49,633 nt of DNA from Nesterenkonia sp. (lineage in GTDB: Bacteria; Actinomycetota; Actinomycetes; Actinomycetales; Micrococcaceae), in assembly GCF_029265375.1 (NCBI RefSeq), contig NZ_JAJUJJ010000021.1, positions 1 to 49,633 on the forward strand. The letters run 5' to 3'. The notes under the pieces were generated by a model. The model made no database searches. It was given only the letters and a program-made list of their open reading frames with translations, and was not told where the DNA came from. The translations under genes and the position numbers were made by a program. Below are positions 1-49,633 of this stretch, piece by piece. The number at the start of each line of letters is the position of its first letter. Positions within the stretch are counted from its first letter, which is position 1.

Positions 1-401
1 ACCTCCTGCTCGGCGGTGATGCCGCGCGGGGGGTCGTAGAAGTGGTTGGCCGGCTCAGCAACGGCCCAGAACATCAGGATGGTGCCGATGCCGGCGGCGA
101 AGAGCATGCCGAACCAGGAGATGTCGCTGTGCTCGGGCTTCTCGTCGTCATCTCCCAGGCGCATGCGCCCGAAGCGGCCCACGGCCATCCAGAGCAGGAA
201 GAGCAGGAAGATGGTGACACCGGAGGTGTAGAACCAGCCGAGGTTCTCGTAGAGCCATCCGGAGCCGGCGCCCCAGAAGTCTCCCATCTGCTGCGGGATC
301 AGCAGGGTGATGATGACGAATGCGGCGATCAGGCCCACCGATACGAAGAAGATGACCGGGCTCGTTCGCAGCTTGAACAGGTCGTGGACCTTCTCGAGCA
401 T
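1..401 (-). CDS. BCCT-family osmolyte transporter, N-terminal part (cut by window edge)
   Basis: This is the first about 133 residues of a betaine/choline/carnitine-type secondary transporter in the cytoplasmic membrane; the rest lies beyond base 1. The visible part has a first membrane segment (IFFVSVGLIAAFVIITLLI), a second one (FYTSGVTIFLLFLLWMAVG), and then the family signature GMLFAAGIGTILMFWAVAEP, where the usual glycine-rich stretch begins. BCCT carriers bring in glycine betaine, choline or ectoine with Na+ or H+, normally for osmoprotection. The ATG at 401 follows an AGAGGA ribosome site. Substrate cannot be told from this fragment. Family assignment is secure. Confidence 0.88.
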   Translation of the reverse strand, partial: MLEKVHDLFKLRTSPVIFFVSVGLIAAFVIITLLIPQQMGDFWGAGSGWLYENLGWFYTSGVTIFLLFLLWMAVGRFGRMRLGDDDEKPEHSDISWFGMLFAAGIGTILMFWAVAEPANHFYDPPRGITAEQE

Positions 402-453
402 GAGATTCCTCTCGCGTTCGACACAGGCCTTAGGCGGCCCTGGACGGTGCCCT

Positions 454-483
454 ACCGTATGCCTATGATCAGCCGAAACGCAA
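454..483 (-). promoter_or_regulatory. Candidate promoter of the BCCT transporter gene
   Basis: On the minus strand TTGCGT (478-483) and TACGGT (454-459) are separated by 18 bases and lie about 55 bases upstream of the transporter ATG. This fits a sigma-70-type layout but is only a sequence match. The -35 box touches the end of the rpsA terminator hairpin. Confidence 0.35.
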
Positions 484-523
484 CAGAAGCCGCCCAATCC
501 CCAGGGACTGGACGGCTTCTGTT
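482..523 (-). terminator. Terminator hairpin downstream of rpsA
   Basis: Eleven perfectly complementary bases (AACAGAAGCCG at 482-492 and CGGCTTCTGTT at 513-523) enclose a 20-base loop, beginning 22 bases past the rpsA stop codon. In the rpsA direction the stem is followed by a modest T-containing run. Position and perfect pairing support termination of rpsA transcripts. Confidence 0.7.
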
Positions 524-544
524 CAGCTTGTGATCAGCTACCGG

Positions 545-2041
545 TTACTTGCCGGTGAGCTTCTCCCGGAGTGCGGCGAGAGCCTCGTCGGAGGCCAGGG
601 TGCCGCCGTCCTCCTCCGCCGGCTGGGCGGAGGAGTAGTTGGAGGGAGCGGCCTCGGCGGAGCGGCGGGAACCGCCGCCGGACACCGATGCCTCGGCAGC
701 AGCCTCGGCGTCGGCCTCGATAGCCTTGCGCACCTGCTCCTTGTGGGCCTCCCAGCGCTCCTGAGCGGCGGCGTACTGGGCCTCCCAGGCAGCGCGCTGC
801 TCCTCGTAGCCCTCCATCCACTCGTTGGTCTCGGGATCGAAGCCCTCGGGGTACTTGTAGTTGCCCTCTTCGTCGTACTCGGCATCCATGCCGTACAGGG
901 CCGGGTCGAAGTCCTCGGCGTCGGGGTCCACGCCCTCGTTGGCCTGCTTCAGCGAGAGGCTGATGCGGCGGCGCTCCAGGTCGATGTCGATGACCTTGAC
1001 GAAGACCTCGTCGCCCACGGAGACGACCTGCTCGGCCAGGTCCACGTGGCGCACGGCCAGCTCGGAGATGTGCACCAGACCCTCGATGCCGTCCTCGACG
1101 CGGACGAACGCGCCGAAGGGAACCAGCTTGGTGACCTTGCCGGGTACGATCTGGCCCAGAGCGTGGGTGCGGGCGAAGGTCTGCCACGGGTCTTCCTGGG
1201 TGGCCTTCAGGGACAGCGAGACCCGCTCGCGGTCCATGTCCACCTCCAGCACCTCGACGGTGACCTCCTGGCCGACCTCGACGACCTCGTTCGGGTGGTC
1301 GATGTGCTTCCAGGACAGCTCGGAGACGTGCACCAGACCGTCGACTCCGCCGAGGTCCACGAAGGCGCCGAAGTTGACGATGGAGGAGACCACTCCGGTG
1401 CGGACCTGGCCGCGCTCGAGCTTGTTGAGGAAGGTGGAGCGCACCTCGGACTGGGTCTGCTCCAGCCAGGCGCGGCGGGAGAGCACCACATTGTTGCGGT
1501 TCTTGTCGAGCTCAATGATCTTGGCCTCGAGCTCCTGGCCGATGTAGGGGGCCAGGTCGCGGACGCGGCGCATCTCCACCAGGGAGGCCGGCAGGAAGCC
1601 GCGCAGCCCGATGTCCAGGATGAGGCCGCCCTTGACGACCTCGATGACAGTGCCGGTGACCACACCGTCCTCATCCTTGATGCGCTCGATGTCGCCCCAG
1701 GCGCGCTCGTACTGGGCGCGCTTCTTGGAGAGGATCAGGCGACCTTCCTTATCCTCCTTCTGGAGGACCAGGGCTTCGACCTGATCGCCGACGGCGACGA
1801 CCTCGTCCGGGTCAACATCATGCTTGATGGACAGCTCGCGGGACGGGATGACGCCTTCGGTCTTGTACCCGATGTCCAGGAGGACCTCGTCGCGGTCGAC
1901 CTTGACGATGGTGCCTTCGACCATGTCGCCGTCGTTGAAGTACTTCATCGTCTCATCGACGGCAGCGAGGAACTCTTCTTCGGTTCCGATGTCGTTGATG
2001 GCGACCTGGGGGGCACCGGGTGCAGTTGCAGTGGTGGTCAT
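545..2041 (-). CDS. rpsA: 30S ribosomal protein S1
   Basis: The 498-residue protein binds mRNA on the small ribosomal subunit and helps initiation. Four S1 (OB-fold) repeats are visible at about residues 36-105, 121-187, 208-276 and 293-362; the third and fourth carry the typical FGAFVDLGGVDGLVHVSELS and FGAFVRVEDGIEGLVHISEL patterns. The tail of about 135 residues is acidic and low in complexity, as in other actinobacterial S1 proteins, rather than having the six repeats of E. coli. The ATG at 2041 is preferred over an in-frame start 75 bases upstream because it follows a GGAG site and begins the conserved MTTTATAP region. The gene is monocistronic: it has its own candidate promoter and a strong terminator. 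Confidence 0.97.
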   Translation of the reverse strand: MTTTATAPGAPQVAINDIGTEEEFLAAVDETMKYFNDGDMVEGTIVKVDRDEVLLDIGYKTEGVIPSRELSIKHDVDPDEVVAVGDQVEALVLQKEDKEGRLILSKKRAQYERAWGDIERIKDEDGVVTGTVIEVVKGGLILDIGLRGFLPASLVEMRRVRDLAPYIGQELEAKIIELDKNRNNVVLSRRAWLEQTQSEVRSTFLNKLERGQVRTGVVSSIVNFGAFVDLGGVDGLVHVSELSWKHIDHPNEVVEVGQEVTVEVLEVDMDRERVSLSLKATQEDPWQTFARTHALGQIVPGKVTKLVPFGAFVRVEDGIEGLVHISELAVRHVDLAEQVVSVGDEVFVKVIDIDLERRRISLSLKQANEGVDPDAEDFDPALYGMDAEYDEEGNYKYPEGFDPETNEWMEGYEEQRAAWEAQYAAAQERWEAHKEQVRKAIEADAEAAAEASVSGGGSRRSAEAAPSNYSSAQPAEEDGGTLASDEALAALREKLTGK

Positions 2042-2269
2042 GTAGTAGGGGCTCCGATTATGGATAGTTATTCGTAGGGTCAGTGCACGGTCTTGCGCTG
2101 CGGCCAAGTCCGGCACTGAGCGGCGGACAAATGTACAGCGCTTGAGCGCACGCGAACTGGTCGCGTACCTTCGAGCGGGATCTGTAGCAGACGTCAGTAT
2201 CAGCTGCCGCCGGCCCGAATGCCGGACCGGGAAAGCTGCACCAGCTCTGTGCGCAGAACGCGCCAGGTC

Positions 2270-2299
2270 AGTCTATACTCCCGGACCAACGCGATTCAA
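2270..2299 (-). promoter_or_regulatory. Candidate rpsA promoter within the 307-base rpsA-eis gap
   Basis: The gap 2042-2348 contains no convincing gene. On the minus strand TTGAAT (2294-2299) and TAGACT (2270-2275) are 18 bases apart, giving a leader of roughly 220 bases before the rpsA ATG. A long leader would leave room for S1 autoregulation, which is known in other bacteria, but I see no defined operator structure here. Confidence 0.45.
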
Positions 2300-2348
2300 C
2301 CGTGTGCCCGGCCGCAGAGCGGTAACCTGCACCGGCCGGCCTGCGGAC

Positions 2349-3749
2349 TCAGAAGTGAGTGGCGCAGAACGGCGGGGTGGGCAGGTCGAATGTGGCGCTG
2401 AGGGCCGACCAGTCGGCGTCCTCGCTGGCGGTGATGCGTCCGGCGTCGCGCAGTGTCAGCACGGAGGCATCGCCCAGGTAGAGCGAGCTGAGGGTTTCGA
2501 TGTCCATCTGGAAGTGCTGGGGCGTGCTTGCCTCAGCGGCTGCCGGCTGCGAGGCGCTGGTCACCTGCGCCACAGCTCCGGAGACCGAGACCGTGAAGGT
2601 GCCGGCGGCGATGCCCAGCGGGTCGGTCAGCTGCAGGCTGAACTCGCCGTCGGCCGACCATTGACGGGACTCAAGCGCGGTGACCGGGTTGAGGATGCGC
2701 ACCCAGAGCATGTCCTGCAGGCTTGTGATGCGGCAGGCCCGCGGGTTCACCAGAGCCTGCAGGGCCGGGTCCTGGACCGGATAGGAGTGCTGGAAGACGA
2801 CCCTGTCCACCATGTCCATTTGGCCCAGGTGGCGCAGCAGCTCGATGCGCGACTCCGTGTCCACAGTGATCATGTCCCGCACCGTCATCGTGTGGGGCTG
2901 CTGGTCCCATCCCTCGAAGCTGAAGACGGCGTAGCCGCCCAGACTGCCGTCGTCCTTGACATGCACGATCGCCCGCAGTCTGCGGTTCCAGCTGCTGATG
3001 TTCTCCGGGTCCCACCGCGCGGTGCCGAGCTTCCAGTAGGTCGGCTGCCGCTCCACCGAACCCCGGGTGGAGGCGTGGAACGCGGCGAAGGTCTGCTTCT
3101 GGACGTCTTCGCTCCTGCTGGGGTCCACCGGAATCACCCGGCCGGCGGGCGGGGTGCGGAAGCGGATGCCGTCGGGTGTGGCGGTGGTGTTCAGCTCTAC
3201 CTTCTGCTCCCGGGTGGCCGGCCCGAAGCCGAAGCGCCCGTAGATGGATCCCTCGGAGACGGTCAGGGCTGCCAGAGGGATATCGTCCGCCACTGCCTGG
3301 GCCAACCGGGAGGTCATCATATGGGTGAGGATGCCGCGGCGCCGGAACGCCGGGTTGACGGTGACTCCGGTGATCAGCCGCGCCGGCAGCGGCTCCGCTC
3401 CCCCGGCGTTGAGCGTCTTGTCATAGTCGACGAAGGTGCCCACCGGGTAGTCCGGGCCGAAGCCCAGCTGGTGGTAGAACTCGCCCCAGGGCTCCAGTCC
3501 GGTGAAGCCGGGGTCGGGGAAGACCCCGAGGAGCTGCTGCTCGTCGGGGGCCAGCGCCTGCAGGAGGCGCTCGAGGTGCTCATCGGAGAACCAGCGGTCG
3601 TAGAAGCCCTGCTCCACCGCGCGGGTGTAAGCCGCGCTGGCGGCGTCGGGGGTGCCGTCGGCGTCGAAGCTGCCGCTGACCATCCTGCTGACCAGACCTT
3701 CGGCCAACGGTGCTGCGGCAGGAGGCTGCGGGGAGAAGTCGGTGCTCAC
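2349..3749 (-). CDS. eis: Eis-like GNAT N-acetyltransferase
   Basis: A 466-residue relative of Eis (enhanced intracellular survival) proteins, which acetylate amines including aminoglycosides using acetyl-CoA. The acetyl-CoA loop VTVNPAFRRRG is at about 129-139. Tyr170 in SIYGRFGFGPAT matches the position of the general-acid Tyr126 of the M. tuberculosis enzyme. The protein ends in Phe; in M. tuberculosis Eis the C-terminal carboxylate of the last Phe is a catalytic group, so this conserved ending is meaningful. The C-terminal third resembles the SCP2-like fold of the family. The start is GTG at 3749. It lies between rpsA and polA with no sign of an operon. The natural substrate cannot be inferred from sequence. 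Confidence 0.88.
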   Translation of the reverse strand: MSTDFSPQPPAAAPLAEGLVSRMVSGSFDADGTPDAASAAYTRAVEQGFYDRWFSDEHLERLLQALAPDEQQLLGVFPDPGFTGLEPWGEFYHQLGFGPDYPVGTFVDYDKTLNAGGAEPLPARLITGVTVNPAFRRRGILTHMMTSRLAQAVADDIPLAALTVSEGSIYGRFGFGPATREQKVELNTTATPDGIRFRTPPAGRVIPVDPSRSEDVQKQTFAAFHASTRGSVERQPTYWKLGTARWDPENISSWNRRLRAIVHVKDDGSLGGYAVFSFEGWDQQPHTMTVRDMITVDTESRIELLRHLGQMDMVDRVVFQHSYPVQDPALQALVNPRACRITSLQDMLWVRILNPVTALESRQWSADGEFSLQLTDPLGIAAGTFTVSVSGAVAQVTSASQPAAAEASTPQHFQMDIETLSSLYLGDASVLTLRDAGRITASEDADWSALSATFDLPTPPFCATHF

Positions 3750-3806
3750 TCCCTACACCCTATCCCGCACAGCGGCGCCGCGGGAGGTGCGGCTGGGCAG
3801 CCAGAG

Positions 3807-6656
3807 TCAGTGGGCGGCGTCGTGCCAGCTGGTGCCTACGCCCACGTGGACGTCCAGCGGGACGTCGAGGTCCGCCGCGGCGCCCATCTTCTCCACCACC
3901 AGGTCCCGGACCTGGTCCTGCTCGCCCGGGGCGACCTCCAGCACCAGCTCGTCGTGCACCTGCAGCAGCATGCGGGAGGACAGCTGGGACTGCGCCAGAG
4001 CGGCATCCACATCGATCATGGCGCGCTTGATGATGTCGGCCGCCGATCCCTGGATCGGTGCGTTCAGCGCGGCCCGCTCGGCCATCTGCCGCAGCTGGCG
4101 GTTGTCACTGGTCAGATCCGGAAGATACCGCCGTCGCCCGTAGATGGTGGAGGTGTAGCCGTCCTTCTTGGCCTGGGTGACCACATCGCGGAGGTAGTCG
4201 CGGACGGCGCCGAAGCGTTCGAAGTACTCGTTCATCAGCTCACGGGCCTCATCCACCCCGATGCCCAGCTGCTTGGAGAGTCCGAAGCTGCTGAGCCCAT
4301 AGACCAGGCCGTAGCTCATGGCTTTGACCTTGGAGCGCTGCTCGGCGGTCACCTCATCGGTGCCGACGCCGAAGACGCGGGCACCGACGAAGCTGTGCAG
4401 GTCCTCGCCGTCGCGGAAGGCCTGAATGAGCGCCTGGTCACCGGAGAGGTGAGCCATGATCCGCATTTCGATCTGTGAGTAGTCTGCGGTCAGCAGGGTC
4501 TCGTAGCCCTCGCCGACCACGAAGGCGTCGCGGATCTTGCGGCCGGACTCGGTGCGCACCGGGATGTTTTGCAGGTTCGGGTGCAGGGAGCTCAGCCGGC
4601 CGGTGGCGGCTACCGTCTGGGCGTAGGTGGTGTGTATGCGGCCGTCGTCGCCGATGGATTCGATCAGTCCGGTGACGGTTTGGCGCAGCTTGGACGCGTC
4701 CCGGTGCTGCATCAGGTGCAGGAGGAATTCGTTCTGCGTCTTGGCCAGCAGGTCCTGCAGCGTCTCCACGTCGGTGGAGTAGCCGGTCTTGTTCTTCCGG
4801 ACTCCGGCGGTGGGCAGGCCGAGCTCTTCGAACAGCACTGTCTGCAGCTGCTTCGGGGACCCCAGGTTGACCTCGTGACCGACCACCGCGTAGGCGGCTT
4901 CGGCGGAGTCGGAGATCATCTTCTCGAACTCGGCGTCCAGGGCCTGGAGTCGCTCGCGGCTGACGGCGATGCCGGTCAGCTCCATCTGCAGCAGGATCTC
5001 CGCCAGCGGCAGCTCCATCTCGTAGAGCAGCTGCTCGGCCTTGCGGTCCACCAGCTCGGCGTGCAGCGCTGAGGAGAGACTGTGCAGCAGCATCCCCTGC
5101 ACCGCGGCGCCGGCAAGGTCCTCCTCGGTGACTCCTGGGATCACGTCCTGTCCGATGAACAGGTCCAGCTGCCCGCCCTCGGCTTCTGCGCCGTCGCGGA
5201 ATTTCTCTCCGCCGATGTAGTCGCCGGGATCCACCGAGCCGCCCAGGTGCTGGGTGACCAGATCGGCGAATGCGAAGTTTCTGCGGTCCGGCTGCACCAG
5301 ATAGCCGGAGATGACCGTGTCCTCCACCACTCCGCGCAGCGGCAGGCCCCGCCAGGCGAGGCGCTTGCCGGCGTCCTTATAGTCGTGCAGCAGCTTCGGG
5401 GCGCCGGTATCGGCCAGCCACTCCGCCAGGGCGGTCTCCAGCTCCGGCTCAGCCTCTGTGAGCGAGACCACCAGCGCGGTGACCGATTCCTCGGCGGAGG
5501 CGTTGGCCGGGACCAGCACCACTGCCAGGGCTTCGGCGGCACGAGCGGCTTCGTCGCGCTTGGCCTTGGTGGACAGGGACTCTCCGGAGCGGTCCAGGCA
5601 CAGTGTCAGCGCCAGCGGCGAGGTCTCAGCGGCGTCGTCGTCGTTGGTATCCAGCGCCGCCTTGGGGTCATGGGCCTGGAGGAACTCATGCAGATCCGCG
5701 GCGGTGGTGGCGATTCTCAGCTGCGGCAGCGCCTCGGTGGGTTCGGCAGCCAGATCGGCCTCGGGGAAGCGGGCAGCGAAGGTTTCGAAGAGCCGGTCGC
5801 GGATCTGGTTGAACTGCAGCGCGTCGAACAGCGGCTCGACGGCGTCGCGGTTCGGCGGGGTGAGCACGCATTCTTCCAGGTCCACCGGAAGGTCGAGGTC
5901 GCAGACCAGTTTGTTGAGCTCAAGGTTGCGCTGCACATCGCTCAGGGCAGCGCGCAGGTTCTCCCCGGCCTTGCCCTTGATCTCATCAGCGTGTTCGATC
6001 ACCGCACGGGTGGAGCCGTACTGGCCGATCCACTTCGCCGCGGTCTTCGGGCCGACCTTCGGCACTCCGGGAAGGTTGTCGGCGCTCTCTCCCACCAGGG
6101 CGGCGAGGTCGGGGTACTTCTCCGGGGGGACCAGATATTTGGCCTCCACTCCGGCGGGGTCCAGCCGCACGGATTTGGTGACTCCGGAGGTGGGATAGTC
6201 CAGGTGAGTGTTCTCGGTGACCAGCTGCAGGGCATCGCGGTCGCCGGAGACGATGAGGGTCTTCCAGCCGGCGGCCTCGGCCCGGGTTACATAGGTGGCG
6301 ACGATGTCGTCGGCCTCATAGCCCTCCACCGTGACGGCGGGGATGTTCAGCGCGGCGGCCACCTCTTTGATCAGGTCGATCTGCCCGGCGAACTCCGGCG
6401 GGCTCTTCTCGCGCCCGCCCTTGTACTCGGTGTAGCTGGTGTGCCGGAAGGTGGGGGTGTCCAGGTCGAAGGCCAGCGCAATGTGTGTGGGCTGCTCCTC
6501 CCGAATGAGCTTGAGCAGCATATTGGTGAATCCGTGCACGGCATTGGTGTACTGCCCGGAGGTGGTCTGGAAGCTTTCGGTCGGCAGCGCGTAGAACGCC
6601 CGGAACGCCATCGAATGACCATCGACCACCAGCAGCTTATTGCCCTCGTTGCTCAC
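3807..6656 (-). CDS. polA: DNA polymerase I
   Basis: A 949-residue repair and Okazaki-fragment polymerase. The N-terminal 5' nuclease domain covers about residues 1-300, with VDGHSMAFRAFYAL at the start and the helix-three-turn-helix element GVPKVGPKTAAKWI. The central exonuclease-like domain is degraded: the metal-binding pattern is replaced by LDTNDDDAAETS, so proofreading is probably absent, as in other actinobacterial Pol I. The polymerase domain has motif A (TADYSQIEMRIMAHLS), motif B (KVKAMSYGLVYGLS) and motif C (LLQVHDELVLE). The O-helix has Tyr where E. coli has Phe762. The start is GTG at 6656. It is divergent from the thioesterase gene, 50 bases away. Confidence 0.97.
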   Translation of the reverse strand: MSNEGNKLLVVDGHSMAFRAFYALPTESFQTTSGQYTNAVHGFTNMLLKLIREEQPTHIALAFDLDTPTFRHTSYTEYKGGREKSPPEFAGQIDLIKEVAAALNIPAVTVEGYEADDIVATYVTRAEAAGWKTLIVSGDRDALQLVTENTHLDYPTSGVTKSVRLDPAGVEAKYLVPPEKYPDLAALVGESADNLPGVPKVGPKTAAKWIGQYGSTRAVIEHADEIKGKAGENLRAALSDVQRNLELNKLVCDLDLPVDLEECVLTPPNRDAVEPLFDALQFNQIRDRLFETFAARFPEADLAAEPTEALPQLRIATTAADLHEFLQAHDPKAALDTNDDDAAETSPLALTLCLDRSGESLSTKAKRDEAARAAEALAVVLVPANASAEESVTALVVSLTEAEPELETALAEWLADTGAPKLLHDYKDAGKRLAWRGLPLRGVVEDTVISGYLVQPDRRNFAFADLVTQHLGGSVDPGDYIGGEKFRDGAEAEGGQLDLFIGQDVIPGVTEEDLAGAAVQGMLLHSLSSALHAELVDRKAEQLLYEMELPLAEILLQMELTGIAVSRERLQALDAEFEKMISDSAEAAYAVVGHEVNLGSPKQLQTVLFEELGLPTAGVRKNKTGYSTDVETLQDLLAKTQNEFLLHLMQHRDASKLRQTVTGLIESIGDDGRIHTTYAQTVAATGRLSSLHPNLQNIPVRTESGRKIRDAFVVGEGYETLLTADYSQIEMRIMAHLSGDQALIQAFRDGEDLHSFVGARVFGVGTDEVTAEQRSKVKAMSYGLVYGLSSFGLSKQLGIGVDEARELMNEYFERFGAVRDYLRDVVTQAKKDGYTSTIYGRRRYLPDLTSDNRQLRQMAERAALNAPIQGSAADIIKRAMIDVDAALAQSQLSSRMLLQVHDELVLEVAPGEQDQVRDLVVEKMGAAADLDVPLDVHVGVGTSWHDAAH

Positions 6657-6706
6657 CCCTTCAGCCTACCGTCTTCCATCCCTCCGACGCCGATAAGCTG
6701 GAGTCC

Positions 6707-7246
6707 ATGAGTGAAGAGACCACCGCTGAGACCACTGTGCCCACCCCCGCCGCGCCTCCCCTGGGTGAGCCGAGCCCGTTTCCCGACGACGCCGAGCGCC
6801 GGGCCCGCCTGATCGCCGCCGGGGTGCCGGAGGACGTGTGGGAGCATATGGGCCCGCACGGGGTGGCCCCGATGGGGCTGCGGCTGGGCATGAAGTACCA
6901 CGAGATGACCGTGGACAAGGTGGTGGCCACGATGCCGGTGGGTGGCAATGAGCAGAATGTGGGGCTCTTCCACGGCGGTGGTCACCTGGTGCTGGCCGAG
7001 ACCCTGGGGTCGCTGGCCACAATCCTGCATGTGCGGAGGAACCTGGGATGGGACCGCAATGTGGTGGGCATCGAGCTGGGGGCAACTCATCACCGCTCAG
7101 CCACCAGCGGTCTGGTGTGGGCCACCTGCACCCCGATCAACCTGGGCCGCACTCTGGGGGTCCATGAGATTGTGATGCGCGATGACGAGGGCCGCCGGCT
7201 CTCCACCGCGCGGATGACGAACATGATCCTCCCCCCGCGCGACTAG
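6707..7246 (+). CDS. PaaI-type hotdog-fold thioesterase
   Basis: A 179-residue protein with a hotdog thioesterase domain at about residues 55-175. The segment NVGLFHGGGHLVLAETLGSL matches the family helix that begins G-x-x-H-G-G and carries the catalytic region, and GLVWATCTPINLGRTLGVHE is the typical second strand. Such enzymes hydrolyse acyl-CoA thioesters in the cytoplasm. The first about 45 residues are proline- and glutamate-rich and probably disordered. The ATG at 6707 has GGAG close upstream. The gene is divergent from polA and convergent with the GT4 gene; in many actinobacteria a thioesterase of this kind is a neighbour of polA. The acyl substrate is unknown. Confidence 0.85.
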   Translation: MSEETTAETTVPTPAAPPLGEPSPFPDDAERRARLIAAGVPEDVWEHMGPHGVAPMGLRLGMKYHEMTVDKVVATMPVGGNEQNVGLFHGGGHLVLAETLGSLATILHVRRNLGWDRNVVGIELGATHHRSATSGLVWATCTPINLGRTLGVHEIVMRDDEGRRLSTARMTNMILPPRD

Positions 7247-7261
7247 GTGGGCCCTTCCCCA

Positions 7262-7395
7262 CCCTGCCGGCCCGGCTCCCTCCCAGCCTGGCCGGTCCCT
7301 CCCTGCGTGGTCGGCCCCTCCCTGCGTTACGTGTCGGATGGGCCCAAATTCCCGGCTGAAATGGGCTCATTTGGGCCCTTCCAACACGTAAGTTC
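7262..7395. repeat. Dispersed hairpin repeat, copy 1, with C-rich tandem units
   Basis: TTACGTGT (7327-7334) pairs with ACACGTAA (7384-7391), and GGGCCCAAAT (7340-7349) pairs with ATTTGGGCCC (7369-7378). With the GGA/TCC pairing between them this makes a 23-position stem with two mismatches. C-rich degenerate units of about 19-20 bases (GGTCCCTCCCTGCG, GGCCCCTCCCTGCG) lie to its left at 7262-7326. A second copy in the opposite orientation lies at 15129-15300. This copy fills the gap between two convergent genes, so it could also work as a bidirectional terminator. Confidence 0.85.
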
Positions 7396-7419
7396 CTGGA
7401 GAAGACGGACCTGCGCGGG

Positions 7420-8550
7420 TCAGCGGCTCAGGAAGTGGTGCAGGGCAGCTTCGATCGCCTCGGCGTGCCGCTCGGCGGTGTAGCGCCGGCGCACTATCTG
7501 CTGGCCCCGCTCCCCCAGCCGGGCCAGCAGCTCGCGGTCCTGCAGCAGGGTGTGGAGCACCTCACGCAGCGACTCGGCCGATCCGCCATGGAAGTAGCGT
7601 CCGCTGACGCCCTCGACGACGGCTTCGATCTCCGGGCTGGAGTCCCGGTGTCCGGACTCGGCCACCACCGGCACCGCGAAGCCCAGCGCCTGGATCACGT
7701 TGAGTCCGGCACCGCCCACGGACAGGGCGACGTCGGCCTGGGAGTAGAGTTCGGCGAGCCGCCTGAACTCGTAGACAGCACCTAGGAACTCCGCCTCCAC
7801 ACCGGCTTCGGCGAAGAGCCGCTGCAGCCGGGGCCGCTCGACGCCGTCGCCGACGATCAGCACGCGCGGGGCCGGCTGGTCTTCCGGCCAGTCGCGCAGC
7901 GCTTCGGCCAGGATGTCCAGCCGGTGCCGGGTGGTCAGCCTGGAGCAGTAGATCAGCGTGGGGCGGCCGGCCGCGGCGCTTGCCACCTGGGCGCGAGCAC
8001 GGGCGGCATCGGGAAGGTCGGCTTCTGAGTAGAGACTGTTGTAGACCACCTGGATCTTGCTCTCGGGCACGCCGTAGCTGATGCCGAGTTCCTTGGCGCG
8101 GTCTCCGTAGACCATCAGGCCGTCGACCAGGCGGTAGAAGCACAGCCGCAGCTGCCGCTTGGCCCCGCCCTCGGGTCGCTTCCAGCCGTGGCCCCACAGC
8201 AGCACGCGCCGGCGTCGCAGGCGGCCGGCGACGGCGGCGGCCCAGGTGGAGACGGTGTAGATCCTGCCTTCAAGCACATAGGCGTCGAAGCCTCCTCGCC
8301 AGACGGCGGAGACCTGGCCCTTCTCCCACCACAGCAGTCCGGCGGTGAGGGTCTGCAGTGCGGTGACCTGCTGCAGGGTCCGTGCGGAGGCGGACTGGAT
8401 GCGGTCGGCCTGCTGCGCCTCGCTGTTGCTGAACCGCCCCACCATCTCCAGGGCCAGGCTGCGGGACTGGCGCAGTCTGCGCACCAGCGGCTCCCGGTAA
8501 TGGGAGACGGTGGGTTGGATCTGGAATCGGATGCGGGGCCGGCCGGTCAT
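7420..8550 (-). CDS. GT4-family glycosyltransferase
   Basis: A 376-residue GT-B fold glycosyltransferase, presumably acting on the cytoplasmic face in envelope polysaccharide or glycolipid assembly. The N-terminal acceptor half runs to about residue 180. The donor half contains IYCSRLTTRHRLDILAEALR, VLIVGDGVERPRLQRLFAEA and the nucleotide-sugar loop region around GGAGLNVIQALGFAVPVVAE, where GGAGLNVIQAL replaces the usual E-x7-E stretch seen in many GT4 enzymes. The ATG at 8550 follows AGGGTGG. It is transcribed toward the hairpin repeat at 7.3 kb. Donor sugar and acceptor cannot be told. Confidence 0.85.
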   Translation of the reverse strand: MTGRPRIRFQIQPTVSHYREPLVRRLRQSRSLALEMVGRFSNSEAQQADRIQSASARTLQQVTALQTLTAGLLWWEKGQVSAVWRGGFDAYVLEGRIYTVSTWAAAVAGRLRRRRVLLWGHGWKRPEGGAKRQLRLCFYRLVDGLMVYGDRAKELGISYGVPESKIQVVYNSLYSEADLPDAARARAQVASAAAGRPTLIYCSRLTTRHRLDILAEALRDWPEDQPAPRVLIVGDGVERPRLQRLFAEAGVEAEFLGAVYEFRRLAELYSQADVALSVGGAGLNVIQALGFAVPVVAESGHRDSSPEIEAVVEGVSGRYFHGGSAESLREVLHTLLQDRELLARLGERGQQIVRRRYTAERHAEAIEAALHHFLSR

Positions 8551-8647
8551 AGCACCACCCTAGAGCGGCAGCAATGGTGTCCCTGGTCAGGAGCGCATCC
8601 AGGTCTGCGGAGGGCGGCAGCACCGGAACAAACCGGCGCCGCGGCGG

Positions 8648-8722
8648 TGGAGGGGGTGACGGGAATCGAACCCGCATAACCAGCTTGGAAGGCTGGGGCT
8701 TTAGCCATTAAGCTACACCCCC
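8648..8722 (-). tRNA. tRNA-Gly (anticodon TCC)
   Basis: Reading the minus strand, the acceptor stem GGGGGTG/CACCCCC (8716-8722 with 8652-8658), anticodon stem CCAGC/GCTGG around loop CTTCCAA, and T arm GCGGG/CCCGT with loop TTCGATT fold as a complete cloverleaf. The anticodon is TCC, reading GGA and GGG. The 3' CCA is encoded (8648-8650). It stands alone between two glycosyltransferase genes. Confidence 0.95.
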
Positions 8723-8812
8723 GCTGCGCGCGAAGCACCTAGGAACTCTACCAACACCAGACCGTTTGCTCCAACTCGGCGCACCGCTGCCCACGGCAGG
8801 TACGCTCGTGGG

Positions 8813-9958
8813 GTGGAGTCTGAGATCGCATCTGCGGCTGAGGAGGCCCGACGCACCGCCGCCGAGCACCGTCTGCGGCTGAGCATCATTGTTCCGGTGT
8901 TCAACAACGGAGAGCACCTGCGCACGCGCTCGTTCCCCTCGCTGGCCCGTGCCGAGCACTTCCATCAGATGCACGTGCTGCTCATCGACGACGGCTCCCG
9001 CTACGCGGCCACCCGTGAGGCTGTGGCGGAGCTGGCCGCAGGACACCCCAATGTGACCGCATACTTCCGTCCCGAGGGAGGCAGCGGATCGGCGTCGGTG
9101 GCGCGGAACACCGGGCTGGCGCTGAGCTTCACCGACTATGTGGGGTTCCTGGATCCCGACGACGAGCTGCTGCCTGGACACTGGAGGCTGACCGAGGCGC
9201 TGGATCAGCACCAGGACGCCCAACTGGCCATCGGCAATCAGCAGCGGGTCTTCACTGAGGAGACCGTGGACGTGGACAATCTGCGCCACTACACCCACCG
9301 GTGGGTGCGCCCGGGTGTGGCCGAGGCCGGGCCGGAGTCGCTGAGCGCAGCGAAGTTCCGATCCACCAACCTCAGCGCCTGGGTCGGGCGCACCTCCTGG
9401 CTGCGCTCCACCGGCATCCAGCAGGTCCCCGGTGCCGCGGGCCAGGATTCGCTGTTCTTCCTGCAGGTCTTCGCCGAAGCCTCCCGGTTCGCCGCGGTGG
9501 AGGAGCTGACCTACCGGTATCACGCCGAGGTGCCGGGCTCGATGGTCAACGCCATCGGCGTCGACTACTTCCGCAAGGCCCTGATCCGGGAGCGGGCTCA
9601 GCGAAGCTGGTTGGAGCAGTCCGGTCTGCTGGAGGACTTCTGCCGCCTGCGGTTCGAGCACTTCTTCGTCACCTGGTACTTGGACAAGTTTGAGCAGACC
9701 CCGTGGCCGGAGCGGGAGGAGGCGGCCGGGCTGCTGCGGGAGATCGCCGCGCTCTACGTCGGAGATCCGCAGCAGCACCGGTGGCGCTTTCCGCAGGCGA
9801 TGCAGTTCTTCGGCCGCTGGTCGATCCCCTCGGTGGAGGGTCTGCGTCCCTGGGCCGGACAGGTGGCCCGCGCAGCGGGGACCGCAGCCGAACGGGGGGC
9901 GCAGGCCGCCCAGCGGATCAGGCGGGCCGCCCGTACTCGTCGCGGCCGGCGCCGGTGA
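8813..9958 (+). CDS. GT2-family glycosyltransferase
   Basis: A 381-residue GT-A fold enzyme. The N-terminal catalytic domain begins at about residue 22 with LSIIVPVFNNGEHL, followed by HVLLIDDGS and the metal-binding DxD-type motif in VGFLDPDDELLPG near residue 120. The C-terminal portion has no membrane segment and ends in a very basic tail rich in Arg. GTG at 8813 is the chosen start; no strong ribosome site is visible. It is convergent with the next GT2 gene, and the two coding regions overlap by 41 bases at their 3' ends. Probable role in cell-envelope polysaccharide synthesis, by family and by neighbours; the product is unknown. Confidence 0.87.
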   Translation: MESEIASAAEEARRTAAEHRLRLSIIVPVFNNGEHLRTRSFPSLARAEHFHQMHVLLIDDGSRYAATREAVAELAAGHPNVTAYFRPEGGSGSASVARNTGLALSFTDYVGFLDPDDELLPGHWRLTEALDQHQDAQLAIGNQQRVFTEETVDVDNLRHYTHRWVRPGVAEAGPESLSAAKFRSTNLSAWVGRTSWLRSTGIQQVPGAAGQDSLFFLQVFAEASRFAAVEELTYRYHAEVPGSMVNAIGVDYFRKALIRERAQRSWLEQSGLLEDFCRLRFEHFFVTWYLDKFEQTPWPEREEAAGLLREIAALYVGDPQQHRWRFPQAMQFFGRWSIPSVEGLRPWAGQVARAAGTAAERGAQAAQRIRRAARTRRGRRR

Positions 9959-10838
9959 GGCTGCCCAGCATCCCCAGGCCCTCGCACAGGTAATAGTCGT
10001 CGGTATAGGTGATCGGCCGCCCGCGCAGCCGCTTGCCAGCCCGGCGCAGTGATCCGTAGCCGCAGCGGGCCAGCCCTTCCGCCGCGGTCCGGACCGCAGC
10101 CGGCACAGCCGCGGTGCGCCGACGCAGCTTCATGGCGCGGACGCGCCCTCCCCGCACGGCACGCCGGCGCAGCCACTCTTTGCTGGCGCGCTCGGCAGGC
10201 ACCTGCTCGGTGACCACCGCCTCGGCGCACCAGAAGAACCGCGCGCCGTCGCGCAGCATCCGCTCAAACAGGTCGGAGTCAGATCCGCCGGCGAAGTTGA
10301 AGGTCTCATCGAATCGCCAGCCGCGGCGGGTGAACCATTCGGCCCGGACCAGCGTGTTGTTGGTGGCCAACCGCCGCTGATGCGGCCCGGTCGGAAAGTC
10401 GGTGCGCCGCACATAGCCGTACTCAGCGACCCATGCGGGCTCCCCATGAAGAAACTGGGGCAGCACCGGGCCGGAGACCGCGTCGGCACCCGACGATTCG
10501 GCGGCGGCCAGCAGAGCGGTGAACCACCCTGGTGTGACCTGCTCGTCGTCGTCGACAAAGATCACCGCCTCAGCCGACTCCGGCACCGCCTCCAGCGAGG
10601 CATTGCGGGCCGAAGCGATACCCGGCCGCGGCTCGTGGAGGAACCGTGCCCGCGGATACACCCGCCTGACCACCTCAGCGGCGCTGGGCCGCTCGGCGTT
10701 GTCCACCACAATGACCTGGGGCTGCTCCAGGTCTGTGCCTTCGGGCATATCCACCCGCCGCAGCGAGTCCAGTAGCGCGCCCAGCTGCTCCGGTCGGCGG
10801 TAGGTGCAGATCAGCACCCACACGTTCTCAGGGCGCAT
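9918..10838 (-). CDS. GT2-family glycosyltransferase
   Basis: A 306-residue GT-A glycosyltransferase with VWVLICTYRRPEQLGALLDS at the N-terminus, VIVVDNAE, and the DxD-type motif in AVIFVDDDEQVTPGWF at about residues 90-105. The later segment FNFAGGSDSDLFERML has the acidic pair often acting as catalytic base region in this family. It follows the LCP gene with an 11-base overlap and a strong GGAGG site before the ATG at 10838, so rnc, LCP and this gene form one unit. No membrane segment is visible. It is distinct in sequence from the neighbouring plus-strand GT2. Confidence 0.87.
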   Translation of the reverse strand: MRPENVWVLICTYRRPEQLGALLDSLRRVDMPEGTDLEQPQVIVVDNAERPSAAEVVRRVYPRARFLHEPRPGIASARNASLEAVPESAEAVIFVDDDEQVTPGWFTALLAAAESSGADAVSGPVLPQFLHGEPAWVAEYGYVRRTDFPTGPHQRRLATNNTLVRAEWFTRRGWRFDETFNFAGGSDSDLFERMLRDGARFFWCAEAVVTEQVPAERASKEWLRRRAVRGGRVRAMKLRRRTAAVPAAVRTAAEGLARCGYGSLRRAGKRLRGRPITYTDDYYLCEGLGMLGSLTGAGRDEYGRPA

Positions 10839-11988
10839 CGTTGCCTCCGCCGGTGAAGGATCCAGGTCCGGCGCCGATCTCCCGGTCGGCCTGCAGCTGC
10901 TCAGCGGCCTCGCTCTCCTCCAGATAGGCCATGAACCCGTCCAAGTTCTGGTGCTGCAGGGAGCGCTGCAGCAGCTGCATCTTCTCTTCGTCCGGCAGGA
11001 TCACCTGCGCCCCGCCGGAAGTCTCGTGGTTCTGGCCCACCGGCATGGTGAACATGTGGATGTCGCTGCTGCGCAGATTGCGCATCTCCATGGCGTAGCC
11101 CACCACCGTGTCGGCATCCAAGCTGCCGTCCATACTCATGAACGGGAGGATGGATTCCAGCACGTCCAGGATCCGCTCCGGGTTGGTCAGCGTATCTCCG
11201 GAGAGGAAGCGCTCCACAATGGCGCGCAGCACCAGCTGCTGGTTCTCCACCCGCACATGGTCGCCCATGGCGAAGGACTTGCGTTCGCGCACAAATCGCA
11301 GCGCATCCGAGCCCTGCAGCCGGATGGTGCCCTCCGGGTAGAAGGCGGGGTTGCGCTGCCCGGCGGAGAAGGACCGGGGATTGTCCACATAGACTCCGCC
11401 CAGCGCAGTGGTCAGATCGGAGAAGCCCTCAAAATCGATGGTCACCACATGGTCGATGTGCGTGTAGAGCATCTCCTCCACAGTGTCCACCGCGAGCTCC
11501 AGGCCTCCGGCGGAGAAGGCGGAGTTGATCCGGCCCTCGCCGTGGCCGGGCACCTCCACCCACAGGTCGCGCATGATGGACATGACATAGACCCCGGAAC
11601 GGTCCTCGGGAATGTGGACCAGCATAATCACATCGGAGCGCTCTCCACCCTCGCCGGTGATGGCGCGGTACTCCTGCTCCGTGTCGCCCCGGCTGTCGGA
11701 GCCGAGCAGCAGAATATTGGTGGTCCCCTCCGGGGTGCGGTAGGCGGTGTCGTCGTCGAGGTCCTCCAGGCCTTCGATCACGTTCCGGTTGTCCTCGAAT
11801 GTGCCCTGCAGCCGGCTGAGGTAACCCAGGGAGATCACCACGGCGACGGCGGCCGCCACCGCCACGGCGGCCACAACTATGGCCGCGATCCGGCGACGAC
11901 GACGGCGCGGCGACGGCGCAGCCGGAGCAGCTTCCGGCACCACTCCCCCGCGCGCCCGCCGGGGGCGGTGCGGATCCATCTGACCCAC
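10828..11988 (-). CDS. LytR-CpsA-Psr (LCP) family protein
   Basis: A 386-residue membrane-anchored LCP protein. A basic cytoplasmic segment (PSPRRRRRRI) precedes one membrane helix at about residues 34-56. The extracytoplasmic LCP domain starts with NILLLGSDSRGD and includes SDVIMLVHIPEDRSGVYVMS, IMRDLWVEVPGHG and LRFVRERKSFAMGDHVR, which carry the conserved Arg and Asp residues that bind the polyprenyl pyrophosphate head group. LCP enzymes transfer lipid-linked glycopolymers onto peptidoglycan. The GTG at 11988 follows AAAGGAG that overlaps the rnc stop, giving an 11-base gap. It overlaps the following GT2 gene, which suggests they act on the same polymer. Confidence 0.93.
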   Translation of the reverse strand: MGQMDPHRPRRARGGVVPEAAPAAPSPRRRRRRIAAIVVAAVAVAAAVAVVISLGYLSRLQGTFEDNRNVIEGLEDLDDDTAYRTPEGTTNILLLGSDSRGDTEQEYRAITGEGGERSDVIMLVHIPEDRSGVYVMSIMRDLWVEVPGHGEGRINSAFSAGGLELAVDTVEEMLYTHIDHVVTIDFEGFSDLTTALGGVYVDNPRSFSAGQRNPAFYPEGTIRLQGSDALRFVRERKSFAMGDHVRVENQQLVLRAIVERFLSGDTLTNPERILDVLESILPFMSMDGSLDADTVVGYAMEMRNLRSSDIHMFTMPVGQNHETSGGAQVILPDEEKMQLLQRSLQHQNLDGFMAYLEESEAAEQLQADREIGAGPGSFTGGGNDAP

Positions 11989-11999
11989 CGGCGCTCCTT

Positions 12000-12737
12000 T
12001 CAGCTTGTTCCGAGCTCGTAGCGGTCGAGCACCAGAGTGAGGATATCGGCCTCACCCTGCACGCCGATCAGCTCCTCCACGGCGGCGCGCGCCGCCTCCC
12101 GCTCGGCTTCCTTCTTGGAGCTGCCGGACCCGGCGCCGTAGACCGCGCCGCCGATGGTCAGCGTCGCGGCGAAGGACTTGTTGTGGTCGGGTCCGGAGTC
12201 GGAGATCACGTAGCTGATCTCGCCCAGCCCGCGAGCGGCGGCGATCTCCTGCATTGTGGTCTTCCAGTCCTTGCCGGCGGTCATGGCCTCTTTGTCCGAC
12301 AGCAGCGGGGTGACCAGGCGCAGCACCAGCTTCCGGGCGGTCTCCGTATTGGTGGAGAGGTAGGCGGCTCCGAAGAGCGCCTCCATGGTGTCCGCCAGGA
12401 TGGAATCCTTCTCCGCGCCGCGGGTGCGCAGCTCGCCTGCGCCCAACCGGATATGCGGCCCCAGGTTCAGGCTGCGCGCAATCCGCGCCAGCGCGCGGGT
12501 GGAGACCAGTGCGGCGCGCAGTTTGGCAAGGTCACCTTCGGGCAGATCCGGGTAGGTGCGGTAGAGGTAGTCGGTCACCGCGAAGCCCAGCACCGAATCC
12601 CCAAGGAACTCCAGGCGCTCGTTGGTCTCGGTGCCGTCATTCTCATAGGCGTAGGAGCGGTGGGTCAGGGCAAGACGAAGAGTCTCGGGGGCGATGTGCA
12701 CCCCGAGACTCTTCAGCAGGTCTTCGGTCTGAGCCAA
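12000..12737 (-). CDS. rnc: Ribonuclease III
   Basis: A 245-residue double-strand-specific endoribonuclease for rRNA and mRNA processing. The signature NERLEFLGDSVLG is at about 39-51, and Asp116 and Glu119 in DTMEALFGAAYL are the second pair of Mg2+ ligands. A double-stranded RNA-binding domain occupies about 165-235 and ends with KKEAEREAARAAVEEL. The start is TTG at 12737: a TAA lies just upstream in frame, and the resulting length agrees with homologues, although the AAGGA motif directly abuts it. It follows rpmF by 22 bases in the common yceD-rpmF-rnc order. The gene normally next, mutM, is not here. Confidence 0.95.
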   Translation of the reverse strand: MAQTEDLLKSLGVHIAPETLRLALTHRSYAYENDGTETNERLEFLGDSVLGFAVTDYLYRTYPDLPEGDLAKLRAALVSTRALARIARSLNLGPHIRLGAGELRTRGAEKDSILADTMEALFGAAYLSTNTETARKLVLRLVTPLLSDKEAMTAGKDWKTTMQEIAAARGLGEISYVISDSGPDHNKSFAATLTIGGAVYGAGSGSSKKEAEREAARAAVEELIGVQGEADILTLVLDRYELGTS

Positions 12738-12759
12738 TCCTTACCGGACCGTCAGATCA

Positions 12760-12963
12760 TCAGGCGTCGGCGACTTTGCGGCCCTTGTACTCGTAGAACA
12801 GCGGCGTGTCAGCGGAGTCGGTCACCAGCTTGGCCTGGTGCGGACGGCTGTAGACGACACGGCCGTTCTCCACCGTCTTCACCAGGGTCGGCACGGAGGC
12901 CTTCCACTGCGAGCGGCGGTGACGGGTGTTGGCGCGGGACTTCTTCCGCTTCGGAACAGCCAC
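12760..12963 (-). CDS. rpmF: 50S ribosomal protein L32
   Basis: A 67-residue basic ribosomal protein with the family N-terminus [20 protein letters not shown]. It has no cysteines, so it is the zinc-free form; the C-terminus [11 protein letters not shown] replaces the usual zinc-ligand region. GTG at 12963 is preceded by GAGAG. It sits between yceD and rnc, as in most bacteria. Confidence 0.96.
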
Positions 12964-13023
12964 GGTGTCTCTCTTCTCTCTCGTTGTCGGACAGTGTCTT
13001 CGGTCAGTCTAGGGTCAAGTCTC

Positions 13024-13605
13024 TCACGAGGGGTCCGGCTCGCCGCCGGGCTCCTCGTTCTCGTTCAGCTCTGCTGCCAGGCCCGCCAGGGCGGCCCAGC
13101 GGGGGTCCACCTGCTCGTGGGCGTGCTCCGGATCGTCCTCCAGGCGGAATCCGCACTGAGAGCACAGACCGGGACAGTCCTCACGGCAGACCGGCTGGAA
13201 CGGAAGGGCCGAGACCATCAGGTCTCGAAGCACCGGCTCGACGTCGACCATGAGGTTCTCGTCCACGGCGAGCGAGTCGCCGTCGTCGTTCTCCCCACCG
13301 GTCTCGTCGACCCAGGTGAACAGCTGCATCACGTCTACAGTCAGCGGGTAGCTGATCGCATCCAAGCAGCGGGCGCACTCACCGGTGACCTCCGCGGAGG
13401 CCGAGCCGGTCAGCAGCACTCCCTCATGCACAGACTCCAGGCGCACCTGAACATTCAGATCGCTGGCTTCCGGTATTCCGACCAGTACTGTGGCGAAGTC
13501 CGCCGGGGTCGGGACTGTGCGGGAGAGTGTCTCCTGAGCGCCGGGTTTTCCCTTGAGCTCCTTGACGTCCACCTGCAGCAGAGTCTTCTGCTGTGGATGT
13601 ATCAC
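13024..13605 (-). CDS. yceD: DUF177 (YceD) family protein
   Basis: A 193-residue member of the DUF177/YceD family. E. coli YceD is linked to 23S rRNA accumulation and its plant homologue to plastid rRNA processing. The cysteine pattern is intact: CARCLDAISYPL near residue 100, then CREDCPGLCSQCG near residue 150, suggesting a bound metal. The N- and C-terminal ends are acidic. The start is GTG at 13605 with a weak ribosome site. Position directly upstream of rpmF is the family's usual place and implies co-expression with the L32 gene. Confidence 0.9.
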   Translation of the reverse strand: MIHPQQKTLLQVDVKELKGKPGAQETLSRTVPTPADFATVLVGIPEASDLNVQVRLESVHEGVLLTGSASAEVTGECARCLDAISYPLTVDVMQLFTWVDETGGENDDGDSLAVDENLMVDVEPVLRDLMVSALPFQPVCREDCPGLCSQCGFRLEDDPEHAHEQVDPRWAALAGLAAELNENEEPGGEPDPS

Positions 13606-13663
13606 AGCAGACTATCCTACCACGGTGCAGCCGGATCAGCGCATCGCCGTCGGGCCGGCTGCC

Positions 13664-14572
13664 TCACAGGGTGGTGACGAACTCCTTGAGCCAGCTGCGC
13701 AGATCGGGGCCCAGGTCCTCGCGGTCCACCGCCAGGGTCACCACGGCCTTGATGTAGCTGAGCTTATCGCCGGTGTCGTAGCGCCGTCCGCGGAAGATGA
13801 CTGCGTGCACGCCGCCGCCGTCCTCCGCCGGCCGGGTGGCCATAGCCTGCAGGGCATCGGTGAGCTGGATCTCCCCGCCCTTGCCCGGTGGGGTGCGCTC
13901 CAGCTCGTCGAAGATCGCCGGGTGCAGCACGTAGCGGCCGATGATCGCCAGGTTCGACGGCGCCTCCTCCACCGGTGGTTTCTCCACCAGCCGGTGCACC
14001 GGCACCACATCCGCGCCGGGCTCCTTGTCCTTCCCTCCGGCGTCGACCACGCCGTATGCCGAAACCTGATCCTCCGGCACTTCCATCACCGCGATCACAG
14101 AGCCGCCCAGCTCCTCCTGGGTGGCCAGCATCGTGGTCAGCAGCTCATCGCGAGCGTCAATGAGATCGTCGCCCAGCAGCACGGCGAAGGGCTCGTTGCC
14201 GACGTGCTGGCGCCCGCAGAGCACCGCATGTCCCAGGCCCAGCGCCAGGCCCTGGCGCACATAGTGCAGATCACCCAGATTGGTGGCACGCTGCACCGCG
14301 GCCAGCTTCTTGGTGTCCCCCTTGTCCTGGAGGGTCGCCTCCAGCACCGGGGCCCGGTCAAAGTGGTCCTCCATGGACCGCTTGTTCTGACCGGTGATCA
14401 TCAGGATGTCTTCCAGGCCGGCCGCGGAGGCCTCGGCGACCACATACTGGATGGCAGGTTCGTCCACCACCGGCAGCATTTCTTTGGGCATGGCCTTGGT
14501 GGCCGGCAGGAACCGCGTGCCCAGCCCGGCAGCAGGGATCACAGCCTTACGAATGGAACTCTTCGCGCTCAT
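13664..14572 (-). CDS. galU: UTP-glucose-1-phosphate uridylyltransferase
   Basis: A 302-residue nucleotidyltransferase making UDP-glucose from UTP and glucose 1-phosphate, for envelope glycans and glycolipids. The nucleotide-binding N-terminus AVIPAAGLGTRFLPATKAMP with the downstream Lys in KEMLPVVDEPAIQYVVAEA is diagnostic, as are AVLLGDDLIDA and VVPVHRLVEKPPVEEAPSNL. It lies 9 bases after coaD and before yceD. Its presence among glycosyltransferases and LCP genes fits a supply role for wall polysaccharide. Other sugar nucleotidyltransferases are less likely because the GalU-specific segments are all present. Confidence 0.93.
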   Translation of the reverse strand: MSAKSSIRKAVIPAAGLGTRFLPATKAMPKEMLPVVDEPAIQYVVAEASAAGLEDILMITGQNKRSMEDHFDRAPVLEATLQDKGDTKKLAAVQRATNLGDLHYVRQGLALGLGHAVLCGRQHVGNEPFAVLLGDDLIDARDELLTTMLATQEELGGSVIAVMEVPEDQVSAYGVVDAGGKDKEPGADVVPVHRLVEKPPVEEAPSNLAIIGRYVLHPAIFDELERTPPGKGGEIQLTDALQAMATRPAEDGGGVHAVIFRGRRYDTGDKLSYIKAVVTLAVDREDLGPDLRSWLKEFVTTL

Positions 14573-14581
14573 AGCGTCACC

Positions 14582-15076
14582 CTATCGTGTGTGGTCCCGG
14601 GCACCGGCATCAGCAAGTCTGCTGTGCACCGCCCTGGGCACGAACTCGGAGACGTCCCCACCCAGGGCGTGAACCTCCTTGACCAGTGTGGAGGACAGGT
14701 GGGAGTAGCGTCCGTCGGAGGTCAGGAACACCGTCTCCACTCCCGCCAGGTGCCGGTTCATAGTGGCCATGGAGGTCTCATAGGGCAGATCGTGGGGCCC
14801 ACGGACGCCCTTGACCACGGCAGAGGCCCCGACCTCCTTGCAGAAGTCTGTCAGCAGCCGCCCGCTGTCCAGGGGCTTCACCGTGACTCCGCGCAGATAG
14901 GAGAAGGTCTCCTGGGCCATATCCATGCGCTGCTCCAGGGTGAACAGCGGGGACTTGTGCATATTGGCGGAGACGGCGACGACGATTTCGTCGAACAGGT
15001 TCGCCGCGCGGGCGATGATCTCCACGTGGCCGTTGTGCAGCGGGTCAAAGGATCCCGGACAGACTGCTGACTGCAT
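14582..15076 (-). CDS. coaD: Phosphopantetheine adenylyltransferase
   Basis: A 164-residue enzyme for the fourth step of coenzyme A synthesis, forming dephospho-CoA from 4'-phosphopantetheine and ATP. The nucleotidyltransferase motif SFDPLHNGHVEII is at residues 9-21, and VVKGVRGPHDLPYETSMATMN and FLTSDGRYSHLSSTLVKEV match the family. The start is ATG at 15076. In most actinobacteria coaD follows rsmD directly; here a GT4 gene and a repeat element lie between them. Confidence 0.95.
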   Translation of the reverse strand: MQSAVCPGSFDPLHNGHVEIIARAANLFDEIVVAVSANMHKSPLFTLEQRMDMAQETFSYLRGVTVKPLDSGRLLTDFCKEVGASAVVKGVRGPHDLPYETSMATMNRHLAGVETVFLTSDGRYSHLSSTLVKEVHALGGDVSEFVPRAVHSRLADAGARDHTR

Positions 15077-15128
15077 ACCTCACACCCTACCTGGCCTGCG
15101 GGACGACCGGGTGCGGCGCCGCCCGCCG

Positions 15129-15300
15129 GAACTTACGTGTCAGATGGGCCCAAACTCAGGCCATTTCGGGGTGAGTTCGGCACTTTCTGACACGTAACTC
15201 GGCTGGGCGGCGGGGACTGGCCCACAGTGCCGGGCTGGGGCGACGGGGACCGGCACTCAACGCAGGGCTGGGGCGACGGGTCCGGCGCTCAGCGCCGTGC
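15129..15300. repeat. Dispersed hairpin repeat, copy 2 (inverted), with GC-rich tandem units
   Basis: TTACGTGTCAGA (15133-15144) pairs perfectly with TCTGACACGTAA (15186-15197); inside, AACTCA pairs with TGAGTT. On the minus strand it aligns with copy 1: both have GAAATGG, then TTTGGGCCC, then ACACGTAAGTTCC at the end away from the tandem units. Degenerate units (about 35 bases, GGGCTGGGGCGACGGG) run from 15200 to about 15300 and enter the 3' end of the GT4 gene. The gap 15077-15288 holds nothing else that I can recognise. Confidence 0.85.
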
Positions 15301-16515
15301 TGGGCTGCGTCGGCGGGCGGCGCTCTTCCGGCGCTGGTCGACGGATTCGAGGACTTCCAGGAACCGCTGGAACAGCAGCTCGCGGTCGAACTCGGTCCGG
15401 GCCAGCTCCAAGGCGGCCTCCGAGGCCTGCTGGACCGAGCCGTCTGAGGCCTCCAAGATGCCTATCAGCTGCTCAGCAGCCTCAGCGGGCAGCCGGGAGA
15501 GCCGCCATCCGGCACCGTGGTCGCACAGCACCTCCGGCAGCCAGCCGCCGTGGTTGAACAGCACCGGACGGCCGGCCGCCAGGGCGTCGAAGACCTTGTT
15601 GAGCGAGTTGATCTCCAGCGCCGGGCTGTCCACCAGCGTGGAGACGGCGAAATCTGCCGCCGGCAGCATGCGCTCGATCTCGGTGCGCGGAATCTTTCCG
15701 GGCAGCACCTGCAGGGGGTCCAGCCCGTAGCTCTGGGCGATCTCCCGGCAGTTCTCGGTATCGGCGCCCTCCCCGTAGGCCACCACCCGGACCGGCTTGC
15801 TGCGCCGATGCAGCTCACCGGCCAGGCGAATCAGCCATGGCACGTCATAGGTGACTCCGAAGCTGCCGGCGTAGAACAGCACCGTCTCGTCCGGGCCCCA
15901 CCCGAGCTGCTGCCGGATCTCCTGGCGCCGCTGCCGGCCGGGTGCAAAATTCTCCACATCCGAGGCATTGGGCACCACAGTGGTCTTGGCCGCCGGCCAT
16001 ACCCGCTTGATGCCCGCCTCCATGCCTGGGGACAGAGCGATGACATGCTCAGCGCTGCGGTAGGCCAGCTTCTCCAGGAACTCGGCAGCGCGGATAGCCT
16101 TCCGGTTCTTCAGAAAGCCCAGGGCCACCGGAGCTTCGGGCCACAGATCGCGGACCTCGAAGACGAAGGGCACGCGTCGGGCCCGGGAGGCCACGATGCC
16201 GGGCACCGCGGTGGTCAGCGGGGTGGAGGAGGCGAAGACGACGTCGGCCTTCTCCGCGGCGGCGAAATAGCAGGCGCGCGCCATGAAGGAGATGAAGGAG
16301 CGCAGCCGCTGCTGGAAGACCATGGCGTTCTCATACGGCACCGCCAGCCGCTGCACGCGCACTCCTTCGAGCACCTCGTCCTTCTTCTCCCGGCCGCCGC
16401 AGATGACGGTGACCTCGTGGCCGGCACGTGCCAGCCTCCGGGCGAACTGCCACGGCCGCTGCCAGCCGGGCTCCCAGGGGAAGTTGAAGTGCTGATGGAT
16501 GTAGACGATGCGCAC
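15289..16515 (-). CDS. GT4-family glycosyltransferase, WbuB-like
   Basis: A 408-residue GT-B glycosyltransferase. It begins MRIVYIHQHFNFPWEPG and has PFVFEVRDLWPEAPVALGF, TTVVPNASDVENFAPG, FYAGSFGVTYDVPWLIRLAG and EINSLNKVFDALAAGRPVLF. The last motif with LNKVFD is characteristic of the WbuB/WcaI-like branch that adds amino sugars such as N-acetylfucosamine, but the sugar here is not proven. GTG at 16515 is chosen because the homologous N-terminus starts there; an in-frame ATG 180 bases upstream would add 60 residues of unlike composition that overlap rsmD. It separates rsmD from coaD. Confidence 0.88.
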   Translation of the reverse strand: MRIVYIHQHFNFPWEPGWQRPWQFARRLARAGHEVTVICGGREKKDEVLEGVRVQRLAVPYENAMVFQQRLRSFISFMARACYFAAAEKADVVFASSTPLTTAVPGIVASRARRVPFVFEVRDLWPEAPVALGFLKNRKAIRAAEFLEKLAYRSAEHVIALSPGMEAGIKRVWPAAKTTVVPNASDVENFAPGRQRRQEIRQQLGWGPDETVLFYAGSFGVTYDVPWLIRLAGELHRRSKPVRVVAYGEGADTENCREIAQSYGLDPLQVLPGKIPRTEIERMLPAADFAVSTLVDSPALEINSLNKVFDALAAGRPVLFNHGGWLPEVLCDHGAGWRLSRLPAEAAEQLIGILEASDGSVQQASEAALELARTEFDRELLFQRFLEVLESVDQRRKSAARRRSPARR

Positions 16516-16582
16516 GAGCGTCAGTCTACGACGGCACAGGTGCCGAAAGTCTGTGGCGTTCCGGAGCGCCAGCTGATCGGTG

Positions 16583-17131
16583 TCACACCGGTTCGGCCAA
16601 CCAGATGCGCGTAGAGCCGTAGGTCTTGCTGTGGAAGAGGCGCAGGCCCATCGGCCATACCGGCTCCGGGGCTCTGGCGTCACGTTCGACGACAACGGTG
16701 GCGGCTTCGTGCAGCTGAGGAGCTGCCGCGGCGAGCACGGAGCTCAGCTCGGCCTCGCTGAACCGGTAGGGAGGGTCCAGAAAGAGCAGCTCGATCGGCT
16801 CGCCGCTGCGGGCGGAGAGGTGTTTGAGCGCATCGGCCTTGTGAACGGTGACCGCTTCGCCGAAGGCGGCGGCGTTCTTCCGCAGGGTGCGCACCGCAGG
16901 CTCGGCCCGGTCGACTGCTTCCAGGCTGCGCGCCCCGCGGCTGAGCGCCTCCAGCCCCAGCGCTCCGGAGCCGGCGAAGAGATCCACCACGACGGCGTCG
17001 TCGATGGCGTTGTATCCCTCCAGCCGGGAAAACAGGGACTCTTTGACCCGGTCGCTGGTGGGCCTGGTTCCATCGGTGGGCACAGCGGCCAGCCGACGTC
17101 CCTTATGGGTGCCTGCGATGATGCGTGCCAT
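16583..17131 (-). CDS. rsmD: 16S rRNA (guanine966-N2)-methyltransferase
   Basis: A 182-residue SAM-dependent methyltransferase modifying G966 of 16S rRNA. It starts MARIIAGTHKGRRL, the family N-terminus, then TRPTSDRVKESLFSRLE, the SAM-binding motif VVVDLFAGSGALGLEALSRG, and the catalytic motif LLFLDPPYRF. The ATG at 17131 follows AGAGG by 5 bases; the open frame extends further upstream, but into unlike sequence. It follows recG by 47 bases, the standard recG-rsmD-coaD order. Confidence 0.94.
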   Translation of the reverse strand: MARIIAGTHKGRRLAAVPTDGTRPTSDRVKESLFSRLEGYNAIDDAVVVDLFAGSGALGLEALSRGARSLEAVDRAEPAVRTLRKNAAAFGEAVTVHKADALKHLSARSGEPIELLFLDPPYRFSEAELSSVLAAAAPQLHEAATVVVERDARAPEPVWPMGLRLFHSKTYGSTRIWLAEPV

Positions 17132-17178
17132 AGCTGCCTCTCTGCTGCGGGGCGGGCCTGATTCCGGGCCGGCTCGCG

Positions 17179-19551
17179 CTAGCTCTGATGGACGTAGTCC
17201 TCTGCTCCGGTGTGCTCCAGCCTCCATGCCTCCACCGCGCGCCACAGTGCTGGGGCGCTCTGCCACTGGGGGTCGGAATCGGTGAGCCGGCGGATGTGGG
17301 CCGCAGCGACTTCGATGATCTCGGCGTCGTCGACGATCCGCAGCAGCCGCAGTGTGGAGGCTGTTCCGGACTGGGCGGCGCCGAGCACATCGCCTTCCCG
17401 CCGTCGCTGCAGGTCCAGCAGCGCCAGCTGCATGCCGTCGGTGTGTTCGGCCACCTCGGTGAGCCGCTGCGCCGAAGGGTGCTCTGTGGGCAGCCGGGTG
17501 ACCAGCAGGCACTGGTTGGATTCGGTCCTTCCCCGGCCGATGCGTCCGCGCAGCTGGTGCAAGGTGGAGACCCCGAAGGCGTCGGCGTCGAGGATGACCA
17601 TCAGACTGGCTGCCGGCACATCGACGCCGACTTCGATGACGGTGGTGGCGATCAGCACCTGCAGGTCTCCGGATTCGAAGGCGCCCATCACCTCGGCGGC
17701 CTCCGCGGCGGGCATCTGACCGTGCAGGGTGCCGGTGCGCAGCTTGGACAGCGCCGGGTGCTCGGCGAAGTGCCGGGCCAGGGCCTCCACTGATGCGTCA
17801 TTGGTCAGGTGCTCCACCGCCTGCTCACGGCGGAAGTCCACCCACACCACTTTGCCCTCGGGACGGGCGGTGGTGAAGCTGACGGCCGCGGCATCGTCAG
17901 TGAAGCCGAAACGGTCCCGCAGCTGGCGCTGGATCTGCTCCTGGCTACGGTCCTGGGAGCTGATGCGCGGGCAGACCACAAAGACCTGCCGGCCGGCGGA
18001 GGCTTCCTCAGCCACGCGCTCCCACACGCGTTCGGACCACCGCGGACCCAGCACTGTGGGCACCACATGGGTTTCGATCCGGCTGCGTCCGGCCGGCAGT
18101 CCGTGCAGGACGGTGAGCTCCAGATCCCCGAAGGCCGTCATCGCCACGGAGCGCGGGATGGGGGTGGCCGACATCACCAGCATGTGTGGGGTGGGGGTGT
18201 ACCGCTCGCGCAGCGCATTGCGCTGGCTGACGCCGAAGCGGTGCTGCTCATCGATGACGACCAGTCCCAGCTGGGCGAACTGCACCTTCTCCCCCAGCAC
18301 CGCGTGGGTCCCGATGACGATGCCTGCCTCGCAGGAGGCGATGTCCAGCAGCGCCTGGCGCCGCTCGGCGGCGCTGAGCGACCCGGTCAGCAGCGTCAGC
18401 TTGACCGGCCCCGGACTGCCGGATTCGGCCAGCAGTCCGGTCCGAGTCTGGTCTGCCAGCGGCCCCAGGGCCTTGCGCAGGGACCGCAGGTGCTGGGCGG
18501 CCAGCACCTCGGTGGGAGCCACCAGCACGGCCTGCGCCCCGGCGTCGACCACCTGCAGCATCGCGCGCAGGGCGACCAAGGTCTTGCCGGAGCCCACCTC
18601 ACCCTGCAGCAGCCGGTTCATCGGATGCTGCCCGGCGAGGTCTGCGGCGATCAGCTCACCGCAGCTGCGCTGACCCTCGGTCAGTTCGAAGGGCAGCTGC
18701 GCGTCGAAGGCTTCCAGCAGCCCGCCGGTGCGCGCCGGCGCGGGTACGCCCTGCAGCTCACCGGCCAGTCTGCGGCGGCGCTCCATCAGGCCGTGCAGCA
18801 GCAGCGCCTCGGAGAACCGGAAGCGGCGCAGGCCGAGCTCGGGCTGCTCCATAGTGGCCGGACGGTGGACCATCTCATAGGCTTCGCCCAGGCTGGGCAG
18901 GCTCTCCTGCTCCGCAACGGCCTCCGGCACCGGGTCCAGCCAGGTGCTGAAGTCCACCTGGTCCAGCACCAGGCGCACACATCGGTGGATGAACATGCTG
19001 GTGGTCTTGGCGGTGGCAGGGTAGAGCGGCAGCACCTCTCCGACCTCGGGATCGGTGCTGGCGGGCTCGTCCTGCCCGTGGGGACCGGTCAGCACGTCGA
19101 AGCTGGGGTTGGTCAGTGTCGGCTCCCCGCGGAAGATGCGCACTTTGCCCTGGAAGACCGCGACCGCACCTTCGCGCAGCTGGCGCTGGAACTGGCGTCC
19201 GCCGAAGAATCCGAGGTTCAGTTCCTCACCGGAGATGTCGCGGACGGTGACATCCAGCACCTCGGTGCGCCGGTTGTGCAGGCGGCGCAGCGACGTCGAG
19301 TCCACCCGGGCGATGAACGTGGCGTACTCGCCCTCCCGCAGCCCGCTGAATCCGGTGAGAGCGTTGTGCGGACTGTAGGTGCGCGGGAAGTGATCCAGCA
19401 GCTGCTGAACCGTGGTGAACCCCAGGCCCTGCTCGAGGCGTCGGGCAGACCCAGGCTCCAGCACCCGGGTCAAGCTGGTCTCAGGGCGCACCGGCTCCAC
19501 TGCTGCTGCCTCCTTTCGGCCTCGGACGTTCTCTGCGTGCTCAGTCCCCAC
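17179..19551 (-). CDS. recG: ATP-dependent DNA helicase RecG
   Basis: A 790-residue helicase that reverses stalled forks and branch-migrates Holliday junctions. The wedge (OB) domain covers about residues 60-200. Helicase motifs follow in order: Walker A GEVGSGKTLVALRAML, VVIDEQHRFGVSQRNALRER, VMSATPIPRSVAMT, and motif VI HQLRGRIGRGRTESNQCLLV. GTG at 19551 overlaps the end of the DAK2-domain gene by 11 bases, so the two are translationally coupled. The length is somewhat above the usual about 700 residues because of extra loops typical of actinobacteria. Confidence 0.96.
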   Translation of the reverse strand: MGTEHAENVRGRKEAAAVEPVRPETSLTRVLEPGSARRLEQGLGFTTVQQLLDHFPRTYSPHNALTGFSGLREGEYATFIARVDSTSLRRLHNRRTEVLDVTVRDISGEELNLGFFGGRQFQRQLREGAVAVFQGKVRIFRGEPTLTNPSFDVLTGPHGQDEPASTDPEVGEVLPLYPATAKTTSMFIHRCVRLVLDQVDFSTWLDPVPEAVAEQESLPSLGEAYEMVHRPATMEQPELGLRRFRFSEALLLHGLMERRRRLAGELQGVPAPARTGGLLEAFDAQLPFELTEGQRSCGELIAADLAGQHPMNRLLQGEVGSGKTLVALRAMLQVVDAGAQAVLVAPTEVLAAQHLRSLRKALGPLADQTRTGLLAESGSPGPVKLTLLTGSLSAAERRQALLDIASCEAGIVIGTHAVLGEKVQFAQLGLVVIDEQHRFGVSQRNALRERYTPTPHMLVMSATPIPRSVAMTAFGDLELTVLHGLPAGRSRIETHVVPTVLGPRWSERVWERVAEEASAGRQVFVVCPRISSQDRSQEQIQRQLRDRFGFTDDAAAVSFTTARPEGKVVWVDFRREQAVEHLTNDASVEALARHFAEHPALSKLRTGTLHGQMPAAEAAEVMGAFESGDLQVLIATTVIEVGVDVPAASLMVILDADAFGVSTLHQLRGRIGRGRTESNQCLLVTRLPTEHPSAQRLTEVAEHTDGMQLALLDLQRRREGDVLGAAQSGTASTLRLLRIVDDAEIIEVAAAHIRRLTDSDPQWQSAPALWRAVEAWRLEHTGAEDYVHQS

Positions 19552-20560
19552 CGGTCAGCGGCGTCACCGTGCTGGACTCCAGCTCCCCGGCGCTGCGCAC
19601 TGCCTGCAGCGCTGCCTCTGCCTGAGCAGTATGCACGTGGATCCGCCACCGATAGGTCTGCTCGGCGTGCCCGGCACCGGCTGCACCGCCGGCTGGCGCG
19701 CTGGCCTCTTCGGCCGCCTCCCCCACCGGGCCGATCGGGGTGATGATCACCGACTCGCCCAGCTCATCGATCCGGTGCCGCAGCGAGGCCGCGCCCAACG
19801 GGTCCAGCAGCGCAGTGCACATCAGCTCGACCGCATCGGGGTCACCGGCAGGAGGCGCGGGCGAGTGCGGGCGGTCGCCGTCGGAGCAGCCGGGAAGTCC
19901 GTCCAGCACGTGGGGGTCCGGGGTCTCCCCGCGGACTGTGGCGCGCAGCGCGTCGAGGATCAGCAGCAGTCCGGCCGCGCCGGAGTCGACCACCTTCGCC
20001 TCCCGCAGCACCGGCAGCTGCTGCTCGGTGCGGGTCACCGCATCCCGGGCGACGGCGACCAGTTCCGGCAGGCTCTGCTCCAAGGCGGCGCGGGACTCCA
20101 GCTCTGCCGCCGAGGCGGCGAGGGCGCTGGCCTGGTCACGCACTGCGTTGAGCACTGAGAGCATCGTGCCCTCCACTGGCTGGGAGAGCGCTGACCAGGC
20201 GCGCAGGCTGGCCCGCTGCAGTCCCCGGCTGAGGGTCTCCACGGTCAGCCGCTGGGTGCCGTGGAGAGGCTCGGCGAACCCGGAGATGAGCACCGCCAGC
20301 AGGGTGCCGGAGTTCCCGGAGGCCTCTGCCATCGCCTCGGCGCCGGCACGGGCGAGCATCTCCCCCAGGTCATCGGTGTCGACGTCGTCAGCTGCCCGGC
20401 GGCAGGTCCGCACGGTGGCGAGCATATTGGCCCCAGTGTCCGAGTCCGGCACTGGGAACACGTTGAGCTGATTCAGCTGCCCCCGGTGCTCTTCGAGCGC
20501 GCTCTGCCCCAGAGCGAACCAGCGTCGCACCGCTGCCGCCCCTTTGACTTTGCCCTTCAC
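19541..20560 (-). CDS. DAK2-domain protein (FakA-like, short form)
   Basis: A 339-residue protein with the DhaL-type nucleotide-binding domain: NVFPVPDSDTGANM at about residues 33-46 holds the Mg-ATP aspartates, followed by GNSGTLLAVLISGFAE and KVVDSGAAGLLLILDAL. Firmicute FakA, the ATP-binding subunit of fatty acid kinase, has the same domain plus a further C-terminal part of about 200 residues; this protein is shorter and its last 100 residues are low in similarity. A fatty-acid kinase role is possible but unproven, and no FakB is visible. GTG at 20560 is chosen because GAGGGG lies 9 bases before it; the TTG at 20569 has no spacing. Coupled to recG. Confidence 0.8.
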   Translation of the reverse strand: MKGKVKGAAAVRRWFALGQSALEEHRGQLNQLNVFPVPDSDTGANMLATVRTCRRAADDVDTDDLGEMLARAGAEAMAEASGNSGTLLAVLISGFAEPLHGTQRLTVETLSRGLQRASLRAWSALSQPVEGTMLSVLNAVRDQASALAASAAELESRAALEQSLPELVAVARDAVTRTEQQLPVLREAKVVDSGAAGLLLILDALRATVRGETPDPHVLDGLPGCSDGDRPHSPAPPAGDPDAVELMCTALLDPLGAASLRHRIDELGESVIITPIGPVGEAAEEASAPAGGAAGAGHAEQTYRWRIHVHTAQAEAALQAVRSAGELESSTVTPLTGGD

Positions 20561-20629
20561 TGACGTCAACCCCTCACGCCGTCGTCGATGCTGCGACTTT
20601 CGGCCTCCTATTGTTGCAGCAGGCTCGGA

Positions 20630-21721
20630 TCACTCGCTGAGGTAGTCGCTCAGCGTGCCGTCCCGCAGCGCCTGGGAGATCTCCTCCATGGCGGCGGTGT
20701 CCTGGTAGAAGATCCACTGGCCGTCGCTGCTGTAGCCGCTTCCGGCATTGGGCAGGGTGGCGAACTGGATGGAGTCCACGGCTCCGCGGGCCTCCCAGGC
20801 CAGTCCGGCTGCCGTGCTGGCGTCCAGATCGGGATCGGTGATCAGATGCTCCGCGAAGGTGGCAACCATGTCATTGACGCGCAGCGGATTGGCCAGGGTG
20901 GAGGGTGAGGCTGCCTCGCTGATGACACCGCGGATGAATGCCTGCTGGTTCCGGATCCGCTGCAGATCCCCGTCCGGGAAGCTGCGGCGGTGCCTCACGA
21001 AGCTCAGGGCCTGCTCGGCGTCCATGCGCTGGGCGCCCGGGTGGAAGGTGTAGCCCTCATTGGTGGTGAAGGACTGCGGGTAGCTGGACTCTACGGTCAC
21101 TCCGCCCATCGCCTCCACCAGCCCGATGAAGCCCAGCATGTCGACTGCCGCCACATGGTCGATGCGCACATCCAGCAGCTGCTCCACAGTGGCCACGGTC
21201 AGCCAGGGCCCCTCGCCGCCGCCCAGCGCCAGCCCGGCATTGACCTTGTGCCAGCCGTATCCGTACGGGATCTCCACCCACAGGTCGCGCGGGATGGAGA
21301 GCACCTGCATCGAATCACGGTCCTCCGGAATGTGGACCAGCATCAGAGTGTCGCTGCGGCCGCCTCCGGGCACCCGGGGAAGGTTCTCATTCTCCCCGGA
21401 GCCGCCGCCGGTGTCCGATCCCAGCAGCAGGATATTCGTGGCGTCAGTGTCCTCGGGGCGGTCCTCCTCCGGAGGCTTCACCGGGTCCCCGCCGGGGCCG
21501 GCGGCGTTGTCGCCCTCGGGGAAGTGGGTGACATTGGAGTTGTAGGCCCGCTGAAGCGAGAACAGGTAGGCACCGGCGAGCACCAGCGCGACGACGAGCA
21601 GCAGCACGGCCCCGCCGATGATCCACCGGGTACGACGACGGCGGGCGCGGCGGTTGTCCTCTTCGGGGTCGTAGATGCCGGAGGGGTATGGCCCTCTGTG
21701 CCCGGGCGCGGCAGCGGTCAT
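20630..21721 (-). CDS. LytR-CpsA-Psr (LCP) family protein, second copy
   Basis: A 363-residue LCP protein. A basic stretch (NRRARRRRTRW) precedes a membrane helix at about residues 34-55, and the extracellular domain has NILLLGSDTGGGSGENENL, SDTLMLVHIPEDRDSMQVLS, IPRDLWVEIPYGYGWHKVNA and LSFVRHRRSFPDGDLQRIRN, which include the Arg/Asp residues that bind the polyprenyl pyrophosphate. Likely it attaches a wall glycopolymer to peptidoglycan. The ATG at 21721 follows GAGGAG with 7 bases spacing, favouring it over a frame extension of 28 residues. It is related to the LCP protein at 10.8-12.0 kb but clearly diverged. Divergent from the DUF3515 gene. Confidence 0.93.
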   Translation of the reverse strand: MTAAAPGHRGPYPSGIYDPEEDNRRARRRRTRWIIGGAVLLLVVALVLAGAYLFSLQRAYNSNVTHFPEGDNAAGPGGDPVKPPEEDRPEDTDATNILLLGSDTGGGSGENENLPRVPGGGRSDTLMLVHIPEDRDSMQVLSIPRDLWVEIPYGYGWHKVNAGLALGGGEGPWLTVATVEQLLDVRIDHVAAVDMLGFIGLVEAMGGVTVESSYPQSFTTNEGYTFHPGAQRMDAEQALSFVRHRRSFPDGDLQRIRNQQAFIRGVISEAASPSTLANPLRVNDMVATFAEHLITDPDLDASTAAGLAWEARGAVDSIQFATLPNAGSGYSSDGQWIFYQDTAAMEEISQALRDGTLSDYLSE

Positions 21722-21795
21722 GGTCGTGCTCCTCGATGCAGCAGTGCGTGGCACGCCGATGGCGTGCGAGTGATGATTCCTCCAGAATAAGTCAC

Positions 21796-22338
21796 GTGAG
21801 ACCAAAACCTGCTCTCGACCGGAGCTTTCGACAGCGAGCCGCCGTCGTGGTCGCCGCGGCCGCCGCGTTCGGGGCGGCCGGATGTGCCGCCACGGCCACA
21901 GTGGAGCCGGCTCCGCAGGCCCATGACCCGGTGTGCGCGGACGTGATGCTGACCCTTCCGGAGGAGATCGGCGAGCATTCCCAGCGGCCCACCTCCTCCC
22001 AGGGAACGGCCGCGTGGGGGGACCCCGCTGCAGTGGTGCTGCGCTGCGGGGTCGAGCCGATCGGTCCCAGCGAGCATCCGTGCGTCTCGCCGGCCGGGGT
22101 GGACTGGGTGTGGATCGAGAACGAGGACCATCTGCAGCTGATCAGCTACGGCCGGGAGCCGACCGTGGAGGTGCTGCTGGACGGCGAGCGGCTGACCGAG
22201 GACACCACCATGAATGCTCAGTTCGCGCTGTCCGAGGCGGTGGGCCGGATTGAGCAGACCCGTCGGTGCACCGATCTTCTGGACATCGAGGAGACTGATG
22301 AGACGGAGGCCGGGTCCCAGGACTCCTCAGCCGGCTGA
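21796..22338 (+). CDS. DUF3515-family lipoprotein
   Basis: A 180-residue predicted lipoprotein. A basic N-terminus, a hydrophobic stretch (AAVVVAAAAAFGAAG) and a lipobox ending at Cys30 point to export and lipid attachment. The mature part has four further cysteines (VCADV, LRCGV, HPCVS, TRRCTD) and the family pattern VDWVWIENEDHLQLISYGRE. The function of the family is unknown; it is a common neighbour of ddl or thiL in actinobacteria. GTG at 21796 is preferred because the signal sequence then starts at residue 1. It is convergent with the YbbN-like gene with a 14-base gap. Confidence 0.85.
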   Translation: MRPKPALDRSFRQRAAVVVAAAAAFGAAGCAATATVEPAPQAHDPVCADVMLTLPEEIGEHSQRPTSSQGTAAWGDPAAVVLRCGVEPIGPSEHPCVSPAGVDWVWIENEDHLQLISYGREPTVEVLLDGERLTEDTTMNAQFALSEAVGRIEQTRRCTDLLDIEETDETEAGSQDSSAG

Positions 22339-22352
22339 GCGGCCGAGGCGGC

Positions 22353-23300
22353 TCAGAAAAGTGCGTTGGCCAGCTTGCGGCGTGCTGCGGCCACCCGCGG
22401 GTCCTGGTCGCCGACAATGCTGAACAGCTCCACCAGGTGTTTGCGCGCGGTCTCCCGGTCATCGTCGGCATGGGTCTGGATGAACCGGATGAGCCGGTTG
22501 AAGGCGTCCTCGACATGGCCGCCGAGCACATCCACATCCGCCACATCGGTCTGTGCCTGAACGTCGTCGGGATTCTCTGCCGCCTGCTGGCGCACAGCGG
22601 CCACGTCCTTGTCCTGGGTTCGCTGCATCAGCTGCACCTGGGCCAGGCCCAGTTTGGCGTCGGCGTCGTCGGGCCGCTCCTTCAGCGCCTGCTGAAAGGC
22701 TTCAGCCGCGCCGGCCAGGTCTCCTGCCTCCAAGGCGTCGTGAGCCTTCTGGTGCAGGGGCGGCAGCTGCTCCTCTTCGCCGTCCTCCCCTCCGGGGCGG
22801 GTGGACTGCGGCGGAAGCTTTCCGGTGATGCCGTTCTGCGTGGCCGCCTGGAGGATCTGGGTGACCAGCTGCGGCAGCTGCTCGGCCGGGGCCTGGGAGT
22901 CGAATTCTCCCACCGGCTGTCCCCCGAGGAACGCGGTGACCACCGGCATCTGACCGGCCTGCTGGGCCAGCTGCGGCGAGGATGCCGCGTCAAGGGTGGC
23001 CAGCAGGATGCGGCCGGACTGGGCGTCCACCGCCTCAGACAGCACGTCGATGAACCGCTGGCTGGTGGCGTCGGAGCCGTGCATGAGCACCAGCACCGGC
23101 GCTTGGGCTGAGAGCTGGACGATCTGCTGGATCTGCTGCGGCTGGATGGCCAGCACCCAGGAGTCGCGGCTGCCGCCCTGGGCGGCACCGCTGCGGTTCT
23201 CCGTCTGCCCCGCTCCCTGGGACTGTCCGGCCAGGGAGGAGAGGTCGACGGCGCCTCGGCTGTTGACGGTCGGTGTGTTCTCTGAAGGCTGTTCAGTCAT
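22353..23300 (-). CDS. YbbN/CnoX-like thioredoxin-fold co-chaperone
   Basis: A 315-residue cytoplasmic protein with a thioredoxin-like domain at about residues 45-155 and helical repeat (TPR-like) segments from about 185 to the end. The redox motif is missing: LVLMHGSDATSQRFIDVLSE stands where W-C-x-x-C would be, as in other actinobacterial YbbN proteins, so it should act as a holdase or chaperone adaptor, not an oxidoreductase. The ATG at 23300 overlaps the stop of the upstream membrane-protein gene (TGATG), showing tight translational coupling. An earlier TTG codon is less likely. Confidence 0.85.
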   Translation of the reverse strand: MTEQPSENTPTVNSRGAVDLSSLAGQSQGAGQTENRSGAAQGGSRDSWVLAIQPQQIQQIVQLSAQAPVLVLMHGSDATSQRFIDVLSEAVDAQSGRILLATLDAASSPQLAQQAGQMPVVTAFLGGQPVGEFDSQAPAEQLPQLVTQILQAATQNGITGKLPPQSTRPGGEDGEEEQLPPLHQKAHDALEAGDLAGAAEAFQQALKERPDDADAKLGLAQVQLMQRTQDKDVAAVRQQAAENPDDVQAQTDVADVDVLGGHVEDAFNRLIRFIQTHADDDRETARKHLVELFSIVGDQDPRVAAARRKLANALF

Positions 23301-25675
23301 CAATCCTCATCGTACCCATCGAACCACTCCGGCGTGTCGATCGAGGCGTCGGCGATGATGTCATTGACGCCCAGCAGCACGATCTGCTCCTCGGAGCCCT
23401 CCGGCGGGATCTGCACGACCACAGATTCCAGGGTGGTGATCTCGGTGGGGAAGGTGGTCCAGTCGGTGTCCACCAGCTCCACCACCAGTTCGTGCTCCAG
23501 GAAGATGGTGTCGCCGTCGGCCAGCGGCGCCATCTGCATCACCATGTCGAAGGAGCCGGCCACCACTGTGGAGCCGTCGGGCAGCTGCAGCGCCGTGATG
23601 TCCTCCTCGCTGAGCTCGGGCTCGGGGAAGTTCACCTCGGTGTCATCGGCAGCCTCGGAGAGCTCTGCGTAGTACTCGTGCAGGCTCTCCACATAGACGC
23701 TCTCGGCCATCTGCTGGCCGATCTCGGCCTCGGAGTCGGTGAAGTACTCAGCCATACCGGCCACCGCGTCGGTGGGGGTCACGCCGCCGGTCTCGGCGTC
23801 GGGGGCGACCGGGTTGATGCCGCCCTGCTCGGCGGAGAGCGCGGGGAACTCGGTGCCCGGCGCCATCATGGAGGTCTGCACCAGGCGGTAGTTCTCCCGG
23901 GGGCTGGACTGCTCCAGCACCAGGATCTGCGGGACCTCGTTATCGGGATGGTCGGTGATCACCAGGGCCTGGCGCGGGAACTCGGTGCTGCTGGTGACGG
24001 CGGCCGAGAGCACCTCGCTTCCGATGGGGGCAGGCAGGTCGGCGTCGGCCAACTCGTGGTTGCGGTAGGCCAGCTCCCGGGCGCGCAGTGCATCGCCGGA
24101 GACGCGCGATTCGAGCAGCTCGGCATCCTGCTCCTGGTCTGCGGTCTCCACCACCTTGGCAAGATCGTTGAGGATGCGCTCCAGCTGGGAAGCCAGCAGC
24201 ACAGAGTAGCCCTCGGCGGGCATCTCGCCTTCGACTTCCACGTCCTGCTCACCCTCGGGCTGGCCCTGGTCGGGGTCCGGGGACTCCTCGGGGGACTCCT
24301 GCTGGTCAGGCTCAGTCTGCTCCGGAGACTCTTCGGCCTCCTCGGTCTCCTCAGCCTCGGCGGGTTCGGTCTCCTCCGGGGACTCGGTCTCCTCCGGGGA
24401 TTCCTCGGCCTGCTCCGTCTCGGGGTTCTCGGTCTCCTGCTCGGCATGGGCCGGCCCGGGGGCTCCCACTGCGGAGGCGGCAGCCACGGCCGCCACGGTC
24501 AGGGCCGAAAAGCCGCGGCGCCATCCGAAGAGCCGGTCCCTCCAGCTGTGGCGCTGATGGGACTCATCGGCGGGCTCCTCAGTGTGGGGCTGATCGGTGG
24601 GAATCACAGATGTGGTCTCCGAATCCTCTTCTGGTGCGGTCTGCTCATCGGGGGCGTCGGAGCCGCTGTGCGGCCCCCGGTCCGGGCCGTCGTCGCCCTC
24701 TGGGCCGTCACCGGCGTCCGGGTCGTCGTCGGGGTCCTCATCGCCTGGATCATCACCTGGATCATCACCTTCTGGGTCCTCGTCCCCACGGTCCTCGTCC
24801 CCGGCGTCCTGGCCGGCAAAACTCTCGCTCTCAGCGTCCGCCTCCGCTGCGGCGACGTCCTCGGCCTCCGGATCCTCTTGCGCCCACCAGGGTGATCCCT
24901 CGGCAGCCCCCTCGCGGCCGGCGGCTTCGCGGCTGTCATTGTCCAGCGTCGCCTCCTGTGCGGCGCGCGTCTCATCCTCCACGGTGGGCGTCGCCGCACC
25001 GCCTACCGCGGCTGCGGCCGGGACTGCTGCCTGCTGCCCGGTCTCCGTCTGCAGGGCCTCCGGAGCGCGGCCGTTTCTGGAGCGGGCGCGGTAGTAGAGC
25101 CAGAGCGCGGCCAAGATTCCCAGAGCGCCGAGGATCACCAGGGCGATCCCGCCGGCGTGGGAGAAGGGCTGAGGCTGCTCGGCAGTGATCTGCGCCGGCG
25201 CCGGCTCCTGACCGTCGCGGAAGATCAGCAGGGCCCAGTCTCCGGAGTCGTCCGGGGCGCTCCACCGGTAGAGGAGGTCGCCCTCAGTGGTCTCACTGGC
25301 CACCCACAGGTCCGAGTCGGCCGGGTTGGGCGCTTCCTGCTCGCCGTCGACGTACTCAGCCTCGATGCGCGGCGGCTCATCGCCTTCGCCCTCCACAAAC
25401 CCGGTGACCCGGTTATAGGCGGCATCTCCGAGCCAGGCCTCGATGTCATAGAGCCTGCCGATCGCCAGGGTGTACTCCCCCTCGGCCTGGATGATGAATT
25501 CATCGCGCCCGGCCTCGGAGTCGATGAGCTCCTCAGTGATCACTGTGAAGGGAGCCTCCTGGGCGCCCTCGGTTTCGGCGATGGTCTCCTCAGGTTCGGC
25601 GTTGAGCTGACCGATGCCCAGGGCCAGCAGCAGCAGGCCGATGAGACAGGTGATGATGGCAGAGAGGTAGCGCAC
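23300..25675 (-). CDS. Acidic membrane protein of unknown function with three hydrophobic segments
   Basis: A 791-residue protein I cannot assign. It has a first hydrophobic segment at 4-26, an exported domain to about 170, a second membrane segment at 173-195, a highly acidic linker at about 278-345 (runs such as GDDPGDDPGDEDPDDDPD), then HSWRDRLFGWRR and a third hydrophobic segment at 388-406 that ends in a signal-peptidase-like AHA at 409-411. A second Glu/Pro-rich stretch (412-485) leads to a folded C-terminal domain of about 300 residues (486-791). The basic cluster before segment three supports N-in, loop out, linker in, C-domain out. GTG at 25675 is preceded by GAAGGA. The reading frame is intact throughout. 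The arrangement looks like two secreted proteins fused. The gene is coupled to the YbbN-like gene. Confidence 0.8.
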   Translation of the reverse strand: MRYLSAIITCLIGLLLLALGIGQLNAEPEETIAETEGAQEAPFTVITEELIDSEAGRDEFIIQAEGEYTLAIGRLYDIEAWLGDAAYNRVTGFVEGEGDEPPRIEAEYVDGEQEAPNPADSDLWVASETTEGDLLYRWSAPDDSGDWALLIFRDGQEPAPAQITAEQPQPFSHAGGIALVILGALGILAALWLYYRARSRNGRAPEALQTETGQQAAVPAAAAVGGAATPTVEDETRAAQEATLDNDSREAAGREGAAEGSPWWAQEDPEAEDVAAAEADAESESFAGQDAGDEDRGDEDPEGDDPGDDPGDEDPDDDPDAGDGPEGDDGPDRGPHSGSDAPDEQTAPEEDSETTSVIPTDQPHTEEPADESHQRHSWRDRLFGWRRGFSALTVAAVAAASAVGAPGPAHAEQETENPETEQAEESPEETESPEETEPAEAEETEEAEESPEQTEPDQQESPEESPDPDQGQPEGEQDVEVEGEMPAEGYSVLLASQLERILNDLAKVVETADQEQDAELLESRVSGDALRARELAYRNHELADADLPAPIGSEVLSAAVTSSTEFPRQALVITDHPDNEVPQILVLEQSSPRENYRLVQTSMMAPGTEFPALSAEQGGINPVAPDAETGGVTPTDAVAGMAEYFTDSEAEIGQQMAESVYVESLHEYYAELSEAADDTEVNFPEPELSEEDITALQLPDGSTVVAGSFDMVMQMAPLADGDTIFLEHELVVELVDTDWTTFPTEITTLESVVVQIPPEGSEEQIVLLGVNDIIADASIDTPEWFDGYDED

Positions 25676-25824
25676 GTACGAATGTCCTTCGGGATGGAGG
25701 CAGGTCGATGTTCAGCGCCCCAGCCTACCGAAGATAACGATCTGGTTACAATTCAGCGTCTATTCAGGTGGCGACCTCTCCGTCGGCCGTCTGGAGCGTC
25801 GTGGGGTTCTGCCACAATAGCGGC

Positions 25825-26130
25825 GTGGGCAAGGGACGCAGCCGCAGGGGCGGGAGCAAATGGCAGCGTGCGCACCGTCCGCTGAGCACCTCCTATCTGG
25901 CACCGGGAGGCTTCAGCTCGGGGCTGGTGCGCAGGCGCGACGGCGAGTACCACGTCCGCTATATCCCAGGATCGGCTGCGCAGAAGACGTACACCTGCCC
26001 CGGCTGCGGACTGCTCATCGGCGAGGGAACCGCCCATGTGGTGGCCTGGCGCGCCGATGACATCATGGGCGATGCCGCAGCCGCTGCCGAGCGCCGCCAC
26101 TGGCACAGTCACTGCTGGCGGATCGGCTGA
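25825..26130 (+). CDS. Small zinc-binding protein upstream of nucS
   Basis: A 101-residue basic protein. The N-terminus is rich in Arg, Lys and Gly ([17 protein letters not shown]). The C-terminal half has CPGCG at 58-62 and HWHSHC at 92-97, a likely zinc-binding treble-clef or HNH-like arrangement, with no certain nuclease motif. GTG at 25825 is chosen because the conserved basic region starts there. Related small proteins often stand next to nucS in Micrococcaceae-type genomes, as I recall. It lies 38 bases before nucS on the same strand, so co-transcription is likely. Function unknown; a nucleic-acid-binding role is a guess. Confidence 0.75.
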
Positions 26131-26168
26131 CTGCGCGTCCGGACCGGCGAACGGTAGGATCGTCCACT

Positions 26169-26861
26169 GTGCGATTGGTGATTGCTACCTGTTCGGTGAC
26201 CTATTCGGGGCGTCTGAATGCCCACCTGACCCAGGCCAAGCGGCTGCTGATGGTCAAAGCCGACGGCGCCGTGCTGATCCACTCCGACGGCGGCTCCTAC
26301 AAGCCGCTGAACTGGATGTCGCCGCCGGCGACCATGCGCGTCCACGAGCCCGATGCCGAGCAGGCTGAAGCAGGCATCACTGAGGTGTGGACGGTGCAGG
26401 CGGATAAGACCGATGACCAGCTGAGGATCCACATCGCCGAGATCCACCACGACTCCACCCATGAGCTGGGCAGCGACCCAGGGCTGGTCAAGGACGGCGT
26501 CGAAGCCGACCTCCAGCGCCTGCTGGCTGAGCAGATCGAACGCCTCGGCGAGGGCCACACTCTTATCCGGCGGGAGCATCCCACCCCCATCGGGCCAGTG
26601 GACATCCTGGCGAAGGGACCCCAGGGCACCGTGGCGGTGGAGCTGAAGCGCCGCGGGGAGATCGACGGCGTCGAGCAGCTCACCCGGTATCTGGACCTGC
26701 TGAACCGAGATCCGCTGCTGGCCCCAGTGACCGGAGTCTTCGCCGCTCAGCAGATCAAACCGCAGGCGCGCACTCTGGCCGAGGACCGCGGCATCCGCTG
26801 CGTGGTGCTCGACTATGACGATATGCGCGGGGTCGACGACGCCGCACCGCGCTTGTTCTGA
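26169..26861 (+). CDS. nucS: Mismatch-specific endonuclease NucS (EndoMS)
   Basis: A 230-residue endonuclease that cuts both strands at mismatches in the non-canonical mismatch-repair pathway of Actinobacteria and Archaea. The N-terminal DNA-binding half starts [20 protein letters not shown], and the C-terminal RecB-like nuclease domain has Asp145 (GPVDIL), Glu158 and Lys160 (VAVELKRRG), and the [10 protein letters not shown] helix. Start is GTG at 26169. It ends RLF, with the stop codon inside the first unit of a 17-bp tandem array. Together with the absence of any mutS or mutL in the window it supports an actinobacterial host. Confidence 0.95.
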
Positions 26862-26950
26862 GCCTGCGCTTGTTCTCAGCCAGCGCCGGTTCTCATCCCG
26901 CGCCTTTCTGAGCCCGCGTCCGTTCTGAGCCCGCGTCCGTTCTGAACGCC
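26851..26950. repeat. 17-bp tandem repeat array starting at the nucS stop codon
   Basis: Six consecutive units of 16-17 bases are visible: GCTTGTTCTGAGCCTGC, GCTTGTTCTCAGCCAGC, GCCGGTTCTCATCCCGC, GCCTTTCTGAGCCCGC, GTCCGTTCTGAGCCCGC and GTCCGTTCTGAACGCC. Unit 1 (26851-26867) contains the nucS stop TGA at 26859-26861, so the array has grown from the gene end. Units differ by a few substitutions and one deletion, which suggests an old expansion. Confidence 0.9.
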
Positions 26951-27001
26951 AGGCGGTCAGCACCTCTCATGCCTCCACCACGGCCGCTGCCCCAGACACG
27001 A

Positions 27002-27033
27002 CTGCGGCCCCCGGCAAGCACCGGGGGCCGCAG
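27002..27033 (-). terminator. Terminator hairpin at the end of the atp operon
   Basis: A perfect 13-bp stem (CTGCGGCCCCCGG at 27002-27014 with CCGGGGGCCGCAG at 27021-27033) encloses a 6-base loop, 26 bases past the atpC stop. There is no T tract on either strand; actinobacterial terminators often lack one. Since nucS converges from the other side, it may serve both directions. Confidence 0.75.
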
Positions 27034-27058
27034 CTGTGTGATGAGAGAGAGGAGAGGC

Positions 27059-27328
27059 TCAGGCCTCCGAGGTGAGGTCGGCGTCGTCGGCGACGATGGT
27101 CACCTTGTCCGAATCCACGGAGAAGAAGCCGCCGGCCACGTGAGCGGTCACGCTGGGGCCCTCCACCGGCTCGATGACCAGTTCGCCCTCGGCCAGCAGC
27201 GCCAGCACCGGAGTGTGGCCGGGCAGGATGCCCATATCGCCGTCCACGGTGCGTCCGCGGATGGACTTCGCCTCCCCCGACCACACAGCGTGGTCGGAGG
27301 CGACGACCTGAACGTCCAGCGTTGCCAT
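27059..27328 (-). CDS. atpC: ATP synthase F1 epsilon subunit (short form)
   Basis: An 89-residue epsilon subunit, part of the central stalk. Only the N-terminal beta-sandwich is present, with GDMGILPGHTPVLALLAEG and the FFSVDSDKVTIVADDAD strand region. The C-terminal helical hairpin that inhibits ATP hydrolysis in E. coli and other bacteria (family length about 130-140) is missing; the protein ends ADLTSEA. The stop is at the natural end of the domain and there is a terminator behind it, so it does not look like a recent truncation. It lies 5 bases after atpD. Confidence 0.94.
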   Translation of the reverse strand: MATLDVQVVASDHAVWSGEAKSIRGRTVDGDMGILPGHTPVLALLAEGELVIEPVEGPSVTAHVAGGFFSVDSDKVTIVADDADLTSEA

Positions 27329-27333
27329 TCGAA

Positions 27334-28827
<1,494 letters not shown>

Positions 28828-29721
28828 TTAGGACGAGGCCAGCGCATCTGCACCGGCGATGAGCTCGGTGAGCTCCTGGGTGATCTCCGCCTGGCGGGCG
28901 TTGTTCCGCAGCAGGGTGTACTTGCGGATCAGCTCATCGGCGTTGTCTGCGGCGGACTTCATGGCCTTCTGGCGGGCAGCCAGCTCGGAGGCGGAGGCCT
29001 CCAGCATCGCCGCAAAGATGCGCGACTCGATGTACTTCGGCAGCAGCGCGTCCAGCACTTTCTCCGGGGAGGGCTCGAACTCGTAGAGCGGCATCGGCTC
29101 GGCCTCGGCACCCTCCTCGGCCTCCGTCACTGCCAGGGGAAGCAGCCGGTGGGCCACCGGCTCCTGGGTCACCATGGACTTGAACTGGGTGTAGACCAGG
29201 TAGAGCTCGTCCACTCCCCCTTCGGCGGTGGGCTGGACGAACCGGTCCACCAGGGTGCTGCCGATGTCCCGGGCGGTCTCAAACTCAGGGGCATCCGTCT
29301 TGCCGGTCCACACCTGGTCGTACTCGCGGCTGCGGAAGTCGTAGAAGGCCTGCGCCTTCCGTCCGTAGAGGTAGGGACGGACTTCCACCCCTGCCTCGGT
29401 CAGCCGGCGCACCAGTGACTCGGAGTGCTTGAGCACATTGGTGGAGTAGGCCCCGGCCAGACCGCGGTCGCTGGTCATGATCAGCACAGCGGCCCGCTTG
29501 GGCTCAGGGACCGAGTCGGTGAGCACATGCTCCACCCCGTGCTGCGAGGCCACCGCCGAGACCGCACGGGTGATGGCCTCCGCGTAGGGCGATGCCGCCC
29601 GCGCACGGTCGCGCGCCTTGCCGATGCGTGAGGTCGCGATCAGCTCCATCGCCTTGAAGATCTTCTTCATCGACGACGTCGATGCGATCTTCTGGCGATA
29701 GACCCGAATCTGGGCTCCCAT
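28828..29721 (-). CDS. atpG: ATP synthase F1 gamma subunit
   Basis: A 297-residue rotor subunit. It starts [29 protein letters not shown] and ends with [23 protein letters not shown], the two long helices forming the coiled-coil shaft. The middle domain includes [17 protein letters not shown], typical of the family. It lies 50 bases after atpA. Confidence 0.97.
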
Positions 29722-29771
29722 GCTTGTCCTTCCCTCAGTACGGTGAAGCTATCTCCGCTGTGAGCCGCAGC

Positions 29772-31400
<1,629 letters not shown>

Positions 31401-31427
31401 CTGCTGTCCCTGCTCTCCTCTGTCAGT

Positions 31428-31449
31428 GGCCGCCGCTTCTGCCGCGGCC
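31428..31449 (-). promoter_or_regulatory. Hairpin in the atpH-atpA gap
   Basis: GGCCGC (31428-31433) pairs with GCGGCC (31444-31449) around a 10-base loop in the otherwise featureless gap between atpH and atpA. There is no T tract. Role is a guess: mRNA processing, stability or partial termination. Confidence 0.4.
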
Positions 31450-31486
31450 TGTGGTTCAACGTATCTGTGTGTGAGCCAGCACTGGG

Positions 31487-32296
31487 CTAGCCGGCAAGTG
31501 TCCGCTGCAGGCTGGAGAGCCGGGCGGCGACGGTTCCGTCGACCACTTCGTCTCCGACCTGCACTCGGATGCCGCCGACCACTGAGGGGTCGACGACGAC
31601 GTCAAGCTTCAGCTCACGCCCGAAGTAGCGGTCCAGGCTGGCGGACAGCTTCTCCCGCGTGGTGCTGTCCAGTTCCTTGGCGGTGGTGACCTGTGCGATC
31701 CAGCGCTGCTGGCGGGCGGCCACGGCGGTGGCGAACTTCTCGATCAGCGCCGAGGGGCGCAGCCCCCGCGGCTGGGTCACCGCACGGTCGATCAGCAGCC
31801 GGGCCTCTGCGGAGACCGAGGGGCTCAGCCGTGCAGCCAGCCGCTGCTTGGCCTCAGCAGGTGCCTGCCGGTCGGTAAGCGCCCGCTGCAGCTCGTGGGA
31901 CTCTGCCACTGTGCGGCGGAAGCCCAGCAGCGCGCCCTCGAGCTCCTCCAGGCCCTGCAGTCCCCCGCGTTCAGCCTGGGCGGCTACGACGTCGACCGCG
32001 AGGTTCTCCACCGCGTCGCCGAGATCCCGGTCGGAGCTCCAGCGGCGAGAGACGACCGCTTCGAGCATGCCGACCGTTGTCTGCTGGGCCTTGGAGCCGA
32101 ACAGCGAGCGGACCACTGAGGCCCGCCCCGCCGGCTCCCGCGCCGGATCGGTCAGCGCGCGCCGCAGACCGGCGGAGCCGTCGATCACGTCCAGAGCCGC
32201 AAAGAGCTCATCGGCCACGGTCAGGCCCGCCGAGGCGATCTGCTCGGCCAGATCGCTGCGCAGCGAGGCCAGAGATTCGCTGGTCACCGCCGCCAT
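31487..32296 (-). CDS. atpH: ATP synthase delta subunit
   Basis: A 269-residue peripheral-stalk protein linking b subunits to the F1 head. An N-terminal extension of about 85 residues (beginning [20 protein letters not shown]) precedes the OSCP-like domain, which ends with the conserved [20 protein letters not shown] region. It is separate from atpF, unlike the fused b-delta protein of mycobacteria. The ATG at 32296 overlaps the atpF stop by one base (TAATG), so the two are translated together. Confidence 0.95.
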
Positions 32297-32853
32297 TACT
32301 GTGCTGCCCCCTGGGTCTGCTGCTCAGCATCCAGGTCAGCCAGGAAGCGGTCCACCACGCGCTGGGAGCGGGCGTCGTCCTCCAGGGCCTCGCCGATGAT
32401 CTTGGAGGCCAGGTCGGTGGCCAGGGATCCGACGTCGGTCTTCAGCTGCGCAGCAGCCGCGGCCCGCTCGGCCTGGATCTGAGCCTGTGCCTGCTCGCGG
32501 ATGCGCGAAGCTTCCGCAGCGGCCTTCTCCTGGGCCTCGGCAACGATCTGCCCGGCCTCGGCCCGTGCCTCGTCCCGGATCCGGGAAGCTTCGGCGCGCG
32601 ACTCGGCCAGCTGCTTCTGGTACTCCGCCTTGAGCGCCTCGGCCTCGGCCTTGGCCTCCTCGGCCTGGTTGATGCCGCCCTCGATCGCCTCAACGCGGTT
32701 CTGGTACGCCTGTTCGAACTTCGGCGCGATCCACTTGATAACGACGAAGAGCAGCACCAGGAAGCCCAGGGCCGCCACAAGGAGCTCCCAGGGATTGGGG
32801 GCCAGCGGGTTGGCGTCGCCCTCCGCCGCCTGGATCAGAGATGCGCTGATCAT
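32296..32853 (-). CDS. atpF: ATP synthase Fo b subunit
   Basis: A 185-residue peripheral-stalk subunit with one membrane helix (LLVAALGFLVLLFVVIKWIA, about 22-41) followed by a long Ala/Glu/Lys/Arg-rich coiled coil. The ATG at 32853 is preferred over GTG at 32871 because the upstream CGGGTG acts as the ribosome site. No extra lipobox is visible. It is coupled to atpH by a one-base stop/start overlap. Confidence 0.95.
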   Translation of the reverse strand: MISASLIQAAEGDANPLAPNPWELLVAALGFLVLLFVVIKWIAPKFEQAYQNRVEAIEGGINQAEEAKAEAEALKAEYQKQLAESRAEASRIRDEARAEAGQIVAEAQEKAAAEASRIREQAQAQIQAERAAAAAQLKTDVGSLATDLASKIIGEALEDDARSQRVVDRFLADLDAEQQTQGAAQ

Positions 32854-32940
32854 GTGTTCACCCGTTTTCACTAAGTCTGGTGGTCTTCAGAAGAGTGCCG
32901 GAACGTCCCGGCCCGGTCATCTGTTCTGCCGGCAGGCAGC

Positions 32941-33144
32941 TCAGAGGACGAAGGCGAAGACGAGGGCAAGAATGAAGACTGCCTCTGCCAGCGCGAAGCC
33001 GAGGATGGCGATGGGCTGCAGCACGCGCTGAGCCTCCGGCTGCCGAGCCACGCCGTTGATGTAGGCGGCGAAGATCAGCCCGATACCGATGGCCGCACCG
33101 GTGCCGGCGAGGCCCATGCCGATCATGTTCAGGTTGCCTTCCAT
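32941..33144 (-). CDS. atpE: ATP synthase Fo c subunit
   Basis: A 67-residue proteolipid forming the rotor ring. Two membrane helices flank the conserved loop ARQPEAQR (33-40). Glu54 in [10 protein letters not shown] is the proton-binding residue; the use of Glu rather than Asp and the adjacent residues fit H+ coupling. I see no Gln and Ser/Thr pattern of a sodium-binding site, although this was judged by eye only. ATG at 33144 with AAGAGAG upstream. Confidence 0.96.
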
Positions 33145-33168
33145 ATGTTTTCTCTCTTTCTGTTGCGG

Positions 33169-33189
33169 TCCCGGTGCACCTCACCGGGA
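33169..33189 (-). promoter_or_regulatory. Hairpins in the atpB-atpE gap
   Basis: A perfect 8-bp stem (TCCCGGTG at 33169-33176 with CACCGGGA at 33182-33189, 5-base loop) lies 25 bases upstream of the atpE ATG. A second, bulged stem (GTCCCCGG and CCGGGAC) lies at about 33206-33226. The 118-base gap holds no gene. The structures may adjust mRNA ends or c-subunit output, which is made in excess over other subunits. Confidence 0.5.
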
Positions 33190-33262
33190 TGGTCTCTGTG
33201 TCTCCGTCCCCGGATGTGTGCCGGGACCGGACGGCTTGTGCTGCTGCGTTCGCAGCGGTTGG

Positions 33263-34072
33263 TCAGTGTGCCTCGGCCTCGATGGACCCCTGGATATAGA
33301 TGGCGGTCAGCAGTGCGAAGACGAATGCCTGGAGCACCATCATCACCAGCTCCAGGAAGTACAGCGGAATCGATCCGAGCAGGATGAGTACGCCCAGTCC
33401 GGTGTTGGCGATGCCCTCCTGCTGGACGATGAGGTACTCGGCGGCCGATCCGGCAAGCATCACGATGATGTGGCCGGCGAGCATCACGGCCATCAGACGC
33501 AGGGAGTGGGTGACCGGCCGGATGATGAAGTTAGACAGGAACTCCAGCGGGACCAGCAGGGGGAGCAGGTACTTCGGCACACCGGAGGGGACGGTCACGA
33601 GCTTGAGGTACTTCGCGCCGTGCATCCGGAAGCCCAGCACCACCCAGGTCAGCCAGATCATGCCCGCCATGGCGTAGGCCGGGCCGGCGTGGGAGAAGGT
33701 GGGAAGCTGCAGGAACGGTATCGCGCCGAAGATGTTGTTGAACAGCACGAAGAAGAAGACCGTGAACAGCAGCGGCACCCAGGGGCGGAAGTGCTTCTCG
33801 CCGAGGATGTCCCGGCCGAGGGTATTGCGCACGAACGCGTAGCCGGATTCGGCGATCCACTGCGTCCGGGAGGGAACCAGAGCCTGCTTGCGGATGGCGA
33901 AGGAGAACAGGGCGATGATCAGCAGCACCGCCAGCAGCGCCATCAGCATGTTCTTGCCGAAGCCGGTGCCCCACTCGGCCATCCAGGGGAAGATCTCGGG
34001 GAGATGGGTCTCACTGATGGTGGGCGGCTGGAAGCCACCCTCTTCGGCGGCTCTCAGGGCAAGCGATGACAA
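33263..34072 (-). CDS. atpB: ATP synthase Fo a subunit
   Basis: A 269-residue membrane subunit forming the proton half-channels. The essential Arg is in the conserved helix RPVTHSLRLMAVMLAGHIIV, and VLGFRMHG, LLVPLEFLSNFIIRP and AFVFALLTAIYIQGSIE match the family. I choose TTG at 34072 as start: it has GAGAGGA 6 bases upstream and gives MSSLALRAAEEGGFQPP, like homologues. An ATG at 34087 or GTG at 34111 would add 5 or 13 residues. It is the first subunit gene after atpI, separated by a 189-base gap. Confidence 0.94.
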   Translation of the reverse strand: MSSLALRAAEEGGFQPPTISETHLPEIFPWMAEWGTGFGKNMLMALLAVLLIIALFSFAIRKQALVPSRTQWIAESGYAFVRNTLGRDILGEKHFRPWVPLLFTVFFFVLFNNIFGAIPFLQLPTFSHAGPAYAMAGMIWLTWVVLGFRMHGAKYLKLVTVPSGVPKYLLPLLVPLEFLSNFIIRPVTHSLRLMAVMLAGHIIVMLAGSAAEYLIVQQEGIANTGLGVLILLGSIPLYFLELVMMVLQAFVFALLTAIYIQGSIEAEAH

Positions 34073-34195
34073 CGCTGGTCCTCTCATCGGTCGTCGAATG
34101 AACGAGACCACAGTCTCAGGTTCGGGCGAGGAAAGTCGACGCAGAGTGATTCCCGCCACAGCCTCGCCCACCCTATCAAAGTGCGGATCCGGCCT

Positions 34196-34214
34196 GCGGC
34201 GTCTTCTGCGCCGC
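34196..34214 (-). promoter_or_regulatory. Hairpin in the atpI-atpB gap
   Basis: GCGGCG (34196-34201) and CGCCGC (34209-34214) form a 6-bp stem with a 7-base loop within the 34073-34261 gap. No T tract follows on the minus strand, and TAGGGT, a possible -10 box, lies downstream of it without a clear -35. It may be a partial terminator after atpI or an mRNA-processing site; the rest of the gap shows nothing. Confidence 0.35.
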
Positions 34215-34261
34215 CCCCACATTACTACAGCGCGTAGAAAATTGCCGCATCCCCTCCGGGA

Positions 34262-34696
34262 TCAGTCTGCGGGACGCTCCGGCTGGGGCTCGATGGGCAG
34301 GCGCATAGAGGCGAAGCTGAAGATCTGGGCGGTCTGCCAGACCACCAGCGTGCCGATCCCTGCGCCGATGGCCCAGCCGGGCTGCAGCCAATCGGCCGGG
34401 GGCACCGCCGCGGCCAGCAGCACCAGACCCACCACCTTCACGGCGAAGCCGACCAGGAACAGCCGCATCGTCCAGCCGGGCGCGCGTCGGTCGCTCCAGT
34501 CCACCAGTGCCAGTGTGGTGAAGGAGATGACGGCCACTGCGCCACCGCCGAAGGCCGCAGAGCCTGCCGCTGCTGATCCGCCGATCACTGCTGCTGCCCC
34601 TGCGGCTGCCAGCAGCGCTGCCGCGCCGCTGGTGGAGGCGATCAGCAGCACCCGCCGCCAGCGCCGGGCCCGGGGAAAGAGCCGCGCGGTGCTCAT
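34262..34696 (-). CDS. atpI: ATP synthase-associated AtpI-like protein
   Basis: A 144-residue protein with about four hydrophobic segments (VLLIASTSGAAALLAAAGAA, GGGAVAVISFTTLALVDW, MRLFLVGFAVKVVGLVLLAA, GWAIGAGIGTLVVWQTAQIF). Position just upstream of atpB and downstream of wecA is that of the actinobacterial atpI-like gene (Rv1303 in M. tuberculosis). AtpI-type proteins assist c-ring assembly or Mg2+ handling in other bacteria. The ATG at 34696 overlaps the stop of the wecA-type gene (ATGA). Low sequence conservation makes the function a positional inference. Confidence 0.75.
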   Translation of the reverse strand: MSTARLFPRARRWRRVLLIASTSGAAALLAAAGAAAVIGGSAAAGSAAFGGGAVAVISFTTLALVDWSDRRAPGWTMRLFLVGFAVKVVGLVLLAAAVPPADWLQPGWAIGAGIGTLVVWQTAQIFSFASMRLPIEPQPERPAD

Positions 34697-35937
34697 ACGT
34701 CCCCGTTGCGGCTGCTGTGCGGCCGGTCAGCAGGACCGGTGCTTTCATCGGTCTGGGGCAGCTGGTCGGCCTCGTCGAGGTCGGCGTCGTGACCGGTGCC
34801 GGGCAGCGCACTGGGTTTGAACGCCGCTGCGGGATTGATCCGCCCTATCCACTGCCGCATCCAGGGCCCGAGGGTCAATGCGGTGGCGGCGGCGAAGGCC
34901 AGGGCCATGGCGAGCAGCACGGCCTGCCAGGGCAGAAAGTTGAACGAGACCGAGCCGAAGGCGAAGATCGCGGCCCACAGGTACAGCAGCAGCACTGCTT
35001 GGGGGTGGGAGTAGCCGGAGTCGATGAGCTTGTGGTGCAGGTGTCCGCGGTCCGGGCTGAAGGGTGAAGTCCGCCGGGCAGCTCGCCTGAGAACCGCGAG
35101 GATGAGGTCCAGCAGCGGCAGGATCATCACTGTCAGCGGCAGCAGCACCGGCATATAGGCCGGGATGTTGCGGAAGCGGAAGGTCTCCTGGTGCAGCTCC
35201 AGGGAGGCGGTGACGATCAGCGCACCGGCGACCATCACCAGGCCCAGCAGCATCGCTCCGGTGTCGCCCATGAGCACATTGGAGGGGTGGAAGTTGTGCG
35301 GCAGGAAGCCCAGGCAGGAGCCGATGAGCACTGCCATCAGCAGGGTGACCAGGTTGGAGGCGTCGAACTCCTGGATCGACAGCGCCAGCATGTAGCTGTA
35401 GAGGAAGAAGGCGGACCCGCCGATGGCGGCGACGCCGGCGGCCAGGCCGTCCAGACCGTCGATGAAGTTGAAGGCGTTGATGGTCATCACCACCAGGAAC
35501 ACGGTCAGGAAGCCCTGCAGCAGCGGGCCGCCTACTCCCAGCCAGCCGACCGGCATCACCTCCAGGCGGATGCCGTGCAGCACCAGGATGAGTCCGCAGC
35601 TGATCTGGACTGCCAGTTTGATCGCCCAGTGGATGTCCCAGGCGTCGTCGGCCATACCGGTGATCAGGATCAGCGTCATGGCCGTGAGCACCCCGATCAC
35701 CGGGGTCAGGTCGCTGAAGAGTCCGGACAGGTACGGGATGCCGGCGGCCACGCCGAGTCCGGCCACCATTCCCAGGTAGATGGCCACCCCGCCCCAGCGC
35801 GGCTTGACCTCGGTGTGGATGTCCCGGGAGCGGATGGGGGTGTAGATGCCCAGCCTCAGCCCCAGCCGGCGCACCGGTGGGGTGAGCAGATACGTCACCA
35901 CCGCGGAGACGCTGAGCACTATGAGGAAGTAGACCAT
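34693..35937 (-). CDS. wecA: Polyprenyl-phosphate GlcNAc-1-phosphate transferase (WecA-type)
   Basis: A 414-residue polytopic enzyme transferring GlcNAc-1-phosphate from UDP-GlcNAc to polyprenyl (decaprenyl) phosphate, the first step of arabinogalactan or other wall polymer linkage units. About eleven membrane segments. Catalytic motifs: DDAWDIHW, NAFNFIDGLDGLAAG, HNFHPSNVLMGDTGAM and DRGHLHHKLIDSGY. The C-terminal 60 residues are acidic and cytoplasmic. The ATG at 35937 is used; the frame continues 159 bases upstream through an unlike Arg-rich region overlapping tsaC. It is the counterpart of Rv1302 (rfe). The gene overlaps atpI by 4 bases. Confidence 0.93.
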   Translation of the reverse strand: MVYFLIVLSVSAVVTYLLTPPVRRLGLRLGIYTPIRSRDIHTEVKPRWGGVAIYLGMVAGLGVAAGIPYLSGLFSDLTPVIGVLTAMTLILITGMADDAWDIHWAIKLAVQISCGLILVLHGIRLEVMPVGWLGVGGPLLQGFLTVFLVVMTINAFNFIDGLDGLAAGVAAIGGSAFFLYSYMLALSIQEFDASNLVTLLMAVLIGSCLGFLPHNFHPSNVLMGDTGAMLLGLVMVAGALIVTASLELHQETFRFRNIPAYMPVLLPLTVMILPLLDLILAVLRRAARRTSPFSPDRGHLHHKLIDSGYSHPQAVLLLYLWAAIFAFGSVSFNFLPWQAVLLAMALAFAAATALTLGPWMRQWIGRINPAAAFKPSALPGTGHDADLDEADQLPQTDESTGPADRPHSSRNGDV

Positions 35938-35944
35938 ATGCCCC

Positions 35945-36700
35945 TCAGGCCTGCGTTCCGGTCTGCGGCTGGTCCTCGTCCGGGCCGGCTTCGGCGTCGT
36001 GGGATTCTGCGCCCTGCTCGGCCTCAGCCTCGCCAGATTCAGTGCCCTGCTCCGCCTCGGCGCCGCGCACCTGCGGCACCACCGCCTGCAGCTCATGCAG
36101 CGGGATCGCGCCGTGACGCACCACAGTGGGGACCTCGCCGGTGCAGTCGACGATCGTGGAGGCCTGGTTCTGCCGCCGGTCGCCGTCGTCGAGGTAGATG
36201 CTCACCGAATCTGCCAGCATCTGGCGGGCCTCGGCGGCGGTGGTGGCCGCCGGCATCCCAGTGCGGTTGGCGGAGGAGACGGCCATGGGGCCCACAGCGG
36301 CCAGCAGCTCCAATGCGGTTTCGTCAGCGGGCATGCGCAGCGCCACGGTGCCGCGGGTCTCCCCCAGGTCCCAGGACAGCGAGGGCTGGGCCTGCAGAAT
36401 CAGGGTGAGCCCACCGGGCCAGAAGGTCTCGGCCAGGGTGCGGGCGGCCTCGGGGATCTCGACGGCCAGGGCGTCCATGACGGATTGGCGGGCGATCAGC
36501 ACCGGCGGGGGCACGGTGCGGCTGCGGCCCTTGGCGGCCAGCAGCACGGCCACTGCCTGGGGGCTGAAGGCGTCGACTCCGATGCCGTAGACGGTGTCAG
36601 TGGGCAGCACCACCGCTTCGCCCCGCTGCACGGCCTCGCGGGCAGCCTCGATGCCGGCGGCACGCTGCTGGTGGGAGGTTACGTCGATGGTCTCACTCAC
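35945..36700 (-). CDS. tsaC: L-threonylcarbamoyladenylate synthase
   Basis: A 251-residue Sua5/TsaC/YrdC enzyme that makes threonylcarbamoyl-AMP from Thr, bicarbonate and ATP, for the t6A37 modification of ANN-decoding tRNAs. Core motifs: AVVLPTDTVYGIGVDAFSPQ, LLAAKGRSRTVPPPVLIA, ETFWPGGLTLILQ, and AVSSANRTGMPAATTA. The last about 45 residues after VVRHGAIPLHELQAVV are acidic and contain a near-duplicated AEAEQGTES/AEAEQGAES segment. The start is GTG at 36700. It follows prmC by 13 bases in the same operon. Confidence 0.94.
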   Translation of the reverse strand: MSETIDVTSHQQRAAGIEAAREAVQRGEAVVLPTDTVYGIGVDAFSPQAVAVLLAAKGRSRTVPPPVLIARQSVMDALAVEIPEAARTLAETFWPGGLTLILQAQPSLSWDLGETRGTVALRMPADETALELLAAVGPMAVSSANRTGMPAATTAAEARQMLADSVSIYLDDGDRRQNQASTIVDCTGEVPTVVRHGAIPLHELQAVVPQVRGAEAEQGTESGEAEAEQGAESHDAEAGPDEDQPQTGTQA

Positions 36701-36713
36701 GCGCTGTATTCTT

Positions 36714-37655
36714 TCACGCCGGCCCGGAGGCTGATGTCTTCACCGCGCTGGTGGCCCGGGGTCGGCCGCTGAGGTCCTGGTGGGAGGTGACGTCGGCCAG
36801 CTGCGGATGGGCCGTACAGATCCGGGCCAGCGCATCGGCCTGCACCTCGGCGTGCTCGAGGATGAACCAGCCGCCGTCCACCAGCACGGCCGCGGCGGTC
36901 TCCACTGCGGCTCGCGGCAGCTCAAGCCCGTCGTCTCCCCCGCCGTAGAGCGCCAGCTGCGGGTCGTGCTCTGCGACCTCCACCTCAGTGGGTTCGCTGC
37001 CGGGCGGAATATAGGGCGGGTTGGAGATCACGACGTCGAACCCGCCGCTAGGGTCTGCCGCGCCGGTGGGGCTGCTCAGCTCACCGGCGGCGAGCAGGTC
37101 GGGCACCTGACGCAGATCCGCCCGGTGGAGAGTGACTGCGGCGGATCCTTCCGGCAGGTTCTGGAAGTTCAGCTCGGCCCATGCAGCCGCCTCAGCGGAG
37201 AGCTCCACTGCGTGCACGTCAGCATCGGGATGCTCTGCGGCCACGGCGGCGGCGATGGCTCCTGAGCCGGTGCCCAGGTCGATCACCCGGGGCCGGGTCA
37301 CTCCGCGGCGGCGCAGCTGCGCCAGCCGGTCCAGGGCGTACTGGACCACCTGTTCGGTCTCCGGGCGGGGGATGAACACCCCGGGCCCCACTCGAAGGCT
37401 CAGGGTGCGGAAGGGGGCTTCCCCGGTGAGGTGCTGCAGCGGGATGCGTCGGGCGCGTTCGCTGATCAGCGCCCTCAGCTTCTGCTGGGCGGCTTCCGGA
37501 AGCTCAGCTCCGGCTGCGGCGCGGGCCTGCAGCTGACCGCGGCGCATGCCGAGCACATGGCCGGCCAGCAGCTCCGCATCCGCCCGCGGGCTGGAGACCC
37601 CGGCTTCGGCCAGCGCCTGGGCAGCGCGGCGCAGCTCGGCGGCGAGTTCTGCCAC
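36714..37655 (-). CDS. prmC: Release-factor glutamine methyltransferase
   Basis: A 313-residue SAM-dependent enzyme that methylates the GGQ glutamine of release factors, including PrfA encoded next door. Motif I is VIDLGTGSGAIAAAVAAEHP at about residue 120 and the catalytic NPPY is in VVISNPPYIPPGSEP. An N-terminal helical domain precedes (ADAELLAGHVLG). The start is GTG at 37655, only 5 bases after prfA, so coupling is likely. The C-terminal tail (RPRATSAVKTSASGPA) is a non-conserved extension. Confidence 0.95.
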   Translation of the reverse strand: MAELAAELRRAAQALAEAGVSSPRADAELLAGHVLGMRRGQLQARAAAGAELPEAAQQKLRALISERARRIPLQHLTGEAPFRTLSLRVGPGVFIPRPETEQVVQYALDRLAQLRRRGVTRPRVIDLGTGSGAIAAAVAAEHPDADVHAVELSAEAAAWAELNFQNLPEGSAAVTLHRADLRQVPDLLAAGELSSPTGAADPSGGFDVVISNPPYIPPGSEPTEVEVAEHDPQLALYGGGDDGLELPRAAVETAAAVLVDGGWFILEHAEVQADALARICTAHPQLADVTSHQDLSGRPRATSAVKTSASGPA

Positions 37656-37660
37656 CTGGC

Positions 37661-38767
37661 TCAGCCGTTCTGCTCGGCCAGGGCGGCCAGGCGCTCCTGC
37701 TCGTCCATCTGGATGCAGGAGTCGATCACCGGGTCCAGCTCCCCGTTCATGACCGCGTCTAAGTTGTAGGCCTTGTAGCCGGTGCGGTGGTCGGCGATCC
37801 GGTTCTCCGGGAAGTTGTAGGTCCGGATGCGCTCCGAGCGATCCATCGTGCGCACCTGGGACTTCCGGGCCGCCGCGCTTTCGGCGTCGATCTGCTCCTG
37901 CTGGTGGGCCAGCAGCCGGGAGCGCAGCACGCGCATGGCTGCTTCTCTATTCTGCAGCTGGGACTTCTCGTTCTGCATGGCCACCACGATGCCGGTGGGC
38001 AGGTGGGTGATGCGCACCGCGGAGTCGGTGGTGTTCACACTCTGGCCGCCGGGCCCTGACGAGCGGTAGACGTCGATCTTCAGATCGTTCTGGCTGATCT
38101 CGATCTCTTCGGGCTCGTCGACCTCCGGCAGCACCAGCACGCCGGCCGCAGAGGTGTGGATCCGCCCCTGGGACTCGGTTTCGGGCACGCGCTGGACCCG
38201 GTGCACGCCGCCTTCGAACTTCAGGTGCGCATAGACGCCTTCGGCCGGGTCATTGGTGCTGGACTTCACCGCGACCTGCACATCCTTGTATCCGCCCAGG
38301 TCCGACGGTGTGGCCGAGAGGATCTCGGTCTTCCAGCCCTTGGATTCGGCGTAACGGGTGTACATGCGCAGCAGGTCCCCGGCGAAGAGCGCGGCTTCGT
38401 CCCCGCCGGCTCCGCCTTTGATCTCCAGAATGGCGTTGCGGGCGTCGTTCTCGTCCCGCGGGATGAGCATGCGCAGCAGACGATCGGCGGCCTGATCCAG
38501 CGCTTCGCGCAGCTGCGGGACTTCGGCGGCGAATTCGGGGTCCTCGTCGGCGAGCTCTTCAGCGGCTTGGAGATCATCGCCCAGCTGCTTCCAGGTGCGG
38601 TGGGCCTCCACCACGCCGTTGAGCTGCGCATACCGGCGGCCCAGCCGCTTGGCCAGGGCCTGGTCGGCGTGGGTCTCCGGCTGGGCCAGCTGGTCCTGCA
38701 GCTCACGGTGCTCCTGCAGCAGGGCGTCGACGGAGTCGAACATGCGGGGATTGATGTCGGTGCTCAT
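37661..38767 (-). CDS. prfA: Peptide chain release factor 1
   Basis: A 368-residue factor terminating at UAA and UAG. The GGQ motif is at 240-242 ([17 protein letters not shown]) and the codon-recognition tripeptide region is PET at 195-197 in [15 protein letters not shown], a form also seen in other bacteria such as Bacillus. ATG at 38767 has AAGGA 6 bases upstream; the open frame extends further but into unlike sequence. It is the first gene of the long operon through prmC, tsaC, wecA, atpI and the atp genes. The gene order matches M. tuberculosis Rv1299-Rv1311, apart from the missing rpmE. Confidence 0.97.
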
Positions 38768-38806
38768 GCTCTTCCTTGCTCCCCTGAGGATCCACCGGTC
38801 ACTGGT

Positions 38807-38843
38807 GCGCCTAATTCCCGCCAGGGCCGGCGGAATTATGCGC
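38807..38843 (-). promoter_or_regulatory. Inverted repeat at the putative prfA promoter/leader
   Basis: AATTCCCGCC (38813-38822) pairs with GGCGGAATT (38829-38837) with one bulged base, extended by GCGC at both ends. A CATAAT -10-like hexamer (38835-38840 on the minus strand) overlaps one arm, so the repeat could be an operator or the first hairpin of the leader. A good -35 is not visible. It lies 40 bases before the prfA ATG. Confidence 0.4.
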
Positions 38844-38887
38844 AGAACTGACCGCTCAAGGGTGGGGGTGCGGCTCGGGACAGGAAA

Positions 38888-38931
38888 ACCCGGGTCCAGG
38901 CGCCGCACTGGGGCGACGCTCGGACCCGGGT
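38888..38931 (-). terminator. Intrinsic terminator of rho
   Basis: ACCCGGGTCC (38888-38897) pairs perfectly with GGACCCGGGT (38922-38931); 24 bases lie between. On the minus strand the stem begins 8 bases past the rho stop and is followed by TTTTCC, the best T tract of any hairpin in the window. It separates rho from the prfA operon. Confidence 0.85.
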
Positions 38932-38939
38932 CTGCGCTG

Positions 38940-40835
<1,896 letters not shown>

Positions 40836-41041
40836 GAAGGTTTCCTTCTCCCTCGTCGGGCAGGTCGCGTCAGATGCGACCGACGGTTTTCATGGCAGTC
40901 TTTCGCGTCGCGTCAACCTGTGTTGAAAGAATTTCCCAGCGCTGCATGGCGGGCAGTGCATACCCGATGCACGGTTCAGAATCATCAGCCCACAGTGGGA
41001 AAGCGCGATGTGCGCGAAAGCTATGCGGCAACAGATTGCGG

Positions 41042-42079
41042 CTACCGCGGTGCTTCCACTGTAGCACCTGAGGCGGCTATTGGCAGGTTTTGGACGCTGA
41101 AGGTGTCGCCGGGGGCACGCGGGGCCGCGAAATCGGCGATGTGCTGGGCCGCTGAGGCCGCGTTCTGCTGCTCAGTGAGCACCAGCACTGCGGGCCCGGC
41201 ACCGGAGATCACCGCCGCGTGGCCGGCCTGGCGCAGTGAGTCCACCAGCGCCATGGAGGTCGGGAACGCCTCCCTGCGGTATTCCTGGTGCAGGTAGTCC
41301 TCGGTGGCCTCCAGCAGCAGGGCCGGCTCTGTGGTCAGCGCGTGCACCAGCAGGGCGGTGCGGGAGGCGTTCTTCGCCGCGGTCTCGTGCGGGACGCTGA
41401 CCGGCAGCACATCCCGGGCGGCCTGGGTGGACTGGGTGAAGTCCGGCACCGCCACCACTGTGGTCAGCTCCGGATGCGGCCGCAGCGCTGCGGTGCGGTA
41501 GAGCGTGTCCGGCCCGGAGCTGGAGGCCCAGGAGACTGCCGCCGAGCCGTGCAGCGCCGGCGCATAGTTGTCCGGATGGCCTTCGATGCGCGAGCCGATC
41601 TGCAGCTTCTCCTCATCGCTGAGTCCGCCGGGGATGAGCTGATCGGCGCTGACCACGGCGGTGGCCACTGCTGCGGCGGAGGATCCCAGCCCGCGGGAGT
41701 GCGGGATCCGGTTCTGCGCCCGCACGGTGAGATCGGGCAGGCTGTATCCCTTGGCCGCCATGATCTGCTCCACCACGGTGACCACCAGGTGGGAGGCGTC
41801 GGTGGGCAGGGTGGCTGCTCCTTCGCCGTCGACGACGACGTCGACCCGCGGCTTCTCCGGGTCCTGCGCCGGCTGAGCGTGGACTTCGATGACATCGCGC
41901 AGCTCCAAAGCTAGGCCCAGCGTGTCGTAGCCGGGGCCCAGGTTAGCGCTGGTAGCGGGCACTGTGAGGGTGAACCGGGTCTCTGCCGTGCACGCCGGGC
42001 GCAGCGTCCCAGCCGGCTCCCCGGCCGCGTGGTGGGCGGCTAAGCCTTGGCCCAGCTGTCCCAGTGGTGCTCCTGCCAT
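41042..42079 (-). CDS. thrB: Homoserine kinase
   Basis: A 345-residue GHMP kinase phosphorylating homoserine in threonine synthesis. ATP loop is PHSRGLGSSAAAVATAVV near residue 140; the N-terminal signature is TVPATSANLGPGYDTLGLAL. The first about 38 residues (MAGAPLGQLGQGLAAHHAAG) are an extension before the conserved part, and the true start might be internal; I used the ATG at 42079, preceded by AAGGAAAGAG. It follows thrC with a 60-base gap, and is the last gene of the hom-thrC-thrB group. The region 40836-41041 before rho holds no gene. Confidence 0.93.
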   Translation of the reverse strand: MAGAPLGQLGQGLAAHHAAGEPAGTLRPACTAETRFTLTVPATSANLGPGYDTLGLALELRDVIEVHAQPAQDPEKPRVDVVVDGEGAATLPTDASHLVVTVVEQIMAAKGYSLPDLTVRAQNRIPHSRGLGSSAAAVATAVVSADQLIPGGLSDEEKLQIGSRIEGHPDNYAPALHGSAAVSWASSSGPDTLYRTAALRPHPELTTVVAVPDFTQSTQAARDVLPVSVPHETAAKNASRTALLVHALTTEPALLLEATEDYLHQEYRREAFPTSMALVDSLRQAGHAAVISGAGPAVLVLTEQQNAASAAQHIADFAAPRAPGDTFSVQNLPIAASGATVEAPR

Positions 42080-42139
42080 GATCGTCTCTTTCCTTCTGCG
42101 GCCTGCCCTGAGAGTCGCGCGCGCCAGAGTCCCAGCGCC

Positions 42140-43222
42140 CTAGAGTCCCAGTGCGCGGGCTACTGTCTCCACATCCTGCGGCAGCTGGGTGGGGCCGGGC
42201 GCGGATCCGTCGGCGCCGCGCAGCTCGGGGTTGTTCACCGCCCAGTCTGGGTCCTTCAATCCGTGCCCGGTGACGGTGATGACCCAGCTGCGGCCCTCAG
42301 GCGCCTGTCCTGCGGCGTGCTTCTTCAGCAGCCCAGCCACTCCGGAGGCGGAGGCGGGCTCTACGAAGACACCCTCTTTGGCCGAGAGCCAGCGGTGGGC
42401 GGCGAGTATCTCCTCGTCGGTGACTGCCTCGATCAGTCCTGCTGATTCGTCGCGGGCGGCCTCGGCGTACTCCCAGGAGGCGGGGTTGCCGATGCGGATG
42501 GCGGTGGCCACCGTCTCCGGCTCGGTGATGGGATGTCCTGCCACGATGGGGGCGGCCCCGGCGGCCTGGAAACCCCACATCACCGGGCGGGAGCTGCTCA
42601 CGCCGTCGTCGCAGTACTCCTGGTAGCCCTTCCAGTAGGCGGTGATATTGCCTGCATTGCCCACCGGCAGCAGGTGGAAGTCCGGTGCATCGCCCAGGGC
42701 GTCGACCACTTCGAAGGCGGCGGTCTTCTGCCCTTCGATGCGGGCCGGGTTGACCGAGTTGACCAGGAACACCGGGTAGTTCTCGGCGAGTTTGCGCGCA
42801 ATGTCCAGGCAGCCGTCGAAGTTGCCGTCGATCTGGATGATCTCCGCACCGTGGGCCACAGCCTGGGAGAGCTTGCCCATGGAGATCTTGCCGGCTGGGA
42901 CCAGGACCGCGCAGGTCAGCCCGGCCTGGGTGGCGTAGGCGGCTGCGGAGGCTGAGGTGTTTCCGGTGGAGGCGCAGACCACTGCCTGGGCGCCTTCGGC
43001 CACCGCGGCAGTGATGGCCATGGTCATCCCGCGGTCTTTGAAGGAGCCGGTGGGGTTCATGCCCTCGACCTTCAGGTGCACCTCCCCGTTGACCAGGGCG
43101 GACAGGGCCGGGGCGTGCACCAGCGGGGTGCCGCCCTCCCCCAGGGTGATCACCCGGGTGGTCTCGTCCACCGGCAGCCGGTCGGCGTATTCGCGGATGA
43201 CCCCGCGCCACTGGTGAGCCAT
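42140..43222 (-). CDS. thrC: Threonine synthase
   Basis: A 360-residue PLP enzyme making threonine from O-phosphohomoserine. The PLP Lys is Lys62 in [16 protein letters not shown]. Other conserved segments: [20 protein letters not shown] and [17 protein letters not shown]. It starts with ATG at 43222, 2 bases after hom, so the two are tightly coupled. The stop is part of a 16-base-period duplication (AGAGTCCCAGCGC and AGAGTCCCAGTGC). Confidence 0.96.
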
Positions 43223-43224
43223 GA

Positions 43225-44547
43225 CTACTTCTCCACCTCCACGCGCAGCACCGAGTTGACCGTCTTGACCACATCGAGTGCGTGCAGGGCGTCCACGGTC
43301 TCCTGCAGGTCCTTCTCCCGGGCCAGGTGGGTGACGATCTGGACCTTCGCCCCGTTGTCGGAGTCCTCCACTTCGCCCTCCGTGGTCACCACTCCGGGCT
43401 GGCGCATGGATTCGATGGAGACGTGGTGCTCGGCCAGCACGTGGGCGATCTCGGCGATCACGCCTTCCCGGTCGGCGACGTCCATATCGATGTAGTACTG
43501 GGTGGTCGCCTTCTCGATCGGCAGGGCCGGCAGCTGCACTTCGCTGGAGATGGTGGGCGACTCGGCCAGAGGTGCGCGCAGGCGGCGCGCCACGGCCACC
43601 AGATCCCCCATGATGGCGCTGGAGGTGGGCCGGCCGCCGGCTCCCTGGCCGTAGAACATCAGCTCTCCGGCGTTCTCGGCGACGACGAAGACGGCGTTGA
43701 ATGCCCCGCGGACACTGGCCAGCGGGTGGGTCCGCGGCAGCAGTGTGGGGTGTACGCGCAGCACCGCGCCCTCGGTCTGCTTCTCCGCGATGGCTAGCAG
43801 TTTGATCACATAGCCGGACATGGCCGCGGCTTCGATGTCCTCCTGGGTGACCTCGGTGATCCCTTCGCAGTGGACATCGTCCAGGCTGTAGGGGGCGTGG
43901 AAGGCCAGGGTGCTGAGGATGGCGGCCTTGGCTGCGGCGTCCCGGCCTGCGACGTCGGAGGTGGGGTCTGCTTCGGCGAAGCCCAGGCGCTGGGCTTCGG
44001 CCAGGGCGTCGTCGAAGGCCGCCCCGGTGCTGTCCATCTGGTCCAGAATGTAGTTGGTGGTGCCGTTGACGATGCCCATCACCTTCACCACCCGGTCCCC
44101 GGAGAGGGACTCTTCGATGGGCCGCAGGATGGGGATGGCACCGCCTACGGAGGCCTCGTAGCGCAGCACTCCCCCGTGCTCGGCGGCCACGGCGTTCAGC
44201 TCGGCTCCCCGGGTGGCCAGCAGCGCCTTGTTGCCGGTGACCACAGCGGCGCCGCGGCGCAGGGCACGGTCGATGAGGCCGGCGGCAGGCTCGAGTCCGC
44301 CGATGAGCTCCACGATCACATCGGCCTGGTCCACCAGGGCTTCGGCGTCGGTGGTCAGCAGCTCGCCGGGGATTCTCCAGTCGCGAGGGGCCTCTGGGTC
44401 GCGCACTGCGACGCCGACCAGGCGCACCGGGGTGCCCACCCGGGCGGAGATCATCTCCCGCTCCTCCACCAGGGTCCGGGCCACCTGGGCCCCCACACTG
44501 CCGGCTCCCAGCAGGCCGATGCGGATCGTGTCTTCGGTGCGGGTCAT
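43225..44547 (-). CDS. hom: Homoserine dehydrogenase
   Basis: A 440-residue enzyme reducing aspartate semialdehyde to homoserine. The nucleotide-binding N-terminus [20 protein letters not shown] and the catalytic domain [31 protein letters not shown] and [15 protein letters not shown] are clear. A C-terminal ACT domain (from about residue 355, [20 protein letters not shown]) is the expected allosteric site for threonine. Three start codons are adjacent (GTG, ATG, ATG); the third at 44547 has the best spacing from GAGG. Its counterpart in M. tuberculosis is Rv1294. Confidence 0.96.
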
Positions 44548-44608
44548 CATCACCTCAATTGAACGTCATGGACCTCGGGTGTCGACGTCGGCAGCGGTCT
44601 GCGGCGTC

Positions 44609-46084
44609 CTAGGGCGCATAGCCGGTGTCGCGGGCCAGCATCTGCTCTTCGGTCTCACGCCGGATGAGCACCTGGACCTGACCGTCTCCGACGGCGACGA
44701 CGGCGGGCCGGGTCAGGTAGTTGTAATTGCTGGACAGCGAGTGGCAGTAGGCGCCGGTGGCCGGGACGGCGAGGATATCTCCGCGTGTCACAGCCGGTGG
44801 CAAGTATACGTTTCGCACCACAATGTCACCGGATTCACAGTGTTTGCCCACTATGCGAGACAGCACGTGCTGCCCGGTGATCCGACGGGACGCCAGCACG
44901 GCGGAGTAGTCGGCGTCGTAGAGCACTGGGCGGGGGTTGTCCCCCATGCCGCCGTCGACGGCGACGTAGCGGCGGGTGAGGCCGTCCTCAACCACCACGT
45001 CCTTGGTGGTGCCTGCGGTGTAGAGGGTCACACCGGCCGGGCCGACGATGCTGCGGCCTGGTTCGATGCTGATCCGCGGCAGGGGCAGCCGGTGGTCGGC
45101 GCAGTGGCGGCGCACTGCTTGGGCCAGCGCCGCGGCGATCTCCTCGGGCGCCCGGGGGTGGTCTGCCTCGGTGTAGGCGATGCCGTGGCCGCCGCCGAGG
45201 TCCAGCTCGAAGTCCTCGCCGGCCGGCAGCCGGCTGGAGAGGCTGACGCGCATCTGGGCGGCGAAGGCGATGAGCTTGCCCGCGGCGACCTCGAAGCCGT
45301 CGGGCTCGAAGATCTGCGAGCCGATGTGGCAGTGCAGGCCGATCAGCTCCACGCCGGGGGCTGCCGCGGCGCGCTCCACGGCCGTCCAGGCGGGGGACCC
45401 CAGATAGGGGTTGTCCCGGTCCTTCCGCTCCCCTGGGACAGGTGTCAGCGACAGCCCGAACTTCTGGTCCTCGTGGGCGGTGGCGATGTATTCGTGGGTG
45501 GAGGCGTGGACTCCGGGGGTCAGCCGCAGCATCACCGGGGCGCTGCGTCCCAGGTCCTGGGCGATGGCGGAGATGCGCTCGATCTCCTCCACGGAGTCGG
45601 CGATCAGCCGGCCTACGCCCAGTTCGATCGCCCGGGTGAGCTCGGCGTCGGATTTGTTGTTGCCGTGCAGTCCGATGCGATGGGCCGGCACTCCGGCGGC
45701 CAGCGCGATGGCCAGCTCCCCACCGCTGGCGGTGTCGATGTTCAGGCCCTCCTCTGCGGCCCAGCGGGCTGCGTGGGTGGAGAGGAAGGCTTTGCCGGCG
45801 TAGTAGACCTCCACCTCAGTTCCGGGCTGGTCGCCGTGGGCGGCGAAGGCTTGCCGGAAGGCGTGGACGAATCCGCGGGCGCGGGCCCGGAAGTCGGCCT
45901 CGGAGATCACATACAGCGGGGTGCCGTACTCGGCGGCCAGCACGGAGACCCGGACCCCGCCCAGCGTCAGTTCCCCGTCGGCGGTGCGGGCTGTGTAGGC
46001 CGGGAAGAGTTCGGCTTCCAAGTCATCGGTGTGTTCCCGGGGGCTCAGCCAGGCCGGCGCCAGCGGGTGTGCAGCTGCGGTCAT
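44609..46084 (-). CDS. lysA: Diaminopimelate decarboxylase
   Basis: A 491-residue PLP enzyme making lysine from meso-diaminopimelate. The PLP Lys is Lys98 in YYAGKAFLSTHAARW; later come the His pair in LIGLHCHIGSQIFE, the glycine-rich loop ELDLGGGHGIAY and the C-terminal motif CESGDIVVRN with GAYCHSLSSNYN. The N-terminal 40 residues are an extension typical of actinobacteria. Start is ATG at 46084, 14 bases after argS. The operon order argS-lysA-hom-thrC-thrB is the M. tuberculosis order (Rv1292-Rv1296). Confidence 0.96.
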   Translation of the reverse strand: MTAAAHPLAPAWLSPREHTDDLEAELFPAYTARTADGELTLGGVRVSVLAAEYGTPLYVISEADFRARARGFVHAFRQAFAAHGDQPGTEVEVYYAGKAFLSTHAARWAAEEGLNIDTASGGELAIALAAGVPAHRIGLHGNNKSDAELTRAIELGVGRLIADSVEEIERISAIAQDLGRSAPVMLRLTPGVHASTHEYIATAHEDQKFGLSLTPVPGERKDRDNPYLGSPAWTAVERAAAAPGVELIGLHCHIGSQIFEPDGFEVAAGKLIAFAAQMRVSLSSRLPAGEDFELDLGGGHGIAYTEADHPRAPEEIAAALAQAVRRHCADHRLPLPRISIEPGRSIVGPAGVTLYTAGTTKDVVVEDGLTRRYVAVDGGMGDNPRPVLYDADYSAVLASRRITGQHVLSRIVGKHCESGDIVVRNVYLPPAVTRGDILAVPATGAYCHSLSSNYNYLTRPAVVAVGDGQVQVLIRRETEEQMLARDTGYAP

Positions 46085-46098
46085 CTCGGCCCGCCGTC

Positions 46099-47757
46099 CT
46101 ACATCTGCTCCGGTGCGGAGACGCCGAGCAGGTCCAGTCCGTTGCGCAGCACCTGGACGGTGGCGTCGTTGAGCCACAGGCGGGTGCGGTTCAGGTCGGT
46201 GACCGGCTCCGGCTGGCCGTCTGCGTCCAGGCTGGGGGCGATGCGGCACTTTGCGTACCACCCGTGGTAGGCGGCCGCCAGGTCCTCCAGGTAGCGGGCG
46301 ACCCGGTGGGGTTCGCGCAGCTCGGCTGAGCGCGCCACCACGGTGGGGAACTTGGCCAGGTGCGCCAGCAGCTCCTCTTCGCGCTCGTGGGTCAGCAGCC
46401 CGGCGTCGAAGCCGGTGCGCTCGACCCCCTGAGCTGCGGCGTTGCGGGCGGCGTTGCACGCCCGGGCGTGGGCGTACTGGACGTAGAAGACCGGGTTGTC
46501 ATTGGTCTTGGCGCGCAGCAGCTCGGGGTCCACGTCCAGCGGCTGGTCGGCCGAGTAGCGGGCCAGTGTGTAGCGCAGCGCGTCGGCGCCGAGCCAGCTG
46601 ATGAGGTCCTCCAGCAGAATCACATTACCGGCCCGCTTGGACAGGCGTGCGCCCTTGACGCTGATGAGCTGACCGATGATCACCTCAATATTGGCCTGCG
46701 GGTCGTCCCCGGCGCAGGCGGCGATAGCTTTGAGCCGTCCGATGTAGCCGTGGTGGTCGGCGCCGAGCAGGTAGATGTTCTCCTCGAACCCGCGCTGCCG
46801 CTTGTTCAGGTAGTAGGCGGCGTCGGCAGCGAAGTAGGTGGGTTCACCGTCCGCCTTGATGAGCACCCGGTCCTTGTCGTCGCCGAAGTCGGTGGTGCGC
46901 AGCCAGACTGCGCCGTCGCGGTCTTCGATATGCCCCTGTTCGCGCAGGGTGGCCACGGCCTGGTCGATCTTACCCTCAGCGTGCAGGGTGCGTTCGGAGA
47001 AGTAGACGTCGAAGGTGATGTGGAAGTCCGCCAGGGTCTGCTGGATCTGCGCCAGCTGGGCCTGGTAGGCGATCTCCCGGACCACCGGCAGGGCCTCCGT
47101 GCGGGGCATGGAGCGCAGATCGGGCCGTTCGGCCGCGGCCTGCTCGGCCAGGTCCTGAATGTACTGGCCCGGGTAGCCGCCCTCCGGGGTGGGTTCACCG
47201 TGCAGTGCGGCCAGCACCGACTCGGCGAATTTGTTCATCTGGCTGCCGGCGTCGTTGATGTAGTACTCGGTGGTCAGCTGCGCGCCTGAGGCCCGCAGCA
47301 GCCGCCCGATGGCATCGCCCAGGGCAGCCATGCGGGTGTGGCCCATATGCAGCGGGCCGGTGGGGTTGGCGGAGACGTACTCTAGGTTGACCGTGCGTCC
47401 GCTCAGCGCCTGATTGTGACCGTAGGTGTCACCGGCTTCCACAATGGTGCGGGCGAGCTCTCCTGCGGAGGCGGCGTCGAGGGTGATGTTGATGAAGCCC
47501 GGGCCGGCCACGTCCACGGCGGCGATGCCCTCATGGCTGCGCAGCCGCTCGGCCAGGATCTCGGCGAGCTGGCGGGGGTTCATCTGCGCCTGCTTGGCCA
47601 GCTGCAGGGCGATATTGGTGGCCCAGTCTCCGTGGTCGCGGCTCTTGGGCCGCTCGACTCGCACCTGGTCAGGGACGGCGTCCAGCACGACGTCGCCGTC
47701 GGCTGTTGCCTGGATGAGGGTGGAGTGCACTACCTGGGAGAGTTCTTCTGGAGTCAC
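46099..47757 (-). CDS. argS: Arginyl-tRNA synthetase
   Basis: A 552-residue class Ia synthetase charging tRNA-Arg. The HIGH signature is the HMGH variant in TGPLHMGHTRMAALGDAIGR and the KMSKS loop is replaced by KGARLSKRAGNVI, as is common in ArgS. The C-terminal anticodon-binding domain contains the motif LREPHRVARYLEDLAAAYH. GTG at 47757 is preceded by AGGA. It lies 9 bases behind the response-regulator gene, suggesting read-through from the two-component genes into the biosynthetic operon. Confidence 0.97.
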   Translation of the reverse strand: MTPEELSQVVHSTLIQATADGDVVLDAVPDQVRVERPKSRDHGDWATNIALQLAKQAQMNPRQLAEILAERLRSHEGIAAVDVAGPGFINITLDAASAGELARTIVEAGDTYGHNQALSGRTVNLEYVSANPTGPLHMGHTRMAALGDAIGRLLRASGAQLTTEYYINDAGSQMNKFAESVLAALHGEPTPEGGYPGQYIQDLAEQAAAERPDLRSMPRTEALPVVREIAYQAQLAQIQQTLADFHITFDVYFSERTLHAEGKIDQAVATLREQGHIEDRDGAVWLRTTDFGDDKDRVLIKADGEPTYFAADAAYYLNKRQRGFEENIYLLGADHHGYIGRLKAIAACAGDDPQANIEVIIGQLISVKGARLSKRAGNVILLEDLISWLGADALRYTLARYSADQPLDVDPELLRAKTNDNPVFYVQYAHARACNAARNAAAQGVERTGFDAGLLTHEREEELLAHLAKFPTVVARSAELREPHRVARYLEDLAAAYHGWYAKCRIAPSLDADGQPEPVTDLNRTRLWLNDATVQVLRNGLDLLGVSAPEQM

Positions 47758-47766
47758 CCGTACATC

Positions 47767-48456
47767 CTAAAGGTGATTCTCAAGCGCGAGCACAGCGGCC
47801 TGCATCCGCGAGGACAGATGAAGTTTGGCCAGCACGCTGGAGACATGCGTCTTCACCGTCGCCTCCGTGATGAACAGCTCGGCGGCTATCTGGGCGTTGG
47901 CCAGCCCGCGGTCCAGGGCGGCCAACACCTCACGCTCCCGCGGGGTCAGCTGCGCCAGGCGCTCGTCACCAGCCGAAGGCCCTGCCGGGGACTGGGGCGG
48001 TCCTTGTCTGACGAAGGCATCGAGCACTCTGCGGGTGACCGCGGGCGCGACGACGCCGTCTCCGGCAGAGACCCGCCGGACGGCCTCAATCAGGTCAGCC
48101 GGCTCAGCCGACTTCAGCAGGAATCCTGCCGCGCCGGCCCGCAGGGCGCCGAATACCACCTCGTCAAGGTCGAAGGTGGTCAGCATGAGCACCTGGGTCG
48201 TCGTCTCGGATACCACCCTCCTCGTTGCCTCGATGCCGTCTGTTCCGGGCATGCGCGCGTCCATCAGCACCACATCGGGCCTCAGGGCGTGGGCCTGCCG
48301 GATGGCAGCTTCGCCGTCAGCAGCCTCACCCACCACGCTGATTCCCTCAGCGGTCTCCAGCAGCAGCCTGATGCCTGCGCGGACGCTGGAATGGTCATCA
48401 GCCAGCAGCACGGTGATCGGCTCTGCTGGCCCATGGCCCGGTTGCACTGTATTCAC
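47767..48456 (-). CDS. NarL/LuxR-type response regulator
   Basis: A 229-residue transcription regulator. The receiver domain (about 13-130) has VLLADDHSSVRAG, phosphoacceptor Asp66 in VVLMDARMPGTDG and the Thr/Lys pair (MLTTFD, FLLKSAEP). The C-terminal LuxR-type helix-turn-helix is LTPREREVLAALDRGLANAQ and IAAELFITEATVKTHVSSVL. GTG at 48456 follows AGGGG by 5 bases and overlaps the kinase stop (GTGA); the frame extends further upstream inside the kinase gene, but that part is an antisense-like, non-homologous region. The regulator is intact while its partner kinase is broken. Targets are unknown. Confidence 0.93.
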   Translation of the reverse strand: MNTVQPGHGPAEPITVLLADDHSSVRAGIRLLLETAEGISVVGEAADGEAAIRQAHALRPDVVLMDARMPGTDGIEATRRVVSETTTQVLMLTTFDLDEVVFGALRAGAAGFLLKSAEPADLIEAVRRVSAGDGVVAPAVTRRVLDAFVRQGPPQSPAGPSAGDERLAQLTPREREVLAALDRGLANAQIAAELFITEATVKTHVSSVLAKLHLSSRMQAAVLALENHL

Positions 48457-49567
48457 TGCCGCCCCTGCTGAACTGGTCCTCTGCTGGGCTGCAGCGGGAT
48501 CTCTGCCTGCACCCGCCAAGCTCCATTGTGCCCCGCGGCGGTGACGCTTCCTCCTATGCTCCGCGCTCGTTTCTGCATAGCGATGATCCCGGTGCCGGCA
48601 CCATGCACCTGGGGCTCGCGGGCGGCACCGGATGGTTCGGAGTCCACTGTCAGTGTCAGCCTCCGGGAGGTGCGCTCGAGCCGCACGAGAGCCTTCCGCG
48701 CGCCATGCCTGAGAGCATTGGCCAGAGACTCCTGCAGGATACGGGTCACTACACCACGCTCTGTCGGGGTCAGGTGCTCGGGCAGCTCGCCGAAGATCTC
48801 CACACTGAGTCCATGGTTCCGGGCATGGGCCAGCACCTGGTCCCATGTCGTATTGGTGAGCAGCTCGGCGGCGCCGTCGTCGCTCTCCTGCCCTTGACTA
48901 CGCAGAACCTGAACCATCTGGCGCAGCTCGTCCAGAGCGCTGAGGCTGGTCTGGCGGATGGTGTGCAGCGCGTGCCGGTCGCGTTCGGTGTGGGGATCAG
49001 CGTTGAGCACGGCGTCGTGGAGTTCCCGCGCCATTCGGCGCCGCTCCTGATCCACCGCGGCGGCTCGCCTTCGCTCTTGCTGGGCAACCAACTCAGCGTG
49101 CTGCTCCTGCTCCAGGCGCTGCCGGATCTGGTCCTCGACGTGGCCAGAAGCCCCGCGCTCACCGCTGATGAGACGGCGTCGAGGAAAGCCACGAGCGCAG
49201 TCACGAGGACCACGACGCCGGCCAGCACGCGTTCGATCAGCTTCGCCCGGACGGCAGACGCTCGAATCCCATGGTTGTAGATGAGGTCGGTGAAGCAGAT
49301 CAGGATCCCTACGCTGAAGCCGAAGCTGAGGTCTGCCAGCACAGTGGCTCCGCCCAGCGCCAGCGCCGGGGTGGGTCGGCGGGTCTTGAGCAGCATCACT
49401 GCCCCCATCACGGCCAAGGTCACCAGATGCCACCAGGGCCGCGGATCCCACGGGTGCCGCTCCCACCAGGGCAGATCGGTGGGACCGGCCCAGCCCACAA
49501 GCACCGCACCGGCAGCGAGTGCAAGGTATGCACCAGTCTGCAGATGCGCGCGATAGTTGCGGTTCAC
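48453..49567 (-). pseudogene. Sensor histidine kinase, frameshifted, with shortened DHp domain
   Basis: The N-terminal part reads from GTG at 49567 as a membrane sensor (MNRNYRAHLQTGAYLALAAG, then several hydrophobic segments) and passes into nonsense beyond about 49165. The HisKA_3 half is in a frame one base earlier (-1), from about HVEDQIRQRLEQEQ to the end at 48453, with RMARELHD, RILQESLANALRHG and GTGIIAMQKRARSIGG. In the DHp helix RELHDAVLNADPHTERDRHA lacks about 17 residues that DesK-like kinases have between the His and the DP segment, so a 51-base deletion is likely in addition to the frameshift. It overlaps the response-regulator start by 4 bases. A sequencing error could explain the frameshift but not the deletion. 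Confidence 0.85.
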
Positions 49568-49598
49568 ACCGCCATTCGACCACAGTGCTTGCCCCGGA

Positions 49599-49622
49599 TG
49601 CCTCCGTCAAAGGATGGAGGCA
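49599..49622. promoter_or_regulatory. Hairpin at the right edge of the window
   Basis: TGCCTCC (49599-49605) pairs with GGAGGCA (49616-49622) around a 10-base loop, 32 bases upstream of the kinase start. It may belong to a terminator or leader of a gene beyond the window. Too little sequence to decide. Confidence 0.35.
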
Positions 49623-49633
49623 GGGGTGTGCGC

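What the first reader, a model, noticed from the sequence alone, without database searches (positions are those of the whole stretch)
7262..15300. Inverted pair of hairpin repeats with C-rich tandem tails, each downstream of a GT4 gene
Seen: copy 1 (7327-7391) and copy 2 (15133-15197) share a long stem-loop. After reverse-complementing copy 2 the two align through GAAATGG, TTTGGGCCC and ACACGTAAGTTCC. Both have GC-rich degenerate tandem units on the same side relative to the element. They stand in opposite orientation about 7.8 kb apart. Inference: a mobile or REP-like element family, or a conserved terminator with growing tandem tails. That both adjoin glycosyltransferases and bracket most of the envelope genes may be chance, but could allow inversion of this segment.
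Basis: partly seen in the sequence, partly recalled or inferred. Interest (0 to 1): 0.7.

Follow-up and report, generated by a model that had tools for sequence, protein, structure and literature searches.

The report
Dispersed 65-bp palindromes, possible nuclease partner
The two palindromes are copies of a short DNA element scattered between the genes of this bacterium, and similar repeats bracket the genes of a little-studied nuclease in several related bacteria, which suggests, but does not prove, a new sort of palindrome-and-nuclease mobile element.

Summary
The two sites are real: imperfect palindromes of exactly 65 bp (two inverted 24-nt half-sites, 17-nt variable spacer). The genome holds at least 21 copies, none inside a called gene. 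28 of 29 congeners lack the model; site 2 is empty in 10 of 10 congeners examined. No RAYT, T-run or target duplication was found. Half-sites vary independently, as in a double-stranded protein-binding site.

One copy lies beside a broken DUF559-type nuclease gene at a contig end. I therefore tested DUF559-type genes elsewhere: 11 of 15 have matching repeats on both sides (E<1e-4; 1 of 400 random genes did); in 6 of the 11 these are palindromes on both sides. Three of five such families in congener G006 have further copies elsewhere. AbiEi antitoxins, which some of the proteins' starts faintly resemble, are reported to bind paired 23-bp inverted repeats.

Best reading: recognition sites and non-autonomous copies of a nuclease-linked mobile element that works like REP/RAYT with an unrelated enzyme. 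Binding, cutting and movement are inferred. Unexplained: flanks are C-rich toward the palindrome on both sides. Inversion between the copies has no support.

The parts
7327..7391 (.). 65-bp palindromic element, copy 1 (half-sites 7327-7350 and 7368-7391, spacer 7351-7367)
15133..15197 (.). 65-bp palindromic element, copy 2 (half-sites 15133-15156 and 15174-15197, spacer 15157-15173); left half-site of the GGGCCC type, right one of the AAGTGC type
7247..7326 (+). C-rich flank of copy 1, with two degenerate 19-nt units at 7277-7314
15201..15304 (+). G-rich (C-rich on the other strand) flank of copy 2, three degenerate units 32-33 nt apart; runs into the 3' end of the next gene
6707..7246 (+). 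neighbouring gene, thioesterase superfamily (4HBT); not part of the element
7420..8550 (-). neighbouring gene, GT4-type glycosyltransferase; not part of the element
14582..15076 (-). neighbouring gene, cytidylyltransferase-like (PF01467); not part of the element
15289..16695 (-). neighbouring gene, GT4-type glycosyltransferase (start uncertain; my gene caller put it at 16515); not part of the element

Best explanation
Each 65-bp palindrome is a double-stranded recognition site of two inverted 24-nt half-sites held exactly 17 nt apart. The likely reader is a protein with an AbiEi-like DNA-binding start and a DUF559 (Vsr-like) nuclease end, whose gene is itself bracketed by such sites. The bracketed gene would be the autonomous form. 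Solo palindromes such as the two in the window would be non-autonomous copies or target sites, spread by cutting followed by repair or transposition, with the sequence turning over between species. Shown here: the family, its geometry, its place between genes, element-free orthologous junctions, independent variation of the half-sites, one own copy beside a (broken) DUF559-type gene, and matching repeats on both sides of such genes elsewhere. Inferred: binding, cutting, movement, and that the own DUF559-type gene is the partner of the own family.
For: At least 21 copies of one length, none inside a called gene. Arms of 20 copies 76-78% alike, spacers 45% (shuffled 34%), within-copy arm identity equal to between-copy (0.779 and 0.775; 40% of permutations as high); no covariation beyond column make-up in 17 copies (178 and 96 of 500 shuffles as high for cells paired and covariation score). 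Junctions without the element in congeners: site 2 in 10 of 10, site 1 of own type in 0 of 9; three more in G006. Own copy C8:1093-1157 lies 116 nt upstream of a DUF559-type gene. Flank-against-flank test: 11 of 15 DUF559-type genes at E<1e-4 (the four weaker ones) against 1 of 400 random G006 genes, 0 of 200 and 0 of 5 neighbour genes. Three of five families bracketing such genes in G006 have further copies. AbiEi-type proteins bind paired 23-bp inverted repeats 3 or 13 bp apart (passages of PMC7319586), close to 24-17-24.
Against: In the own genome only one of 21 copies adjoins such a gene, the gene has an in-frame stop, and its second flank is off the contig. Two of the 11 positive genes were first noticed through their palindromes (9 of 13 without them). 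Only 6 of the 11 have palindromes on both sides; 2 have one on one side with a single arm on the other, and 3 (L244, L247, L249) have inverted or direct repeats instead. Four of 15 are weak (E 0.001-0.005; 33 of 400 random genes reach E<0.01). The AbiEi resemblance is below Pfam's cut-off (E 0.013-0.057 in 3 of 6 proteins), and DUF559 is above its cut-off in only 3 of 8 proteins scanned. No target duplication; no strain comparison, so no movement was seen. The C-rich flanks are not explained.
Confidence: 0.53

Rival explanations
1. A MITE- or REP-like element moved by some unrelated transposase; DUF559-type genes merely insert into or beside palindromes, or carry repeats of their own kind.
For: Dispersed, intergenic, species-limited family with inverted ends; only one of 21 own copies adjoins a DUF559-type gene.
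Against: No Y1/RAYT gene (other transposase families were not searched); no target duplication; matching flanks on both sides of 11 of 15 DUF559-type genes, with different families in one genome.
Confidence: 0.22
2. Operator sites of a regulator, possibly AbiEi-like, that acts on host genes without any mobility.
For: Two half-sites at fixed spacing, varying independently; architecture like that reported for AbiEi operators (PMC7319586 passages); some copies end 29-30 nt before a called start codon.
Against: 6 of 21 copies lie between convergent genes, where no promoter is expected; neighbouring genes share no function; orthologous junctions in congeners lack the site.
Confidence: 0.12
3. Two-way transcription terminators or insulators, perhaps Rho-dependent with a bound protein as roadblock.
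For: C-rich sequence toward the palindrome on both sides over about 75 nt; 6 of 21 copies between convergent genes.
Against: No T-runs and no terminator-like site at the window copies; 3 of 21 copies between divergent genes; no covariation of the stem; flanks are C-rich also where a gene start faces the element; ten terminator-like hairpins of G006 show no such skew (17 flanks, mean 0.005).
Confidence: 0.07

Closest known systems
REP elements with RAYT genes (REPtrons); GTAG/CGTC-tagged REPs (PMC3733652: 12 of 17 passages seen; PMC2817692: start of abstract in listings only)
   Same: Small intergenic palindromes, dispersed and lineage-specific, together with a single-gene DNA-cutting partner flanked by them.
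   Different: No Y1 tyrosine transposase in the own genome; 65 bp rather than 20-40 bp; about 21 copies rather than over 100; no GTAG or CGTC end tag; candidate partner is a DUF559-type nuclease; variation suggests a double-stranded site rather than a hairpin.
AbiEi antitoxin operators, including Rv2827c (PMC7319586, 12 of 28 passages seen)
   Same: Pairs of 23-bp inverted half-sites, 3 or 13 bp apart, bound by an AbiEi-type domain; here 24 nt with 17 nt between.
   Different: Operators are single promoter sites of one operon; here the sites are dispersed over the genome and bracket a nuclease-type gene. Binding not shown.
Palindromic GC clusters of yeast mitochondria (PMC4478555, outline and abstract seen)
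   Same: Short palindromic clusters that spread within a genome, diversify fast and merge.
   Different: Eukaryotic organelle; different sequence and, so far as seen, no DUF559-type gene.
Vsr-like homing endonucleases (recalled, no paper seen)
   Same: Related nuclease fold and a possible homing style of spread.
   Different: No intron or intein here; the target would be a palindrome between genes.

Membership tests
REP / REPtron | cognate RAYT (Y1 tyrosine transposase, PF01797) in the genome | tested here: not met
   0 matches in the own genome; 5 of 14 control genomes ring
REP / REPtron | length 20-40 bp, GTAG or CGTC tag at one end, usually over 100 copies | tested here: not met
   65 bp, conserved ends TTACG/CGTAA, 21 copies found; definition from the abstracts shown
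REP / REPtron | dispersed between genes | tested here: met
   0 of 21 overlap a called gene
MITE | terminal inverted repeats | tested here: met
   24-nt half-sites
MITE | target-site duplication | tested here: not met
   0 of 21 at 4 nt or more; 1 of 21 at 3 nt (shuffled mean 0.33)
MITE | related autonomous DDE or other transposase with the same ends | not tested
   only PF01797 was searched in the own genome
intrinsic terminator | GC-rich hairpin followed by a T-run, conserved downstream of genes | tested here: not met
AbiEi-type operator | paired inverted half-sites of about 23 bp at fixed spacing | tested here: met
   24-17-24 in 21 of 21 copies; reference geometry
AbiEi-type operator | bound by an AbiEi-type protein | not testable with these tools
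   needs a binding assay; PF13338 below cut-off in 3 of 6 DUF559-type proteins
DUF559-linked palindromic element (proposed here) | matching repeats on both sides of the nuclease-type gene | tested here: inconclusive
   own C8 gene: one side visible only; other genomes: 11 of 15 at E<1e-4
homing endonuclease system | nuclease cuts the empty site and its gene is copied in | not testable with these tools
   needs cutting and transfer assays

The most novel reading that the evidence does not exclude
A so far unnamed class of bacterial mobile element in Actinomycetota: one gene for an AbiEi-like DNA-binding domain joined to a DUF559 nuclease, bracketed by its own palindromic recognition sites, with solo sites scattered between host genes, and with site sequence and protein changing together from species to species; a REP/RAYT counterpart built on an unrelated nuclease.
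Probability: 0.45. Interest if true: 0.85.

Novelty: new variant of a known kind. Interest (0 to 1): 0.7.

Why it matters
DUF559 genes are annotated only by a domain of unknown function, with no agreed role known to me. If they are partners of palindromic sites, a class of orphan nucleases and a class of unexplained intergenic repeats would be explained together, and each species would supply a protein with its own long target site. It would also give a test case for how a nuclease and its recognition site change together.

Tried and rejected
RAYT partner: none found in the own genome; other transposase families were not searched there. Selected RNA or ssDNA hairpin: no covariation. attC-like integron site: set aside by comparing end motifs with recalled attC boxes, not searched. 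Phage- or plasmid-borne source of the own family: nothing in genome contigs, viral contigs or plasmids with the patterns and query used (records near the own genome may be left out there). Spread of the loose pattern in the order: 9 genomes besides the own of 396 matched once each, four of them with one shared sequence, against 10 genomes for the reversed control, so background. Regulon of neighbours: no common function. Cassette reading of the C44 pair: unresolved. Viral relatives of an Arthrobacter DUF559-type protein: 9 stretches matched a peptide pattern, none confirmed. Solved structures: one profile match, 3hrl, E 0.0022, nuclease end only. No structure prediction was run. Papers: ten searches, of which 54, 55 and 84 were about terminators, stoperators and AbiEi; capped listings in most.

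Full report
Observation. Each is 65 bp; a search that allowed 62-70 bp returned 15 distinct copies, all of 65 bp. Layout: two inverted 24-nt half-sites, consensus about TTACGTGYCRGAWGGGCCCAAACT, around a 17-nt variable spacer. A sequence-only model built from 17 copies gave 42 matches in the own genome, which are 21 places on both strands; 150 of 464 first-look candidates were scored, so 21 is a lower bound. A half-site search that does not depend on length, with one mismatch, gave 26 hits (11 for the reversed control); 21 of the 26 lie in the 65-bp elements and 5 are single. The 21 places are C2:7327 and 15133 (the window), C3:71747, C5:49795, C6:102091, C8:1093, C10:9333, C11:58490 and 82293, C12:32358, C13:46239 and 91923, C17:81304, C19:40500, C22:16373, C33:50837 and 77115, C44:16696 and 17556, C50:1952, C58:27198.

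Setting. With a codon-usage gene caller written here, 0 of 21 overlap a called gene. Six lie between convergent genes, three between divergent genes and twelve between genes in the same direction (read off). Neighbouring proteins are ordinary and unrelated to each other. There is no run of four T within 15 nt of either end (0 of 21) and no target duplication of 4 nt or more (0 of 21), and no terminator-like site at either window copy. Orientation is not meaningful: copy 2 scores 61.4 and 61.1 bits on the two strands, so 'inverted pair' and inversion have no support.

How the copies vary. Using 20 of the 21 copies (one of the near-identical C44 pair dropped), left arms are 78% and right arms 76% alike, spacers 45% alike in their best orientation against 34% when shuffled, so spacers keep some shared ancestry. 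The two arms of one copy are no more alike than arms of different copies (0.779 against 0.775; 40% of permutations as high). On 17 copies, pairing of the stem does not exceed what the columns alone give (178 of 500 shuffles as high for cells paired, 96 of 500 for the covariation score). This fits a double-stranded site with two half-sites at a fixed distance better than a selected hairpin. Two half-site subtypes occur, also mixed within one copy, as in window copy 2.

Flanks. Sequence is C-rich toward the element on both sides: 38 of 42 flanks, mean skew 0.286 against -0.003 (sd 0.033) for random intergenic places, over about 75 nt. It holds where a gene end faces the element (24 flanks, 0.32) and where a gene start does (18 flanks, 0.24). 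The same is seen around 17 palindromes of other families in congener G006 (26 of 30 usable flanks, mean 0.282; null mean 0.000, sd 0.040), but not around ten terminator-like hairpins there (17 flanks, mean 0.005). I cannot explain it.

Distribution. The model is absent from 28 of 29 congeners; G029 has one diverged copy. A degenerate pattern with up to two mismatches finds nothing in 395 other genomes of the order, and an exact degenerate pattern finds nothing in genome contigs or viral contigs, with the caveat that records near the own genome may be left out there. A looser pattern matches 6 of 30 genomes of the genus, control 0: the own (13), G029 (3), and G005, G006, G014 and G028 (1 each); the G028 one is inside a called gene. 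Elsewhere in the order its matches are at control level. Orthologous junctions: site 2 is 2-52 nt in 10 of 10 congeners against 212 nt here. At site 1, of 9 congeners four are closed (3 nt or less, or overlapping) and five have 95-114 nt without the own type; G006 has a related but different palindrome there and G029 an unrelated one. Three further junctions located in G006 lack the element.

The partner. A search for long palindromes in 800 kb of G006 found 28, of which 23 are intergenic, against 0-2 in three shuffles of the intergenic sequence. Some are terminator-like; others fall into families of a few copies. Two pairs bracket a gene for a DUF559-type protein, one of them between rnj and ftsK. 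In the own genome a homologous gene on the minus strand starts 116 nt from element C8:1093-1157, which lies upstream of it. That gene has one in-frame stop and runs off the contig end, so its second flank cannot be seen; it was searched in pieces and not mended.

Test of bracketing. For each DUF559-type gene with both flanks visible, 450 nt (500 for L243 and L244) on each side were compared with each other by blastn. G006: 1.9e-7, 1.1e-9, 0.005 and 3e-15 and 0.005. G005: 0.001. Arthrobacter plasmids L242-L244: 4e-9, 6e-8, 1e-9. Tsukamurella plasmids L245, L247, L248, L249: 5e-18, 1e-9, 2e-16, 4e-24; phage-labelled faecal contig L250: 9e-11; Nonomuraea L246: 0.005. So 11 of 15 are at E<1e-4. 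Controls: 1 of 400 random G006 genes at E<1e-4 and 33 of 400 at E<0.01, so the four weak ones count as misses; 0 of 200 in an earlier sample at E<1e-4; 0 of 5 neighbour genes at E<0.01. Two of the 11 were noticed through their palindromes; without them it is 9 of 13. In 6 of the 11 the repeats are palindromes on both sides (G006 three, L242, L245, L248); in two (L243, L250) on one side with a matching arm on the other; L244 and L247 have inverted repeats and L249 a 75-nt direct repeat. Gene limits are approximate where no annotation exists. Within G006 the families differ from gene to gene, and three of five have further copies elsewhere at E<=0.01; for the gene the likeness to two other palindromes is by eye only, and the rnj-ftsK family has no further copy in the sequence held.

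Protein. These genes were called DUF559-type by similarity to each other. Of 8 proteins scanned, 3 are above Pfam's DUF559 cut-off, 4 match below it and 1 (L249) does not match at E<=1. The profile of six matches the nuclease end of the solved endonuclease-like protein 3hrl (E 0.0022). The starts resemble AbiEi_4 below threshold in 3 of 6 (E 0.013-0.057), and L249 is annotated as AbiEi family. Passages of PMC7319586 report that AbiEi binds two 23-bp inverted repeats 3 bp apart and that Rv2827c binds pairs 13 bp apart. The own layout of 24-17-24 is of the same kind.

Reading. I commit to this: the palindromes are the recognition sites of AbiEi-like DUF559 nucleases, the bracketed genes are the autonomous form, and solo copies such as the two in the window are non-autonomous copies or targets. 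It works like REP/RAYT; it is not a member, because the RAYT, the tag, the length and the copy number fail. Not shown: binding, cutting, movement, and the pairing of the own family with the own DUF559-type gene.

Literature. Searches for palindromic repeats in this group and for DUF559 with palindromes, homing or mobile elements listed no paper that describes this link; most listings were capped (for example 12 of 73 and 12 of 55), so this is absence from what was listed. Of papers I saw listings, passages of PMC3733652, PMC2267715 and PMC7319586, and the outline and abstract of PMC4478555.

Noticed in passing
upstream of DUF559-type genes (G006, G005, L242-L244, L249, own L065): A DnaA-box-like TTATCCACA or its complement (motif name recalled) lies upstream of 10 of 16 such genes with up to one mismatch (8 exact), against 27 of 587 control upstream regions of G006; it may tie expression to replication (lengths searched 250-370 nt, control 250 nt).
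   Followed up: partly
L077 (own C44:16696-17620), between rnj and ftsK: Two near-identical copies of the element within 122-nt direct repeats (96% alike) enclose about 740 bp with a 110-aa membrane-protein-like frame; at the same junction G006 and G005 have a DUF559-type gene, and nine other congeners read have only a short spacer.
   Followed up: partly
rnj-ftsK junction of G010, G007, G026, G029 (L229, L230, L234, L235): Several congeners carry their own, different 55-70-bp palindrome at this junction, as if intergenic palindromes of many families settle in the same places.
   Followed up: partly
flanks of the 21 own elements and of 17 palindromes of G006: C-rich toward the palindrome on both sides, unlike terminator-like hairpins; cause unknown.
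   Followed up: partly
L062, L072, L073 (own C3, C17, C19): These elements end 29-30 nt before a called start codon, and in some copies the outer end CACGTTGA could serve as a -35 box, so copies may alter promoters.
   Followed up: no
G029:C42:52358 and 61214 (L144, L145): Two near-identical palindromes (78 nt, 95% alike) of a CCCGGG-type family 8.8 kb apart, flanks otherwise unrelated.
   Followed up: no
G029:C22:151-330: A DUF559-type fragment sits at a contig end, as the own C8 gene does; repeats around such genes may break assemblies.
   Followed up: no
window 8651-8722, minus strand: A tRNA gene between the two elements (Rfam tRNA, 71.6 bits).
   Followed up: no
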